Source of the DNA: Pseudomonas putida | Lineage (GTDB): Bacteria > Pseudomonadota > Gammaproteobacteria > Pseudomonadales > Pseudomonadaceae | Direction of reading: 5' to 3' | DNA length: 64,000 nt | Assembly (NCBI RefSeq): GCF_016406145.1 | Contig: NZ_CP066306.1 | Coordinates: 4,402,001-4,466,000 of the forward strand | Shown here: one piece after another, positions 1 through 64,000 of the stretch | How positions within the stretch are numbered: position 1 is the stretch's first letter | How the letters are laid out: every line of letters starts with the position of its first letter | Made by a program: the position numbers and the translations under genes | The notes under the pieces: generated by a model | What the model saw: only the letters and a program-made list of their open reading frames with translations | Database searches by the model: none | What the model was told of the DNA's origin: nothing

Positions 1-43
1 CATGGAGCAGCGGCGCATGGTGCAGGAGATGATGGGGCGGTAA
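1..43 (+). CDS. C-terminal end of an unidentified gene (partial)
   Basis: An open frame entering from the left edge ends at the TAA at 41-43. Only about 13 codons are visible (…EQRRMVQEMMGR), which is too little to identify it. In P. aeruginosa the gene beside nadA encodes an M48-family periplasmic protease (BepA-like). By synteny this could be the same, but nothing in the visible residues proves it. It converges on nadA across a REP pair. Confidence 0.4.
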   Translation, partial: MEQRRMVQEMMGR

Positions 44-60
44 GGGGGCTGCTTTGCAGC

Positions 61-134
61 CCAATCGCCGGCAAGCCGGCTCCCACTGGGTTCTGAGCTG
101 CAGATATTGTGGGAGCCGGCTTGCCGGCGATTGG
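61..134. repeat. REP inverted pair (26-bp perfect arms)
   Basis: A 26-nt arm at 61-86 is exactly the reverse complement of 109-134, with a 22-nt loop. Each arm contains the short palindrome GCCGGCAAGCCGGC. The core recurs at about 1.4, 7.05, 22.3 and 45.0 kb, which identifies it as a REP element pair. It lies between two convergent genes and may also act as a transcription stop or mRNA stabiliser. Confidence 0.85.
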
Positions 135-137
135 GCC

Positions 138-1196
138 TCAGGCGTTACCCGACAGCTTGAGCCGAGCAGCCTGGGTGAAGTCCAGCATGCGGTTCAAAGG
201 CTTGATAGCCTTCGGCACCAGCGCCGGGTCAACGAAAATCTCGTTGCTGCCTTTGCGCAAGCAATCCAGCACCCGCTCCAGAGTATTCATCGCCATCCAC
301 GGGCAGTGCGCGCAGCTGCGGCAGGCCGCGCCGTTACCGGCGGTGGGGGCTTCGACGAATTCCTTGTCCGGGCACAACTGCTGCATCTTGTAGAAGATGC
401 CGCGGTCAGTGGCGACGATGAAGGTTTTGTTAGGCAGTGTCTGCGCGGCCTTGATCAGCTGGCTGGTGGAACCCACCGCATCGGCCAGGTCGATCACTGC
501 CTCTGGCGACTCCGGGTGCACCAGGATCGCCGCATCCGGATACAGCGCCTTCATATCCGCCAGCTGGCGCGACTTGAACTCTTCGTGGACGATGCAGGCA
601 CCGTCCCACAGCAGCATGTCGGCACCGGTCTGCTTCTGAATGTAACGGCCCAGGTGCTGGTCCGGGCCCCAGATGATGGTCTCGCCGTTGTCCATCAGGC
701 TTTCGACGATCTCCAGCGCGCAGCTCGAGGTCACGACCCAGTCGGCACGCGCTTTAACGGCGGCAGAGGTATTGGCATACACCACCACGGTACGCTCGGG
801 GTGCTGGTCACAGAAGGCCGAGAACTCTTCGACCGGGCAACCCAGGTCGAGCGAGCAGGTAGCCTCCAGGGTCGGCATCAGCACGCGTTTTTCCGGGGTG
901 AGGATCTTCGCGGTCTCGCCCATGAAGCGCACACCGGCGACGATCACCGTCTGGGCAGGGTGGTTCTTGCCGAAACGGGCCATTTCCAGCGAGTCGGACA
1001 CGCAACCGCCGGTCTCTTCGGCAAGCGCCTGGATAACCGGGTCACAGTAGTAATGGGCAACCAGCACGGCGTTCTGCGCCTTGAGCTCGGCAGCAATGGC
1101 CGCACGGTATTCGGCCTCCTGCTCGGCTGTCAGCGGGTTGGGCTGCTTGGCGTCGAGGTGGGCCTGAACCAACAGGCGTTCGGATATCTGGGTCAT
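138..1196 (-). CDS. nadA: Quinolinate synthase NadA
   Basis: NadA condenses iminoaspartate with dihydroxyacetone phosphate to give quinolinate in NAD biosynthesis, using an oxygen-sensitive [4Fe-4S] cluster. The 352-residue protein is full length and its ATG is at 1196. Conserved cysteine-bearing segments are visible: [23 protein letters not shown] and [14 protein letters not shown]. The early HYYCDP motif is also present. It is flanked by REP pairs on both sides and appears monocistronic. Confidence 0.96.
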
Positions 1197-1383
1197 GATC
1201 GCTGGACCTGCAGGCGCGCGTGCGCGTCAAATCGAGTGTATCACCCGGCCCTGACAGATCGGCTAAGGGCGCCGGACGGCAGGCAAGCCGCCACGGCCCT
1301 CTGCGGGCGCGGATTATTATCGGACGCCGAAGGCTACAGACAATCAAGGGATTTCTAAAGCGGTTTTTGTGTGGCCAGTACTG

Positions 1384-1476
1384 GCCTCATCGCCGGCAAG
1401 ACAGTTGCTCCCACAGGTGTGCACAGGCCATGAGGCTGTAGTCATCCTGCAGGAGCCGGCTTGCCGGCGATGAGGC
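1384..1476. repeat. REP inverted pair
   Basis: A 17-nt arm at 1384-1400 (GCCTCATCGCCGGCAAG) is the exact reverse complement of 1460-1476. The core matches the other REP units in the window. It sits between the start of nadA and the end of the DUF945 gene. Confidence 0.8.
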
Positions 1477-1494
1477 CGGCGCAGGCTCAATCAA

Positions 1495-3003
1495 TCAGCC
1501 CTGCGGCTGCATCGCCGCAAAGTGCGCCGCGAGGATCATGGCGAACTCTTCAACGGTCATCTTCTTGCCATTGAAGTCGACCATGCCATCGACGTAGTGC
1601 AGGCTAGCCACCACGTCATTGCCCTGCACGGTGGCCATGCCACTCTGCAGCGCCATCATCCCGACCATCTCACCCGCCTGACTGGATTGCATGGCAATCG
1701 CCTGGGCATCGGTCTGCCCTTCGAGCAACGCCTGCAAGGTCGCCAGGTCACCCATCATCGGTTTGGACAGCGACAGCTTGCTCTTCACCTGAGTGATAAG
1801 CTGCTTGCTCAACTGGTCAGGCGGCAGGTCGAAGGAGGTGGGGCTGGCGAAGTCCATCGACAGGTTGAACCGGCTCTCGCCGTTGGCCGTCTTGAACGAA
1901 AGGTTCTCCACCGCCACCTGCGGCTTGGATGCCAACAGTTGCTTCAGGTCGCCCTGGAACTTGGCCTTCTCTGCTTCATCCATCTGAATTTGGGGCATCG
2001 GCTGGCCAGCAGCAGCGGCCTGCTCGAACTCCGGCAGATGGGCCTGGTACCACTGCGACAGCGACTGCAAGGCCGGGGCGTTGAGCGACTTGATGCTGAC
2101 CGCCATCTGCCCGCTACCGACTGCGCGGCCATCCCAGCTGATGTCCGCGACCTTGTAATCCACGCGACCACCGACGGTATCGGGGCCATCGAGGGTTTGC
2201 AGGACGTGCTGCTCCAGGCCTTTGAGCAGCAGTACCTGCTGCTTGGGGCCCAGCGTCGCCTTGGCTTCGGCCAGCAGCACATCGACGTTACCGACATAGA
2301 TTGCGTCATGCTGGGTAGCGGCCAGGTTACCGCCGATTTTCAGGTCCTTGAGCTCGAACGTGGCCGGCGGGTGATCATCCCCGACCAACTTCATTTCGAA
2401 GCGATCGGCAGCGCCATGGAATTTCGACGCCTTGCCTTCACTGTCGCCACTGATCTGCAGCTGCATACCCGAAAAATCGAGGGTAGTGCCGTTGTCTTCG
2501 GCCAGCTTGACCGGCGCCAGGAGGATGCTGCCATCGACACTGCCGTCAAAGCCCAGGCTGGTTTGCGAGCTGACCGGGACCTTGTCGCCGGCGGCGGCGA
2601 ACCAGGGCGCGGTGAAGTCGTCCTTGTCCAGCGCACTGTTGCTGGCTGCCAGCACCGGCATCAGCTTGAGGGCCTTGACCCGCGACCAAGGGAACGGGCC
2701 GTGCTCGATCTGATCGGTTACACCCACATCGAAACTGACCGGCTCACCGTCAGACAGGTGAATGTCACGGACCTTGAGGCGATAGCGTGCGGTACTGGTG
2801 AAGAAGTGCTGCTCCAGCGAGGCCACTTCGATGGTCATGCTGCCGCCAACCCCGACAAGGGCCTTCTTCAACTGGGCATTGCCCTGATTGACGGCTTGCT
2901 CCAGCTGCGCAGGCAACTGCTTGCCGGTGTACCAGGCGCCAGCGGTGGTTACGACGGCAATGGCGATGGCCAGGCCGGAAAGGATGCCTACTGATTTCTT
3001 CAT
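1495..3003 (-). CDS. DUF945 (YdgA-like) family protein
   Basis: This 502-residue protein starts MKKSVGILSGLAIAIAVV, an N-terminal signal anchor that probably tethers it to the inner membrane. The rest is periplasmic and resembles the YdgA/DUF945 family, whose molecular role is poorly known. The open frame extends to 3129, but the extra 42 codons have no hydrophobic or conserved character, so the ATG at 3003, directly before the signal anchor, is preferred. The C-terminal part carries repeated phrases such as GMMALQSGMA. The region upstream (3004-3470) is AT-rich. Confidence 0.8.
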   Translation of the reverse strand: MKKSVGILSGLAIAIAVVTTAGAWYTGKQLPAQLEQAVNQGNAQLKKALVGVGGSMTIEVASLEQHFFTSTARYRLKVRDIHLSDGEPVSFDVGVTDQIEHGPFPWSRVKALKLMPVLAASNSALDKDDFTAPWFAAAGDKVPVSSQTSLGFDGSVDGSILLAPVKLAEDNGTTLDFSGMQLQISGDSEGKASKFHGAADRFEMKLVGDDHPPATFELKDLKIGGNLAATQHDAIYVGNVDVLLAEAKATLGPKQQVLLLKGLEQHVLQTLDGPDTVGGRVDYKVADISWDGRAVGSGQMAVSIKSLNAPALQSLSQWYQAHLPEFEQAAAAGQPMPQIQMDEAEKAKFQGDLKQLLASKPQVAVENLSFKTANGESRFNLSMDFASPTSFDLPPDQLSKQLITQVKSKLSLSKPMMGDLATLQALLEGQTDAQAIAMQSSQAGEMVGMMALQSGMATVQGNDVVASLHYVDGMVDFNGKKMTVEEFAMILAAHFAAMQPQG

Positions 3004-3469
3004 GAATAGAACCGATTGATGTCCATATGGGCGTGTTCGCAGCCAAGAGCTGCGGGGGAGCAGAATAGTATCACTCCCACCCCTCGCCCAAGGGTCGACA
3101 CGCGGACGAAATGAGCAATCGAGACCCACCTGACGCTAGCTTGGGAAACTTCCTATTCGTTAAATTTTACGAACATCTGAATCGATCAGAACCGCAAAAA
3201 AGCGCGCAAAAACCGAACATTACGATAGATAAATCGATAAATATTTCAATTTAGTAACATCTTGTCATGTTTAACTTGACACCAACCTACCCATCGTTTT
3301 TTATTTTCACCACCTTGCCCAGCGCCACACCACGAAGAAGAACAGACGCGCCGTCATGATGCCTCACCGCCCCTGCCCGCACGCCCCGCCTTCCTAGCCC
3401 AGGCACTGCCAGCTCGCCCCCGGCGCATCGCCTGCGCCTACCTATGCTCCAACAATAAAGGTGAACAAC
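3004..3469. promoter_or_regulatory. AT-rich divergent intergenic region
   Basis: These 466 bases separate the divergent DUF945 and transporter genes. The stretch from about 3150 to 3310 is clearly AT-rich compared with its surroundings. A TTGACA at 3278-3283 followed by T-rich sequence could be a sigma-70 promoter reading rightward, though the -10 is not clear. No gene-like frame other than the short leader at 3470 is supported. Confidence 0.4.
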
Positions 3470-3562
3470 ATGGAGCCTACCCGCTCGCCATTGCCGCATG
3501 CGCAATACAACCCGCCCGCCGTTCACGCCCAGCTGCAGGAGCCACGCCAGCATGCAGCCTGA
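3470..3562 (+). CDS. Possible 30-codon leader peptide overlapping the transporter start
   Basis: The ATG at 3470 is preceded by a good ribosome-binding site (AAAGGTG, about seven bases upstream). The frame encodes 30 residues beginning [10 protein letters not shown] and stops at 3560-3562, eight bases inside the next gene, whose ATG is at 3552. This arrangement would allow translational coupling. The peptide has no recognisable domain. It could instead be a chance frame, so confidence is modest. Confidence 0.35.
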
Positions 3563-4904
3563 CCACAGCGCCACCGGCAACGGCCAACTCCGCAAAACCC
3601 TGCGCCTCTGGCACGTGATCATCATCGGCCTGGCTTACCTGACGCCGATGACCGTGTTCGACACTTTCGGCATCGTCTCGGGGATTACCGCAGGGCATGT
3701 GCCCAGCGCCTACATCCTGGCGCTGACCGGCATCCTGTTCACTGCCGTGAGCTACGGCACCCTGGTGCGCCGCTTCCCGCAATCGGGGTCTGCCTATACC
3801 TACACACAGCGCGCCATCAACCCGCATGTGGGCTTTCTGGTCGGCTGGTCGTCGCTGCTCGACTACCTGCTGCTGCCGATGGTCAATGCCTTGTTGGCCA
3901 AGCTCTACCTGTCGGCCATGTTCCCCGAAGTGCCGGAGTGGATCTGGGTAGCGGGCTTCGTCACCCTGATCAGCCTGATCAACATGCGCAGCGTCAACCT
4001 GGTGGCACACTTCAACCTGCTGTTCGTTGCCGTGCAGGTGGCGATCATCGCCGTGTTCATCTACCTGTGCGTACGTGGACTGGACCAGGGTGAAGGCTTG
4101 GGTACCGCGTGGAGCCTGCTGCCGTTCGCCGACAGCCAGACCCAGCTCAGCGCCCTGGCGGCCGGTGCGACCATCCTGTGCTTCTCGTTCCTGGGCTTCG
4201 ACGCCGTGACGTGCCTGTCCGAGGAAACCCGCGACCCGGCCAAGACCATCCCACGGGCGATCTTCCTGACCGCACTGATCGGCGGCCTGGTATTCATTAC
4301 CGTGTCGTACTTCATCCAGGCCTACTTCCCGACCATGGCACGCTTCCATGACCAAGAAGCGGCCCTGCCGGAAATTGCCCTGTACGTGGGTGGCAAGCTT
4401 TTCCAGTCGATCTTCATCGCCTGCACGGTGATCAACACCATCGCTTCGGGCCTGGCTTCGCAAACCAGCGTCTCGCGCCTGTTGTACGTGATGGGACGTG
4501 ACAAGGTGATTCCCGCAGGCATCTTTGCTCGCCTGCACCCGCGCTACAAAACACCGGTGCTTAACATCGCAGTGGTCGGACTGATTTCGCTGTCGGCGAT
4601 CTTCTTCGATCTGGTTACCGCCACCTCGATCATCAACTTCGGGGCACTGGTGGCGTTCAGCTTCGTCAACCTGTCGGTGATCAACCACTGCTATCTGCGT
4701 GAAGGCAATCGCCAAGGGCTGGCGAACAAGCTCATGTACCTGATACTGCCGACCATCGGTTTCTGCATCATCGTGTCGCTGTGGCTAGACCTTAACGAGC
4801 ACTCGCTGATGTTCGGCGGGGTGTGGGCGCTACTTGGCCTGGTGTACCTGGCCTGGCTGACCAAGGCCTTCACTGCCGCCCCCCCGAACTACGTTGCCGA
4901 ATGA
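3552..4904 (+). CDS. APC-superfamily amino acid/polyamine permease
   Basis: A 450-residue integral membrane protein with about 12 hydrophobic segments and APC-family sequence throughout. Examples are [19 protein letters not shown] in TM1 and [14 protein letters not shown] in the TM6 region, where APC transporters bind substrate. The overall look is that of PuuP-like putrescine/amino-acid importers. The ATG at 3552 has an AGGAG ten bases upstream. A start at 3498 is also open but lacks a ribosome-binding site and adds non-conserved residues. The next gene is a chemoreceptor of the polyamine-sensing McpU type, which supports a polyamine or amino-acid substrate. That assignment is inference. Confidence 0.85.
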
Positions 4905-4970
4905 CACTTGCCATCTACACCGCCCGCGCCTGAACGCGGGCGTTGTCCTTGCACGAAAAGGAAAGCTTTC

Positions 4971-7037
4971 ATGCCGCTGCGTCGCCTTTCTATCCAGTGG
5001 AAGATCACCCTGCTCGCCGGCCTGTGCCTGCTGGTCATCGTCGCGCTACTGGTGGCCACCTCGCTGACCCAGGCACAGCGCAGTGCAGCCTTGGTCAGCC
5101 AGGCCAACAGTGAGATGCTCGACCACAGCGCGCGCCTGCGCCTGCAGGCCCACGGCGAAACCCAGACCCTGCGCATTCAGCGCTATTTCATGGACGCCTA
5201 CCAGTACGCCAACGGCTTTGCCCGCCTGGTGCAGGTGCTCAAAGCCCACGGCGCTAGCGACCTACGCGCCGAATTGACACGCCAGGCTCGCACCAGTCTG
5301 GCTGGCAACCCGGACGTGATAGGGCTTTATGTGGTGTTCCAGCCCAACGCCCTGGACCACCAGGACAGCCAGTTCGTTGCCCAGGAGGCGGTCGGCAGCA
5401 ACGACAGCGGGCGCTTTTCGCTGTACTGGTCGCAGCCCAGCCCAGGCAACCTTGAGCGGGAGGCCATGCCTGAAGCGATGCTGGCCGACAGCACGGTTGG
5501 CGCCAACGGGGGGGCACAGAACCGCTGGCTGACCTGCCCTCAGGAAACGGCCAAGGCCTGCGTGATCGAGCCCTACCTCGACGAGGTGAATGGCCGCCAG
5601 GTACTGATGACGAGCATCGCCCTCCCCCTGCTGGAAGCCGGCAAGGTGGTAGGCGTAGTTGGCCTGGACATCGGCCTGGACAACCTGCAGCAGTTGAGTC
5701 TGGAAGGCCGCCAGGAGCTGTTCGATGGCCAGGGCCAGGTGAGCATCGTCAGCAATACCGGCTTGCTGGCCGGGCACAGCCGCGACGCCAGCAAGCTGGG
5801 CACTTTCCTGAGCAACGACGTGGCGCAGGGCCTGCTGCGCGTCGGTCGCCCGTTCGCCCCGATCCCCGGCGCCGCCCCCTGGCAGGTGCTGCTGGAACTG
5901 CCCGAAGCTGTGCTTCAAGCACCCGCCGTCGCTCTCAATCAAAGGCTGAGCGAACACAACCAAAGCGCCAATCTGACCAGCCTGCTGATCGGCCTGGGTG
6001 CCGCGATCGTCGGCCTGCTGTTGGTTTGGCTGACCGCACGCGGTGTGACACGACCAATCCTGGCCGTAGCAGCACGCCTCGAGGATATCGCCAGCGGTGA
6101 GGGCGACCTGACTCGGCGCCTGGACTACGCGCGCCAGGACGAACTGGGCCAGTTGAGCGGCTGGTTCAACCGCTTCCTCGACAAGCTGCAACCGGTGATT
6201 GCCCAAGTCAAAGGCTCGCTGCTCGAAGCCCGCGGCACCGCCGATCAGTCCGCAGCCATCGCCAGCCAGACCAGCAGCGGCATGCAGCAGCAACAGCGCG
6301 AGATCGAGCAAGTGGCCACCGCCGCCAACGAGATGAGCGCAACTGCCCAGGATGTCGCCCACAACGCGGCACAAGCAGCCCAGGCCGCGCGCGGCGCCGA
6401 CCAAGCGAGCCGCGAAGGCCTGCAACTGATCGCCAGCACCCGCCAGGCGATTGACACCCTGGCAGCCGGGATGGATGCCGCCATGGTCGAGGCGCGCGCA
6501 CTGGAGCAGCGCAGCGAGCAGATCGGCTCGGTACTGGAGGTGATCCGCGCCATTGCCGAGCAGACCAACCTATTGGCCCTAAACGCCGCCATCGAAGCGG
6601 CCCGCGCTGGCGAGGCCGGGCGGGGTTTTGCCGTGGTGGCCGACGAGGTACGCAGCCTGGCGCAGCGCACCCAGGTGTCGGTGGAAGAAATCCGCCAGGT
6701 CATCGAGGGCCTGCAGCAAGGTACCCAGGATGTGGTCGGCGCCATGCATGATGGGCAGAAACAGGCGCAGGCCAGCGCCTCCCGGATGGAACAGGCACTG
6801 CCGACGCTGCAGCGGATCGGTGAAGCGGTGGCGGTGATCAGCGACATGAACCTGCAGATCGCTTCGGCCGCTGAAGAACAGAGCGCTGTGGCCGAGGAAG
6901 TTAACCGAAACGTGGCCGGGATCCGCGATGTGACTGAATCGCTATCGGGCCAGGCTGATGAGTCAGCGCGCATCAGCCAAGCGCTGAACCGCCTGGCCAA
7001 TCAGCAGCAGGCTTTGATGGAGCAGTTTCGCGTTTAG
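4971..7037 (+). CDS. mcpU: Methyl-accepting chemotaxis protein, McpU-like (dCACHE)
   Basis: A 688-residue chemoreceptor. TM1 is at about residues 12-34 and a large periplasmic double-CACHE sensor runs to about 335. TM2 is at about 336-358, followed by a HAMP domain and a signalling helix bundle. The hairpin tip contains the invariant [18 protein letters not shown] near residue 530. There is no C-terminal CheR-tethering pentapeptide. The ATG at 4971 is preceded by AAAGGAAAG, which decides it over an upstream in-frame start at 4908. Length, neighbours and sensor type match McpU (PP_1228) of P. putida KT2440, which responds to polyamines. The ligand here is inferred from that. Confidence 0.9.
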
Positions 7038-7038
7038 T

Positions 7039-7084
7039 CTGTACGGGCCCCATCACCGGCTTGCCGGCGATTGGGCCCGTACAG
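7039..7084. terminator. REP-containing hairpin after the chemoreceptor
   Basis: A perfect 12-bp outer stem (CTGTACGGGCCC at 7039-7050 with its complement at 7073-7084) encloses a single REP core, CCGGCTTGCCGGCGAT. It begins immediately after the chemoreceptor stop codon. It has no T-run, so it may be an attenuating or stabilising hairpin rather than a strict intrinsic terminator. Confidence 0.65.
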
Positions 7085-7113
7085 GCACCCCACCTTTTGA
7101 ACGAGTTTTACCC

Positions 7114-8073
7114 ATGGAAACACCCAAAAAATCCCACTTCTTCGATATCAACAGCGAACAGGGCCTACTACGCACCTCGATAGCCGTCACCCTGTTCATC
7201 GCCACCATCGGCATTGCCTTCGGCCTGGCGTCCGGCTCGTTCTCTATCATTTTCGACGGTGTGTACTCGCTGGCCGACGCCGGCATGAGCGGCCTGTCGC
7301 TGGTAGTGGTCAAGCTGATCACTTCGCACGCCACCAGCCGGCACGTGTCACGCAAGCTACGCGAACGCTTCACCATGGGCTTCTGGCACCTGGAGCCGAT
7401 GGTACTGGCGCTAAATGGCATCCTGCTCAGCGGTGTGGCGCTCTACGCCCTGATCAACGCCGTCAGCAGCCTGCTCGAAGGCGGACGCCACCTGGAATTC
7501 GGCATTGCCATGGTTTATGCGGCACTGACCGTGATCGCCTGCGCGACCATCGCTGCAGTCGAAGCGCGGGCCAACCGCGAGCTGAACTCGGATTTCGTGC
7601 GCATGGACGTCAAGGGTTGGGTGATGTCGGCCAGCATCACCGCAGCGTTGCTCATCGCCTTCTGCTTTGGCTTTGCCGTGCAGGGCACGCAGTGGGAGTG
7701 GGTATCGCCGTACATCGACCCGGCGGTACTGGCGCTGGTGTGCCTGGTCATCATTCCCTTGCCGCTGTCGGTTGTGCGCCAGGCCATGGCGGATATCTTT
7801 CTGGTGACACCTGGCGACCTGATGCTGCACGTAGATGAGGTGGCCGGTGCGTTCGTGGCACGCCACGGACTGGAATCCTATCGGGCTTACGTGGCCAAGG
7901 TCGGCCGCTCTCGGGAAATCGAGCTGTATTTCATCGTGCCCAAGCACCTTCCAGCCAAAAGCATTGAAGAGTGGGATGCGCTGCGCTGCGAAGTCGGTGA
8001 TGCGATTGGCGGTGAAGGACCGGATCGCTGGTTGACGGTAGTGTTTACCGCAGACCCTGAGTGGGCTGAATAA
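7114..8073 (+). CDS. Cation diffusion facilitator-like membrane protein
   Basis: A 319-residue protein with about six membrane segments and a soluble C-terminal region of CDF type. The TM2 motif reads FDGVYSLADAG. The usual CDF pattern here is D-x-x-H-S-L-x-D, so the two aspartates are kept but the histidine is tyrosine. TM5 reads MDVKGWVMS, again without the usual histidine. Metal specificity therefore may differ from the zinc exporters. The gene follows the chemoreceptor and has its own ATG at 7114. Confidence 0.8.
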   Translation: METPKKSHFFDINSEQGLLRTSIAVTLFIATIGIAFGLASGSFSIIFDGVYSLADAGMSGLSLVVVKLITSHATSRHVSRKLRERFTMGFWHLEPMVLALNGILLSGVALYALINAVSSLLEGGRHLEFGIAMVYAALTVIACATIAAVEARANRELNSDFVRMDVKGWVMSASITAALLIAFCFGFAVQGTQWEWVSPYIDPAVLALVCLVIIPLPLSVVRQAMADIFLVTPGDLMLHVDEVAGAFVARHGLESYRAYVAKVGRSREIELYFIVPKHLPAKSIEEWDALRCEVGDAIGGEGPDRWLTVVFTADPEWAE

Positions 8074-8337
8074 GGATGGGCAAGAGCAACTGGATACCAG
8101 TGGGTATGAACTGAACAGTCGGCCGCCCAGCGTTTGCAGAACAACCGCCTTGAGCTGATCTGCAAGGTCAGGGCAGTGCCTTCCTCGGCATTATCCCTAC
8201 CGTTAGTCGGATATTTCTGAGGGTTCCAACGCAACGGCTAGCCTCCAGCCTAGCGTCAGGGATAACGCTGAACATTAGGTCCATGAAGGGCCCGTACGCC
8301 TCGTCGTCCCGACGCTTTATCTGCTGAGGAGACGATA
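8074..8337. promoter_or_regulatory. Upstream region of the cytochrome/GMC operon
   Basis: These 264 bases precede an operon that looks inserted between conserved core genes. A strong ribosome-binding site (GAGGAGA) sits just before the ATG at 8338. Several short inverted motifs around CTAGC/GCTAG occur near 8237-8256. No promoter can be assigned with confidence. Confidence 0.35.
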
Positions 8338-9678
8338 ATGAAAATAACCCTGAAACGGTTGGCGTGCCTGGGAGCAAGCTTCACCAGCGCGCTTGCCATG
8401 GCCGATGCGGCTAGCCCGCCAGTGCTTTCACCTGCGATTCCCTTCGACGTCACCGCTACCCCACCCTTCACCCTGGATAACCTGCAACACGATTTCGACG
8501 TGCTGTCGTGGCAGACATTCGTTGCCCTGAACTGGCCCGCCAACGCCGACGGCAGCGCCAACACCTCGGCGAAGATGGGCGCGCCGGGGCAGACGGTTTG
8601 GGAGTCGTGGAAGGAGAGCTACGAGATTTTCCTGCCCCAAGGCCAGAAGCCGGTCGCCTGGAACCAGAAGGCGCCGCTACCCGCCGCCTGCCAAGGCAAG
8701 GGTGACCTGCCCGTCCTGCAACAGATGGGCAAGGTCGCCGGTGTGCTCGACGAATTCATTCAGCCGTTCAAGACCGGCCCACTGGTGGACCAGAACGGCA
8801 CCTACACGCGCAACGCGATCATGGTCAACCAGCCGATGTTCGATGACATCGTCAACAATGGCCTGTACAGCAAGGAGGGCCAGCAAGCATTCCTGAGCAA
8901 GGCCGAGAACCGCATCGCATTCGCCTGCGGGTCGCAGAAGGCCGAGCAGGTCGGCGCGATCATGGTCAAGTCGGCCTGGAAGGTACTCGGCGGCAACGAC
9001 AACCCGCAGGACTTCCACGCCGTCGACGCCTTGGTCTACACCCCCGGCAACGCCGACCCGAACAAGGGCGCGGTGATCCCCGAGTCGTGCAGCGCGCAGA
9101 AGGTCGGGCTGGTCGGTCTGCACATCGTGCACAAGACCCAGGCCGCGCCGCAGTGGGTATGGTCGAGCTTCGAGCACGTGCGCAACGTGCCGGAAAAGAC
9201 CACACCGATGAACGAGCGCAAGGGCCCCTACCTGTTCTACGACGCCCAAGCCAGCGACCGCCCGGTGAACGAGCCGCCAGCGCAGCCGTGGGACCCATCG
9301 AAGAAAGCCACGCCTTCGCAGATCGTGCGGGAAATCCCGCTCACCACCGCGACACACCAGCTCAACGCGCAGTGGCAAAGCGCGCTCAAGGGCACTGTGT
9401 GGGCCAACTACCAGTTGATCAGCACCCAGTGGCCGACCGACCCCGCCGATGACTGCAAAGTACCGTCGCCAACCAATCCGCTGGGCACGCCTGCGCCGAA
9501 CTTCCTGGCCAACGCCACGCTGGAAACCTACAACCAGGGCACTACGCCGCAGGCTTCGTCCAGTTGCATGGAGTGCCACAACAACGCGACCACCCGCGTG
9601 ACCCAGTCACCGCGCACCAGCTTCGCCGATTTCACCTTCCTGCTTGAACGTGCCCAATCCACTGGCGCCAAGGAGTGA
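8338..9678 (+). CDS. Exported c-type cytochrome-like protein (single CxxCH)
   Basis: This 446-residue protein has a Sec-type signal peptide (MKITLKRLACLGASFTSALAMADA, cleavage after about residue 24). It has one heme-c attachment motif, CMECH, at residues 410-414. The rest does not resemble the triheme cytochrome subunits of gluconate or FAD-glucose dehydrogenases. It has its own conserved look, with phrases such as DVLSWQTFVALNWP and EHVRNVP. The gene is first in an operon with a dehydrogenase small subunit and a GMC flavoprotein, so a role as periplasmic electron acceptor is inferred. Exact family unknown to me. The ATG follows GAGGAG. Confidence 0.75.
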   Translation: MKITLKRLACLGASFTSALAMADAASPPVLSPAIPFDVTATPPFTLDNLQHDFDVLSWQTFVALNWPANADGSANTSAKMGAPGQTVWESWKESYEIFLPQGQKPVAWNQKAPLPAACQGKGDLPVLQQMGKVAGVLDEFIQPFKTGPLVDQNGTYTRNAIMVNQPMFDDIVNNGLYSKEGQQAFLSKAENRIAFACGSQKAEQVGAIMVKSAWKVLGGNDNPQDFHAVDALVYTPGNADPNKGAVIPESCSAQKVGLVGLHIVHKTQAAPQWVWSSFEHVRNVPEKTTPMNERKGPYLFYDAQASDRPVNEPPAQPWDPSKKATPSQIVREIPLTTATHQLNAQWQSALKGTVWANYQLISTQWPTDPADDCKVPSPTNPLGTPAPNFLANATLETYNQGTTPQASSSCMECHNNATTRVTQSPRTSFADFTFLLERAQSTGAKE

Positions 9679-9682
9679 TGCC

Positions 9683-10174
9683 ATGAGCGACCCGAACCTG
9701 CAGAACTTCATCGACCTGTCCGCCGCCCTCACTGGCCTGTCAGCAGAGCTGCTGGCGCCTTCGGTAGACCCGATCAACCTGTTGCCGGTGTTCTTCGCCA
9801 CCGCCCAGCAAGGTATGGGCACCGCAGCGTTCAGCAACCTGCTGGAGCTGTACGTCAGTATCAAGAGCCAAACCCCAGCGCAAATCGCCAGCGCCGTACT
9901 TGGCAATTCGGACCCGCAGATCGCCCAAGGCGCCCGCTCGATCATGAAGCTGTGGCTGCTCGGCAGTTGGTACCAGCCGTATGACCAAGGCAGCAAGCAC
10001 AAGGGTGACACCAGCGTGGTGTCTGACCAAGCCTACAAGCAAAGCTGGGCGTGGAAGATCGCCCAGTCTCACCCCATGGGCTACAGCCAGTACCACTTCG
10101 GCTACTGGGCCGAGCAGCCACCGACCCTCAAGCAATTCACCGGTGTCGACGCCAAGGAAGGGCAGCAGCCATGA
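9683..10174 (+). CDS. FAD-dependent dehydrogenase small subunit (sorbitol dehydrogenase type)
   Basis: A 163-residue protein matching the small-subunit family of membrane FAD-dependent sorbitol, glucose and gluconate dehydrogenases. It has FIDLSAALTG near the N-terminus, IMKLWLLGSWY in the middle, and HFGYWAEQPP at the C-terminus. Family members usually carry a twin-arginine leader that exports the flavin subunit. None is visible here. The ATG at 9683 sits seven bases after AGGAG, which lies at the end of the cytochrome gene. Its stop overlaps the start of the GMC gene (ATGA), implying coupled synthesis of a complex. Confidence 0.8.
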   Translation: MSDPNLQNFIDLSAALTGLSAELLAPSVDPINLLPVFFATAQQGMGTAAFSNLLELYVSIKSQTPAQIASAVLGNSDPQIAQGARSIMKLWLLGSWYQPYDQGSKHKGDTSVVSDQAYKQSWAWKIAQSHPMGYSQYHFGYWAEQPPTLKQFTGVDAKEGQQP

Positions 10175-12429
10175 GCAACGTACAAACCCAGAATATCGAA
10201 ACTGCCGATGTGATCGTGGTGGGCGCAGGCATGGCCGGCAGCGTCATGGCCTATCAGTTGGGCCTGGCCGGCTTGAAAGTGCTGGTGCTCGAGTCGGGCC
10301 CGGCAATTCCGCCGAACCGCAGCGAGTATCTGGAGCGTTTCTACACCGCCGTGCTCAAGTCGCCCGAGTCGCCATACCCGCCGGAGCAGACCGAGCAGAC
10401 CCCGGCCACCCAGTTCGCTCCGCGCGCGACTATCCAGGATTTGATCACCGCCGGCAGCACCGACCCGAACAAAGTGCAGAAAAGCTACCTGGTACAGAAG
10501 GGGCCGCAGCTGTTCGCCAGCACCTACGAACGGGTAGGCGGCGGCACCATGTGGCACTGGATGGGCACGGCCCTGCGCCTGTTGCCCAACGACTTTCGCA
10601 TGCGCACTGCGTACAACGTCGGGGTCGACTGGCCGATCAGCTACGAAGACCTGCAGACCGCCTACTGCCGCGCCGAGGAGGAGATGGGCGTGTCCGCCGA
10701 TGTCGCCTCGCAGACCTACCTGGGCGTGACCTTCCCGCAGGGGTATGAATACAGCATGCACGGCATCCCGCCTTCGCTGGTAGACCAGGGCTTGAGCAAA
10801 AACGTGACGGGCACGGTGTACCAGAGTCCGGAGAAGGCGCCCGACGGCAAGCCGTACCCAGGTGTCACCCTCAACGTCCGGCAGACCCCGGCAGGGCGCA
10901 ACTCGCAGAGCGACAACGGCCGACGGGTGTGCGCTGGAAACACCAGCTGCACGCCGATCTGCCCCATCCAGGCCAAGTACGACGCCACCGTCACAATGGC
11001 CAAGGCACTGGATACCGGCAACGTGCGCATCCTCTACCAGACCGTGGCGAGCCAGGTGCAGGTCGATGCCCATGGGGTCACGGGTATCGATTTCATCCAG
11101 TACCAGAACAATGGCACGCGCCAGAACGGCACGGCCCAGGGCAAGCGCTACGTGATCGCCGCCCATGCTATCGAAACGCCAAAGCTGTTACTCAACTCCA
11201 TCGGCCCCAACAGCCCTAAAGGGGTCGCCAACAGCAGCGGCCAGGTGGGCCAGGCGCTGGCTGACCACCCGGTGTACCTGGCCTGGGGCCTGATGCCCGA
11301 AGGCAAGCCGCTGTTCCCGTTCCGCGGGCCGTTGTCCACCTCGGGGATCGAGGACATGCGCGATGGCCCGTTCCGCAGCCAGCGCGCCGCCTGGCGTATC
11401 GAGATCGGCAACGAGGGTTGGAACTGGTCGGTAAACGACCCCTACGCCTCTGTCTGCGATTTCATCGACGGCACCAACAACGGCGGCGCTAACCCCAACA
11501 AGCTGGCGTTGTCCGGCCAGGCGCTGGTGCAGCAGCTCAACAGCGTGCTGACCCGCCAGTTCCGTCTGGGCTTCTTGATCGAGCAGGTGGAGAAAGACCC
11601 TGACCATGCGCTGTGCCGGGTGGAAAGGAGCACGGAGTTCACCGATGGTCTGGGCCTGCCCCGGCCGCAGATCACCTACGAACTGTCCGACTACACCAAG
11701 GAGGGCTTCAAGCAAGCGCGCCTGGCCGCCACGCATATCATCACCGAGCTGATGGGCGCCACCGAGCTGACCAACCTGAACCCTAAACTCGAGCCCGGCT
11801 CGCAAACGGTGTTCGAGTACGACGGCCATAACTACGCGTTCTTCGGCGCTGGCCACCTGATGGGCACCTACCGCATGGGCTCGGACCGCACCAAGTCGGT
11901 GGTGGACAAGGACCAGCGCAGTTGGGACCACCCCAACCTGTTCCTGGTCGGCGACGGCGTGTTCCCCACCACCGGCACCGCCAACCCGACCTTGACCATT
12001 ACCGCGCTGACCTTCCAGGCCGCCGACGTGGTGGCCAGCGACCTGCTCAAGCGCACGGTGCAGGTGCAGGCCAACCAGGCATGGCAGGGCACGGGCATGC
12101 AGGTCAATGGGCAGAGCTGGCAGTTGGCGGTGTGTACAGGCGGGCAGTGGACGGCCAACCCGGCCACCGGCATGGTTGGCGCACAGGGCAACCCAGCGTT
12201 GATCGCCAAGCCGGGCTACACCCTGCCGGGGCAGAACGAAGGGGCGTTGATCGGGCGCATCGGCAGCAACGGCGTGCCGTTCCTGGTGGGTGATCAGGAG
12301 CAATTGCCGCGTGGCCAGCAGGGTGAGTTGCAGCTGTGCATCAATGACGACCTGGCTGGGCGCTATGGGGCTGGCCTGAGCGATAACCTGGGCAGCCTGT
12401 CGGTGGAGGTGCGTTTCGGGGCGGTGTAG
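10171..12429 (+). CDS. GMC oxidoreductase with [Fe-S] cysteine cluster and C-terminal LecA-like lectin domain
   Basis: A 752-residue protein. An N-terminal FAD-binding Rossmann motif (GAGMAG, residues 18-23) opens a GMC fold of the FAD-glucose/sorbitol/gluconate dehydrogenase kind. Cysteines 254, 260 and 264 in CAGNTSCTPICPIQ match the iron-sulphur cluster region of those enzymes. Candidate catalytic residues are His562 (GAGHLMGTYRMG) and Asn605 (TANPTLT), 43 residues apart as is usual for GMC enzymes. The GMC fold ends near residue 628. Residues about 630-752 resemble PA-IL/LecA-type galactose-binding domains: QAWQGTG, then GALIGRIGSNGVPFLVG, then INDD and DNLGSLSVEV. No signal peptide is visible. 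The start is the ATG overlapping the previous stop. The substrate is unknown; a sugar or polyol is inferred. Confidence 0.82.
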   Translation: MSNVQTQNIETADVIVVGAGMAGSVMAYQLGLAGLKVLVLESGPAIPPNRSEYLERFYTAVLKSPESPYPPEQTEQTPATQFAPRATIQDLITAGSTDPNKVQKSYLVQKGPQLFASTYERVGGGTMWHWMGTALRLLPNDFRMRTAYNVGVDWPISYEDLQTAYCRAEEEMGVSADVASQTYLGVTFPQGYEYSMHGIPPSLVDQGLSKNVTGTVYQSPEKAPDGKPYPGVTLNVRQTPAGRNSQSDNGRRVCAGNTSCTPICPIQAKYDATVTMAKALDTGNVRILYQTVASQVQVDAHGVTGIDFIQYQNNGTRQNGTAQGKRYVIAAHAIETPKLLLNSIGPNSPKGVANSSGQVGQALADHPVYLAWGLMPEGKPLFPFRGPLSTSGIEDMRDGPFRSQRAAWRIEIGNEGWNWSVNDPYASVCDFIDGTNNGGANPNKLALSGQALVQQLNSVLTRQFRLGFLIEQVEKDPDHALCRVERSTEFTDGLGLPRPQITYELSDYTKEGFKQARLAATHIITELMGATELTNLNPKLEPGSQTVFEYDGHNYAFFGAGHLMGTYRMGSDRTKSVVDKDQRSWDHPNLFLVGDGVFPTTGTANPTLTITALTFQAADVVASDLLKRTVQVQANQAWQGTGMQVNGQSWQLAVCTGGQWTANPATGMVGAQGNPALIAKPGYTLPGQNEGALIGRIGSNGVPFLVGDQEQLPRGQQGELQLCINDDLAGRYGAGLSDNLGSLSVEVRFGAV

Positions 12430-12443
12430 AGGCTGTCATACCA

Positions 12444-12484
12444 AACCCCACAATGCTCTGACAAAGGCGCAGTATTGTGGGGTT
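12444..12484 (+). terminator. Hairpin ending the cytochrome/GMC operon
   Basis: An 11-bp perfect stem (AACCCCACAAT at 12444-12454 with its complement at 12474-12484) lies 15 bases after the GMC stop. There is no long T-run, so it is either a weak terminator or an mRNA-protecting hairpin. Confidence 0.6.
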
Positions 12485-12613
12485 GCTCTCTCAGCCCGGA
12501 TGAACCTGGGGCTTGCAGCAATGTGCCGTCACCGCGAACAATTGCAACCCGTTCCAGTCACCGCCTTCGTATCGCTCGCAACCCCATCGGAGGCGTTTTT
12601 CCCTGTATGAACG

Positions 12614-12650
12614 AAAAAGCCCGCGAACCTGTACAGGTCGCGGGCTTTTT
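12614..12650 (-). terminator. Strong bidirectional terminator downstream of tRNA-Lys
   Basis: AAAAAGCCCGCGA at 12614-12626 pairs with TCGCGGGCTTTTT at 12638-12650, giving a GC-rich stem with T-runs on both strands. It lies downstream of the minus-strand tRNA-Lys and would also stop readthrough from the GMC operon. The rest of 12485-12755 shows no gene. Confidence 0.85.
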
Positions 12651-12755
12651 CATATATACATCACGCTGAAGCGCTACTAAGGTTCGCTCCAGACGGCTGC
12701 AGAACTAGAACTGGCTGTAAAGCCACCCTCTAGTACTCACGAACCGCTGCGAATA

Positions 12756-12831
12756 TGGTGGGTCGTGTAGGATTCGAACCTACGACCAATTGGTTAAAAG
12801 CCAACTGCTCTACCAACTGAGCTAACGACCC
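12756..12831 (-). tRNA. tRNA-Lys (anticodon TTT)
   Basis: The 76-nt reverse-strand sequence folds as a tRNA. The acceptor strand GGGTCGT pairs with ACGACCC. The D-arm is GCTCAGTTGGTAGAGC and the anticodon loop is CTTTTAA. The T-loop is GGTTCGAATCC and CCA is encoded at the 3' end. The anticodon TTT reads lysine codons. Confidence 0.97.
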
Positions 12832-12845
12832 GTTGGATGGCGCGT

Positions 12846-12873
12846 ATAATACTGATTTCTAACGGGAAATCAA
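12846..12873 (-). promoter_or_regulatory. Sigma-70 promoter of tRNA-Lys
   Basis: On the minus strand a -35 TTGATT (12873-12868) and a -10 TATTAT (12851-12846) are separated by 16 bases. They lie about 15 bases upstream of the tRNA 5' end. Confidence 0.7.
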
Positions 12874-12892
12874 CACTCCATCAAAACTTTTT

Positions 12893-13567
12893 TCAAAAAT
12901 AACGGGTTGGGTCTTCTACTCCGGCAGCCTTGAAGCCGTCGGCGCGCAGGCGGCAGCTGTCGCACTTGCCACAGGCGCGGCCCTCATCGTCGGCCTGGTA
13001 GCAGGAGACTGTCAGGCTGTAATCCACACCACGGGCCATACCGGCCTGCACGATCTGCGCCTTGCTCATGTTCTGTAGTGGCGCCTGGATCCGGAAGCCC
13101 TGCCCCTCGACACCGGCCTTGGTCGCGAGGTTGGCCATGCGTTCGAACGCTTCGACGAACTCTGGGCGGCAATCAGGGTAGCCCGAGTAGTCCACGGCAT
13201 TGACGCCGATAAAGATATCGCGCGCTTGCAGCACTTCTGCCCAGCCCAGGGCCAAGGACAGGAATACGGTATTGCGTGCCGGCACATAGGTCACTGGAAT
13301 ACCCTCGCCCGGGGTTTCCGGTACATCGATGCTGCTGTCGGTCAGCGCCGAACCACCGATGCCATCGAGGTTCAAGCCGATGACCTTGTGCTCAACGACG
13401 CCCAAGTCACGAGCGACCCGCGCAGCAGCGTTCAATTCAGCACGATGGCGCTGGCCATAGTCGAAGCTCATGGTGTAGCAGCTATAGCCTTCAGCCTTGG
13501 CCATGGCGACGACAGTGGCCGAGTCGAGGCCGCCGGACAGCAGGATTACTGCGCGTTTCTCAGTCAT
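12893..13567 (-). CDS. queC: 7-cyano-7-deazaguanine synthase QueC
   Basis: QueC converts 7-carboxy-7-deazaguanine to preQ0 using ATP and ammonia, in queuosine biosynthesis. The 224-residue protein begins with the PP-loop [13 protein letters not shown]. It ends with a zinc-binding cysteine set, [25 protein letters not shown] precedes the ATG at 13567. It follows queE by 16 bases on the same strand, so the two consecutive pathway steps are probably co-transcribed. Confidence 0.96.
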
Positions 13568-13583
13568 GTACTTTTGCTCCTAA

Positions 13584-14231
13584 TCAACGTCCGGGCTCGT
13601 CGTTCCACAGCAGCTTGTGCAGCTGCAGCTGGAAGCGCACGGGCAGGTTGTCGGCAACGATCCAGTCGGCCAGATCACTGGCCTTCACCTGGTGATGGCT
13701 TGGCGAAAACAGCACCTCGCCGGCTCGCTCGGCAAGGTTGTACTGAATCAGCTTGGAAACCGCCCAGTCATAGTCCTCGCGTGAACAGATGACGAACTTG
13801 ACCTGGTCATTGCGGGTCAGGTGCTCAATGTTCTCGTAGAGGTTGCGGTGGGACTCTTCAGAGCCCGGGGTCTTTAGGTCGACCACGCGGCTGACGCGAA
13901 TATCGGTAGCCGAGATATCCAGGGCACCACTGGTCTCGAGCGAAACCTCATAGCCGGCATCGCACAGACGCTGCAACAGTGGCAAGGCATTCGGCTGGGC
14001 CAGCGGTTCGCCGCCAGTGACGCACACATAGCGCGGTTTGAAGCCGGCCACCTGTTCCATGATCGAATCGAGGCTACGCACAGTACCGCCACTGAAGGCG
14101 TAGGCACTGTCGCAATATTGACAGCGCAGGGGGCAACCGGTCAGGCGCACGAATACCGTGGGCAGCCCAGCCGTGCGTGTTTCACCCTGCAAAGAGTAAA
14201 AGACTTCGGTGATACGTAATGTGTCTTGCAT
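13584..14231 (-). CDS. queE: 7-carboxy-7-deazaguanine synthase QueE (radical SAM)
   Basis: QueE is a radical SAM enzyme making 7-carboxy-7-deazaguanine from carboxytetrahydropterin. The 215-residue product has the cluster motif CPLRCQYCDSAY (C-x3-C-x2-C) and the SAM-binding VTGGEPLAQ. It starts at the ATG at 14231 (MQDTLRITEVF); an in-frame GTG three codons earlier is possible. queC lies immediately downstream. A terminator separates it from cpoB upstream. Confidence 0.94.
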   Translation of the reverse strand: MQDTLRITEVFYSLQGETRTAGLPTVFVRLTGCPLRCQYCDSAYAFSGGTVRSLDSIMEQVAGFKPRYVCVTGGEPLAQPNALPLLQRLCDAGYEVSLETSGALDISATDIRVSRVVDLKTPGSEESHRNLYENIEHLTRNDQVKFVICSREDYDWAVSKLIQYNLAERAGEVLFSPSHHQVKASDLADWIVADNLPVRFQLQLHKLLWNDEPGR

Positions 14232-14347
14232 GATCGCCACGGGCGTGACAGCTAAACAGGCTGTCCGCCTCCGTCAGGCACTGTCGCGGACTCGACATGG
14301 CGTTATCCGCAGCAGCGTGTTTAAGAAAAAGGGCAATGATTCTAACG

Positions 14348-14374
14348 AAAAAACCCGCGACTGGCGCGGGTTTC
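14348..14374 (-). terminator. Terminator after cpoB
   Basis: On the minus strand AAACCCGCG pairs with CGCGGGTTT (arms 14365-14373 and 14351-14359) and is followed by a T-run. It ends the ybgC-tol-pal-cpoB transcription unit before queE. Confidence 0.85.
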
Positions 14375-14390
14375 TTTTGAGCGGTGCTAC

Positions 14391-15206
14391 TTAGAGCTTC
14401 TGCAGGTCACGCTGCGCCAGCTGTGCGGCGGAAGTGCCGGGGTACTGGGTGATGACTTGCTGCAGGATGCCTTTGACCTTGTCGGTATGGCCCATGCGAC
14501 GCTCGACGTCGGCCAGCTTGTACAGGGAGTCCGGTACCTTGCTGTGCTTGGGGTACTTCTGGCTAACCTGGGCAAAGGCTTGGCTGGCACTTTGCAGGTC
14601 ACCCTTGGCCAGGTTCACCTCACCCAGCCAATACTGGGCGTTGCCTGCGTACTGGCTGTTCGGGTACTTGCGCAGGAAGGCGCCGAACGCCTGGCTGGCC
14701 TTGTCGAAGTCCTTCTGCTTGATCAGGTCGAAAGCGGCATCGTAATAGAGCTTCTCTTTCGCCGGATCACCCGGCTCGCTGTTGGCGGCCGGTTGCTGTG
14801 CAGCAGCGCCAGCGGCGCCTGCTGCTGCACCGGCGGCGGCATCGGGTGCACCACCGGTGGAGGAATTATCGGGGGTCGCGGCAGGCGCGCCACCACTGTT
14901 GATGCGGCGGTCCAGATCCTGGTAACGCTCCAGGCTTTCCTGCTTCATGCGGGCGACATCGTTTTGCAGCTCTTCGATGATGCCTTGCTGGCGGGATATC
15001 TGGTCCTGCATCTGTTGCAGCTGCATGAACAGCTGGCCCTGTGCTGAGGCAGGGGTCGAAGCCCCTGCCCCGGCATAGGCGCCGCTCGTGCCATAACCCG
15101 AAGGTGGGTAAGCACCTGCGTTGTCATCTACTACAGGAACCGCAGCCCACGCCGAAAGCGGAAGGCTGAGTGCGAGGACGGTTACAGCACGACGGCACAT
15201 ACGCAT
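14391..15206 (-). CDS. cpoB: Cell division coordinator CpoB (YbgF)
   Basis: CpoB is a periplasmic protein that links Tol-Pal-driven outer-membrane constriction to peptidoglycan synthesis at the septum. The 271-residue precursor has a signal peptide ending SAWA. A coiled-coil segment follows (LQQMQDQISRQQGIIEELQNDVARM). Then come an Ala/Gly/Pro-rich linker and three TPR-like repeats containing FGAFLRKYPNSQYA and LGEVNLAKGDLQSA. It follows pal by six bases and ends the cluster. Starts at 15206 or two codons later are both possible. Confidence 0.93.
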   Translation of the reverse strand: MRMCRRAVTVLALSLPLSAWAAVPVVDDNAGAYPPSGYGTSGAYAGAGASTPASAQGQLFMQLQQMQDQISRQQGIIEELQNDVARMKQESLERYQDLDRRINSGGAPAATPDNSSTGGAPDAAAGAAAGAAGAAAQQPAANSEPGDPAKEKLYYDAAFDLIKQKDFDKASQAFGAFLRKYPNSQYAGNAQYWLGEVNLAKGDLQSASQAFAQVSQKYPKHSKVPDSLYKLADVERRMGHTDKVKGILQQVITQYPGTSAAQLAQRDLQKL

Positions 15207-15212
15207 AAGAAC

Positions 15213-15710
15213 TTACTTACGCAGTTCTACGCGGCGGTTCTGAGCCCAGGACTGCTCGTCGTTGCCGGTGGCAACTGGACGCTCTTCGCCGTAGGAGACC
15301 AGTTCCAGCTGAGCAGGGGAAACACCCTGCAGAACCAGGTAGCGCTGAACGGCCTTGGCACGACGCTCGCCCAGAGCCATGTTGTACTCGCGAGTACCGC
15401 GCTCGTCGGTGTTGCCTTCCAGAACAACACGGTTGCCGTTGGACTTCAGGTCCTTGGCGTGAACGTCCAGAGCGCGCATGGCTTCTGGCTTCAGGTCCGA
15501 GCTGTCGTATTCGAAGTAGAAGGTGGTGATTGCGCGCAGGGCGGCTTCTTCGCTCAGGGAACCGTCAACAGCGCCAGTGTTGGCACCGTAGCCAGCGTTA
15601 GGGTCGACAGCGCCTTCGCCAGCGTTGTCACCGCCCTTCGAGGAGCAACCTACAGCTACAGCCATGGCCAGAGCCAGCGCAGCAAATTTACCAAACTTCA
15701 GCATTTCCAT
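15213..15710 (-). CDS. pal: Peptidoglycan-associated lipoprotein Pal (OprL)
   Basis: Pal is the outer-membrane lipoprotein of the Tol-Pal system and binds peptidoglycan. The 165-residue precursor starts MEMLKFGKF and has a lipobox ending VGC at about residue 21. It then carries an OmpA-like domain with [10 protein letters not shown] and [22 protein letters not shown]. The peptidoglycan-binding Asp and Arg are visible in the latter. The ATG at 15710 has AGGAG seven bases upstream; upstream in-frame codons to 15764 lack this. It lies between tolB and cpoB. Confidence 0.97.
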
Positions 15711-15764
15711 CGTGAAACTCCTAATGAAACCCCAGTGTGTTAAGCAAAACGTGTTACGCCGCAA

Positions 15765-17066
15765 TCAGTTCAGGTAAGGGGACCAGGACGGTTCTCTGAC
15801 TTCGCCTTGAGCGGTAGGAAGTGGGAGCCTCACGCGGCCATTAAGCGACACGAGCATCAAGACTCCCCGGCCCTGCTGGCGGGTGGCGTAGATTAGCATG
15901 GTGCCGTTTGGCGCAACAGTGGGAGACTCATCAAGACTTGTTTCCGAGAGAATCTTTACACTTCCTCTCTGCAAGTCTTGTGCCGCCACTTTGAAGTTGG
16001 TGAATCCCTGCTGACGATGGATCATTACCAGCGTCTTTTCGTCCGCCGAAAGTTTCGGGTTGGCGTTGTAGTTACCTACGAACGTCACACGCTCGGCGCT
16101 ACCACCACTGACCGACTGTTTGTAGATCTGCGGCTTGCCGCCACGGTCGGAGGTGAAGTACAGAGTGTTGCCATCCTTGCCCCAGAACGGCTCGGTATTG
16201 ATACCCGGGCCGGCAGTGACACGGCTGATCTGGCGCGAAGCCACGTTCATCACGTAGATGTCCGGGTTGCCGTCCTTGGACAGCACGAACGCCAGGCGCG
16301 AACCATCCGGCGACCAGGCCGGAGCACCATTGAGGCCTTCGAAGTTGGTGACCTGTTCGCGGCGGCCGGTGTCGATGTGCTGGATGAAAATGCGCGGACG
16401 CTTCTGCTCGAACGAGACATAGGCGATACGCTTGCCGTCCGGCGCGAAACGTGGCGACAGGATAGGCTCACGCGACTGCAGCAAGGTCACTGCACGCGCA
16501 CCGTCGTAGTCCGAACGCTGCAGGGTGTAGCGGGTATTGTTGGTCGAGAAGCGCTCGGCGGTCACGTACAGCATGCGAGTGGAAAACGCACCCTTGATGC
16601 CGGTGAGCTTCTCGAACGACTGGTCGGCGATGTAGTGCGACATGTCGCGCAGTTGGTCGACGCTGCCGGCAACGCTGCCGGTCAGCACTTGCTGCTCGGT
16701 GGCGACGTTGAACAGCGCGTACTGCACCTGCAGGCGACCGCCCGACGGCACGATGCTGCCGACCATCACGTACTGGGCGCCCAAGGCTTTCCAGTCACGG
16801 AAGATCACTTCGCTGGCCTGGGTAGGCTGGCTGATCATGTTCTGCCGTGGGATGGGCGAGTAGTAACCGGAGTTGCGCAGGTCATTGCCGATGATATCGG
16901 CCATGTCTTCCGGCAGCACACTGCCACCCTGCAGACCGAACGGCACTACCGCGATGGGCGTGGCCCGATCGCTGCCGCTGGTGACCAGGATGTTCTTTTC
17001 CTCTGCCATGGCCATGCCTGCCACGCAGCACAGCATGACCAGCAGTCCTCGAAGGAGTTTAATCAC
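15765..17066 (-). CDS. tolB: Tol-Pal system protein TolB
   Basis: TolB is a periplasmic beta-propeller that shuttles between Pal and TolA. The 433-residue precursor has a signal peptide ending GMAMA. It has repeated WD-like propeller blades such as [36 protein letters not shown] and [16 protein letters not shown]. The start overlaps the tolA stop by four bases, indicating coupled translation. Confidence 0.97.
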
Positions 17067-18139
17067 AACGCTAGATCCTCAGGTGTAAATGTCATCTTGA
17101 ACGAACGGTACGGATTGAACTCGTTCGGCTTCAAGCCCTGCATTTCGGTCAGACGACCGATGTTCTTCACTGCTGCCACCGCAGAACTGTCGAACGGACC
17201 GTCGCCACTGGAGCGCGACACGCTGACACTGGTGATGGTGCCATCGGGCAGCATGTTGATCTGCAGGACTACCGTCATGCCCTTGCGCGCTGAAGGTGGA
17301 CGCGCCCAGCCTTCGGCCGCGCGCATGCGGATCAGGTCGTCGAAGTCGCCGGCCACCTGGTCACCCTGCTCGTCGGCCAGCGCCTGCTGCCGCTCGGTGG
17401 TATCGGACAACAGCTCGGCCAGGGCCTGGGCTTTCTTGTCTTCTGCCGCCTTGCGGGCCGCCTCCTGTGCCTTTTTCTTCTGGGCATCTGCAGCGGCCTT
17501 TTTCTTGGCCTCTTCAGCTGCCTTCTTCTTCGCGTCCTCGGCCGCCGCCTTCTTCTTGGCGTCCTCGGCTGCTTTCTTCTTGGCCTCCTCAGCTGCCTTT
17601 TTCTTGGCATCCTCGGCGGCTTGTTTCTTGGCCTCTTCGGCCGCCTGCTTCTTGGCCTCTTCCTCAGCCTTTTTCTTGGCGATGTCGGCCTGTTGCTTTT
17701 CAGCGGCCTTCTTCGCCTCGTCGGCCTTTTTGGCTTCGGCGGCTTTCTTGGCCTCGGCGGCCTTGGCAGCGTCTTCTGCCTTCTTCGCCTCGGCGGCTTC
17801 GCGAGCCTCCTCGGCCTTTTGAGCGGCATCGGCTTTCTTTTGTTCCGCAGCCTTTACGGCCTCCTGCTCGACCTTCTTCTGTTCCAGCTGCTCGACTTCG
17901 GTCTGACGCGACGCGGTTTTTTTCGCTTCCCCGGCAATCTTCTGATTGGTCTGGGTGGTCGCCTGACTCTTGGACTTGAGCTGATACAGCGTAGCCTGAA
18001 CGATCGGCTTGGAAGGCGGCAATTCTGGCGTCATGGCAAAACTGACGAACAGCAATGCGAACACAAGCACATGCAGGCCGATGGCCCAGACACTGGGCCA
18101 GAAGTAGCTTTCCGAGGCGGATGGCTCTCGCTGTTGCAT
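17063..18139 (-). CDS. tolA: Tol-Pal system protein TolA
   Basis: TolA spans the periplasm from an N-terminal inner-membrane helix ([19 protein letters not shown]) to a C-terminal globular domain. The 358-residue protein has a central, almost pure Ala/Lys/Glu/Asp helical region, roughly residues 80-230, built from units like AEEAKKKA. Its C-terminal domain carries the TonB/TolA-like [31 protein letters not shown]. Its ATG shares a base with the tolR stop. The repetitive low-complexity DNA generates many spurious frames on both strands. Confidence 0.96.
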
Positions 18140-18591
18140 CAGGGCGCCTCGGTAATCAGGCCAACGTTACCGACACCGGCCTTCTGCAACCCGCCCATGG
18201 CACCCATGACCGCGCCGTAGTCGACAGCCTTGTCGCCACGAATGAAGACCTGGGTCTGCTTGCCCTGGTCGCGACCGGCGGCAATGATCTTGGTCACTGC
18301 ACTGGTCATTTCAGGCAAGGTCATGGCCTTGTCCATTTGCTTGTCGGTGTCGACTTCGCTGCCCAGGTTCCAGTAATAGGTCTTGTCAGCCTTGATGGAG
18401 ATGGTGAGGATCTGGACATTGTTGTCCTGCGGCAAGGCTTCGCTGGAAACCTTGGGCAGGTCGACCTTCACGCCCTGATTGAGCATGGGAGCCGTCACCA
18501 TGAAGATGACCAGCAGCACCAGCATCACGTCGATGTAGGGCACCACGTTCATCTCGGCGACCGGCTTGCGTTTGTGGCGAACTCGGGCCAT
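18139..18591 (-). CDS. tolR: Tol-Pal system protein TolR
   Basis: TolR is an ExbD-family partner of TolQ that converts proton-motive force into movement of TolA. The 150-residue protein starts MARVRHKRKPVAEMNVVPYID. Its single transmembrane helix carries the essential aspartate (VPYIDVMLVLLVIFMV). The ATG at 18591 is chosen because the frame beyond it is non-conserved and overlaps tolQ. The gap to tolQ is 14 bases. Confidence 0.97.
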   Translation of the reverse strand: MARVRHKRKPVAEMNVVPYIDVMLVLLVIFMVTAPMLNQGVKVDLPKVSSEALPQDNNVQILTISIKADKTYYWNLGSEVDTDKQMDKAMTLPEMTSAVTKIIAAGRDQGKQTQVFIRGDKAVDYGAVMGAMGGLQKAGVGNVGLITEAP

Positions 18592-18605
18592 GGGTTTGTA
18601 CCTGA

Positions 18606-19301
18606 TTACTCTTCGCTGGTGTGCACTTTGCGGTGCAGGATCGCCTGGAACTCGTCGGCGAAGGTGTAGTAACGACCGATCAGCACTTCGCTGCGTGCGG
18701 CGAAACGGTTGTAGGCGATAACCGCGGGGATTGCCGCGAACAGGCCGATGGCGGTCGCAATCAGCGCTTCGGCGATACCCGGAGCCACGGTGGCCAGGGT
18801 CGCCTGCTGGGCGCTGGCCAGGCCGCGGAAGGAGTTCATGATGCCCCACACGGTACCGAACAGGCCGATGTACGGGCTGGTCGAACCAACGGTGGCGAGG
18901 AACGGCAGGCTCTGCTCGAGTTTTTCTTCCTCACGCGAGATGGCTACGCGCATGGCCCGGCCTACGCCTTCCATGACCGCGTCGGGGTCCACACCCGGCT
19001 GCTGGCGCAGACGCGAGAACTCCTTGAAGCCGGCCCGGAAGACCTGCTCCACGCCCGAATCCGGGTCCGGGTTGCTGCCTGCCTGACGGTACAGCTTGGA
19101 CAGGTCGATACCCGACCAGAAGCGTTCCTCGAAGGCATCCAGCGCACGACGACCGGCGCGCAGCATGGTGCTGCGCTGGAAGATCATGATCCATGAGGTG
19201 ACCGAGGCGGCCACCAGGGTCAGCATTACCAGCTGTACCACCACGCTGGCATTGCTGACCAGACTCCACATGGAGGTATGGTCGACGACGTTAGCTTCCA
19301 C
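18606..19301 (-). CDS. tolQ: Tol-Pal system protein TolQ
   Basis: TolQ is an ExbB/MotA-type proton channel subunit. The 231-residue protein has three membrane helices and the conserved pore segment GSTSPYIGLFGTVWGIMNSF. EALIATAIGLFAAIPAVIAYN is in the last helix. It is the first of the tol genes and lies two bases after ybgC. Confidence 0.97.
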   Translation of the reverse strand: MEANVVDHTSMWSLVSNASVVVQLVMLTLVAASVTSWIMIFQRSTMLRAGRRALDAFEERFWSGIDLSKLYRQAGSNPDPDSGVEQVFRAGFKEFSRLRQQPGVDPDAVMEGVGRAMRVAISREEEKLEQSLPFLATVGSTSPYIGLFGTVWGIMNSFRGLASAQQATLATVAPGIAEALIATAIGLFAAIPAVIAYNRFAARSEVLIGRYYTFADEFQAILHRKVHTSEE

Positions 19302-19303
19302 GC

Positions 19304-19756
19304 TTATTCTCCTGCATTCGATTGAGTACCCGAGCCGTCCGCCACAAAGGCGTCGCGCAGCTTGGGGGGTATGGCTCGGGGTTTGAAAGTGTCGGCGCGC
19401 ACGGCCGCCACCAGGAACTGCCCTTCGCAGAGCAGCGTTTCATCCTTTTCCCGCCAGACCTGCTGCACGAAACGCAGGCTGGCGCGATTGAGTTCAAGTA
19501 CTTGCGCGGTCACCCGAAGTTCGTCGTCCAGGCGCGCCGGCGCGTGATAACGCGCTTCGCTTGAGTGGACCACGAACAACAGGTTCTCCCCGGCCAGTTG
19601 CTGCTGGGAAAACCCCAGGTGCCGCAGGCGCTCGGTCCGCGCGCGCTCCATGAATTTCAGGTAGTTGACGTAATACACCACGCCACCGGCATCGGTATCT
19701 TCGTAATAGACGCGACAACGGTGTGCGAAAGGTTCCAGGCCATTTTGCGCGCGCAT
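19304..19756 (-). CDS. ybgC: Acyl-CoA thioesterase YbgC
   Basis: A hot-dog fold thioesterase of the Tol-Pal cluster. The 150-residue protein contains the 4-hydroxybenzoyl-CoA-type motif [17 protein letters not shown], with the active-site Asp, followed by ERARTERLR. Homologues hydrolyse short-chain acyl-CoA or act on phospholipid-related acyl carriers. It is the first gene of the tol unit, 125 bases after ruvB. Confidence 0.94.
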
Positions 19757-19881
19757 ACTCTAGTGCTTACTCCTCAGCTTGCCAATCCGCTGCGGCAACT
19801 GTTTTTTCTTCATTAATGTCGTATTGCCAGCGCACCTGAGGCATGCCAGCGGTAGGACCACGAAAAGCGGGTTTCGATCTG

Positions 19882-20928
19882 TCATTCATCGCCTGCTTCG
19901 GAAAAATCTGCCCCCTCACCCAGGCGCCCGGGAACATTCAGGCCAAAGTGCAGGTAGGCGTGCCGAGTGACCACACGACCACGGGGCGTACGCATGATAT
20001 AGCCCTGCTGAATCAGGTAGGGTTCGAGCACATCCTCGATGGTATGACGCTCCTCGCTGATCGCTGCCGCCAGGTTATCCACCCCCACCGGGCCACCATC
20101 GAACTTCTCGATCATGGTCAGCAGCAGACGGCGGTCGGAATGGTCGAAACCACGCTCATCTACGTCCAGCAGGTTGAGCGCCAAATCGGCTACTGCCTTG
20201 GTGATCTGCCCTTTGCCGCGCACCTCGGCGTAGTCACGCACGCGGCGCAGCAAGCGGTTGGCAATACGCGGCGTGCCGCGGGCACGGCGGGCGATTTCGT
20301 AAGCCCCCTGGTCCTCGATGACCAGCCCCAGAATATTGGCCGACCGGCTGACGATGGTCGCCAGGTCCTTGTCGCTGTAGAACTCAAGTCGCTGGACGAT
20401 ACCGAAGCGGTCGCGCAGCGGGTTTGTGAGCATACCGGCGCGGGTTGTGGCCCCCACCAAGGTGAAGGGCGGCAAGTCGAGTTTGATCGAGCGGGCAGCC
20501 GGGCCTTCGCCGATCATGATATCGAGCTGGAAGTCCTCCATGGCCGGGTACAGCACCTCCTCGACAACCGGTGATAACCGGTGAATCTCGTCTATGAACA
20601 GGACGTCATGCGGTTCGAGGTTGGTCAGCATGGCTGCCAGGTCGCCCGGGCGCTCGAGAATCGGCCCCGAGGTACTTTTGACCGATACGCCCATTTCCTG
20701 GGCGATGATATTGGCCAGGGTGGTTTTACCCAACCCTGGCGGGCCGAAGATTAGCGTATGGTCGAGCGATTCGTTGCGACCGCGGGCAGCCTGGATGAAC
20801 AGCGCCATCTGCTCGCGCACCACCGGCTGGCCGATGTATTCGTCCAGGCGCAGCGGGCGGATGGCACGGTCCTGGACTTCTTCGCGGTCGCGGCCACTGG
20901 CGGCAATCAGGCGGTCGGCTTCGATCAC
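19882..20928 (-). CDS. ruvB: Holliday junction branch-migration ATPase RuvB
   Basis: RuvB is the hexameric AAA+ motor of the RuvAB branch-migration complex. The 348-residue protein has Walker [13 protein letters not shown] and Walker [11 protein letters not shown]. It also has the sensor region [19 protein letters not shown] and the arginine-finger area. The ATG overlaps the ruvA stop by four bases. Confidence 0.98.
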
Positions 20929-21542
20929 TTGGTAATCATCCCTTTGAGGCTGCGACGGATCAGCTCCTCACTGCTCAGGCCAGCCTTGTCCTTGATCGCG
21001 GACACTGCCTTGCTGGCTTCCTGCGGCTTGTAGCCCAGGGAAACCAGGGCACTGACGGCATCGGCCTCGGCTGTGGAGGCGCCGCTGACCGGTACCGGAC
21101 CATCCGATACAAGCGTGAACATGGCCGGCGAGGTTTCCCAGGCCTTGAAGCGGTCCTTGAGCTCGACCAGCAGGCGTTCAGCGGTCTTCTTGCCGACGCC
21201 AGGCACACGCACCAGCGCCGATGTGTCCTGCGCCTGTACGCAACGCACCAGTTCGTCGGCCTCAAGGCCCGACATCAAGGCCAGCGCCAGCTTCGGGCCC
21301 ACGCCATTGAGGCGGATGAGCTCGCGGAAAAGTTCGCGCTCTCGCTTCTCATGGAAGCCATACAGCAGGTGGGCATCTTCGCGCACCACCAGATGGGTAT
21401 GCACGGTGACCGTTTCGCCAACTTTCGGCAGGCGGTACAGGGTGGTCATGGGCACTTCAAGCTCATAGCCCACGCCATTGACGTCGATAATCAGGTGCGG
21501 CGGTTGTTTTTCCGCCAGGGTACCGCGCAAACGTCCAATCAC
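20925..21542 (-). CDS. ruvA: Holliday junction DNA helicase subunit RuvA
   Basis: RuvA binds Holliday junctions as a tetramer and loads RuvB. The 205-residue protein starts [21 protein letters not shown] and has helix-hairpin-helix motifs ([18 protein letters not shown] and [19 protein letters not shown]). A flexible linker and the small RuvB-binding domain III ([16 protein letters not shown]) follow. ruvC lies 109 bases upstream. Confidence 0.98.
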
Positions 21543-21651
21543 GTTTCGATCCTTCCTCTCGGGGAGCCGATCAAAGACCGCTCAACCCTATCAGCAAATA
21601 CGTCGGGTGAACGTACCACCCGGACAAAATATGTATCAGCTCATGAAGCAG

Positions 21652-22176
21652 CTACAGACGCAAGCGACCACCGCGCCGCCGCGCCGTGGCCAGGCCGTGC
21701 GGCACCAGGCTGGAACGGGTATGGGCATGGCACAGGGCAATCGCCAAGGCATCAGAGGCGTCGATCTGTGGTTTCTGAGTCAGCTTGAGCAGGTGCATGA
21801 CCATCAGCATCACCTGCTCCTTGTTAGCCCCACCGGTGCCGGCCACGGCCTGCTTGACCTGAGTCGCACTGTATTCGGCGATTTCCAGGCCGGCCTCGGC
21901 GGCGGCGACGATGGCCGCGCCGCGCGCTTGGCCGAGCTTGAGCGCCGAATCGGGGTTACGCGCCATGAACACGCGCTCGATGCCCATGGTCACAGGACCA
22001 TGCTGGGCAATGATTTCACTGACACCGCGAAAAACGATCTGCAAGCGCTCGTGCAGCTCGCCGCTGCCGGTACGGATACAACCCGACGCCACGTACTCGC
22101 AACCACGGGCAGTCTGGCGCACAACGCCATAACCGGTGATGCGCGAGCCGGGGTCGATACCAAGAATCAGAGTCAT
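21652..22176 (-). CDS. ruvC: Holliday junction resolvase RuvC
   Basis: RuvC cuts Holliday junctions symmetrically. The 174-residue protein starts [19 protein letters not shown], which contains the first catalytic aspartate. It continues with [22 protein letters not shown] and ends with the [14 protein letters not shown] acidic motif. The frame is open to 22284, but those codons run into a REP element, so the ATG at 22176, which also gives the family length, is used. It heads the ruvCAB set. Confidence 0.97.
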
Positions 22177-22227
22177 AACGCCTGTCGTGTAGGGGGATGC
22201 TTGAAAGCCTGAGCTCAATTCAAGGCT

Positions 22228-22350
22228 ATTGGGGCCGCTGCGCAGCCCATCGCCGGCAAGCCAGCTCCCACAGCTACAGCGCACCGTTGAGAGCTGCGCT
22301 GTAGTTCTGGGAGCTGGCTTGCCGGCGATGGGCCGCCCAGCGGCCCCAAT
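22228..22350. repeat. REP inverted pair between ruvC and yebC
   Basis: An outer 13-nt stem (ATTGGGGCCGCTG at 22228-22240 with its complement at 22338-22350) encloses two REP units in opposite orientation. Each unit contains the CCCATCGCCGGCAAGCCAGCTCCCA core. The pair lies between the ruvC start and the yebC stop. Confidence 0.85.
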
Positions 22351-22371
22351 TACAACCTTGCTGGCGACACC

Positions 22372-23118
22372 TTAGCCGAGTTTTTCCATGATCTCGTCGG
22401 AAATCTGTGCATTGGAGTAGACGTTCTGCACGTCATCCAGGTCTTCGAGCATGTCGATCAGCTTGAGCACTTTCTCCGCCCCCTCCTGATCCAGCTCGGC
22501 ACTGGTGGTCGGCTGCATGACGATTTCCGCATCTGCGGCCTTGAAGCCGGCTTCCTCCAGGGCATTACGCACGGCATAGAAGCTGTTGAACGAGGTGAAC
22601 ACCTCGAACGAACCGTCTTCGTTGGCCACGACATCGTCGGCGTCGGCTTCCATGGCGGCTTCCATCAGGGCATCTTCGTCCACACCCGGCGCGAAGCTGA
22701 TCTGCCCCTTGCGCTCGAACAGGTAGGCCACCGAGCCATCGGTACCGAGGTTGCCGCCACACTTGGTGAAGGCATGCCGCACGGCGGCCGCGGTACGGTT
22801 GCGGTTGTCGGTCATGGCCTCGACCATGATCGCCACCCCGCCCGGGCCGTAACCCTCGTAGCTCAGCTCTTCAACGTTATCGCTTTCGTTGGTGCCAGCA
22901 CCACGGGCCACGGCGCGGTCGATGATATCGCGGCTCATGTTGGCACCCAGGGCCTTGTCCAGCGCCAGGCGCAAGCGCGGATTGGAGGCCGGATCGCCAC
23001 CACCCTGCTTGGCAGCGACGGTCAGCTCACGGATCCACTTGGTGAAGATCTTGCCTCTCTTGGCATCCTGGCGCTCTTTGCGGTGCTTGATGTTCGCCCA
23101 CTTGGAATGACCAGCCAT
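22372..23118 (-). CDS. yebC: YebC/PmpR-family regulatory protein
   Basis: A 248-residue member of the YebC/TACO1 family, which contains a transcriptional regulator (PmpR in P. aeruginosa) and factors that help ribosomes through difficult motifs. The start [23 protein letters not shown] is the family signature and fixes the ATG at 23118. [18 protein letters not shown] and [10 protein letters not shown] follow. It lies downstream of aspS, separated by two hairpins. Confidence 0.95.
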
Positions 23119-23148
23119 AACGACTCCAAACTCTTGAAACACAAACAA

Positions 23149-23219
23149 TTGCGCCCCGAGAGGGGCGCAACGACAAATTCCTGCGCCGAAACGCAAAGGC
23201 GCATCCATCTGGATGCGCC
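23149..23219 (-). terminator. Two hairpins between aspS and yebC
   Basis: TTGCGCCCC at 23149-23157 pairs with 23162-23170, and GGCGCATCC at 23198-23206 pairs with 23211-23219. Neither has a clear T-run. They probably modulate readthrough from aspS into yebC or protect mRNA ends. Confidence 0.55.
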
Positions 23220-23229
23220 CGGGGCCCGC

Positions 23230-25005
23230 TTACTCGACCTTGGTCTGTTCGCGCAGGCGGATATGCAACTCGCGCAGGGCCTTGGCATCAACCAAGCCCG
23301 GAGCCTGAGTCATGACGCACGCGGCGCTCTGGGTTTTCGGGAAGGCAATCACTTCACGGATCGACTGGGCACCAGTCATCAGCATGACCAGGCGGTCCAG
23401 ACCGAAGGCCAGGCCACCGTGAGGCGGTGCGCCGAACTTCAGGGCGTCGAGCAGGAAGCCGAACTTCTCTTCCTGTTCTGCCGCTTCGATACCCAGCAGG
23501 CGGAATACCGCCTGTTGCATCTCTTTGCGGTGGATACGGATCGAACCGCCACCCAGTTCGGTGCCGTTCAGCACCATGTCGTAGGCACGCGACAGCGCGG
23601 TGGCCGGGTTGGCCTCGAGCTCTTCGGGGGTGCACTTGGGCGCGGTGAACGGGTGGTGCAACGCAGTGAAGCTGCCGTCTTCGTTCTCTTCGAACATCGG
23701 GAAGTCAACGACCCACATCGGCGCCCACTCGCAGGTCAGCAGCTCGAAGTCGTGGCCCAGACGGATACGCAGCGCGCCCAGGGCCTCGCTGACGACTTTG
23801 AACTTGTCAGCACCGAAGAACACGATGTCGCCGTCTACCGCACCTACGCGATCGAGGATCACGTTGAGGTTGGCTTCAGGGATGTTCTTGACGATCGGCG
23901 ACTGCAGGCCTTCAACGCCCTTGGCGCGCTCGTTGACCTTGATGTAAGCCAGGCCGCGGGCGCCGTAGATGCCGACGAACTTGGTGTACTCGTCGATCTT
24001 GCTGCGCGGCATGCTGGCGCCACCTGGCAGGCGCAGCGCGGTGACGCGGCACTTCGGATCGTTGGCGGGGCCTGCGAAGACCTTGAAGTCGACATCTTTG
24101 AGCTGGTCGGCAACGTCTACCAGTTCCAGCGGGTTACGCAGGTCTGGCTTGTCGGAACCGTAGCGGCGCATGGCTTCTTCGAAGGTCATGTGCGGGAATT
24201 CGCCGAACTCCAGGTCCAGGACTTCCTTGAACAGCTTGCGGATCATGCTTTCGGTCAGGCCCATGATCTCGGACTCATCGAGGAAGCTGGTCTCGATGTC
24301 GATCTGGGTGAACTCCGGCTGACGGTCAGCGCGCAGGTCTTCGTCACGGAAGCATTTGGCGATCTGGTAGTAACGGTCAAAGCCGGCGACCATCAGCAGC
24401 TGCTTGAACAGCTGAGGCGACTGCGGCAGCGCGAAGAAGCTACCGGCGTGGGTACGGCTGGGCACCAGGTAGTCGCGCGCGCCTTCCGGCGTTGCGCGGG
24501 TGAGGATCGGCGTTTCGACGTCGAGGAAGCCGTTCTCGTCCAGGAAGCGACGGATGCTGCTGGTGATGCGCGAACGCAGGCGCAGCTTGTCGGCCATTTC
24601 CGGGCGACGCAGGTCGATGAAGCGGTAGCGCAGGCGGGTTTCCTCGCCGACGTCAGAGTACTCGTTCAGCGGGAACGGCGGGGTTTCAGCTTCGTTGAGC
24701 ACGTTCAACTGATAACCGAGAATTTCGATGGCACCGGAAGCCATGTTGGCATTCACCGCACCGTCAGGGCGCTTGCGCACCTTGCCGGTGATCTGCACCA
24801 CGTATTCGCTGCGCACGCGGTCGGCCGCTGCGAAGGTTTCGGCGCGATCGGGATCGAAGACGACCTGGGCCATGCCCTCGCGGTCACGGATGTCGAGGAA
24901 GATCACCCCGCCGTGGTCGCGGCGACGATGGACCCAGCCGCAAAGGGTGACTTCCTGGCCGTCCAGGCTCTCGTTCAGTTGGCCGCAATAATGGCTGCGC
25001 ATCAT
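23230..25005 (-). CDS. aspS: Aspartyl-tRNA synthetase
   Basis: A class II synthetase of 591 residues, full length for the bacterial type. The N-terminal OB-fold anticodon-binding domain carries [20 protein letters not shown]. Motif 2 is seen in [23 protein letters not shown] and motif 3 in [13 protein letters not shown]. The bacterial insertion domain is present. Pseudomonads lack AsnRS and use a non-discriminating AspRS, so it probably also charges tRNA-Asn for GatCAB; that is family knowledge, not visible here. Starts at 25005 and 25002 are both ATG. Confidence 0.97.
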
Positions 25006-25100
25006 GATGGTGGTTTCGCTTCTCGTGATTCGTGTATTCGATGGAGGCCTTGGCCGCCCCAGGGGGCTAATACTGCAAGACCCGGCTACTGCAATTCAAC

Positions 25101-25322
25101 TCAGTCGGCCTTGTCGCCGCCTGCCAGATTCTTTTTTGCCCCGGTCTTGAAGTCGGTTTCATACCAGCCACTACCGCTCAGACGAAAGCCGGGGACCGAT
25201 AACAGTTTCTTCAATGCCGGCGCCTGGCAGGCCGGGCAGTCGGTCAGCGGCGCTGCGCTGATCTTCTGCAGCGCTTCCAGCCGGTGATCGCAGGATGCAC
25301 ATTGATAGTCATAAAGGGGCAT
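25101..25322 (-). CDS. FmdB-family zinc-ribbon protein
   Basis: A 73-residue protein beginning MPLYDYQCASCDHRLEALQK with a second pair CPAC at residues 29-32. Together these form the C-x2-C…C-x2-C zinc ribbon of the FmdB/CxxC_CXXC_SSSS family. The family's role is unclear. It lies just upstream of aspS on the same strand. Confidence 0.88.
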   Translation of the reverse strand: MPLYDYQCASCDHRLEALQKISAAPLTDCPACQAPALKKLLSVPGFRLSGSGWYETDFKTGAKKNLAGGDKAD

Positions 25323-25415
25323 GGGTGTCTCTCGTCAACCATTACGCTGGCTGCCCAAGGCAGCAAAAAGCGGGATTATATATGGTTAACAGGCACTGCG
25401 CAGCCCGCCTGGCGA

Positions 25416-25745
25416 TCAGCGCACACTGGGCGGGTCCTGCAACCACGCAACACAGATCACCCGGACCAGGCCGCTGAAGTTGCGCACTCCACCTTGGCGC
25501 AGGTGCACCTCACGATCCACGTAGGAAAGCACTGCACTGACGGAGCACTCATTGGCCTCGGCGATGCGCTCGAGGATGCGCCAATAGACTGCCTCCAGGC
25601 GCAAACAGGTGGAAAAACCGTTGAGCCGGACCGAGCGTGATACCGGCTGAACCTGCATCATGTCGAAATCCGCCTTGAACGGATCAATGCACTGCTTGCC
25701 CAGGCAGCGCCCTTTGCCTACTACACGCTTGCTCGCTTGCATCAT
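25416..25745 (-). CDS. Ribbon-helix-helix domain protein
   Basis: A 109-residue protein whose centre and C-terminus read SVRLNGFSTCLRLEAVYWRI followed by IAEANECSVSAVLSYVD. This resembles the RHH_4 DNA-binding-like family found beside aspS in pseudomonads. The ATG at 25745 has a GAGG ahead of it; a longer frame to 25787 lacks support. A transcription-factor role is inferred from the fold only. Confidence 0.7.
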   Translation of the reverse strand: MMQASKRVVGKGRCLGKQCIDPFKADFDMMQVQPVSRSVRLNGFSTCLRLEAVYWRILERIAEANECSVSAVLSYVDREVHLRQGGVRNFSGLVRVICVAWLQDPPSVR

Positions 25746-25875
25746 GCGCCCACATCCTCGCCACAGGTATTTTTCCCTGCACCGCAAGACTGGCCGGGGC
25801 GCAGGATCCAGAGGCTCAATGAAGCGCGTACAGCCGGACGCAAAGCAGCGGCAAAGCCTTCCAGCACAAACGAAA

Positions 25876-25905
25876 AAGCCCGGTGAGCGTCACTCCACCG
25901 GGCTT
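25876..25905 (-). terminator. Terminator after the Dps gene
   Basis: AAGCCCGGTG at 25876-25885 pairs with CACCGGGCTT at 25896-25905. On the minus strand the stem is followed by TTTTT. It ends the dps-like transcript. Confidence 0.85.
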
Positions 25906-25934
25906 GGCAGGCGGCTATTTATACAAGCGACCGA

Positions 25935-26408
25935 TCATTTACCGTCAAGCAGCACCCGCAGCATCCAGGCAGTTTTTTCGTGCACCTGCATACGCTGGGT
26001 CAACAGGTCTGCAGTCGGTTCGTCACTGACCTTGTCCACTACCGGAAAAATACTGCGGGCGGTACGCACGACCGCCTCCTGACCCTGGACAAGCTGATGG
26101 ATCATCTCGTCCGCTGCGGGCACCCCTTCCTCTTCCTTGATGGAAGAATGCCGCGCATAAAAAGCATAGGAACCCGGCGCGGGGAAGCCCAGGGCGCGAA
26201 TCCGCTCGGCGATGGAATCGACTGCCAGCGCCAGTTCGTTGTATTGCTCTTCGAACATCAGGTGCAGGGTACGGAACGAAGGACCGGTGACGTTCCAGTG
26301 AAAGTTGTGGGTTTTCAGATACAGCACATAGGTATCCGACAACAGGCGGGACAGCCCTTCGACGATGGACTTGCGATCTTCTTCACTGATACCGATATCG
26401 ATTGCCAT
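25935..26408 (-). CDS. dps: Dps-family ferritin-like DNA-binding stress protein
   Basis: A 157-residue Dps/ferritin-like four-helix protein. The ferroxidase residues are seen in [30 protein letters not shown], with the shared-site His/Asp/Glu set. Dps proteins oxidise and store iron and protect DNA. The ATG at 26408 has a strong AAAAGGGGA upstream, and the frame beyond it is not conserved. A perfect 7-bp palindrome lies at 26429-26446, just upstream of the start. Confidence 0.93.
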
Positions 26409-26428
26409 GAAGTTCCCCTTTTCATATG

Positions 26429-26446
26429 GCTTGATGATGATCAAGC
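26429..26446. promoter_or_regulatory. Palindrome upstream of the dps-like gene
   Basis: GCTTGAT and ATCAAGC are separated by four bases, ending about 20 bases from the ATG at 26408. The position suits an operator or a 5'-leader hairpin. The regulator is unknown. No other feature is evident in the 281-base divergent region 26409-26689. Confidence 0.4.
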
Positions 26447-26689
26447 GGGCCCCACACACTGTATCAATACTTGGCGCCACGCGCCCATGACGCAGGGCAA
26501 CTCATCGCCGACAGCCACCTGCGGTTTGAGAAGGCCCCGCGTTTGCTGTTAAATAGGCACCGTGCCACCCGTGCGTGCTGTCATTGCCGGGTGCATAGGC
26601 TGGCCCAACATGTGTTCGCGCTCTACACCTCATGCGCACCGTGTCGCCAGCTCTTCCTGTGATCGGCCTTATCAATTGCGAGCCAACCC

Positions 26690-27283
26690 ATGTTCAAGAT
26701 CGTCCATCTGTTGACGGGCGCTGCAGCTTTGCTGCTATCGCTCATACCCAGCCTGAAATACGACGCAACACCCTTCCTGCAGCAACCGGAGGCGGTCTAC
26801 CTGGCCCTGCTCGGCCTGCTCAACCTGCTGCTGGCACCTGTCGTGCCGCTGTATTACCGCGGCGCCCGCCAGCAATTGCAGCACCTGGCCTGCGCCTTGC
26901 TGGTGGTGGCCGTGGTCCTGCAAACCCTGACCTTGCTGGCCCGCCCCGAAATGGGCAACCTGGCGGCATTGGTCTGCGCAGGCCTCGCCGTCATTCTGCA
27001 CCTGGCCGCAGGCTTGGCCCGCAGCCCCAGAAAAAACCGGCCAAGCCAGGGCGCGCCGCTGGAGACCGGCATGCGCGATACCGGCACCGTGAAGTGGTTC
27101 AACACCTCTAAAGGCTTTGGATTCATTTCCCGCGATTCGGGTGACGATATCTTCGTCCACTTTCGCGCCATTCGCGGCGAAGGCCATCGCATCCTGGTCG
27201 AAGGCCAGCGCGTGGAGTTTTCGGTAATGCACCGCGACAAGGGCCTGCAGGCCGAAGATGTGGTCGCGGTAACCCGCCGCTGA
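26690..27283 (+). CDS. Membrane-anchored cold-shock-domain protein
   Basis: This 197-residue protein has two parts. Residues 1 to about 110 contain about four hydrophobic helices (for example [16 protein letters not shown] and [19 protein letters not shown]). Residues about 128-196 are a full cold-shock domain with [18 protein letters not shown] (RNP-1) and [10 protein letters not shown] (RNP-2). It would place an RNA/DNA-binding domain on the cytoplasmic face of the inner membrane. The P. aeruginosa gene in this position (next to dps and slyX) is annotated as a cold-shock protein. Confidence 0.9.
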
Positions 27284-27322
27284 CCCTTTGCAGCCCTGGG
27301 GCAAGCCCAGGGCTGGCACCAA

Positions 27323-27529
27323 TCAGTAATGAGGTGGCGGCGCTTCCTCACCCTCACTGCCATACTGGCCGACCATTTCCTCGTAACGCTTGATCAACTC
27401 GGCCACCTGCAACTGCAGGCGCTGAATCACCCGCCCCTGCTCGACCACCACGTCGTTCAACTCTTGAATGGTATCGTCCTGAAACGCCTGACGGGTTTCC
27501 AGTTCGACAATGCGCGATTCCGGCGACAT
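27323..27529 (-). CDS. slyX: SlyX-family protein
   Basis: A 68-residue coiled-coil protein: [20 protein letters not shown] and a C-terminal PPPHY, both hallmarks of SlyX. Function unknown. The ATG at 27529 follows the HIT gene stop by one base, so the two are co-translated. Confidence 0.92.
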
Positions 27530-27530
27530 A

Positions 27531-27950
27531 TCAGGCCTCCTCATATGCATCATTGAGCAGGGCGCGCAGGCGCTGGCGAATGGCATCGACCTGCCCCGGC
27601 CCGTATTCGACAGGGGGTACCCTGCCCCAGACCGGCGCCGGCCAGGCGGCATCCCCATGGCGACGGACAATCACGTGCATGTGCAGCTGGCCGACCACAT
27701 TACCCAGCGTGGCAACGTTCATTTTATCCGCCGCGAACTCGCCCTTGAGCGCTTCGGCCAGGCAGGTTGTTTCTTTCCACAGCTGCGCCTGATCGTCCTG
27801 GCTCAGGTCGAACAGTTCGCTCACGCCGGCACGCTTGGGCACCAGGATGAACCAAGGGTAATTGGCATCCTTGCTAAGCAGCAGACGGCACAGCGGAAAA
27901 TCCCCAAGGATCAAAGAGTCCTGCTGCAAACGCGAATCAATCTCAAACAC
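27531..27950 (-). CDS. HIT-family protein
   Basis: A 139-residue histidine-triad-type protein. The signature reads [11 protein letters not shown], so the first histidine of the H-x-H-x-H motif is glutamine. This pattern occurs in a subgroup of bacterial HIT proteins. It likely binds nucleotides, but the substrate is unknown. The start is a GTG at 27950 with GGAGG six bases upstream; longer frames lack a ribosome-binding site. slyX follows. Confidence 0.85.
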
Positions 27951-28028
27951 TGAAAACCTCCACCAACGAAAGGGCCCCGGCGTGCGGGTCAATGCCGCAA
28001 GGATACCCTGCTTCGTCTGCGCAAGCAT

Positions 28029-28708
28029 GCTGCACGCCCTCTGGCTGCACTCTTATAGCTCAGTAATTGATCCAGGCTGCACAGGCGCGGTAACACATCG
28101 CTACTTTTCGCACCAAAATGAGGCCGCAAACGAGTACACCACTACGCTTCGACACACACAAATGACTCAACTTGAACAGTGGGCGGTAACACCTTGACTT
28201 GCAAGGCAGCTTTTTAGATTGCAACCGGACTGCGGCCCGGCACACCGCCAGACGGGGGCCGGCCTGTATTTACGGGCACTTTCGAGCTGCGCCAGCGGAA
28301 TTTGTGAAAATTTCATGAACCGTTGTTAATTTTGAGCACGCTTGTTGCATTCTCCCCACACCAAGTCGGCACGACATCTGCATAAAGCGATGGACGCAAC
28401 AAATAACAACAGCCGCTTTGGATACACCAGGGAGTTTCCCTAACCGGAATCGATAGTTACAGAATCGTTACGGTGACAGGAACAGCGCTGGCGTTGTACG
28501 AACCGATTAATCGGAGCGTGATTTACGACATGGAACTACCTGAAAGCGACATGGCCGTAAACTTCTCGAAACGTTGTATATGCCCATATCGCCAACAACA
28601 GTCTGCGTGCTATACATTTCCGCCGACATAACAAGAAAGAGCTGCCCCATATAACTAAAAGACTTGGGCGCAGCGGTACTCTTCCTAAAACCAAAGGAGC
28701 AAATCACG
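28029..28708. promoter_or_regulatory. Long intergenic region upstream of the OprD porin
   Basis: About 700 bases lie between the divergent HIT gene and the porin. AT content rises in places (around 28315-28345 and 28560-28680). TTGACT near 28196 with TAGATT about 16 bases on could be a promoter. No convincing coding frame or terminator-bounded small RNA was found. The length suggests a long regulated leader or multiple promoters. Confidence 0.4.
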
Positions 28709-29977
28709 ATGCGCGTGATGAAGTGGAGCATGATCGCCCTGGCCGTTTCGGCAGGGACCTCGCAGCTGGCCTTTGCCTCTGCACAGGACGAATCCAAGGG
28801 TTTCATCGAAGACAGCCAGCTGAACGTCAAGACTCGCATGCTGTACTTCAGCCGTGACTTCCGCAACAACGCGCCTGGCAGCCAGAGCCGCGTGGAAGAA
28901 ACCGGCCTTGGCTTCCTCGGCACCTTTGAATCGGGCTTCACCCAAGGCGCCGTAGGCTTCGGCGTCGATGCCATCGGCATGCTCGGCCTGAAACTGGACA
29001 GCGGCCGCGGCCGTGCCGGCACCGGCCTGTTCCCGGAAGGCTCCGACGGCCGCTCGCAGGATGACTACTCCGAAGGCGGCGGCGCTGTAAAAATGCGCTT
29101 CTCCAACACTGTGCTGAAGTACGGTAACCAGTTCACCGCGCTGCCGGTCTTCGCCACTGACGACAGCCGACTGCTGCCGGAAGTTGCCGAAGGTACCTTG
29201 ATCACCAGCGACGAGATCGAAGGCCTGACCCTGCACGCCGGCCACTTCACCGGCATGAATGCCCAGGCCCAGACGTTCCGCGACAGCCTGCACCTGACCG
29301 AAGCCAACATCGTTGGCGGCACCTATGCCCTGACCGACAGCCTCAGCACCAGCCTGTACTACTCCAAGGTCGAAGACTACTGGCGCAAGTACTACGGCAA
29401 CATCAACTGGGCAGTGCCGATTTCGGACAAGCAAGGCCTGGTGTTCGACTTCAACATCTATGACACCAAGGGCGACGGCGCCGAGCTGGTTACAGCTTAC
29501 GATGGCGAATCCCTGGACAACACCGCATTCAGCCTGTCGGCAGCCTGGAACATCGGCGCCCACACCTTCACCATCGTGCACCAGCGCGTACACGGTGACG
29601 GTGACTACGCTTACGGCGTCGACGGCGGCGGCACCGTCTTCCTCGGCAACTCCGTGGCCCGTTCCGACTTCAACGCTGAAGACGAGAAGTCCTGGCAAGC
29701 CCGCTACGACCTGAACTTCGCTGAGTTCGGCGTACCCGGCCTGACCTTCATGACCCGTTATGTGCGCGGTACCGACGCCAATGTCGCCGGCACCACCAAC
29801 GGCAAAGAATGGGAACGCGACATCGACATCAAGTACGTGATGCAGGAAGGCCCCGCCAAGGACCTCAGCTTCCGCGTCCGTCAGGCCACCTACCGCTCCT
29901 CCGACGGCGTCTACTACGGCTCCCCGTCGCTGGACGAACTGCGCCTGATCGTCGAGTACCCGCTGAGCATTCTGTAA
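28709..29977 (+). CDS. oprD: OprD-family outer-membrane porin
   Basis: A 422-residue OprD-type 18-stranded porin for small nutrients such as basic amino acids. The signal peptide is MRVMKWSMIALAVSAGTSQL up to AFA. Next comes the family start SKGFIEDSQLNVKTRMLYFSRDF. LSTSLYYSKVEDYWRKYYGN is in the middle, and the C-terminal strand ends LRLIVEYPLSIL. AAAGGAG precedes the ATG at 28709, which decides it over an upstream start at 28664. The exact substrate is not determined by sequence. Confidence 0.93.
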   Translation: MRVMKWSMIALAVSAGTSQLAFASAQDESKGFIEDSQLNVKTRMLYFSRDFRNNAPGSQSRVEETGLGFLGTFESGFTQGAVGFGVDAIGMLGLKLDSGRGRAGTGLFPEGSDGRSQDDYSEGGGAVKMRFSNTVLKYGNQFTALPVFATDDSRLLPEVAEGTLITSDEIEGLTLHAGHFTGMNAQAQTFRDSLHLTEANIVGGTYALTDSLSTSLYYSKVEDYWRKYYGNINWAVPISDKQGLVFDFNIYDTKGDGAELVTAYDGESLDNTAFSLSAAWNIGAHTFTIVHQRVHGDGDYAYGVDGGGTVFLGNSVARSDFNAEDEKSWQARYDLNFAEFGVPGLTFMTRYVRGTDANVAGTTNGKEWERDIDIKYVMQEGPAKDLSFRVRQATYRSSDGVYYGSPSLDELRLIVEYPLSIL

Positions 29978-30003
29978 GCCACGCTTATAGTGCCCCGCAC
30001 CTG

Positions 30004-30033
30004 AAAAAGCCCGGCACGCTTGCCGGGCTTTTT
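30004..30033 (+). terminator. Terminator after oprD
   Basis: AAAAAGCCCGGCA (30004-30016) and TGCCGGGCTTTTT (30021-30033) form a strong stem-loop with T-run, 26 bases after the porin stop. Confidence 0.93.
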
Positions 30034-30137
30034 CTTGGCTGACATTTGCCACGCCCTGGGGCATCCTGTACGCCTTCGTTTCGCCCCCGTACAATGCGGG
30101 GTCATTTCAATGTCTTAGGCAATCGACACGGCTAACC

Positions 30138-31853
30138 ATGCGCACCAGTCAATATTTGCTCGCCACCCAGAAAGAAACCCCTGCCGACGCAGTGGTCATC
30201 AGCCATCAGCTCATGCTGCGTGCCGGCATGATCCGCAAGCTGGCTTCCGGCCTGTACACCTGGCTGCCGATGGGCTTGCGGGTAATGCGCAAGGTCGAAG
30301 CCGTGGTGCGCGAGGAAATGAACGCCGCCGGCGCCCTGGAAGTGCTGATGCCCAGCATCCAGCCCGCCGAGCTGTGGCAGGAGTCCGGCCGCTGGGAACA
30401 GTACGGCCCTGAGCTGCTGCGCCTGAAAGACCGCCATCAGCGCGACTTCTGCGTCGGTCCGACCCACGAAGAGGTCATCACCGACCTGGCCCGCAATGAG
30501 CTGTCCAGCTATAAACAGCTGCCGCTCAACATGTACCAGATCCAGACCAAGTTCCGTGATGAGATCCGCCCACGTTTCGGCCTGATGCGCGGCCGCGAAT
30601 TCATCATGAAGGACGCCTATTCCTTCCATGCCGACCAGGCTTCCCTGCAGGAAACCTACGACCGCATGCACCAGGCGTACAGCAACATCTTCACCCGCCT
30701 GGGCCTGGACTTCCGCCCAGTGCAGGCCGATACCGGCTCCATCGGCGGCAGCTACTCGCATGAATTCCACGTGCTGGCCGAGTCTGGCGAAGACGACGTG
30801 ATCTTCAGCGACAGCTCCGATTATGCCGCCAACATCGAGAAGGCCGAGGCCATCCCGCGCGAAACTGCGCGTCTGGCCCCTACCGAGGAGTTGCGCCTGG
30901 TGGATACGCCAGACGCCAAGACCATCGCCCAGCTGGTCGAGAACTACGGGCTGCCGATCGAAAAGACCGTCAAGACCCTGATTGTACGCGGCGCCGAGGA
31001 AGGCAAGCTGGTCGCCCTGATCGTCCGTGGCGACCACGAACTCAACGAGATCAAGGCCGCCAAGCTGGAACAGGTCGCCGACCCGCTGGTCATGGCCACC
31101 GATGCCGAGCTGCGCGAAGCCATTGGTGCCGGCGCCGGCTCCCTCGGCCCGCTGAACCTGCCACTGGAATGCATCATCGACCGCTCGGTTGCCCTGATGA
31201 GCGACTTCGGCATCGGTGCGAACATCGATGACAAGCACTACTTCGGCGTCAACTGGGAGCGCGACCTGCCGGTCCCACAGGTTGCCGACCTGCGTAACGT
31301 CGTCGAGGGCGACCCGAGCCCGGATGGCCAAGGCACTCTGGTGATCAAGCGCGGCATCGAAGTCGGCCACATCTTCCAGCTCGGCACCAAGTACAGCGAG
31401 GCACTCAAGTGCCAGGTACTGGGTGAGAACGGCAAGCCAGTGGTGCTGTCCATGGGTTGCTACGGCATCGGCGTATCCCGCGTGGTCGCCGCCGCCATCG
31501 AGCAGAGCTACGACGACAAAGGCATCATCTGGAATGACGCCCTGGCACCTTTCCAGATCGCCCTGGTACCGCTGCGCTACGAAACCGACGTGGTTCGCGA
31601 GGCCACCGACAAGCTGTATGCCGAACTGACGGCCGCAGGCTTTGAAGTACTGCTGGACGACCGCGACAAGAAGACCAGCCCAGGCATCAAGTTCGCCGAT
31701 ATGGAGCTGATCGGTATTCCGCACCGCATCGTCGTCAGCGACCGCGGCCTGGCCGACGGCAACCTGGAATACAAGCACCGCACCGAACAGGATGCTCAAG
31801 CGCTGCCACTCAATGAAGTGCTGACCTTCCTGCAGGCCCGCGTTCGCCGCTGA
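30138..31853 (+). CDS. proS: Prolyl-tRNA synthetase
   Basis: A 571-residue class II synthetase of the bacterial type with an editing (INS) domain between motifs 2 and 3. Motif 2 is in [28 protein letters not shown] and motif 3 in [19 protein letters not shown]. The anticodon-binding domain is at the C-terminus. Starts [18 protein letters not shown]. Confidence 0.97.
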
Positions 31854-31873
31854 TAATCAATGCACGAGTGATC

Positions 31874-32827
31874 ATGTCCAAGCGAAGTACCTTTACCCTG
31901 GGGGGCGCCGCACTGTGCGGCGCCCTGCTCCTCAGCGGCTGCGCCAACCAGATGTCCCAGCGCAGCGAGCACGAAGAGCGCGTCGAGCGCAAGCTGCTCG
32001 AACACACACTGCAGATTGATGTCGGCGAGCCCAAGGTGATGGAGCTTCCGCAGCGACGTATACGCGTCAATGAACAGAGGCGCTTCGAAGTCACCGAGTT
32101 CGAAGTTACCCGCCGTTATGACCGGTATACCCCTTACCAACCCTGGCGGGAGATCTACGAGATCCCGCTGGGCGCGGTGGCAGTGGTGGCCGGCGCAGGC
32201 GCCAACGTGGTCAACGTGTTTGCCTTGGGCAACCTGCCGGAGAGCATCACGCACGACTGGATCAGTTACGGCGTGGCCGGGCTCAACCCGTTCATGAACG
32301 TGCAGTCCAACGGTCGCGCCCAGCAGAACCTGGCAGGGATCAGTGAGGTGCAAAAGGACAAGCGCGAGGAGTTCACCAGCCTGCCCTGGAGCGAGCGCTT
32401 GGTCGAGGTCAAGGCCGGCAAGATGACCCACGCGCTGACCACCGACAGAAACGGCGTGCTACGCCTGAACCTGCTGGACAGCCCGTTCTCGGAACAGCAC
32501 CTGAACCACGTCGGCACCCTGCACCTGCAAGTGGTCGATGAAGACAACGCTGTGCGGGGCGACGCCAGCCTGCTGGTCAGCGCCACCCTGCGCAACAAGC
32601 TGCGTGAAGCCCATGAGTTGATTTTCGACGACCTGGAAGACGACGATGTCGGCCAGTGGGTACACCGGGTCAAGCGCCTGTCGGAGCTAGGCCTGGAAGA
32701 GGAAGCCAGCGAGATGGAGCAGAGTCTGATCGAGCTGACCCGCAACGATCCGGAGCTGCAACAGGAGTTTCTGCAGGCACTGACCAAGGCTACCGGCCGG
32801 TTGGTGGCTGACCCAGGCGCACATTAA
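31874..32827 (+). CDS. Putative outer-membrane lipoprotein
   Basis: A 317-residue protein with a lipoprotein signal: MSKRSTFTLGGAALCGALLL, then SGC with Cys23. After the lipobox comes a region rich in charged residues and then a hydrophobic stretch (IPLGAVAVVAGAGANVVNVFALG). The C-terminal part is acidic and helical (LIFDDLEDDDVGQW). I do not recognise the family. It follows proS by 20 bases and precedes a terminator shared with dinB. A GTG two codons upstream (31868) is an alternative start. Confidence 0.75.
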   Translation: MSKRSTFTLGGAALCGALLLSGCANQMSQRSEHEERVERKLLEHTLQIDVGEPKVMELPQRRIRVNEQRRFEVTEFEVTRRYDRYTPYQPWREIYEIPLGAVAVVAGAGANVVNVFALGNLPESITHDWISYGVAGLNPFMNVQSNGRAQQNLAGISEVQKDKREEFTSLPWSERLVEVKAGKMTHALTTDRNGVLRLNLLDSPFSEQHLNHVGTLHLQVVDEDNAVRGDASLLVSATLRNKLREAHELIFDDLEDDDVGQWVHRVKRLSELGLEEEASEMEQSLIELTRNDPELQQEFLQALTKATGRLVADPGAH

Positions 32828-32828
32828 T

Positions 32829-32859
32829 GAAAGAGGGGCTGCAATGCAGCCCCTCTTTC
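32829..32859. terminator. Bidirectional terminator between lipoprotein gene and dinB
   Basis: GAAAGAGGGGCTGCA and TGCAGCCCCTCTTTC form a near-perfect hairpin between the two convergent genes. Confidence 0.85.
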
Positions 32860-33922
32860 ATTTGTCCGCGAACAACTCCAATTGCTCGTGGGCCCCACGC
32901 AAGTCGCGCAACCTCACCCCTACCCCCAACAACCTCACCGGCTTGCCACCCCGGGCGAATGCTTGCCGTAGCAACTGTCGGTAGCTGTCCAGATCTCTCC
33001 CCGCCCCCGCCTGCTCCAGGGTGGTCTGGCTGAAGTCATGGAATTTGACCTTGACGAAAGGTTTGTCCGGCCGATAGCTACTGTCCATACGAGCGATCCG
33101 CTCATTCAGGCTGTTCAGCAGTTCAGGCAAGCGCTCCAGACAACTGGCCAGATCCGGCAAATCCGTATCGTACGTATTCTCCACGCTTACAGACTGCCTA
33201 CGGCTATCGTTGTGCACCGCGCGATCATCGATACCCCGCGCCAACCCCCAGAGGCGCTCACCGAAACTGCCGAATTCACGCACCAGCGCCAGCCGCGACC
33301 AGTCACGCATGTCCAGGCAGGTGTCGATACCCAGCCGAGCAAGCTTGTCTGCAGTGACCTTCCCGACACCATGCAGCCTGGCAACAGGCAATGCGGCGAC
33401 AAAGGCCTCCACCTGATCAGGCGTAATCACGAAAAGACCGTTGGGCTTGCGCCAGTCACTGGCGATCTTGGCCAGGAACTTGTTGGGCGCCACCCCGGCC
33501 GAGACAGTAATGTGCAGGGCGCGCGCAACACGCCTGCGAATATCTTCGGCGATGCGCGTGGCGCTGCCGGCAAACCATTGACTGTCGCTCACATCCAGAT
33601 AGGCCTCATCCAGCGACAATGGCTCGATCAGTTCGGTGTAGTCGCGGAATATGCCGTGAATCTCGCGCGACGCTTCGCGGTAGGCCTCGAAACGCGGCTT
33701 GACGATCAGCAGGTCAGGGCAAAGCTTAAGTGCATGCCGGGAGGACATGGCCGAGCGCACCCCATAGGCACGCGCTTCATAATTGCAGGTGGCAATCACC
33801 CCTCGATGATCCGGCGAACCACCCACGGCCATAGGGCGACCGGCCAGGCGCGGGTCATCACGCATCTCGATCGCGGCGTAGAAACAATCGCAGTCGATGT
33901 GAATGATCTTGCGCAAAGACAT
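32858..33922 (-). CDS. dinB: DNA polymerase IV
   Basis: A Y-family translesion polymerase of 354 residues. Catalytic acidic motifs are visible: IHIDCDCFYAAIEMRDDP at the N-terminus and PLSLDEAYLDVSD near residue 105. The C-terminal little-finger domain is present. No LexA-type site was recognised at the start, so SOS control is not shown. Confidence 0.96.
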   Translation of the reverse strand: MSLRKIIHIDCDCFYAAIEMRDDPRLAGRPMAVGGSPDHRGVIATCNYEARAYGVRSAMSSRHALKLCPDLLIVKPRFEAYREASREIHGIFRDYTELIEPLSLDEAYLDVSDSQWFAGSATRIAEDIRRRVARALHITVSAGVAPNKFLAKIASDWRKPNGLFVITPDQVEAFVAALPVARLHGVGKVTADKLARLGIDTCLDMRDWSRLALVREFGSFGERLWGLARGIDDRAVHNDSRRQSVSVENTYDTDLPDLASCLERLPELLNSLNERIARMDSSYRPDKPFVKVKFHDFSQTTLEQAGAGRDLDSYRQLLRQAFARGGKPVRLLGVGVRLRDLRGAHEQLELFADK

Positions 33923-34095
33923 GGATGACCGTCAGCACTGTAAATTCATACAGATAGTACCGCATGCTCTGTCAGCGAGACAGCCAGCGCAGGAGACCTC
34001 TCGACAATTGGCCTGAAAGCCGCAGCGCTCCTGAGCTGCATGCCTAATTGAAGGGCTAAGGGTTTGAACGAAAACGGTTTTTTTGAACTAAATGC

Positions 34096-34123
34096 TTGAC
34101 AGGAGACGTTAAATCCGTAGAAT
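34096..34123 (+). promoter_or_regulatory. Promoter of first initiator tRNA gene
   Basis: TTGACA at 34096-34101 and TAGAAT at 34118-34123 with a 16-base spacer, 13 bases before the tRNA. Confidence 0.8.
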
Positions 34124-34136
34124 TCGATCTCACAGG

Positions 34137-34213
<77 letters not shown>

Positions 34214-34221
34214 GATTCGAG

Positions 34222-34252
34222 AAAAGGCCACTGTTAACGCAGTGGCCTTTTT
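34222..34252 (+). terminator. Terminator of initiator tRNA copy 1
   Basis: AAAAGGCCACTG pairs with CAGTGGCCTTTT and is followed by T residues. Confidence 0.88.
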
Positions 34253-34308
34253 CTTTTGCCTAAAAAATAATCAGCGATTTAAAACTCAATAAAATCAATA
34301 AGTAACGC

Positions 34309-34336
34309 TTGACACTCCGCGCTTTCACTGTAGAAT
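34309..34336 (+). promoter_or_regulatory. Promoter of second initiator tRNA gene
   Basis: TTGACA at 34309-34314 and TAGAAT at 34331-34336 with a 16-base spacer. Confidence 0.8.
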
Positions 34337-34349
34337 TCGTTTCCACAGG

Positions 34350-34426
<77 letters not shown>

Positions 34427-34434
34427 GATTCGAG

Positions 34435-34465
34435 AAAAGGCCACTGTTAACGCAGTGGCCTTTTT
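34435..34465 (+). terminator. Terminator of initiator tRNA copy 2
   Basis: Same hairpin as copy 1 (AAAAGGCCACTG with CAGTGGCCTTTT). Confidence 0.88.
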
Positions 34466-34521
34466 CTTTTGCCCTCGAAAAGCAGGCAACGCGTTAATTA
34501 CTGGTCAATCAAAAGTAATGC

Positions 34522-34549
34522 TTGACCACCCTCTTCAAAGCTGTAGAAT
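34522..34549 (+). promoter_or_regulatory. Promoter of third initiator tRNA gene
   Basis: TTGACC at 34522-34527 and TAGAAT at 34544-34549, 16-base spacer. Confidence 0.78.
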
Positions 34550-34561
34550 GCGCACCTCTGA

Positions 34562-34638
<77 letters not shown>

Positions 34639-34648
34639 TATTCGTCAG

Positions 34649-34692
34649 AACAAACCCCGCCTGTTTAACAGCAGCGCGGGGTTTGTTGTTTT
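34649..34692 (+). terminator. Terminator of initiator tRNA copy 3
   Basis: AACAAACCCCGC at 34649-34660 pairs with GCGGGGTTTGTT at 34676-34687, then a T-run. The sequence is unrelated to the terminators of copies 1 and 2. Confidence 0.88.
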
Positions 34693-34884
34693 TCCCCGCC
34701 TGAAAATCTGAATTAATTCAGCCAAGCCCCGGCCTTGTGAGGCGGCATTCTGGATGAACTATCTTTAACCCCGCCAAAGGACTGAAAGTCACGTTGCCCG
34801 GAGTAATATCTGGATACGTTTCCATAGGGACTTTCACTTGGCCGCACCCTCCCCCTACCTCGCGCTGCTTGCCCGGGGTAACTC

Positions 34885-37527
34885 ATGACCGACCGTAACC
34901 CAGAACACCAGGCACCCATAGCCTCAACCCTGCCCACGGCTGCCCAGCGCTTGCCGTGGCTGGAGCGGGTGAGCCGCTGTCGCCAGCCCATCACCCTGGC
35001 AGTTACCTTGGCGCTGTTCGCAATGGCACTGATAGCCTGCCGCCACTTGCTCAGTGAACTGGATATCCATGCTCTGCACGATGCGATGCTAAGCGTGCCC
35101 ACCCACTCGCTGGCCGGCGCGCTACTCGCTGCGGTTATCGGGTTCGTGATCCTGCTTGGATATGAATGGTCTGCCTGCCGTTATGCCGCCGTGAAGTTGC
35201 CTAGGCGTACGCTTCTGTTAGGCGGTTTCAGCGCATTTGCCATTGGTAACGCTATTGGCTTGTCGATGCTCTCGGGCGGTTCGGTGCGCTATCGCCTGTA
35301 TGCTCGAGAAGGCCTGGGCGCTGTCGAAGTCGCGCGCATGACAGTGTTCGCCAGCCTTTCTTTGGGCTGCGCCCTGCCCCCTCTGGCGGCACTGGCCACG
35401 TTGAGCAACTTGCCAGCTGCGGCTACCGCCCTGCACCTGCCCACCCCTGTACTGGCCACAGTCGCTATGGGCGTGCTTGCACTGACCGCCGTCCTGGTGA
35501 CTGGCCTGTATCGCCGACGCCTGGCAGAGCAGCCGCTACCAGACAGCCTGCTGGTGCAACTGGGGCGCCGGACGCTGCGCCTGCCTGGCGCACGCCTGGC
35601 AGCACTGCAACTGGTAATCACCGCGCTGGATGTAGCCGCCGCCGCGACCGTCCTTTACCTGCTGCTCCCAGAAGCCCCTCCGTTCGGCGCGTTCGTCCTC
35701 GTCTATCTGCTGGCCCTGGCTGGCGGTGTACTTAGCCATGTGCCTGGCGGCATCGGGGTGTTCGAGGCAATTCTGCTCGCAGCCTTCGCCAATCAGCTCG
35801 GCGCCGCGCCACTGGCCGCCGCACTGCTGCTGTACCGCTTGATCTATGTAGTACTGCCTTTGCTGGTGGCCTGTGCGCTGCTGCTGGCCAACGAAGCTAG
35901 GCGCCTGCTGTTTGCGCAGCAGGCGCTCAAGGCCGCCTCCGGGCTGGCTGCACCGGTGCTGGCGATCCTCGTGTTTCTCTCCGGTGTGGTGCTGTTGTTC
36001 TCCGGCGCCACACCGGAAATCGACATCCGCCTGGAACACATGGGCTTTCTGGTGCCGCACCGCCTCATCGATGCCTCGCACTTCGGTGCCAGCCTGATTG
36101 GCGTGCTGTGCCTTTTGCTGGCCCAGGGCTTGCGCCGACGCCTGTCTGCCGCCTGGCTACTGACTACCGTACTGCTCCTGGTTGGCGCACTGCTGTCGCT
36201 GCTCAAGGGCTTCGACTGGGAAGAGGCCAGCCTGCTGACCTTCACCGCTGCCCTGCTCGCGTTGTTCCGCCGTTCGTTCTACCGCCCAAGCAGGCTGCTG
36301 GAACTGCCGTTTTCCCCGGTGTACCTGGCAGCGAGTGCTTGCGTGGTCGGTGCTTCGGTGTGGCTACTGCTGTTTGCCTACCAGGATGTGCCCTACAGCC
36401 ATCAGCTGTGGTGGCAGTTCACGCTTGACGCCGATGCCCCACGCGGCCTGCGCGCCGCCATGGGCAGCGCGGTACTGTTGCTGGTCGTGGCCCTGACCTG
36501 GCTGCTGCGCACTGCCCGGCCAGTCATCCACCTGCCAGACGACGAGGAGATACAGCGCGCCAACCGCATCCTGCAGGCTGGCGACCAACCTGACGGCGGC
36601 CTGGCGCTGACCGGTGACAAGGCCCTGCTGTTTCACCCCAATGGCAACGCCTTTTTGATGTACGCGCGCCGGGGCCGCAGCCTGGTGGCCCTGTACGACC
36701 CGATCGGCCCGGCCCAGGAACGTGCCGAGATGATCTGGCAATTCCGCGATCTGTGCGACCTGCACCACGCCCGCCCGGTGTTCTACCAGGTGCGTGCGGA
36801 GAATCTGCCGTTCTACATGGACATCGGCCTGACCGCACTCAAGCTCGGCGAAGAAGCCCGAGTCGACTTGCGCCGCTTCGACATCGAAGCCAAAGGCAAG
36901 GAAATGAAAGACCTGCGCTACACCTGGAACCGCGGCGGCCGCGATGGCCTGAGCCTGGAGATACATGAACCCGGCCAGGCCCCCATGGTTGAGCTCAAGG
37001 AAATCTCGGATGCCTGGCTCGGCGGCAAGAACGTGCGCGAAAAAGGCTTCTCGCTGGGGCGCTTCAGCCTTGAGTACCTGCAGCATTTTCGCATCGCCCT
37101 GGTTCGCTACCAGGGCCGGCCGGTGGCGTTTGCCAACCTGCTTGAAACTCACAGCAACGAACTGGCCAGCCTCGATCTGATGCGTGCCCACCCCCAGGCG
37201 CCGAAGCTGACCATGGAATTCATGATGATCGGCCTGATCCTGCACTACAAAAGCCATGGGTACGGCCGTTTCAGCCTGGGCATGGTACCGCTTTCCGGCT
37301 TGCAGCCACGGCGCGGCGCCCCCTTGGCCCAGCGCCTGGGCTCGATGGTGTTCCGTCGCGGTGAACAGCTTTACAACTTCCAAGGGCTACGCCGCTTCAA
37401 GGACAAGTTCCAACCGGACTGGGAACCCCGCTACATGGCTGTGCCGGCCGGGCTCGACCCGCTGGTGGCACTGGCCGACACTGCCGCCCTGATTGCGGGC
37501 GGCCTGACTGGATTGGTGAAACGTTGA
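34885..37527 (+). CDS. mprF: Aminoacyl-phosphatidylglycerol synthase/flippase MprF
   Basis: An 880-residue membrane protein. An N-terminal flippase-like domain has about 12-14 hydrophobic helices, including GGVLSHVPGGIGVFEAILLAAF. The C-terminal soluble DUF2156 synthase domain spans roughly residues 550-860, with ALTGDKALLFHPNG and FSLGRFSLEYLQHF. MprF transfers an amino acid from aminoacyl-tRNA to phosphatidylglycerol. The P. aeruginosa homologue (PA0920) uses alanine. This lowers surface negative charge and raises resistance to cationic peptides and acid. Its stop shares a base with the ATG of the next gene. Confidence 0.93.
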   Translation: MTDRNPEHQAPIASTLPTAAQRLPWLERVSRCRQPITLAVTLALFAMALIACRHLLSELDIHALHDAMLSVPTHSLAGALLAAVIGFVILLGYEWSACRYAAVKLPRRTLLLGGFSAFAIGNAIGLSMLSGGSVRYRLYAREGLGAVEVARMTVFASLSLGCALPPLAALATLSNLPAAATALHLPTPVLATVAMGVLALTAVLVTGLYRRRLAEQPLPDSLLVQLGRRTLRLPGARLAALQLVITALDVAAAATVLYLLLPEAPPFGAFVLVYLLALAGGVLSHVPGGIGVFEAILLAAFANQLGAAPLAAALLLYRLIYVVLPLLVACALLLANEARRLLFAQQALKAASGLAAPVLAILVFLSGVVLLFSGATPEIDIRLEHMGFLVPHRLIDASHFGASLIGVLCLLLAQGLRRRLSAAWLLTTVLLLVGALLSLLKGFDWEEASLLTFTAALLALFRRSFYRPSRLLELPFSPVYLAASACVVGASVWLLLFAYQDVPYSHQLWWQFTLDADAPRGLRAAMGSAVLLLVVALTWLLRTARPVIHLPDDEEIQRANRILQAGDQPDGGLALTGDKALLFHPNGNAFLMYARRGRSLVALYDPIGPAQERAEMIWQFRDLCDLHHARPVFYQVRAENLPFYMDIGLTALKLGEEARVDLRRFDIEAKGKEMKDLRYTWNRGGRDGLSLEIHEPGQAPMVELKEISDAWLGGKNVREKGFSLGRFSLEYLQHFRIALVRYQGRPVAFANLLETHSNELASLDLMRAHPQAPKLTMEFMMIGLILHYKSHGYGRFSLGMVPLSGLQPRRGAPLAQRLGSMVFRRGEQLYNFQGLRRFKDKFQPDWEPRYMAVPAGLDPLVALADTAALIAGGLTGLVKR

Positions 37528-38819
37528 TGATCCGACGCTACTGGCTGTACCTGCTGATCCCCCTGCTCTTGGCCGCATTGGCCGGGGCTACTGCCTTCTG
37601 GTTGTGGGCCCGTCCGGCCCCAGAGGCGCGCCTTGAGCAACTGACCGTCAATGACACCCGCATCACCCGCGTCATCCCGGGCGTGCATGCCAAAGCCTGG
37701 GTGGCCATCGGCGTGCCCCAGGATCAGGCGCTGACCGACAAACAGTTGCTTGACTTGAGCCAGGCCGGTGAGGCCCAGCTGGTGCAAGTCATCCTGCCGC
37801 CGGGGGACTGCAGTAACCAGCAGCAATCGATGGATAAGGCCATGACCCTGCTGGCCGAAAAACCGACCCTGGTGGCCGGTATCGGCCCTGGTGCAACCCA
37901 GGCCTGGCGTTGGCTGGCCACACAGAATGACGACAATGCCCGCGCCATCTCCGTGAATTTCAACATGGAGCAGCCCGGCTGCGTTGCAGCCTTGCCCAAG
38001 TCCGCCCCTCATGGTCACTGGAGCGTCGCCTGGAACGACAACCCGGATGACGCCAGCGCCGCTTTCGTGCGCGACCAGCGCAATGCCGACACCAGCATCA
38101 GCGACTACGACATCCACCTGCCACAAGTACTCAAGGCGCAGCTGACCCAGGCCTTGGTGGGCCACGATGGCAACGCGCTGGCAATCCCGGTAGTGGAAGT
38201 GCCTGCCGGGCAAACCACCGACACCGTTACCCTGTTCCTCTCAGGCGATGGTGGCTGGCGCGACCTGGACCGCGATGTGGCCGGTGAAATGGCCAAGCTT
38301 GGTTACCCGGTGGTCGGCATAGACACCCTGCGTTACTACTGGCAGCACAAGACACCCGAGCAAAGCGCTACCGACCTGTCGGAACTGATGCAGCACTATC
38401 GTCAGAAATGGGGTACCAAGCGTTTTGTGCTGACCGGCTATTCGTTCGGCGCCGACGTGCTGCCGGCGATCTACAACCGCCTGCCTGCCGAGGACCAGCA
38501 ACGTATCGATGCGGTGATGCTGCTGGCCTTCGCCCGCAGTGGCAGCTTTGAGATCGAGGTCGAGGGCTGGTTGGGCAAGGATGGCCAGGAGGCACCTACC
38601 GGACCGGAGATGGCCAAACTGCCGGCGCCTAAAGTGGTATGCATATATGGTGTGGAAGAGGCCGATGAAAGCGGTTGCACCGACAAGACTGCAGTGGGCG
38701 AGCGCATTAAGCTGCCCGGTGGGCATCACTTCGACGAGAACTATCCGGCGCTGGCCAAGCGCTTGATCGATGAAATCGAAGTACGCCAGGGCAAGTCCAG
38801 CGTGGCAGAACAGAACTGA
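37527..38819 (+). CDS. VirJ/AcvB-family hydrolase, probable aminoacyl-phosphatidylglycerol hydrolase
   Basis: A 430-residue protein with an N-terminal signal anchor (LYLLIPLLLAALAGATAFWL) and a periplasmic alpha/beta hydrolase domain of VirJ type. FLSGDGGWRDLDRDVA is an oxyanion-loop-like motif and GYSFGADVLP carries the nucleophile Ser306. The P. aeruginosa gene in the same position (PA0919) encodes a periplasmic hydrolase of alanyl-phosphatidylglycerol, so the same job is inferred. The TGATG overlap with mprF supports coupled expression of synthase and hydrolase. Confidence 0.85.
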   Translation: MIRRYWLYLLIPLLLAALAGATAFWLWARPAPEARLEQLTVNDTRITRVIPGVHAKAWVAIGVPQDQALTDKQLLDLSQAGEAQLVQVILPPGDCSNQQQSMDKAMTLLAEKPTLVAGIGPGATQAWRWLATQNDDNARAISVNFNMEQPGCVAALPKSAPHGHWSVAWNDNPDDASAAFVRDQRNADTSISDYDIHLPQVLKAQLTQALVGHDGNALAIPVVEVPAGQTTDTVTLFLSGDGGWRDLDRDVAGEMAKLGYPVVGIDTLRYYWQHKTPEQSATDLSELMQHYRQKWGTKRFVLTGYSFGADVLPAIYNRLPAEDQQRIDAVMLLAFARSGSFEIEVEGWLGKDGQEAPTGPEMAKLPAPKVVCIYGVEEADESGCTDKTAVGERIKLPGGHHFDENYPALAKRLIDEIEVRQGKSSVAEQN

Positions 38820-38825
38820 GGCGTA

Positions 38826-38852
38826 GCGAGGGGCCGCATTGCGGCCCTCGCT
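38826..38852. terminator. Bidirectional terminator between the VirJ-type gene and kup
   Basis: GCGAGGGGCCGCA and TGCGGCCCTCGC form a GC-rich hairpin in the short gap between these convergent genes, followed by TTT on the plus strand. Confidence 0.8.
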
Positions 38853-38856
38853 TTAA

Positions 38857-40755
38857 TCAGATCTCGACCTGTGTACCCAGCTCGATCACCCGATTGAGCG
38901 GCAGGTTGAAGAAACGCAGGTTACCGTTGGCATTCTTGAGCAGAAACGCAAACAGGTTGCCTCGCCAGCGCGACATCCCCTCAAGACGCGACGCGATCAC
39001 CGTTTCGCGGCTAAGGAAATAAGTCGTACGCATCGGGGTGAAGTCCAAACCGTCCAGATGGCATAGCTTCAGTGCCGCCGGCACATCCGGCTCATCCATG
39101 AAACCGAAGTGCAACAGCACACGGAAGAAGCCATCACCATAGGCCTCCACTTCAAAGCGCTCCTGCTCGGGCACCCGCGGCCGGTCTTCACTCACAACCG
39201 TCAGCAGTACCACCTGGCTGTGCAGCACCTGGTTATGCAACATGTTGTGCAACAGCGCATGCGGCACCGCATCCGGCCGTGCAGTGAGGAACACGGCGGT
39301 CCCTTCGACGCGGTGCGGTGGCTGTATGCGAATGCTGCTGATGAAAACCGGCAGCGGCAGCCCGCCCTCATCAATTCGCTCGACCAGAATCTGCTTGCCG
39401 CGCTTCCAGGTGCTCATCAGCAGGAACAGCACCCCCCCGGCCAGTACCGGGAAGGCGCCGCCCTGGACAATCTTCGGCACGTTGGCGGCGAAGAACAGAC
39501 CGTCGACCAGCAGGAAACCAATCAGAATCGGTACCGCCAGCACCGGCGGCCACTTCCACAACAACAGCATCACCGCCGACACCAGGATGGTGGTCATCAG
39601 CATCGTGCCGGTCACCGCCACGCCGTAAGCGGCCGCCAGCGCACCGGATGATTCGAAACCGATTACCAGCAGCACCACGCCCACCATCAGCGTCCAGTTC
39701 ACCGCTGCGATGTAGATCTGCCCCTGCTCGTCGCTGGAGGTGTGCTGGATATGCATACGCGGGATATAACCCAGCTGGATAGCCTGGCGGGTCAGGGAGA
39801 AAGCACCCGAGATCACCGCCTGCGAAGCAATTACCGTAGCCATGGTCGCCAGCCCCACCAGCGGCAGCAACGCCCAGCCTGGCGCCAGCAGGTAGAACGG
39901 GTTGCGCGCAGCGTCAGGGTTTTGCAGCAGTATCGCGCCCTGGCCGAAATAGTTGAGCACCAATGCCGGCAGCACCAGGGCGAACCAGGCACGGGCAATC
40001 GGCTTGCGACCGAAATGGCCCATGTCGGCGTACAGCGCCTCGGCACCGGTCAGGGCCAGCACCACAGCACCAAGAATGGCCACGCCCATACCCGGGTGCA
40101 CGATGAAGAAGTTCACCGCCCAGCCCGGGTTGAACGCCTTGAGCACCTCTGGGCTCTGCGAGATACCATGCACCCCAAGCGCCGCCAGCACCACGAACCA
40201 GGTGACCATGATCGGGCCGAACAGCTTGCCGATTTTCTCGGTGCCATGTTTCTGCACCAGGAACAGCGCCACCAGCACCACCAGCGAAATCGGCACCACC
40301 CAATGGTCAATACCGTCGAATGCCAGGCCCATGCCCTCTACTGCCGACAGCACCGACACCGCCGGGGTGATCATGCTGTCGCCGTAGAACAGCGAGGCGC
40401 CGATCAGGCCACAGATGACCATCAGCGTGCGCAGGCGCGGGTAGGCCGCCGTGGCTCGCCGCGCCAGCGCGGTCAGGGCCATGGTGCCGCCCTCACCCTG
40501 GTTGTCGGCGCGCAGGATGAACATCACGTACTTGAACGACACCACCCACAGCAGCGACCAGAGGATCAGCGACAGGATCCCCAGCACACCATCATGATTG
40601 ACCGGCACCCCATAACCGCCGGTGAAGACTTCCTTGAGGGTATACAACGGGCTGGTACCGATATCGCCGTAGACCACCCCAACAGCTGCCACCAACAGGC
40701 TCAGCGACCGCGTCGCCCCCTGACCACCCTCGGCGTGACTGCTTGCCTGAACCAT
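38857..40755 (-). CDS. kup: Low-affinity potassium transporter Kup
   Basis: A 632-residue KUP/HAK-type proton-coupled potassium importer. The signature [20 protein letters not shown] is near the N-terminus, 12 predicted helices follow, and a soluble C-terminal region is present. The start at 40755 ([13 protein letters not shown]) is chosen; a frame to 40977 adds non-conserved sequence in the divergent promoter region with rimO. Confidence 0.95.
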
Positions 40756-40991
40756 CGACCACTCCCGCAAACGGCCATCTAGACCGGTAGAATTCTGCCC
40801 CGCGCCAGGGGATCGCACATACCCCGACGCAACGGCGCGAAGCATAGCGCAGCGTTCGTCGCATTTGTGCTGGTCAAGCGACCTTGCGCTCGCTAGAATT
40901 GCGCACTTTTTGATCAGAGGCGCCCAAAAGCGTCCGTCAGGATCGCCGCCGTTTCCGGCCGGGCGACCTGTATTCAATACCGAGGTTAGTC

Positions 40992-42323
40992 ATGTCCACC
41001 ACTCCCGCCACCCCCAAGGTAGGGTTCGTCAGCCTGGGTTGCCCAAAAGCCCTGGTAGATTCCGAGCGCATTCTGACCCAGTTGCGTATGGAAGGTTATG
41101 AAGTCGTGCCCACCTACGAGGACGCCGACGTGGTGGTGGTCAACACCTGCGGCTTCATCGACAGTGCCAAGGCCGAGTCGCTTGAAGTGATCGGCGAAGC
41201 GATCAAGGAAAATGGCAAGGTCATCGTCACCGGCTGCATGGGTGTCGAGGAAGGCAGTATCCGTGACGTGCACCCGAGCGTGCTGTCGGTCACTGGCCCG
41301 CAGCAGTACGAGCAGGTAGTCAACGCCGTGCACGAAGTGGTACCGCCACGCCAGGACCACAACCCGCTGATCGACCTGGTGCCACCGCAGGGCGTCAAAC
41401 TGACCCCGCGCCACTACGCCTACCTGAAGATCTCCGAAGGCTGCAACCATAGCTGCAGCTTCTGCATCATCCCGTCGATGCGCGGCAAGCTGGTCAGCCG
41501 CCCGGTCGGCGAAGTGCTGAGCGAAGCCGAACGCCTGGTCAAGGCCGGCGTCAAGGAAATCCTGGTGATCTCCCAGGACACCAGCGCCTACGGCGTCGAC
41601 GTCAAGTACAAGACCGATTTCTGGAACGGCCGCCCGGTCAAGACCCGCATGCTCGAGCTGTGCGAAGCGCTGAGTAGCCTGGGCGCCTGGGTGCGGCTGC
41701 ACTACGTCTATCCGTACCCGAACGTGGACGACGTGATCCCGCTGATGGCCGCCGGCAAGATCCTGCCGTACCTGGATATTCCATTCCAGCACGCCAGCCC
41801 CAAAGTGCTAAAGTCGATGAAGCGCCCTGCCTTCGAAGACCGCACCCTGGCGCGCATCAAGAACTGGCGCGAGCAGTGCCCGGAACTGGTGATCCGCTCG
41901 ACCTTCATCGTCGGCTTCCCGGGCGAGACCGAAGAAGACTTCCAGTACCTGCTGGATTGGCTGACAGAAGCCCAGCTCGACCGCGTCGGCTGCTTCCAGT
42001 ACTCGCCAGTCGAAGGCGCGCCTGCCAACGACCTGGGCCTGGAAGAAGTGCCTGATGACGTCAAGCAGGAGCGCTGGGACCGCTTCATGGCCCACCAGCA
42101 GGCCATCAGCAGCGCACGCCTGCAATTGCGTATTGGCAAGGAAATCGAAGTGCTGATCGACGAAGTCGAAGAGCAAGGCTCGGTTGGCCGCAGCTTCTTC
42201 GATGCACCTGAGATCGATGGCAGCGTGTTCATCGATGGCGACCATGGCCTCAAGCCGGGCGACAAGGTCCGTTGCCGGGTGGTCGATGCCGACGAGTATG
42301 ACATGTGGGCCGAGCCTGTTTGA
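40992..42323 (+). CDS. rimO: Ribosomal protein S12 methylthiotransferase RimO
   Basis: RimO methylthiolates the beta carbon of an aspartate in ribosomal protein S12. The 443-residue protein has an N-terminal UPF0004 domain ([19 protein letters not shown] and [12 protein letters not shown]). The radical SAM motif is [15 protein letters not shown] and a C-terminal TRAM domain is present. The two cluster-binding cysteine sets are complete. Confidence 0.97.
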
Positions 42324-42341
42324 GGTTGCGCACTTAGAAGG

Positions 42342-42369
42342 AGCCCCGCCCCACTGGCGGGGCTTTTTG
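42342..42369 (+). terminator. Terminator after rimO
   Basis: AGCCCCGCC pairs with GGCGGGGCT, followed by TTTTT. Confidence 0.92.
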
Positions 42370-42408
42370 CATCTATGGTTTCCTCAATGACCACCGAGGA
42401 ACACCGGC

Positions 42409-42864
42409 ATGCATTCGGCATTGACGCTGCAAACACCCCACCTTTGTGATTACCCGGAACTGGTTCAGGTCTGGGAAGACTCGGTGCGCGCGACCCACGA
42501 CTTTCTGCCAGACGCTTATATCCTGCTGCTGCGCGATCATGTGCTACGCAAGTACCTGGACGCCGTCATGCTGGTCTGCTGCAAGGACCGCCAGCGCATC
42601 TGCGGCTTTGCCGGTGTCGCCAATGGGCGTATGGACATGCTGTTCGTAGCGCCCCAATACCGTGGCCGAGGCGTGGGCAAGCGCCTGCTACGCTATGCCA
42701 TCAGCGAACTGAACGCCCAATGCCTGGACGTCAACGAACAGAACCCCCAAGCATTGGGCTTCTACCTGCACGAGGGCTTCGAAGTGACCGGTCGCTCGGA
42801 AACAGACGGCTTGGGACAGCCCTATCCATTGCTTCATATGAAGCTGATTCGTACAGCGTCCTAG
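42409..42864 (+). CDS. GNAT-family N-acetyltransferase (YjaB-like)
   Basis: A 151-residue single-domain GNAT enzyme. The acetyl-CoA-binding motif A is MDMLFVAPQYRGRGVGKRLL. The C-terminal ALGFYLHEGFEVTGRSETDG resembles YjaB/YiaC-type acetyltransferases. The substrate is unknown. Starts MHSALTLQTPH. Confidence 0.87.
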   Translation: MHSALTLQTPHLCDYPELVQVWEDSVRATHDFLPDAYILLLRDHVLRKYLDAVMLVCCKDRQRICGFAGVANGRMDMLFVAPQYRGRGVGKRLLRYAISELNAQCLDVNEQNPQALGFYLHEGFEVTGRSETDGLGQPYPLLHMKLIRTAS

Positions 42865-42985
42865 GACTTTGTCGCAGGATGCCGTGCAATACTTCCGAAA
42901 TGGCGGGTTTGGCACAGATTCCCGTCATCAACAGCGAATGGGCAGGTACAATGTAAGACTTTCCCTGCCTTGCGAATTGCCCGCC

Positions 42986-43696
42986 ATGTCCGAACCCGTC
43001 CGCCTGTCCAAACGCCTAATCGAGCAGCTCGGCTGCTCACGCCGAGAGGCAGAGCTGTATATCGAAGGAGGCTGGGTCACGGTCGATGGCGTTGTAGTCG
43101 AGCAGCCTCAGTTCAAGGTCGAGCACCAGGCTGTCGAGCTGTTGCCGGGCGCCAATGCCGAGGCGCTTGACCCGGTTACCCTGCTGCTCAACCAGCCTGC
43201 GGGTGTCGATATCGATACGGCCCGCGCCAGCATGAACATGGCCAGCCTCAGCGAAGCACATCGCGAAGGCGTGCGGGCTTTGCACGGGCACTTCACCCGG
43301 CTGACCTGCTCGGCGCCCCTGGAGCGCGGTGCCAGTGGCCTGCAGGTGTTCACTCAGGATTGGCGTGTTACCCGCAAGATCGAGGCCGACCTGCGTCGCC
43401 TGGAACAAGAATACATCATTGAAGTGCGCGGCGAGACCACGCCACAGGCGCTGGAGCGCCTGGCGCGCGGTGCGACGCGCAATGATCGGGAACTACCCAA
43501 GGCCAAGGCCAGCTGGCAGAACGAGACCCATCTGCGCCTGGCCCTGAAGAACCCACAACCCGGTCAGATCTCCGAGATCTGCGCCTACCTGCGCCTGGAA
43601 ATACTCAGCATGCGCCGTATTCGCCTGGGCGGTGTATCCATGGGCAAGCTGCCTGTGGGCAACTGGCGTTACCTGGCCGGCACTGAACGTTTCTAA
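42986..43696 (+). CDS. RsuA/RluF-family protein with degenerate active site
   Basis: A 236-residue protein with an N-terminal S4 RNA-binding domain (RLSKRLIEQLGCSRREAELYIEGGWVTVDG) and a pseudouridine-synthase-like fold. The catalytic block normally reads GRLD-x-x-T-x-G-L. Here it is APLERGASGL, so the essential aspartate is glutamate and the preceding Arg is missing. The GRYHQVKRM block is also not recognisable (GQISEICAYL). The ATG at 42986 is chosen over a longer frame at 42869 because the S4 domain begins there. It may be an RNA-binding protein that no longer isomerises uridine. Confidence 0.8.
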   Translation: MSEPVRLSKRLIEQLGCSRREAELYIEGGWVTVDGVVVEQPQFKVEHQAVELLPGANAEALDPVTLLLNQPAGVDIDTARASMNMASLSEAHREGVRALHGHFTRLTCSAPLERGASGLQVFTQDWRVTRKIEADLRRLEQEYIIEVRGETTPQALERLARGATRNDRELPKAKASWQNETHLRLALKNPQPGQISEICAYLRLEILSMRRIRLGGVSMGKLPVGNWRYLAGTERF

Positions 43697-43743
43697 GCGA
43701 TGCGCCACGCCCAGGCGTGGCATCTGAACAGGATTTTGCAGCA

Positions 43744-44205
43744 ATGAACCACAACGATGTACTGCGCAGCCTGCGCTACATGCTCAAGGTGAACGACGCC
43801 AAGATGGCCGAGATCATCGCGCTCTCGGGCCTGGAGGTTAATCCGGTGGTGCTCGCCACCTACCTGAAGAAAGAGGACGAGCCCGGTTTTGTGCGCTGCC
43901 CCGAACGGGTCATGGCGCACTTTCTCGACGGCCTGGTCTTCCATCGCCGCGGCAAGGACGATAGCCGTCCGCCACAGCCTGTAGAGCTGCCGGTGACCAA
44001 CAACACCATCCTCAAGAAGCTGCGCGTAGCCTTTGAGCTCAAGGAAGACGACCTGCATGTGATCCTCAAGTCGGTCGATTTCCCGGTTTCCAAGCCCGAA
44101 CTCAGCGCGTTGTTCCGCAAAGTGGGCCATGACAACTATCGCCCTTGCGGCGACCAGTTGCTGCGCAACTTCCTCAAGGGCCTGGCCCTGCGCGAGCGCG
44201 GCTGA
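43744..44205 (+). CDS. yehS: DUF1456 family protein YehS
   Basis: A 153-residue protein made of two repeats of the DUF1456 helical unit: NDVLRSLRYMLKVNDAKMAEII and NTILKKLRVAFELKEDDLHVIL. Function unknown. The ATG at 43744 gives the family start MNHNDVLRSLRY. Confidence 0.9.
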   Translation: MNHNDVLRSLRYMLKVNDAKMAEIIALSGLEVNPVVLATYLKKEDEPGFVRCPERVMAHFLDGLVFHRRGKDDSRPPQPVELPVTNNTILKKLRVAFELKEDDLHVILKSVDFPVSKPELSALFRKVGHDNYRPCGDQLLRNFLKGLALRERG

Positions 44206-44211
44206 CTCGCG

Positions 44212-44907
44212 ATGCAACATACGGTTTCGCCTGTCGGCATCGTACGCTCCTGCTTCAAGGAGAAGTTCGCCATACCGCGGCAGCCACAGCTGGCGCCGGC
44301 TGCACGCGGGGTACTGGAGTTGCTGCCGCCGTTCGACCAGGGCGAGGCCGTGGCGGGCCTGGAGCAGGTCAGCCATGTATGGCTTTTGTTCCTGTTCCAT
44401 CAGGCCCTGGAAGACAAGCCACGCCTTAAAGTGCGCCCACCACGCTTGGGCGGCAACAAAAGCATGGGCGTATTCGCCACGCGAGCAACCCATCGGCCCA
44501 ATGGCATCGGCCAGTCAGTAGTACGCCTGGAGGGTGTGGAGCCGGGGCGGCTACTGCTGTCCGGCATCGATCTGCTCGATGGCACGCCGGTGCTGGATAT
44601 CAAGCCGTATGTTCCCTATGCCGACAGCATCGCCGGGGCGAGCAACCTGATGGCCAGCGATGCGCCTGCCGCGATTGCCGTGCACTGGGGCGATAGCGCC
44701 CTGCCCCAGGCCCGCGAACATGCCCTGCGCCTGGGCGAACCACTGGTGGAGCTTATTGAGCAGTGCCTGGCACAGGACCCGCGACCGGCCTACCAGGTGC
44801 CGCCGCCGGAACGGGTGTATGGGGTGAAGTTCTGGGATGTGCAGGTCAGATGGCACTACCCACAGCCGGATGTAATTCGGGTGCTCGAGGTCGTGCCGGA
44901 AACCTGA
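44212..44907 (+). CDS. trmO: tRNA-Thr N6-methyladenosine methyltransferase TrmO (TsaA)
   Basis: A 231-residue TsaA/TrmO-type beta-barrel methyltransferase. N-terminal phrases include VSPVGIVRSCFKEKFAIPRQP and FATRATHRPNGIGQSVVRLEGV. DLLDGTPVLDIKPYVPYAD follows, and a C-terminal domain is present. TrmO N6-methylates t6A37 in tRNA-Thr. It begins six bases after yehS. Confidence 0.92.
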   Translation: MQHTVSPVGIVRSCFKEKFAIPRQPQLAPAARGVLELLPPFDQGEAVAGLEQVSHVWLLFLFHQALEDKPRLKVRPPRLGGNKSMGVFATRATHRPNGIGQSVVRLEGVEPGRLLLSGIDLLDGTPVLDIKPYVPYADSIAGASNLMASDAPAAIAVHWGDSALPQAREHALRLGEPLVELIEQCLAQDPRPAYQVPPPERVYGVKFWDVQVRWHYPQPDVIRVLEVVPET

Positions 44908-44959
44908 AAGCACTGGCAACCTCAGTCGCACAGGCATGAAAAACGCAGGCCTTACCTTA

Positions 44960-45121
44960 ATGCCAGTCAGTTAGCGTTATCAGGGCTGCTACGCAGCCCA
45001 TCGCCGGCAAGCCGGCTCCCACAGGTACAGCAAAGGCATCAAGAACCGCGCGGTCCCGGTAGGAGCTGGCTTGCCGGCGATGGGCCGCAAAGCGGCCCCA
45101 AAACGCTTAACTGACTGGCAT
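44960..45121. repeat. REP pair enclosed in an outer inverted repeat
   Basis: Two opposed REP units (core CATCGCCGGCAAGCCGGCT near 44998-45017 and its inverted, slightly diverged copy at about 45063-45083) are bounded by a further inverted repeat. TGCCAGTCAGTTAGCG at 44961-44976 pairs with CGCTTAACTGACTGGCA at 45104-45120, with one bulged base. The whole lies between the convergent trmO and fpr genes and looks like a REP pair inserted in the loop of an older terminator hairpin. Confidence 0.75.
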
Positions 45122-45154
45122 CAGGCCAAGCCTGCGCTGTCTTTGCCCGGTCGA

Positions 45155-45934
45155 TTACTTCTCGACGAAGGCACGCTCGATCAGGTAGTCACCCGGCTCA
45201 CGCATGCGCGGGGAGATCTTCAGGCCGAAGCTGTCGAGGACTTCGCTGGTCTCGTCGAGCATGCTCGGGCTACCACAGATCATGGCGCGGTCGTCCTGCG
45301 GGTTGATCGGTGGCAGGCCGATGTCGCTGAACAGCTTGCCGCTGCGCATCAGGTCGGTCAGACGGCCCTGGTTCTCAAACGGCTCGCGGGTAACGGTCGG
45401 GTAGTAGATCAGCTTGTCACGCACCGCCTCACCGAAGAACTCGTTCTGTGGCAGGTGTTCGGTGATGAACTCGCGATACGCCACTTCGTTCACGTAGCGC
45501 ACACCGTGCACCAGGATCACTTTCTCGAAGCGCTCGTAGGTTTCCGGGTCCTGAATGACGCTCATGAACGGCGCCAGGCCAGTGCCGGTGCTCAGCAGGT
45601 ACAGGTGCTTACCCGGGTTCAGGTCGTCGAGGACCAGCGTACCGGTAGGCTTCTTGCTGATAATGATCTCGTCGCCTTCCTTCAGGTGCTGCAGCTGGGA
45701 GGTCAGCGGGCCGTCCGGCACCTTGATACTGAAGAATTCCAGATGCTCTTCCCAGTTGGGTGAAGCGATGGAGTAGGCGCGCATGAGCGGACGGCCGCTG
45801 TCCTGCTGCAGGCCGATCATCACGAACTGACCGTTCTCGAAGCGCAGGCCCGGGTCGCGGGTGCACTTGAAGCTGAACAGGGTGTCGTTCCAGTGATGCA
45901 CACTGAGGACACGTTCGTGGTTCATGTTGCTCAT
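45155..45934 (-). CDS. fpr: Ferredoxin/flavodoxin-NADP+ reductase Fpr
   Basis: A 259-residue FAD enzyme passing electrons between NADPH and ferredoxin/flavodoxin, used under oxidative stress. FAD-binding RAYSIASP and NADP-binding LLSTGTGLAPFMSVI are visible. The C-terminus ends LIERAFVEK. The ATG at 45934 has AGGAG nine bases upstream. It is divergent from the LysR gene finR, its known activator in P. putida. Confidence 0.95.
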   Translation of the reverse strand: MSNMNHERVLSVHHWNDTLFSFKCTRDPGLRFENGQFVMIGLQQDSGRPLMRAYSIASPNWEEHLEFFSIKVPDGPLTSQLQHLKEGDEIIISKKPTGTLVLDDLNPGKHLYLLSTGTGLAPFMSVIQDPETYERFEKVILVHGVRYVNEVAYREFITEHLPQNEFFGEAVRDKLIYYPTVTREPFENQGRLTDLMRSGKLFSDIGLPPINPQDDRAMICGSPSMLDETSEVLDSFGLKISPRMREPGDYLIERAFVEK

Positions 45935-46051
45935 CGATGGGGCTCCTGAAGAAAACGCAGCGCGCACAGCGCACAGTTGCGCGATAGTTTAGGGGCAGCG
46001 ACAATATCTGTTAACTGAATTATCAAGATATGTGTTATCGGTTATATAGAT
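45935..46051. promoter_or_regulatory. fpr-finR divergent regulatory region
   Basis: An AT-rich 117-base region between fpr and finR. An inverted repeat ATATCT (46004-46009) and AGATAT (46026-46031), 16 bases apart, is a candidate LysR-type binding site. A further AGATAT overlaps the finR start. FinR control of fpr is known in P. putida; the exact site here is inference. Confidence 0.45.
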
Positions 46052-46978
46052 ATGCGATTCACACTTCGTCAGCTACAGGTATTCGTCGCCGTGGCCCAGC
46101 ATCAGAGCGTCTCTCGAGCCGCCAGTGTGCTGGCCCTGTCGCAGTCGGCTGCCAGCACGTCCATCACTGAACTGGAGCGGCAATCGAGCTGCCAGTTGTT
46201 CGACCGTGCAGGCAAACGCCTGGCCCTCAACGCCTTGGGGCATCAGCTGCTGCCGCAAGCGGTTGCGCTGCTCGACCAGGCCAAGGAGATAGAAGACCTG
46301 CTCAACGGCAAGTCCGGTTTTGGCTCACTGGCAGTCGGCGCCACACTGACCATTGGCAACTACCTGGCCACCTTGCTGATCGGCAGCTTCATGCAGGTAC
46401 ACCCGGAAAGCCAGGTCAAGCTGCACGTGCAGAACACAGCCCATATCGTGCACCAGGTTGCACAATACGAAATTGATCTGGGTCTGATCGAAGGCGACTG
46501 CAACCATCCGGACCTGGAGGTACAGCCTTGGGTTGAGGATGAGCTGGTGGTGTTCTGCGCGCCGCAACACCCGCTGGCCAAGGTGGGCCGCGCAGATATC
46601 GAAAGCCTGTCCCAGGAAGCCTGGATTCTTCGCGAACAAGGCTCCGGCACCCGCCTGACATTCGATCAGGCCATGCGGCATCATCGCGCCAACCTGAACA
46701 TACGCCTGGAGCTCGAGCATACCGAAGCGATCAAGCGTGCCGTGGAATCAGGCCTGGGCATTGGCTGCATATCGCGCCTGGCCCTGCGCGATGCCTTCCG
46801 GCGCGGCAGCTTGGTGCCGGTCGAAACCCCGGAGCTGGACCTGATGCGCCAGTTCTACTTCATCTGGCACAAACAGAAATACCAGACCTCGGCCATGCGC
46901 GAGTTTCTCGAGTTGTGCCGCAGCTTCACCGCAGGGTTTACGCGCAGTGACGAGATCGTCTTGCCACCGATCGCTTAG
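46052..46978 (+). CDS. finR: LysR-family regulator FinR
   Basis: A 308-residue LysR-type regulator. The N-terminal winged helix reads MRFTLRQLQVFVAVAQHQS then VSRAASVLALSQSAASTSI. The effector domain contains VGATLTIGNYLATLLIGSF. FinR activates fpr in response to superoxide-generating stress. There is no obvious ribosome-binding site before the ATG at 46052. Its stop overlaps the stop of the convergent dgkA gene by three bases. Confidence 0.93.
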   Translation: MRFTLRQLQVFVAVAQHQSVSRAASVLALSQSAASTSITELERQSSCQLFDRAGKRLALNALGHQLLPQAVALLDQAKEIEDLLNGKSGFGSLAVGATLTIGNYLATLLIGSFMQVHPESQVKLHVQNTAHIVHQVAQYEIDLGLIEGDCNHPDLEVQPWVEDELVVFCAPQHPLAKVGRADIESLSQEAWILREQGSGTRLTFDQAMRHHRANLNIRLELEHTEAIKRAVESGLGIGCISRLALRDAFRRGSLVPVETPELDLMRQFYFIWHKQKYQTSAMREFLELCRSFTAGFTRSDEIVLPPIA

Positions 46979-47337
46979 AGCAGGATAACGCCCCAGACCG
47001 CCGCCACCATGGTCAGTGCTACGAATTGCGCAGCACTGCCCATGTCCTTGGCGTTTTTCGATAGCGGATGGCGCTCCAGCGAAATGCGGTCGATGGCCGC
47101 CTCCACCGCCGAGTTGAACAGTTCGACGATCAGCCCGAGCAGGCACACGGCAATCATGATGGCCCGCTCTGCGCGGCTTACCGGCAGCCAAAAGGCAATC
47201 GGGATCAGCAGCACATTGAGCAGTACCAGTTGACGGAAAGCAGCCTCGCCCTTGAAGGCGGCGCGCAGGCCGTCCAGCGAATAGCCGGCGGCGTTGAAGA
47301 TACGTTTGAGGCCGGTCTGGCCTTTGAATGGCGACAT
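46975..47337 (-). CDS. dgkA: Diacylglycerol kinase
   Basis: A 120-residue trimeric membrane kinase that phosphorylates diacylglycerol. The conserved NSAVEAAIDRISLERHPLSKNAKDMGSAAQFVAL contains the catalytic Glu and Asn/Asp residues. Three hydrophobic helices are present. The ATG at 47337 (MSPFKGQTGLKRI) is the family start; the frame upstream is unsupported. Confidence 0.95.
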   Translation of the reverse strand: MSPFKGQTGLKRIFNAAGYSLDGLRAAFKGEAAFRQLVLLNVLLIPIAFWLPVSRAERAIMIAVCLLGLIVELFNSAVEAAIDRISLERHPLSKNAKDMGSAAQFVALTMVAAVWGVILL

Positions 47338-47410
47338 GTGCGTCACTTCACCGATGAAAGGCCAGCAGACTAGTTCAAAACGAGTCAAAAAAGCGTGAAG
47401 CGGCAAGCAT

Positions 47411-48061
47411 TTAGCTGCTCGCAACGGATTCAAGTTGTTGCAGCAACAAGGCCGCCTGGGTACGAGTGCGTACACCCAGCTTGCGGAAAATGGCCGTCAC
47501 ATGGGCCTTGATGGTCGCTTCCGACACATTCAGCTCATAGGCGATCTGTTTGTTCAGCAAGCCCTCGCAGACCATGGTCAGCACGCGAAACTGCTGTGGC
47601 GTGAGACTGGCCAGGCCTTCGCTGGCGGCTTTGGCCTCGGCCGAGACATCGACCCTTTCAAATGCCTGAGGCGGCCACCAGACGTCGCCATCGAGCACCT
47701 TCCTCACTGCATCCTGAATCACTTCCAGCCCACTGGACTTTGGAATGAAACCACTGGCCCCGAACTCACGGGACTTGACTACAACGGCAGCCTCTTCCTG
47801 GGCAGAGACCATAACCACCGGGATCTGGGGGTACTGACCACGGAGCAGGACCAGCCCGGAGAAACCGTAGGCGCCCGGCATGTTCAGGTCCAGCAGGACC
47901 AGGTCCCAGTCGGCTTTTTCGCTCAGTCGGCTTTCCAGCTCGGCGATGCTCGCCACCTCGACCAGGCGCACATCCGCGCCCAGGCCAAGGGTGACGGCCT
48001 GGCGCAGAGCGCTACGAAACAGCGGGTGGTCATCGGCAATCAGGATTTCGTACATGGCCAT
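47411..48061 (-). CDS. erdR: LuxR-family response regulator (ErdR-like)
   Basis: A 216-residue two-component response regulator. The receiver domain has acidic IADDH, phosphoacceptor Asp58 in LVLLDLNMPG and Lys in FIPKSS. The LuxR-type output helix-turn-helix reads LTPQQFRVLTMVCEGLLNKQ followed by IAYELNVSEATIKAHVTAIFRKLGVRTR. It matches ErdR (PA3604/PP_1635) in sequence and place beside dgkA. ErdR takes part in ethanol and related carbon oxidation regulation. No partner kinase is adjacent. Confidence 0.9.
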   Translation of the reverse strand: MAMYEILIADDHPLFRSALRQAVTLGLGADVRLVEVASIAELESRLSEKADWDLVLLDLNMPGAYGFSGLVLLRGQYPQIPVVMVSAQEEAAVVVKSREFGASGFIPKSSGLEVIQDAVRKVLDGDVWWPPQAFERVDVSAEAKAASEGLASLTPQQFRVLTMVCEGLLNKQIAYELNVSEATIKAHVTAIFRKLGVRTRTQAALLLQQLESVASS

Positions 48062-48239
48062 CGATCTAAGGATCCTGTTCTGTGCCAGGCGCAGCGGCGG
48101 AGGAATAGCGCCCGGCGGGGAATCGGCGCCAAGGTGCCGAGCACGGCCGGGCAGGTCAAACCACTCGCCCTGCCGCCTCGCTTCATCCTGGCCGCCAGCC
48201 CCGTCATTATGAACCAAAGTGGGGGTTGTGCCCCTTGGA

Positions 48240-48950
48240 CTATAGGAAGGTATGCAAACGCTGGTGGGTAGCGTCCTGCTCGTCCAAAGGCAGACGACGC
48301 TTGCCACTGAGATAGTGCAGGCTGAACACATCCAGATACGCATCCAGTGCTTGGGAGGCTTGGTTGTCACCCGCAAGGTCCAAGCACATGGCAGCAACTT
48401 CCGCAGTGCAGAAATGATCATCGCGCTTGGAGCGGCGCAGGCGATAGCGCGACATCTGCTCAGCTTGCAGGCTCAGCACCGGGAAGCGGTCAAGATAAGG
48501 GCTCTTGCGGAACATCTTGCGGGCTTCGGTCCAGGTGGCATCCAGCAGGATGAACAGCGGGCGTTTGCCCGGCTCACGCACGACCTCGCTGACCACCCGC
48601 TCCTGGGCGACGAATTCGCCAGGGAAGACGATGTACGGCTGCCACTGTGGATCTGCCAGCAAGGTCAACAAGCGTTCGTCCACCGACGTTCGCAACCAGC
48701 CGAAGGCAGAGGTATCTTCGATAAGGTCGGCGATCAGCCAGCCGGTGTTGGTCGGTTTCAATGGCTCTGTATCATGCATCACCAGGCATACACCAGAGTC
48801 GGCGTGCACCTTTGGCTTCCAGGCACACAGGCAATGGGTGGCGATAACCCGACAGTCAGGGCAGCGTTCGGCACGTGAACCACGAGCAATGAACGGCTTG
48901 ATGCTGCGGGCCAGCCGTTCGGCGCGCAGGCGCGCTACCGCATGGCTCAT
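48240..48950 (-). CDS. DTW-domain tRNA aminocarboxypropyltransferase-like protein
   Basis: A 236-residue protein with an N-terminal zinc-type pattern CPDCRVIATHCLC, a HDTEPLKPTNTGWLIADL block and the DATWTEARKMF (DTW) motif. Members of the DTW family (TapT/TuaA) add acp3 to uridine 47 of tRNAs. The ATG at 48950 begins MSHAVARLRAERLARSI; longer frames lack support. Confidence 0.87.
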   Translation of the reverse strand: MSHAVARLRAERLARSIKPFIARGSRAERCPDCRVIATHCLCAWKPKVHADSGVCLVMHDTEPLKPTNTGWLIADLIEDTSAFGWLRTSVDERLLTLLADPQWQPYIVFPGEFVAQERVVSEVVREPGKRPLFILLDATWTEARKMFRKSPYLDRFPVLSLQAEQMSRYRLRRSKRDDHFCTAEVAAMCLDLAGDNQASQALDAYLDVFSLHYLSGKRRLPLDEQDATHQRLHTFL

Positions 48951-49173
48951 GCTGGCAAGCCTCGGGACAGGTTGTGACTGGACACTGCGATAACTCGATG
49001 AAAACAAAGCGCCAGTCTATCAGAGCGGGCGTCATTTGCAGTGCAGCTGGACGGGCTGGTCCTTTATAATCAGCGTTTTGGTGGCCGCGAGCCTGCCCGC
49101 GATTCTGCGGGCTTCATGGAACACCAGCCGTCTGCGCATGTCGAAGCGCCAGTCACCGAACCAGGAGAGATTC

Positions 49174-49593
49174 ATGCTGCGTCTTATCGTCCCGACCCTG
49201 AGCCTGTTGCTCACCCTGCCACTGGCAGCCCAGGCGGCCTCCAAGCAGGAGTTCGAGCTGAACAAGATGCTGGAAAAGGTCGCCAAGGAAAGCAGCGTCG
49301 GCACCCCTCGAGCCATCAACGAAGATATCCTCGACCAGGGCTATACCGTCGAGGGCAAGGCACTGGTGAACCACCTGAGCGTGCGCGCCGAGCACGCCGC
49401 ACGCATGCAGCAAAACGCAGAGCAAGTGCGCAGCCAGCTGGGTGACAGCGTCTGCCGGAACAGTGGTTACCGCAACCTGATGTCAAAAGGCGCCGTGATG
49501 GTCTATCGCTTCACCGTCTACAAGACCAACCAACCGGTCATGGACCAGGCCTTTGACGCTGCCAGCTGCACTGCCGGAAACAAGAAGAAGTAA
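49174..49593 (+). CDS. QSregVF-family secreted protein
   Basis: A 139-residue protein with a signal peptide (MLRLIVPTLSLLLTLPLAAQ, then A) and a small domain with EFELNKMLEKVAKESSVGTP and two cysteines (SVCRNSG and ASCTAG) that could form a disulphide. It resembles the quorum-sensing-regulated virulence factor family named for P. aeruginosa PA3611. AGGAGA precedes the ATG. Function unknown. Its stop directly abuts the stop of the next, convergent gene. Confidence 0.8.
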   Translation: MLRLIVPTLSLLLTLPLAAQAASKQEFELNKMLEKVAKESSVGTPRAINEDILDQGYTVEGKALVNHLSVRAEHAARMQQNAEQVRSQLGDSVCRNSGYRNLMSKGAVMVYRFTVYKTNQPVMDQAFDAASCTAGNKKK

Positions 49594-49797
49594 TCAACTG
49601 ACCCGCTCATCCTCCGCGCGCCGCGGCTCTTCCTCGGCGCGCATCTCTGCCAGAAGCGCCTGCAGGTAAGGTGACTGGCATTCCAACGCAGCCAACCGCC
49701 GCCGGCACTCCGCCTCCAGGCTCACATGATGAACCTGTGCCGCATGTTCCAGCTGCTGATATAGCTGCCGGTCTACCTCGATGACCAAGCGATGCAT
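49594..49797 (-). CDS. Small ribbon-helix-helix (Arc/FitA-like) protein
   Basis: A 67-residue protein: MHRLVIEVDRQLYQQLEHAA (ribbon then helix) and VSLEAECRRRLAALE, followed by a charged tail. The pattern is of Arc or FitA-like antitoxin DNA-binding proteins. No toxin gene is adjacent. GGGAGG precedes the ATG at 49797. Longer frames upstream are unsupported. Confidence 0.65.
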   Translation of the reverse strand: MHRLVIEVDRQLYQQLEHAAQVHHVSLEAECRRRLAALECQSPYLQALLAEMRAEEEPRRAEDERVS

Positions 49798-50099
49798 ACC
49801 GCCACCTCCCGCATCGACACGTTTCGCTTCTCCAGTTAACCAAACCCTTGCCATCAATGGCCGCGTGCCGACGAGTGGCCTAGGTGATAGTGCCTGCATG
49901 AAGTGGCGCGAGGGTCTAGATTGATAGCGAAGCGCACAAAAACGACAAGATGAATTACGCATCTGCATCAGGGCCTTGAAGGCCTACTGCAATGCTCGGG
50001 ACGCACACTCGAGCCAGAGCAGCCAGCGACGCACGTAGTGTCGCGGCCGAGCCCAGCCATCAGCTCGGTCAGAGGTTTTGCTGCAGAAGGAGACGTTGA
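49798..50099. other. Intergenic region between RHH gene and LOG gene
   Basis: About 300 bases with divergent promoters presumably inside. A good ribosome-binding site (GAAGGAGA) precedes the ATG at 50100. A short GGCCTT/AAGGCC inverted repeat occurs near 49972-49984. Nothing else is recognised. Confidence 0.4.
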
Positions 50100-51218
50100 A
50101 TGCCTTACCAACCCAATGAGTATCTGTTCAATCACTTCAGGGACAGTGGTATCGACCTGAGTAAACTCGATGAACAACTGCAACTGGTCGCACCGGACAG
50201 CCCCAACCTGCCACTGTACCGTGACATGATGCTGACCATCTTGCGCATGGCCCACGACGACACCGATCGCTGGAGTGCCAAGATCACCTTGCAGGCCCTC
50301 CGCGAGCTGGACCACTCCTTCCGCAGCCTGCAACGCTACAAGGGCCGGCGCAAGGTCACCGTTTTCGGCTCGGCGCGCACCCCGCTGGAACACCCGATGT
50401 ATGCCTTGGCACGCGAACTGGGTGCCACACTGGCCCGCTCCGACCTCATGGTCATTACCGGCGCAGGCGGCGGCATCATGGCCGCAGCGCACGAAGGCGC
50501 GGGTAGCGATCATAGCCTGGGCTTCAACATCACCCTCCCTTTCGAACAGCACGCCAACCCAACAGTTGACGGCACTGACAAGCTGCTGCCCTTCCACTTT
50601 TTCTTCATTCGCAAGCTGTTCTTCGTCAAGGAAGCCGACGCCTTGGTCCTTTGCCCGGGAGGTTTCGGCACACTCGATGAGGCACTGGAAGTACTGACGC
50701 TGATTCAGACTGGCAAGAGCCCACTGGTGCCGGTGGTCCTGCTGGACTCACCAGGTGGCAGCTTCTGGCGCGACTGCCTGGACTTCATCAGCAGGCAACT
50801 GGAAGAAAACCGCTACATCCTGCCCAGTGACCTCAAGCTGGTACGCCTGGTACACAGTGCCGACGAGGCAGTGGAGGAAATCAACCAGTTCTACAGCAAC
50901 TACCACTCCAGCCGCTGGCTGAAGAATCAGTTTGTGATCCGCATGCACCATCGGCTCAGCGACGCGGCACTGCATGAGATTCAGGAAGCCTTTGCCGATT
51001 TACGACTGAGCGGTAGGTACCATCAACATGCCGACAGTGGCGCGGAGCATGAAGAAGGCAACTACAACCATCTGACCCGCCTGACCTTTGCCTTCAATGG
51101 GCGTAATCAAGGGCGTCTGCGTGAGCTGGTGGATTTCATCAACCTGTCGGAGAACTGGGCAAAGCCGCAGCCGATGCATACCACGCAGCGGGCGCGGGAG
51201 GCGTTGAAGGTAAGCTGA
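50100..51218 (+). CDS. LOG-family (Rossmann fold) nucleotide phosphoribohydrolase-like protein
   Basis: A 372-residue protein. The central domain (about residues 80-260) carries VTVFGSARTP, GAGGGIMAAAHEGA and PGGFGTLDEALEVL, the latter the PGGxGTxxE motif of LOG/TIGR00730 proteins (cytokinin-activating or purine nucleotide monophosphate nucleosidases). N- and C-terminal extensions are larger than in short LOG proteins. The substrate is not determined. Confidence 0.87.
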   Translation: MPYQPNEYLFNHFRDSGIDLSKLDEQLQLVAPDSPNLPLYRDMMLTILRMAHDDTDRWSAKITLQALRELDHSFRSLQRYKGRRKVTVFGSARTPLEHPMYALARELGATLARSDLMVITGAGGGIMAAAHEGAGSDHSLGFNITLPFEQHANPTVDGTDKLLPFHFFFIRKLFFVKEADALVLCPGGFGTLDEALEVLTLIQTGKSPLVPVVLLDSPGGSFWRDCLDFISRQLEENRYILPSDLKLVRLVHSADEAVEEINQFYSNYHSSRWLKNQFVIRMHHRLSDAALHEIQEAFADLRLSGRYHQHADSGAEHEEGNYNHLTRLTFAFNGRNQGRLRELVDFINLSENWAKPQPMHTTQRAREALKVS

Positions 51219-51243
51219 GTGCGCCTGCAATGTGGCTGCTAAA

Positions 51244-51714
51244 TCAGTAGTCGTCCAAGTCTCGGCCGCTGAGCAGGCGGCCAATCATGTCCATGGGAAA
51301 CCCACGGTAAGCGAGAAACCGGGTCTGCTGGGCACGGCTGCGGGGGTCATGCGGACGTTGCCCGGCATATTTGCGCTGCCAGGCATCCTGTAACCGCTCA
51401 GCCCAGTTCACACCGCAGTCACGCAGTGCCTGGTCGACATCGCCACGGTTCAGGCCACGCTGGCCAAGCTCCTCGCGAATACGCGCTGGGCCATAGCCCG
51501 CATTGGAACGATACCTGATGAAGCTTTCGAGATAGCGAGCCTCGCTGAGCAGCCCTTCTTCGGCGAGCCGATCGAGCGCGAGCTCGATCAACTCATCCGT
51601 AGCGCCGCGCTGACGTAGTTTGCGCGTCAGCTCAACGCGACCATGCTCGCGGCGCGCAAGCAGGTCCATGGCTGTCCGCCGAACGGCGACGGGGGTGTCG
51701 AGTACGACGGACAT
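51244..51714 (-). CDS. recX: RecA regulator RecX
   Basis: A 156-residue RecX/OraA-family protein of three helical repeats ([34 protein letters not shown] and [18 protein letters not shown]). RecX modulates RecA filaments. The ATG at 51714 ([13 protein letters not shown]) lies 17 bases after recA, consistent with co-transcription. Confidence 0.94.
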
Positions 51715-51731
51715 GATCGGCCAAGCAGCTA

Positions 51732-52799
51732 TCAATAACCGGCGTCGGCGTCAGCCACGTCGTCGGCTTTGGCATCAGCTGCAGCAGCCTTGCCTGCTTC
51801 GGCAACAACACCCGCCTTGAGCAGCTTCTCACGAATCTGCTTCTCGATCTCGGCACCAATGGCCGGGTTCTCTTGCAGGTACTTGGCCGCGTTAGCCTTG
51901 CCTTGGCCGATCTTGTTGCCCTGATAGGCATACCAGGCACCAGACTTCTCGACCAACCCTTGGGAGACACCCAAGTCAATGATTTCGCCGTTACGGTAGA
52001 TACCCTTACCGTAAAGAATCTGGAACTCAGCCTGACGGAACGGCGGCGAGACCTTGTTCTTGACGATCTTGACGCGGGTTTCGCTGCCGACGACTTCGTC
52101 GCCTTCCTTGACTGCACCAGTACGACGGATATCCAGGCGCACCGAGGCGTAGAACTTCAGGGCGTTACCACCGGTGGTGGTTTCCGGGCTACCGAACATC
52201 ACACCGATCTTCATACGGATCTGGTTGATGAAGATGACCAGGCAGTTGGCGTTCTTGATGTTACCGGTGATCTTGCGCAGCGCCTGGGACATCAGACGGG
52301 CCTGGAGGCCAACGTGCATGTCACCCATCTCGCCTTCGATTTCTGCCTTGGGCACCAGGGCGGCCACGGAGTCGACGATGATTACGTCAACGGCATTGGA
52401 ACGCACCAGCATGTCGGTGATTTCCAGTGCCTGCTCGCCGGTATCCGGCTGCGAAACCAGCAGGTCGTCGACGTTGACGCCCAGTTTGCCGGCGTACTCA
52501 GGGTCGAGAGCGTGCTCGGCGTCGACGAAGGCGCAGGTGGCGCCGCTTTTCTGGGCTTCGGCGATGACCGACAGGGTCAGCGTGGTTTTACCCGAAGACT
52601 CCGGGCCATAGATCTCGACGATACGGCCTTTTGGCAGGCCGCCGATGCCCAGAGCGATGTCCAGGCCCAGGGAGCCGGTAGAAATGGCCGGAATGCCGGT
52701 ACGCTCGTGATCGCCCATGCGCATGACCGCGCCTTTGCCGAATTGGCGTTCGATCTGACCCAGGGCCGCAGCCAAGGCGCGCTTCTTGTTGTCGTCCAT
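51732..52799 (-). CDS. recA: Recombinase RecA
   Basis: RecA forms filaments on single-stranded DNA for recombination and for SOS induction. The 355-residue protein starts [20 protein letters not shown]. Walker A reads [12 protein letters not shown] and the L2-region [17 protein letters not shown] is present. The C-terminus is acidic. The ATG at 52799 gives the family start. A LexA box lies 44-59 bases upstream. Confidence 0.99.
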
Positions 52800-52842
52800 T
52801 GAAATCCTCACGTGTTCGACTTGGCCCTGATGGCCGGAATAC

Positions 52843-52858
52843 CTGTATAAGTAGCCAG
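52843..52858 (-). promoter_or_regulatory. LexA (SOS) box upstream of recA
   Basis: CTGTATAAGTAGCCAG fits the CTG-N10-CAG operator of proteobacterial LexA. Its place between pncC and the recA start fits SOS control of recA. Confidence 0.85.
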
Positions 52859-52902
52859 TATTATTCCACAGGGAAGCGTTTGAGCAAACCCCTGTCGTCG
52901 AT

Positions 52903-53385
52903 TTACTCGGCACCAAGCTGTAACAAGCCGTCTAACGCAGCGATTACCGTCTGTCGGCGCACTGCTTCGCGGTCGCCGTCGAAGTGGCGACGCTCACTGC
53001 TCACGTGACTACCATCGGCCCATGCCAGCCACACGGTGCCAACCGGTTTGGCCGGCGAGCCACCATCGGGCCCGGCCACGCCACTGACTGCCACGGCGAA
53101 ACGCGCACCGCTGGCCGCCTGGGCGCCGCGAACCATGGCTTCGACCACTTCCTGGCTGACTGCACCGACTTGGGCGAACAAAGGTTCGGGGACCCCAAGC
53201 TGGCGAGTCTTCTGAGCGTTGGAGTAGGTGACATAGCCGGCCTCGAACCAGGCGGAGCTGCCAGGTACGCGGGTAATGGCTTCGGCGATGCCGCCGCCGG
53301 TGCAGGATTCGGCGGTGGTGACCTGGGCGCTGAAGCGGCGCAGGTGTTCGCCCAGCCGGGCGGAGAGAACGGTAATCGGGTCCAT
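52903..53385 (-). CDS. pncC: Nicotinamide-nucleotide amidase PncC (CinA C-terminal domain)
   Basis: A 160-residue stand-alone CinA C-terminal domain that deamidates NMN to nicotinic acid mononucleotide. The motif [22 protein letters not shown] holds the catalytic serine, and [23 protein letters not shown] follows. The ATG at 53385 has AGGAG upstream. It lies just upstream of recA and next to the phage-tail module. Confidence 0.95.
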
Positions 53386-53468
53386 GGGCAACTCCTGGAA
53401 GAGGCTGAGCGACACCCTAGCATTTGAGGTGGTTGATCGGGATAGTCGTTGCTACTTCATGCCTCCGC

Positions 53469-53948
53469 TCAGCGCAGCAATCCCCGCACATAATCCTGGC
53501 AAGCCCGCAACGCCATCAATCCTCGGTCGCCTTCATCGGTGATGGCGATAATTCGTGCAGCATGCGCCGGCTCAAGGCGGGCGCGTACGGATGCATGATC
53601 CACGCCGCCGGCGCCGGCGGCGGTAGGCACTGCGGCACAAGCGGCGTCGCGCTCGACCAAGGCTGACAACCGCACATCGGCAGTAGCCAGGCGATCACGC
53701 AGGCGAGCCTGGGACTGTTGCGCATTGCTCAACTCCTGGTAATGACGGGTTTCACTCTCATGCAACTGCCGCTCCAGGCGCTGGTTTTGCTCGCGCACCT
53801 CAAGCACCCTGGTCGCCATCGCCACGGCTTGGGCTTGCGCCTGCTGCGCCAACAGCCGGCCATAGCGCCAGTTCTGGGTCTGCCATACCAACGCTGTGTA
53901 CAACAGAATCAAAAGTACACTTAGCCCCAAGCGCAGTCGACTCAACAC
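53469..53948 (-). CDS. Inner-membrane spanin (Rz-like lysis protein)
   Basis: A 159-residue protein with one N-terminal membrane anchor (LGLSVLLILLYTALVW) and a long periplasmic coiled coil (ARVLEVREQNQRLERQL-like, rich in Q, E and R). This is the layout of Rz i-spanins that fuse the membranes in the last step of phage lysis. Its start overlaps the endolysin stop by seven bases. An Rz1-like lipoprotein is embedded in another frame. Confidence 0.85.
   Translation of the reverse strand: MLSRLRLGLSVLLILLYTALVWQTQNWRYGRLLAQQAQAQAVAMATRVLEVREQNQRLERQLHESETRHYQELSNAQQSQARLRDRLATADVRLSALVERDAACAAVPTAAGAGGVDHASVRARLEPAHAARIIAITDEGDRGLMALRACQDYVRGLLR
53516..53725 (-). CDS. Embedded outer-membrane spanin (Rz1-like lipoprotein)
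   Basis: Entirely inside the Rz gene in a different frame. It encodes 69 residues: signal MRNSPRLACVIAWLLP, a lipobox-like MCGC, and then a proline-rich stretch (PLVPQCLPPPAPAAW). Nested, proline-rich lipoproteins of this size are characteristic o-spanins. The lipobox residue at -2 is cysteine, which is unusual, so confidence is moderate. Confidence 0.7.
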   Translation of the reverse strand: MRNSPRLACVIAWLLPMCGCQPWSSATPLVPQCLPPPAPAAWIMHPYAPALSRRMLHELSPSPMKATED

Positions 53949-54490
53949 AGCACCTCACGCGCCCGCGCCCAGAGCTTCAAGCGATCCTCCAGCCCGTTCA
54001 ACCCACCATTTATATGGCGCGTGATACGGTTGAACTCGCCCAGGTCCGCCAACCCATTCAACCCCCGGGAATGCCAGAACCACGCCGCTGACTCACACGC
54101 CCAGCGCGGCTGCTCCAGCAGTTGCGGCTGGGCTAGCAGACGCTCGTCGTTGAACAATGCCCGACTACAGGCCTGGTAGTTGCTGCGACCGGTCACCTGG
54201 ATCAGGCCCCGTCCACAATAAAACTGGCCGTCGCCGTCCTCCTGCGGTGTATTGCCCAGGCGCCGGGCCACGCTTCCAGTGTCGTAACGGGCCAGGTAGC
54301 TATTGCTGCCCAGTTCCTTCACATAACGTAACTGGCTGGACTCATGGCCGACCTGGGCGATGAACGCAGCCAACCGCTTGGGGTTATCGATCTCCCACCG
54401 TGGCAGGGTGATGTTCAGCGCAGGAAGAAAAACACCTGCGACATAACGGGCGTTGGGCAAAATCTGTAGCAATTGCGCTTCTGTAAGCAT
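53942..54490 (-). CDS. Endolysin, glycoside hydrolase family 19 (chitinase-like)
   Basis: A 182-residue lysozyme-like enzyme. AAFIAQVGHESSQLRYVKE has the catalytic Glu, and YCGRGLIQVTGRSNYQACS and ITRHINGGLNGLEDR are GH19 signatures. It would cut peptidoglycan for particle release. AGGAGG precedes the ATG at 54490. No signal peptide, so a holin is needed; none lies in the window. Confidence 0.9.
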   Translation of the reverse strand: MLTEAQLLQILPNARYVAGVFLPALNITLPRWEIDNPKRLAAFIAQVGHESSQLRYVKELGSNSYLARYDTGSVARRLGNTPQEDGDGQFYCGRGLIQVTGRSNYQACSRALFNDERLLAQPQLLEQPRWACESAAWFWHSRGLNGLADLGEFNRITRHINGGLNGLEDRLKLWARAREVLC

Positions 54491-54517
54491 ATCTGACCTC
54501 CTTGCGTGGTTCATTCC

Positions 54518-55552
54518 TCAGGCCTTGGTCACTGCCTCACGACGCGGGGCGGGGCCTCTGGCCTTCAACTTGCCTGCCTTGCCACCATTCCCCTGTACGG
54601 TTGTACGCCAGCCCGACAGGGTGAATACCTGCTCCACCGAGTCGATCTGATACTGCCCGTTCATACCCTCGACAAAGCCATGCAAATCGATGCTGCGCTC
54701 GGCAAACAGGTCGGTGCGCCCAGGCAGATCCAGGCGCACACTGGCGCTTTCGCGATTGAAACTGGCTAGCCGCGCCCTGGCCGCCTGTTCGGCTGCAGCA
54801 CGGTTGGGGTAAAGGTGTCGGTCCGTATGCACCGGCCGCTGGGCGCCTCCAGCCTCGGCATTGACCAGTTCGAGGGTCTTCGATTCACCACTGGCAGTAT
54901 CCTGATGGCGAGTACGCACAGCCTGGCGCCCCGCCTTGTCGTCCAGCCGCAAATGCCACTGGCTGACCTGGTGATGGGCGATGCCGACCACGTCCAGGGG
55001 CTTGCCACTGGCGCTGCGCCCCGCCTGGCGTGGCAGCACCAGCAACTGGCTGTTGGCCAGTTTGGCGGTGCAGTCATACTGGCGGGCCAGGCGGGTGATG
55101 AAGTTGAAATCCGATTCGTTGTACTGGTCGACGCGCGGTACCTGAATAAGCACCGGGCAGATCGCCTGCCAGCCATTACGCACTCCAATCTCGGCGACTA
55201 TGCGTTGCAGCGTCACTACCTCCCAACTGCCACTGCGCACGGTTCTGCCGCTGCCGCTCAAGTCACTTGCCTTACCGCGAATCAACAGGGTGTCCGGTGG
55301 ACCGAACAGCTCCACCTCATCGACGGTGTAACGCCCCAACCGGGTCAGCGGTTGACCGGCGTAGCCCATATGCACCTCAATCACCGCGCCACGGGCAAGC
55401 AACGCCACGGTGCCGTCTCGCGCATCGATGCGTAACTCGAAGTCGTCCGACTCCAACCCAGGCTTGTCAGTGGTGCGCAATAGCAACAGACGATCATTGA
55501 TCAACGAAGTAATGTCCTGGCCATCGGCCTGGATGCGAAATTGCGGTTGCAT
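54518..55552 (-). CDS. Phage late control protein D-like (tail hub)
   Basis: A 344-residue protein of the P2 gpD/Mu gp44/VgrG-hub family. It begins MQPQFRIQADGQDITSLIND and includes VDQYNESDFNFITRLARQYDCTAKL. P2 gpD forms the baseplate hub at the tail tip. It lies between X and the endolysin. Confidence 0.9.
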   Translation of the reverse strand: MQPQFRIQADGQDITSLINDRLLLLRTTDKPGLESDDFELRIDARDGTVALLARGAVIEVHMGYAGQPLTRLGRYTVDEVELFGPPDTLLIRGKASDLSGSGRTVRSGSWEVVTLQRIVAEIGVRNGWQAICPVLIQVPRVDQYNESDFNFITRLARQYDCTAKLANSQLLVLPRQAGRSASGKPLDVVGIAHHQVSQWHLRLDDKAGRQAVRTRHQDTASGESKTLELVNAEAGGAQRPVHTDRHLYPNRAAAEQAARARLASFNRESASVRLDLPGRTDLFAERSIDLHGFVEGMNGQYQIDSVEQVFTLSGWRTTVQGNGGKAGKLKARGPAPRREAVTKA

Positions 55553-55556
55553 GGCC

Positions 55557-55763
55557 TCAGTCCCAGAGCTGTACGACGTTGGCCGGCGCCAGCGTCAACG
55601 TTGGCAAGCGAATCATCACCCCGCTGCGAAACGGCTGGGCCTCGTCTGCCAACCCCTGATTGGCTTGCAGCACCGCCTCCACGCTGCCATTGAGGTGCCC
55701 GTAATAGTGGTGGCAGAGGGTGTCGAGCACATCTCCTTCAGATGTTTTGCAAGTCTTGTCCAT
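55557..55763 (-). CDS. Tail protein X (LysM-like, gpX)
   Basis: A 68-residue protein with the P2 gpX pattern GDVLDTLCHHYYGHLNGSVEAVLQAN and GVMIRLP, a LysM-like fold. Its start lies inside the 3' end of U (26-base overlap). gpX is a small tail-completion component. Confidence 0.88.
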   Translation of the reverse strand: MDKTCKTSEGDVLDTLCHHYYGHLNGSVEAVLQANQGLADEAQPFRSGVMIRLPTLTLAPANVVQLWD

Positions 55764-56583
55764 AACTCACGAACTCCAGTGAAAAGCCTTGTTTGCGAGG
55801 AATGCCACCGGCCAGAAAGGCGCCCTGCTCTTCTTCGATGCTGGTCATGCACCAAGTGCCGAGCACTTCGCCGTAGCCTGTGGTCAACGACAATGGCAAA
55901 AGCTGACGGCCGATGCTTCGCAGCGCCTGCAACTGCCCCACGCCCCCCTTGAAACCGGGGAAGATGGCGCCACGGATGCTGATGGTTTCTTCGCCCAGGC
56001 TGACCGCTTGCTGCGCGGTGGCACGGGCCAGGCGCTCCTGGGCAGCCCAGCGGAAACGGGTTTGCCGGCGCAACTGGTCGAAGGCGGCGGTATCGAGGTT
56101 GAAATAGTACGGTGGCGCGTTTGCCTTCAATGGCTGCAGCACCAGCAGATGCGCAAACGGTGTGATCGCCTCTGCCGCAGGAGTGGCCTGAGGTACCAAG
56201 CCAAAAGTCGACAGCACGCCGCTGGCCAGCGCCCGCACATCGCCAATCACGCGGCGGATTGCCGTACCCGCCTTGCCCAGATGCTCGGCGAAGGCATTGA
56301 CGCGATCACGCACCTTGCGCACCACCTCGAAGGACTGGTTGTACTTGGCGATCACCATGTCAACACGCTGCTTGGCAGAGTCGATGGCGCGCATCGTACG
56401 TTGCAGGCGTTTGCCTATCTCCGGGCCGATCCATGGCAGAGCTTCGAGTTCAGCGGCTGCCTCCTTGGCATGGTCGACCGCCTGGGCCATCGGTTCGAGC
56501 ATGGCGTCGGCACGTCGACGCCCCTCCTCGCCTGCCTTGACCAGCGCATGCAAGGCGCCTTGGAGCTGTTCCAGATAGGTCAT
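55738..56583 (-). CDS. Tail protein U with long N-terminal extension
   Basis: A 281-residue protein. The C-terminal 140 residues match the P2 gpU family (RFRWAAQERLARATAQQAVS and LLPLSLTTGYGEVLGTWCM and IPRKQGFSLEFVSYG). The N-terminal half is helical with low complexity (KEAAAELEALPWIGPEIGKRL) and is absent from P2 gpU. gpU caps the tail tube. The added part may have a structural role. Confidence 0.82.
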   Translation of the reverse strand: MTYLEQLQGALHALVKAGEEGRRRADAMLEPMAQAVDHAKEAAAELEALPWIGPEIGKRLQRTMRAIDSAKQRVDMVIAKYNQSFEVVRKVRDRVNAFAEHLGKAGTAIRRVIGDVRALASGVLSTFGLVPQATPAAEAITPFAHLLVLQPLKANAPPYYFNLDTAAFDQLRRQTRFRWAAQERLARATAQQAVSLGEETISIRGAIFPGFKGGVGQLQALRSIGRQLLPLSLTTGYGEVLGTWCMTSIEEEQGAFLAGGIPRKQGFSLEFVSYGQDLQNI

Positions 56584-56592
56584 GAAATATCC

Positions 56593-58446
56593 TCACGCGT
56601 AGATGGGATCAGAAAGCTGCGTAGCCGCCTTGCGGCTGATCAGCTCCTGTAGCGTGCGTTGCACCATCGCCTCCAACCGTTGCAGGACGGCCGGATCGTC
56701 GAGGCAGCCGTTGATCGTTACCGGCAGGTTGGCGTTGAAGGTGTAATGTTGAGCGATCGGCGGAGACTGTTTGGCCTGAGGGGGCAAGGGACCGTCAGGG
56801 TCTGGAAGTGCGGGTGCCGCCGGGGGTACGCGCAAGGGGAATAGACGATCGCCTGCTGCTTCATTCAACGCCTCGGGTGAGGCAGGCCGGAGCAGCGACA
56901 CTGGCGCCGGCCGCTGCGGCTGGACTGCCCTGGGCTGAGCCGCAGCGGGGTGTGCCAGCAGGTGCCTGGTGATCCGGGTACCGACCTGGTCTTCAAGAAA
57001 CGCCGTCTGAGGCAGGGGGGTGAGCGAATGCTTGGGCGTGTCCAGCAGTGACACCTGCGGCAAAGAGCGCTTAGCCACCCACTTTTGTCGCGCCAGTTCC
57101 GGCGTCGACAACAGGCGTTTGACAGTTACCGTACCTAGCTGAAGGCCAAACAACTCGTTGGTCGGAATTGGCGTGACGAGCGGCTTGGGCGAAGCCAGAA
57201 GAGAAACGGCTGGCAAGGGAGTACTTGCAGGTGGATGGGGCTCGTCCTTGGACAGTTTCCGCGCGAGCCAACCGCCAAGCGCGGTACCGGCCTTGTCACC
57301 GACCTCCCCCCCAAGCGTGGTACCCACTGACGGGCTTACAAAAGGCAAGATCCTTTTGAGCACCACTGCCCCTGCAACTGAACCGCCCAGTCCTCCAATA
57401 GCACCGCCGTAGCCGGCCCAAGCCTCCTCTGCTGTCTTGGCAGTCGCGTAGGTGTGTCCTGCCTTCAGGGCCGCTTCCAGCAAAACACTCTTGCCTTCCT
57501 CCTTGAAGACTTCGCCAACCGTCCTCCAAGGCGGCGCACGTTTACCGATCTCTGTAGGAGAAGGGCCTGCATCTGCCCCGAGAGGATAAGGATCATTGGC
57601 TGCGGGGCTGCCTTTGCCCAACCAGCCCTTCAGCCTATTCCAGTTCATCGCTGAAGACTGTTTACCGGACTGATGAGCGCGCGCAATGGAGCCAATGCTC
57701 ACACCAGTCAGCATGCCTTGCCCGAGTGAACTCTGCGAGGTTTCAGCTTCCGTCGATGGGGCGGTCGTGGTAGGCGCAGCAACCTCTCCTAGTACCCCCG
57801 GTTCGGAGTGAGGAGCAACACGCTTACCAAGCGCCGCCCCCACTTTTTCGCCAAAGAAGCCCCCCACCACCTTGCCATATTCGGCATTTCTGCCGGCGTA
57901 CTTGCTCAAGGCTGCACCTAGCACACTTCCTGCAAAGCCTCCAGTCGCACCTCCCAGCCCTTCACCCCATTCTTGAGCAGTCGAAGCAGTAGCTGCGGTG
58001 GAACCTACCTTCAGTAGCGCACCCAGCCTCACGTCCCGAGCCGCCGCCTTTGCGGCGACCAATGTTTGTGAACCGCGTTGCCGAGAGCCATGGCCTGGCT
58101 CGGTCGAAGGTGTAGCATCGGCGCCCAGGGGGTAATCATCATGTTCGACAAGTGGTGGTCGCCTCCTGGAGGCTTCACCTATCGAGAAAGGCCCGGCAAC
58201 AGGGCTCGCCCGGCCTTTACTGTTCTGCTCCAAGGTATCTGCGCCCGCACCATCTACAACCTCGACCATGGGCACGATAGACGATTCGGCGTCCTCGCTC
58301 ACTGGTGCCCCTTGCCTCAGCGACCGCACAACGCGCCCAAGTATTCGGTTTTGATGACTGAATACCTGCGCAAGGTTGATCCGGTCGTGCTCAGGGTCAG
58401 AGAGTGGCTGTTGCGACGCATCTGTTGCCGCTGAGTTGTTCGCCAT
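56593..58446 (-). CDS. Tail tape-measure protein
   Basis: A 617-residue protein in the place of the P2 tape measure (gpT), between E/E' and U. Gly/Ala-rich hydrophobic segments are typical: GGATGGFAGSVLGAALSKYAG and YGGAIGGLGGSVAGAVVLKRI. Two internal duplications are visible. Residues about 105-210 resemble 287-398 (shared DYPLGADA/DPYPLGADA start), and about 413-455 resemble 464-503 (VSLLASPKP and VSLLDTPKH units). Tape length sets tail length; the C-terminal about 60 residues resemble conserved T termini. Confidence 0.75.
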   Translation of the reverse strand: MANNSAATDASQQPLSDPEHDRINLAQVFSHQNRILGRVVRSLRQGAPVSEDAESSIVPMVEVVDGAGADTLEQNSKGRASPVAGPFSIGEASRRRPPLVEHDDYPLGADATPSTEPGHGSRQRGSQTLVAAKAAARDVRLGALLKVGSTAATASTAQEWGEGLGGATGGFAGSVLGAALSKYAGRNAEYGKVVGGFFGEKVGAALGKRVAPHSEPGVLGEVAAPTTTAPSTEAETSQSSLGQGMLTGVSIGSIARAHQSGKQSSAMNWNRLKGWLGKGSPAANDPYPLGADAGPSPTEIGKRAPPWRTVGEVFKEEGKSVLLEAALKAGHTYATAKTAEEAWAGYGGAIGGLGGSVAGAVVLKRILPFVSPSVGTTLGGEVGDKAGTALGGWLARKLSKDEPHPPASTPLPAVSLLASPKPLVTPIPTNELFGLQLGTVTVKRLLSTPELARQKWVAKRSLPQVSLLDTPKHSLTPLPQTAFLEDQVGTRITRHLLAHPAAAQPRAVQPQRPAPVSLLRPASPEALNEAAGDRLFPLRVPPAAPALPDPDGPLPPQAKQSPPIAQHYTFNANLPVTINGCLDDPAVLQRLEAMVQRTLQELISRKAATQLSDPIYA

Positions 58447-58458
58447 GCTTTTCTCCTT

Positions 58459-58873
58459 TCACTCCGTGAGCCACCAGACCATGTCGCTGTACGACATGGT
58501 CATGATTTCGCTCGCTGGAAAGTTCAGCTCCTTGGCCAGCCGCCGGGCGGCGACCTTCTGCCGGGCCGGGTCAAAATTCGTCGTCCTGCACCAGGCGAAA
58601 GTACCCCGCCTGCAGGCGGCTGTAGTCCTTGAGCGCAAGCCCCTCAAGGTCATTGATGCCTACCTCTGCCAGCGATGCGAACAGGTTCAGTTCGCGCTGC
58701 TCCTCGTCAGCGGTCCCCCCGGTCTGGGCATTGCGGATATCACGTACGGTCGGTGCCCGGAGTGACAGGCTGTCGACCTGCACGCCATTGACCTCGCTGG
58801 CGCGGGAGAGGCGGACGGTGACGCGCTCGGCGCTCAGAGTCAGCCATTGCGGAGTTTTTTTTGCTAGAGCCAT
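58459..58873 (-). CDS. Tail assembly chaperone E-E' frameshift product
   Basis: The 100-codon E frame ends at a TGA (58573-58571). A second frame, one base ahead, continues for 37 codons to 58459. It encodes the P2 gpE-like tail: DPARQKVAARRLAKELNFPASEIMTMSYSDMVWWLTE. At the junction the minus strand reads GAA TTT TGA C. Slippage of tRNA-Phe from TTT to the overlapping TTT (+1) would bypass the stop and give a fusion of about 137 residues. P2-like phages make this pair by frameshift. Confidence 0.75.
58571..58873 (-). CDS. Tail assembly chaperone E (unshifted product)
   Basis: A 100-residue protein of the phage tail assembly chaperone family: MALAKKTPQWLTLSAERVTV, LSLRAPTVRDIRN and FRLVQDDEF at the end. 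The ATG at 58873 has GGGAGG five bases upstream, favouring it over a GTG two codons earlier. Chaperones of this kind coat the tape measure during tail assembly and are absent from the finished tail. Confidence 0.85.
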   Translation of the reverse strand: MALAKKTPQWLTLSAERVTVRLSRASEVNGVQVDSLSLRAPTVRDIRNAQTGGTADEEQRELNLFASLAEVGINDLEGLALKDYSRLQAGYFRLVQDDEF

Positions 58874-58883
58874 GATCACCTCC

Positions 58884-59393
58884 CTACAGGCCCAACGCAG
58901 CGCGCTGAGCGGCCAGTTGGTCGACGCCGTCGATCACACGCTTCATGCCCAGCGCGTCGATCTCATAAACCAGGCGGCCATCGACTTCGAGCTTGTAGTA
59001 GGTCAGGCCGACACTGTGCTTGATCTCGGCCTTGTCGCCGGACTTCCAGTCGCCCATGTCGATCTCCTTGAGCGAGCCACGCAGTGTGACCACCACTGGG
59101 GTAATCTTGCCCTTGAGGCCCTTGAAGGCGCCGCGGAACGTGCCATTGAAGCCGCTGCCATCGGCAAGGCCAAAGAACCTCAACGCCTCACGGCGCACGC
59201 CGGTCGTGGTGAAGGCGGCTTCCTGCTTCTCCATGCCAAGGTCCATCTCGACGGGCATGTCCATGCCACCAGGACGGTACTCTTCCATCTTCAGCGTGAG
59301 TTTGGGCAGGGTCAGGCTGGGAACATCGCCCTGGAAGCTGACACCGTCGACAAACAGGTTCAGGTTGGCCAGGGTTTCGGGGATCATTGCCAT
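58884..59393 (-). CDS. Contractile tail tube protein (FII-like)
   Basis: A 169-residue P2 FII-family tube protein: PETLANLNLFVDGVSFQGDV at the start, and GMDMPVEMDLGMEKQEAAFT and GLTYYKLEVDGRLVYEIDAL later. It forms the inner tube driven through the target envelope. A second ATG at 59387 is possible. Confidence 0.93.
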   Translation of the reverse strand: MAMIPETLANLNLFVDGVSFQGDVPSLTLPKLTLKMEEYRPGGMDMPVEMDLGMEKQEAAFTTTGVRREALRFFGLADGSGFNGTFRGAFKGLKGKITPVVVTLRGSLKEIDMGDWKSGDKAEIKHSVGLTYYKLEVDGRLVYEIDALGMKRVIDGVDQLAAQRAALGL

Positions 59394-59406
59394 GAAAGTG
59401 CGCTCC

Positions 59407-60573
59407 TTAAGCGGCGGAATCGAGGACTTCGGTCAGCCACTGGTTAGTGACTTCAACGCGGAAATTGGGGTTTTCAGCAGGCGGCACGTCGGTGAAGCGG
59501 ATGTTCCAGTACACCTTGCCCTGCTCCAGCTGGCTGGAGGTGTTCAGCTCCGGGTCAGCGAAAACCTCGAAGTTGATGATCGCGCCTTGGTTCTTCAGAT
59601 CGCGCATGAAAGCCTGTAGACCTTCGGTGACGTCCTTGACGTAGGTCGCAGTAATGGAGCGGTCGACCGCCCACTTATGCCCGTAAAGGATTGCGTCCAT
59701 GACGATATCCATGGTTCGTACACGGGTGACGAAGGCCCATTTCGGGTCGCTCGACAGGGTGCGATTGCCCCACAGGCGGAAGCCGTCGTCCCGGATGATG
59801 GTGACGATGTTGGCGTTGTTCAGCAGGTTGGCTCGGCAGCTGTCATCGCCGTCGAGGAACTCCACCGGGCGCGTTGTACCGCTGATACCGACGAACTCCT
59901 TGTTCGATGGGGACGCCCAAAAGCCGTATTCACTGTCGGTCCAGGCAAACAAGCCGGCGCCCCAGGCCGACCCCGGCCCATTGACAGTGGCTTGCTCGAC
60001 GTTGTCCCAGTACTGCACACCTGGGTCGACCAAAAAGGCACGCTTGGCGCCGAAGTTCTTGGCGTAGTCGATGGCCGCCTCATCGGTGGTATTAGGGCCG
60101 TCGATGATGGCAATACCGCGCAGCTTGTCGGCCAGGGCTACCAGTGCGGTGCCCACGGCCAGGGTCGCACTGTGGCGTGGCGCCACCAGCAACCGTGGTT
60201 GAGCGTTGTAACGGCTCTTGCCGTCGAGCAGCGCCTGCAGGCCAGTGCGTTTCCCGTCAGCCTGCACGGTCCCGATGATCGCCGAAGTCTGCTCGGCGGG
60301 ATCTTCGAGCTTGAGCACACCACAGGCGACGATGACCGCCTTCGCTCGGGAATATACGGCGCGGCAGGCCTGGGTAATGGCCGCGTTTTCACCGAAGGCG
60401 GCGACAGCTTCGCGTTCGCTGGTGATCAGTACGAGATCGTTGGCCTTCGCCGTGGCATCAGCACTCTCGGTGAAGGTATCGACAAGGCCGATGATCGAGG
60501 AGGACGGCAAGGCGATAGTGCGCGCGCCTGTGTCGATGTTAGTTACGGTAACGCCATGAAAGAATCCAGCCAT
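59407..60573 (-). CDS. Contractile tail sheath protein (FI-like)
   Basis: A 388-residue P2 FI-family sheath protein: MAGFFHGVTVTNIDTGARTI at the start, SSSIIGLVDTF next, and GVQYWDNVEQATVNGPGSAWGAGLFAWTDSEYGFWASPSNKEF in the middle. GGAGT precedes the ATG. Presence of sheath and tube shows a contractile, R-type-like tail. Confidence 0.95.
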   Translation of the reverse strand: MAGFFHGVTVTNIDTGARTIALPSSSIIGLVDTFTESADATAKANDLVLITSEREAVAAFGENAAITQACRAVYSRAKAVIVACGVLKLEDPAEQTSAIIGTVQADGKRTGLQALLDGKSRYNAQPRLLVAPRHSATLAVGTALVALADKLRGIAIIDGPNTTDEAAIDYAKNFGAKRAFLVDPGVQYWDNVEQATVNGPGSAWGAGLFAWTDSEYGFWASPSNKEFVGISGTTRPVEFLDGDDSCRANLLNNANIVTIIRDDGFRLWGNRTLSSDPKWAFVTRVRTMDIVMDAILYGHKWAVDRSITATYVKDVTEGLQAFMRDLKNQGAIINFEVFADPELNTSSQLEQGKVYWNIRFTDVPPAENPNFRVEVTNQWLTEVLDSAA

Positions 60574-60593
60574 GTTTACTCCAGATGTGAAAA

Positions 60594-60612
60594 GGCCCCG
60601 CAGTGCAGGGCC
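60594..60612 (-). terminator. Hairpin before the sheath gene
   Basis: GGCCCTGCACTGCGGGGCC on the minus strand folds into a stem followed by TTTT. It sits between fibre assembly and sheath and could reset expression of the structural genes. Confidence 0.6.
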
Positions 60613-60627
60613 ATGTGGTACAGCGGA

Positions 60628-60656
60628 AAAGAAAACGCCCCTTCAGGCGGGGGCGT
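60628..60656 (-). terminator. Hairpin overlapping the end of the fibre-assembly gene
   Basis: ACGCCCCC and GGGGCGT form a stem spanning the stop codon of the assembly gene, followed on the minus strand by TTTTC and TTTTCC. Confidence 0.65.
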
Positions 60657-61092
60657 CATTGGTCAACTGAGCAATCCACTCAGGCGCCGGCGGTCGGCCT
60701 CGCATGCAGAGAGGAAACGCATCAGCCTGAGGCCAGTTGCGCAGGTCTTGCCGGTACTCCAGAAGTTCCGAAAACTGGGCAGTGTTCAGGGTAGTGGGTC
60801 CGCCGATATCACGTTCATCACGATGACGCGCCACAATCCCGTCAGTAGCCAGCAATTGCATATCGCGCCAGCGGCGCTCAACCACCGCCAGCTCCTCCCC
60901 GGTTGGAGGCGGTGGGTCCTCCAGGAAAGGCTCGCTGTCCCCCCAGACAATCACCCTCCCTGCTCGCTCACCTTCGAGCAATTGATTTCGGTATGCTTCT
61001 GTGATTTCCACGGCATCGACTGGAATGCTGCTGGCTGAATCAGAGCTGTAAAACCCTCTGGTGCTTTTAGAGGCGAAGAATTGAACAGTCAT
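60643..61092 (-). CDS. Tail fibre assembly protein
   Basis: A 149-residue protein of the caudoviral tail-fibre assembly family: SIPVDAVEITEAYRNQLLEGERAGRVI, ERRWRDMQLLATDGIVARHRDE and FRNWPQ-like C-terminal sequence. It lies three bases after the fibre gene, as in P2-like and R-pyocin clusters, and would fold the fibre. Confidence 0.87.
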   Translation of the reverse strand: MTVQFFASKSTRGFYSSDSASSIPVDAVEITEAYRNQLLEGERAGRVIVWGDSEPFLEDPPPPTGEELAVVERRWRDMQLLATDGIVARHRDERDIGGPTTLNTAQFSELLEYRQDLRNWPQADAFPLCMRGRPPAPEWIAQLTNDAPA

Positions 61093-61095
61093 AGA

Positions 61096-63240
61096 TCAGT
61101 ACCCGATGAAGATTGAGGTGTATCCAACAATGCCGGAGGGAACAATGATGCTTCCCCCGCTCACTGTCCGGGCGATGACGTCTATACCGCTAGTACTTGC
61201 GTTCTGCCCGGTAACCCAGTGGCCTGCATTAGCGGTACCCAAGGAGTAGGCGACAAGGCTTGTCGTGTACGTTTCGGGGAGGGTGATGCGGGCCGAGCCC
61301 TGAGCGGCAGCGATCTGGCCGTTACACCACTGCAAAATCAGTCCGCTAGGCAGCTTTTGATAGCCATTGCTGCCTTTAAGTACGCCGAATAAGCTCGTGT
61401 CATGAGTCAGCGAGGCGTTGCCAGCTATGAACCATATGGCACCTGCAGAAATCAGGGTGATATTGCTGTTGCGACCAACTTCCACCCACGACTCAGTGGT
61501 CTTTGCGGTATTGACATAAATCACGTCTGTGCCTTGGGCTTTGATAGTGGCGGTATTACTTGCACGGATATAAACCTTCGAACCAATAGGCACACTGGAA
61601 AGTAGTGGGAGCGTGATGTTGGACGCCGCCGTATTCAAGTTGATTAGACAATTCACACGCGAAGCAGTAATTGTTTGGCCAGCCGTCGTATAGGCGTAGC
61701 CATTTTGGTAACCGCCTATAGCTCGCTGCACGAACTCAGTAGTAGCGATTTTGGTCGTGCTATCGAATTGATCTGAAGTAGGTGCAGCTGCAACGCCCGT
61801 GAACACAGGGCTGACCACCGGCGCGGCGCCAATAGCGGCAAGTGCTGCTGCTGAAGTGGTAGCAGCCATTAGGCTCTTGATGACCGATGCAACGTTCGTA
61901 TTGGTATACGGAGTAACCCAGTCATTCCATGTGCCTTGGTAGCGGCTACGAGTTTTGATTCCACCGTTGAGGGTTCCCGCCCCGTAGGGAAATGCTACCT
62001 GGGTGATGCTGCCCCCGCCGTAGGACAGTACTAGGCAGTACCAGTACGACACTTCCTGGCCTGGGGAGTTGGCGTTGTTACGGCCTAGAATTTTCGGATT
62101 CCATCCGGAGGCGATAACCGCATTCCAGTCGGTGACATCATCAGAATTATTGAACACCGGCCCGGCCGCTGTAATGGCTGCGTGCACGAAAGAGGTGTTA
62201 GCCAATTGCGTAGTATCGGTTCCGGTCGCAGCAGTAGGTGCCGCTGGCACGCCAGTGAACGTCGGACTAGCCAGCGGCGCCTTAACCGCCACAGCTGTGT
62301 CAACCTGGGTCTTTGTGTACACGTCTGTCAGGCCATAACCCACCACCGTGCTCGGGCTGGTCGCTGCGGTTACCCGGCCGTAGGCATCTACCGACACACT
62401 GCGATAGGTGCCAGCGGCTACACCACTACGTCCAAATGCCATTTCATAGGCCAAGGCGGTGACGCCCAAGGTAATCGGCGCATCGGTCAGCAGCTGCCAA
62501 GCGCTGTTGCCGTTCAGCGCGCCGCGCTCGACCAGCACCAGCATGCCCGGTGTCACCTTGGCGCTGGTATCCGCGTCGCTGCAGCGTGCCCAGGGCCCGC
62601 CCGCCACCACAAGGTACAGACCATTATCCTTACCAATTGTCTGGTTCTTCACCAAGACCCGTGCGCCGGCGGTCAGCGCCACCCCGTCGACCGTCTGCAA
62701 CCCGTTCAGCGGGATATTGGCGGTAGTCGCCGCCAGCACCGAATGCTTGAAATCCTGCCTGGCCAACTCCTCGGTCACCCACTCTCGGGTAGCCAGCACT
62801 ACGGCCGGGTCAATTTTCAGCTGCACATTACTAGCACTGCTGACCACCAAGTTCATTCGCACCACCTGGGTACGTCCTGAGCCTTGGCTTAGCAACGGTT
62901 TATAGGTCGGCGCGCAGTTGGCCACAGCAACCATGTCGCCATCGGCATCATAAAGCGCGATCTCACGAATCCACTTACCGCCGACGTCAGCAGGGATGAC
63001 CTGCTCGGCAATGATGATCGCGTTGTTATTGTCATCCACCTTAAGCTGATTCAACGGCGCACGGCGCCATTCGTTGATGAGGCTGGTCTGAGTGGCATTG
63101 GGAGTCGGGTCTGTGCCGTTGGCGTCACCTACGCCCATTTGAGTGATTTTCCACGCGATGCCCAAAGCATCCGCGTTTGCTTGTTTCGCCGCGCCCACGT
63201 TAGTAAGGATGGCGTAGAACTGAGAAGTCTGGTCAACCAT
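61096..63240 (-). CDS. Tail fibre protein (receptor-binding)
   Basis: A 714-residue fibre. The N-terminal part (about 1-160) is a DUF3751-type attachment domain: SQFYAILTNVGAAKQANADA and EWRRAPLNQL. A middle section carries fibre repeats, SPTFTGVPAAPTAATGTDTT and SPVFTGVAAAPTSDQFDSTT. A C-terminal domain begins around LPSGLILQWCNGQ and would bind the target lipopolysaccharide. The DNA is more AT-rich than the flanks. The start at 63240 overlaps the I gene by eight bases. Confidence 0.9.
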   Translation of the reverse strand: MVDQTSQFYAILTNVGAAKQANADALGIAWKITQMGVGDANGTDPTPNATQTSLINEWRRAPLNQLKVDDNNNAIIIAEQVIPADVGGKWIREIALYDADGDMVAVANCAPTYKPLLSQGSGRTQVVRMNLVVSSASNVQLKIDPAVVLATREWVTEELARQDFKHSVLAATTANIPLNGLQTVDGVALTAGARVLVKNQTIGKDNGLYLVVAGGPWARCSDADTSAKVTPGMLVLVERGALNGNSAWQLLTDAPITLGVTALAYEMAFGRSGVAAGTYRSVSVDAYGRVTAATSPSTVVGYGLTDVYTKTQVDTAVAVKAPLASPTFTGVPAAPTAATGTDTTQLANTSFVHAAITAAGPVFNNSDDVTDWNAVIASGWNPKILGRNNANSPGQEVSYWYCLVLSYGGGSITQVAFPYGAGTLNGGIKTRSRYQGTWNDWVTPYTNTNVASVIKSLMAATTSAAALAAIGAAPVVSPVFTGVAAAPTSDQFDSTTKIATTEFVQRAIGGYQNGYAYTTAGQTITASRVNCLINLNTAASNITLPLLSSVPIGSKVYIRASNTATIKAQGTDVIYVNTAKTTESWVEVGRNSNITLISAGAIWFIAGNASLTHDTSLFGVLKGSNGYQKLPSGLILQWCNGQIAAAQGSARITLPETYTTSLVAYSLGTANAGHWVTGQNASTSGIDVIARTVSGGSIIVPSGIVGYTSIFIGY

Positions 63241-63841
63241 GTGCAATGTCCAAGGTATCGATTGTATGTTCGCGGCCGCCGCGGCCGATGGTGCCCACAA
63301 CCTCAATGTCACGAGGCGCCGGCGGATAGATGTCCAGTTCGTCGCCATCCTGGATGGCGCAGCCGACATGAAGCGCGCCACGGCTTTCAAGACTGATGAC
63401 CAGGCCGGTGAGGTGGCGGCTGACCGGCCGGGCGTCGTCGATCAGCGACGACAACTCCTGGTAGGTGCTTTCGCTGATGCCGGCATCGGTAACGCCGATC
63501 TTCAAAGCGAAAGTGCCTGCCGGCGCCGGCGGTGTAACCTGCCACCACTCCTTCACCTCGATCAGGTAGCCAAACGGCTCAACCACCCGCCTGAGCGCAC
63601 CCAAGGTGCCTTTATGGGCATGGACGAAGAACGCCGAGCGGATTACCGAGCGCTTGATCACCTCGCTCCAGCTATCTTCCCAGCGGTCCACCGACCAGGC
63701 CCAGGCCAACTGGTAGAGCAAGTGGGATGGGCAGGTGTCGGGGTTATAGAGCAGGCGCAGGCTGGCCCTAAGGTCTTCGTCGGCAGCGGTTTCGATGGCC
63801 CGCTCCAGTGGTGTGCGGTTCAACGGCAACAGGCTCTGCAT
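63233..63841 (-). CDS. Baseplate/tail protein I (gpI)
   Basis: A 202-residue P2 gpI-family protein: MQSLLPLNRTPLERAIETA and YQLAWAWSVDRWEDSWSEV with the conserved Trp-rich core, and GTLGALRRVVEPFGYLIEVKEWW. The ATG at 63841 is used; a GTG three codons upstream is open. It is overlapped by the J stop and the fibre start. Confidence 0.92.
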   Translation of the reverse strand: MQSLLPLNRTPLERAIETAADEDLRASLRLLYNPDTCPSHLLYQLAWAWSVDRWEDSWSEVIKRSVIRSAFFVHAHKGTLGALRRVVEPFGYLIEVKEWWQVTPPAPAGTFALKIGVTDAGISESTYQELSSLIDDARPVSRHLTGLVISLESRGALHVGCAIQDGDELDIYPPAPRDIEVVGTIGRGGREHTIDTLDIAHG

Positions 63842-63842
63842 G

Positions 63843-64000
63843 TCAACCACCCCGCTTGAGCGTAAAGCCAGTGCACCAAGCGGCCTGCGCCTTGGTAGGG
63901 CGGATGTCGGTCCAATCGGTCAGCTCGACCCGGCTCACGCCGTCGATATGCAATTGTGCGTCGATGCCCGACCGGGATACGTCCAACCCCAGGCGCCGTC
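63843..64000 (-). CDS. Baseplate protein J (gpJ), C-terminal part
   Basis: The frame enters from the right edge and ends at 63843-63845. The visible 51 residues, including HIDGVSRVELTDWTDIRPTK and AQAAWCTGFTLKRGG at the end, match the gpJ C-terminus. It overlaps the I gene start region. Confidence 0.85.
   Translation of the reverse strand, partial: RRLGLDVSRSGIDAQLHIDGVSRVELTDWTDIRPTKAQAAWCTGFTLKRGG

Follow-up and report, generated by a model that had tools for sequence, protein, structure and literature searches.

The closest described systems are the FAD/3Fe-4S dehydrogenases represented by the glucose dehydrogenase BcGDH and fructose dehydrogenase (FDH), which have a GMC catalytic subunit with 3Fe-4S cysteines, an FAD-linked His and a His/Asn pair, together with genes for a small subunit and a cytochrome. 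In GDH, FDH, GADH and SLDH, the small subunit carries a twin-arginine (hitch-hiker) signal, and the third subunit is a cytochrome c with three CxxCH motifs. A GMC flavin domain, a heme partner and a sugar-binding module are also brought together in one system in the cellobiose dehydrogenases that carry a carbohydrate-binding module. Two further groups are relevant: the lectins LecA (PA-IL), PllA and the N-terminal domain of EclA, and the small heme proteins of the cytochrome P460/c'-beta type.

Here, we analyzed three genes (the trio) in a 64,000-nucleotide stretch of a Pseudomonas putida genome, hereafter the window. The three open reading frames anticipated by the original prediction were all found, with a 4-base gap between genes 1 and 2 and an ATGA overlap between genes 2 and 3, in agreement with coupled genes (Table 1). 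The trio has all of the above-mentioned elements of BcGDH and FDH in common, whereas it differs from these in possessing a C-terminal LecA-like domain on the flavoprotein, and from GDH, FDH, GADH and SLDH in a small subunit that lacks the twin-arginine signal and in a single heme, located in an unrelated and larger gene 1 protein.

We propose that the trio encodes a variant FAD/3Fe-4S sugar/polyol dehydrogenase complex, in which the gene 1 protein serves as the acceptor and the tail binds Ca2+ and probably a glycan, a reading that we give about an even chance of being correct. The gene 3 protein would oxidize a sugar or an alcohol in an FAD-dependent manner and pass the electrons to its 3Fe-4S cluster, the face of which would be shielded by the gene 2 small subunit. 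The electrons would then reach the gene 1 protein, an exported c-type heme protein with a predicted P460/c'-beta-like fold, which would replace the usual multi-heme cytochrome. The LecA-like domain would bind Ca2+ and probably a glycan, thereby holding the enzyme at the cell surface, an exopolysaccharide or a substrate glycan. The redox half of this scheme rests on homology. What the analysis establishes is the order of the genes, their homologies, the cofactor residues in alignments, the LecA fold as a prediction and the distribution of the locus; the substrate class, the electron path, the glycan binding and the site of action are what we infer.

Table 1. Features of the three-gene locus and its downstream edge, in window coordinates
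Feature	Position	Strand	Basis or remark
Gene 1: heme protein, 446 aa	8338..9678	+	Sec-type N-terminus (by eye, hydropathy); P460/c'-beta-like predicted fold
GAIMVK of gene 1 (G206 to K211): proposed equivalent of the Gly73/Lys78 heme crosslink of cytochrome P460	8953..8970	+	Alignment, weak
CMECH heme-binding motif of gene 1 (C410, C413, H414), near the C-terminus	9565..9579	+	
Gene 2: small subunit, FAD-SLDH/hitch-hiker type, 163 aa, without twin-arginine motif	9683..10174	+	Profile match
Gene 3: whole ORF, 752 aa	10171..12429	+	
Gene 3 residues 1-628: GMC flavoprotein core	10171..12054	+	Pfam; alignment to 6a2u
C254, C260, C264 of gene 3: 3Fe-4S ligands, by alignment	10930..10962	+	Alignment to BcGDH Cys212/218/222
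Gene 3 residues 629-752: LecA (PA-IL)-like domain	12055..12426	+	Wide profile; predicted fold
D727, D738, N739 of gene 3: putative Ca2+ ligands	12349..12387	+	At LecA Asp100, Asn107, Asn108; matching ligands of EclA
Terminator-like stem and T run 3' of gene 3	12628..12654	+	Consensus match only
tRNA-Lys, conserved site edge together with queC	12756..12831	-	

In the flavoprotein core, both GMC_oxred_N and GMC_oxred_C were found above the Pfam cut-off, and the nearest solved structures are those of a glucose dehydrogenase (6a2u, E 8e-81) and of the large subunit of fructose dehydrogenase (E 1.5e-64), whereas cellobiose dehydrogenase gives only a short GMC match. In the alignment to 6a2u, C254, C260 and C264 fall on residues 212, 218 and 222, H129 on 105, H562 on 476, and N605 on 519. 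The excerpted text of PMC6719666 gives Cys212/218/222 of BcGDH as the 3Fe-4S ligands and residue 105 as the FAD-linked His, and mentions a His/Asn pair. We take H562 and N605 as the putative BcGDH-type pair. A GMC flavoprotein with an Fe-S cysteine set, as originally predicted, is thus borne out by these domains and by the cysteine positions.

The gene 1 protein had been predicted to be an exported single-heme cytochrome. It has one CxxCH motif, at residues 410-414, and a Sec-type N-terminus, and lipobox-like N-termini were seen by eye in three relatives; nevertheless, it differs from the ordinary small cytochrome c with a single heme. A mono-heme class I cytochrome was rejected because the motif lies 32 residues from the C-terminus, Pfam gave no match and the predicted fold differs, and a tri-heme subunit was excluded by the presence of one CxxCH. 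The family is large (1689 matches), and no Pfam assignment was seen among the 120 members listed.

The predicted fold of the gene 1 protein appears to resemble that of cytochrome P460/c'-beta. The C-terminal CxxCH is common to both, and a D-aromatic motif after it is seen in gene 1 and in most P460 rows of alignment A4 (17 of the 20 P460 matches; L116, L117 and L126 were left out). In contrast, gene 1 contains 446 residues with large insertions, compared with 135-161 for the P460/c'-beta PDB chains compared, and the sequence match is below the cut-off: PF16694 (P460) did not match gene 1 of the window, and gave weak matches to 7 of its 37 relatives, the best at E 0.013. A Foldseek search with the gene 1 model gave nothing below E 0.32, which does not demonstrate a new fold. 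Overall, the model suggests that gene 1 encodes an enlarged heme protein of the P460/c'-beta type rather than the usual cytochrome partner.

In addition, G206 and K211 are invariant in all 37 rows of alignment A3 (the window, 30 of the 120 listed proteins and six Bacteroidota loci), including relatives at 27-30% identity, and their spacing equals that of Gly73/Lys78 in P460. When the gene 1 and P460 profiles were compared with hhalign, the CxxCH alone was aligned; after removal of the insertions, GAIMVK was also aligned (E 1.1e-4, probability 57), with 2 of 100 column shuffles scoring at least as high as the real alignment, and the match is therefore weak. The predicted fold and this invariant pair would fit a gene 1 protein that is not the acceptor but a second enzyme or a heme protein that binds gases, either P460-like, with a crosslink between heme and lysine, or c'-beta-like. 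It would then act on something that the dehydrogenase yields as a product or by-product, e.g., peroxide, NO or an N-hydroxy compound. The occurrence of relatives beside LPMO, GH31 and Bacteroidota protein genes, and not beside GMC genes alone, points in the same direction. However, the crosslink is putative and its motif match weak, the three-gene coupling is conserved, and a cytochrome is the normal third subunit of the dehydrogenase; we regard this explanation as unlikely. The trio also offers a possible function for the large gene 1 cytochrome family.

The tail of gene 3 had been predicted to be a domain like the PA-IL/LecA galactose lectin. The proposed search against PF07828 gave no match at E<=1 in gene 3, and the LecA relation was found neither by phmmer against the PDB nor by a profile built from only the Pseudomonas domains. 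The best row obtained with the latter profile, a pseudouridine glycosidase (E 0.009), covered the domain partially and was taken as a chance match. With a wider domain profile, LecA ranked first (E 0.009) over nearly its full length, and structure prediction, the other check proposed, returned the LecA fold. Among relatives, PF07828 was seen in 1 of 11 at E 0.074, and L062 scored 14.1 bits against a cut-off of 22.5. One of the 12 representatives, P0005, was left out of alignment A1, as its end looked out of frame. These results support a LecA-like tail at the level of the profile and the model.

D727, D738 and N739, which are aligned to the calcium positions of LecA, are invariant in all 38 rows of alignment A2 (the window and 37 of the 72 loci described below); we take LecA Asn108 to be a calcium ligand. 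Conversely, the galactose contact His50 of LecA is replaced by Leu in gene 3, with His retained in 10 of the 38 rows. The term galactose lectin therefore went too far, although the calcium residues are kept. Further differences from LecA, PllA and EclA are the fusion to an enzyme and the absence of a Pfam PA-IL match, and the loop between the calcium residues is longer by 4 than that of LecA. The tail may anchor the enzyme to a glycan, as originally proposed.

Gene 2 had been predicted to encode a sorbitol/glucose-dehydrogenase-type small subunit. The window's own protein scored 19.8 bits against the FAD-SLDH profile, below the cut-off of 24.2, although 5 of 9 relatives scanned matched it (best E 6.8e-7). 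A profile of the gene 2 family (alignment A5, 9 small subunits) found no relative in the PDB, the best row being an antibody chain (E 1.4). The FAD-SLDH profile alignment to gene 2 begins at position 33 or, in a second comparison, 26, and the part absent from the start of gene 2 may correspond to the signal region.

A twin-arginine signal on genes 2 and 3 was rejected, as no RR was found within the first 30 residues, counted from the start Met nearest that of the window, in any of 54 small subunits or 54 flavoproteins. When 25 upstream residues were included, some of the rows (e.g., L038 and L027) showed RR ahead of the start Met, in stretches taken as lying upstream of the start. The small subunit of the gluconate-dehydrogenase-type trio of the same genome, used as a control, has RRDFLRK together with a hydrophobic stretch, and an ORF with three CxxCH overlaps the end of the control flavoprotein ORF. 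In 13 of the 54 small subunits, the N-terminus contains a mildly hydrophobic segment (mean over 12 residues of at least 1.6, as in the controls), and hydropathy is thus compatible with a weak Sec-like signal. All 54 gene 3 homologues reached 1.6, and in 52 of these the hydrophobic stretch is located at the nucleotide-binding motif. In Bacteroidota, ten tail-bearing proteins had hydropathy values of at most 0.73, whereas the six gene 1 relatives examined had at least 2.6.

Genes 2 and 3 lack a recognizable export signal, while their partner gene 1 is exported. Because the flavoprotein and the small subunit have neither a twin-arginine motif nor a clear export signal, the idea of an enzyme anchored outside the cell is missing a step. 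The absence of RR would be explained if the flavoprotein and the small subunit were cytoplasmic, with the tail as an oligomerization or stability domain and gene 1 working separately outside. The loss of LecA His50 fits such an arrangement, as do the N-termini of 18 proteins from other families that bear the tail, none of which is strongly hydrophobic, those of Photorhabdus being mildly so. However, an exported cytochrome gene is coupled in two unrelated systems, the calcium-site residues are invariant, and 13 of the 54 small subunits are mildly hydrophobic at the N-terminus. For the characterized relative BcGDH, PMC6719666 moreover gives a predicted export to the periplasm together with its small subunit, and we consider a cytoplasmic location improbable. 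The complex that we favor makes testable how an Fe-S flavoprotein without a recognizable export signal works with an exported heme partner.

The original prediction had proposed a survey of GMC-lectin fusions and their neighbors. A domain-profile scan of named genomes gave 72 loci, 52 of which were Pseudomonas-type, 51 from Pseudomonas records and one from a gammaproteobacterial MAG. In 51 of these 52, gene 1, gene 2 and the fused gene 3 occurred in this order; in L013 the gene 1 start lies in another frame, and in L049 the domain is present without the trio. Known plant pathogens account for a few of the Pseudomonas species listed. The remaining 20 loci comprised 12 from Bacteroidota, 4 from Photorhabdus, 3 phosphatidylserine-decarboxylase-like and 1 GH72-like. 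A gene 1 relative (25-29% identity) lies 3' of the tail protein in 10 of the 12 loci from Bacteroidota. The two exceptions are L068, which stops 435 bases past the ORF, and L073, where ~6 kb contains no relative of gene 1.

The full fusion was found in 46 of 398 genomes of the genus, that of the window included. G447 has two copies of the trio in which gene 3 ends right after the GMC domain, and G413 (L106) a degraded copy. In a class scan, the gene 1 profile matched 8 of 369 genomes, its own included; L094, L095 and L096 have the trio without the tail, and L097 a Bacteroidota-type tail protein beside a gene 1 relative. The LecA-like domain is rare, because its own genome was the sole match in 398 across the phylum. 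Phylogenetic analysis of 57 GMC cores placed the tail-bearing proteins in a single clade (95/99), within which the G447 copy without a tail also falls (100/99); the branches of the outgroups are long, and a program warning concerned joins between them. The simplest reading of this single clade and its nested tail-less member is one gain and one loss of the tail.

We hold it more doubtful still than either alternative above that an envelope redox system of a kind new to the literature was assembled at least twice from unrelated catalytic parts (GMC in Pseudomonas; a protein without Pfam match in Bacteroidota and one gammaproteobacterium). Such a system would combine a tail-bearing oxidoreductase that lacks a recognizable export signal with a P460-like heme protein that is exported and possibly heme-lysine crosslinked. 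The tail would mark the enzyme for unconventional export or for retention at the surface, and the heme protein would be its dedicated acceptor or a second catalyst.

Other proteins also end in a LecA-like domain. In L058, L059, L060, L061, L062, L065, L066, L069, L071, L076 and L097:4483-6573, a ~570-residue core has such a tail, and a relative of gene 1 comes after it. Pfam gave nothing for this core in L058 and L059 and a weak PA-IL match at the tail only in L062, and the L058 core has no relative in the PDB. Phosphatidylserine-decarboxylase-like proteins with the domain occur at L074:637-2442 (a gammaproteobacterial MAG), L075:4573-6372 (Xenococcus) and L077:4585-6369 (a Paracoccus MAG), and a GH72-like glucanosyltransferase-type protein at L063:4207-6369 (an Opitutia MAG). 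The LecA-like fold is seen here as a mobile add-on of enzymes.

Gene 1 relatives also occur in other settings. In L098:7646-11029, one lies directly 3' of an LPMO_10-CBM2 gene, an arrangement that hints at a link between this heme family and oxidative polysaccharide attack; additional, distant relatives are located at 15363-19900. In L099:6250-10805, a gene for a GH31 glycosidase comes after a gene 1 relative.

The original prediction that no system of such make-up has been described agrees with our search of the open-licence literature (titles, abstract starts and term counts), where no GMC with LecA/lectin, PA-IL with oxidoreductase, or P460 with GMC/flavoprotein system like the trio was found, and the combination looks undescribed. 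The FAD/3Fe-4S dehydrogenases, an enzyme class with uses in biosensors, are joined here to a fold described from lectins, and the hosts are mostly environmental pseudomonads.

The trio is an accessory element that has changed its position. We compared the site in 11 of 12 other genomes of the genus (G372 was left out), over ~5 to 7.8 kb beyond the tRNA. The tRNA-Lys and queC occurred together in all 11, and queE in 10, the eleventh stretch ending before it, whereas the trio was absent from all 11, in keeping with the predicted accessory status. Of the flanks predicted to be conserved, tRNA-Lys/queC was accordingly confirmed, but the CDF gene was found in none of the 11 stretches. The flanks compared usually spanned ~2.2 kb on the upstream side of gene 1 and 6 kb on the downstream side, and were shorter for some loci. 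Within them, L008 was the only one of the 72 loci to show the window's neighbors, and of the 14 loci closest to the window (L007-L020), only L014 and L017 had several flanking families in common. Elsewhere in the window, three tRNA-Met genes lie in tandem at 34137-34638.
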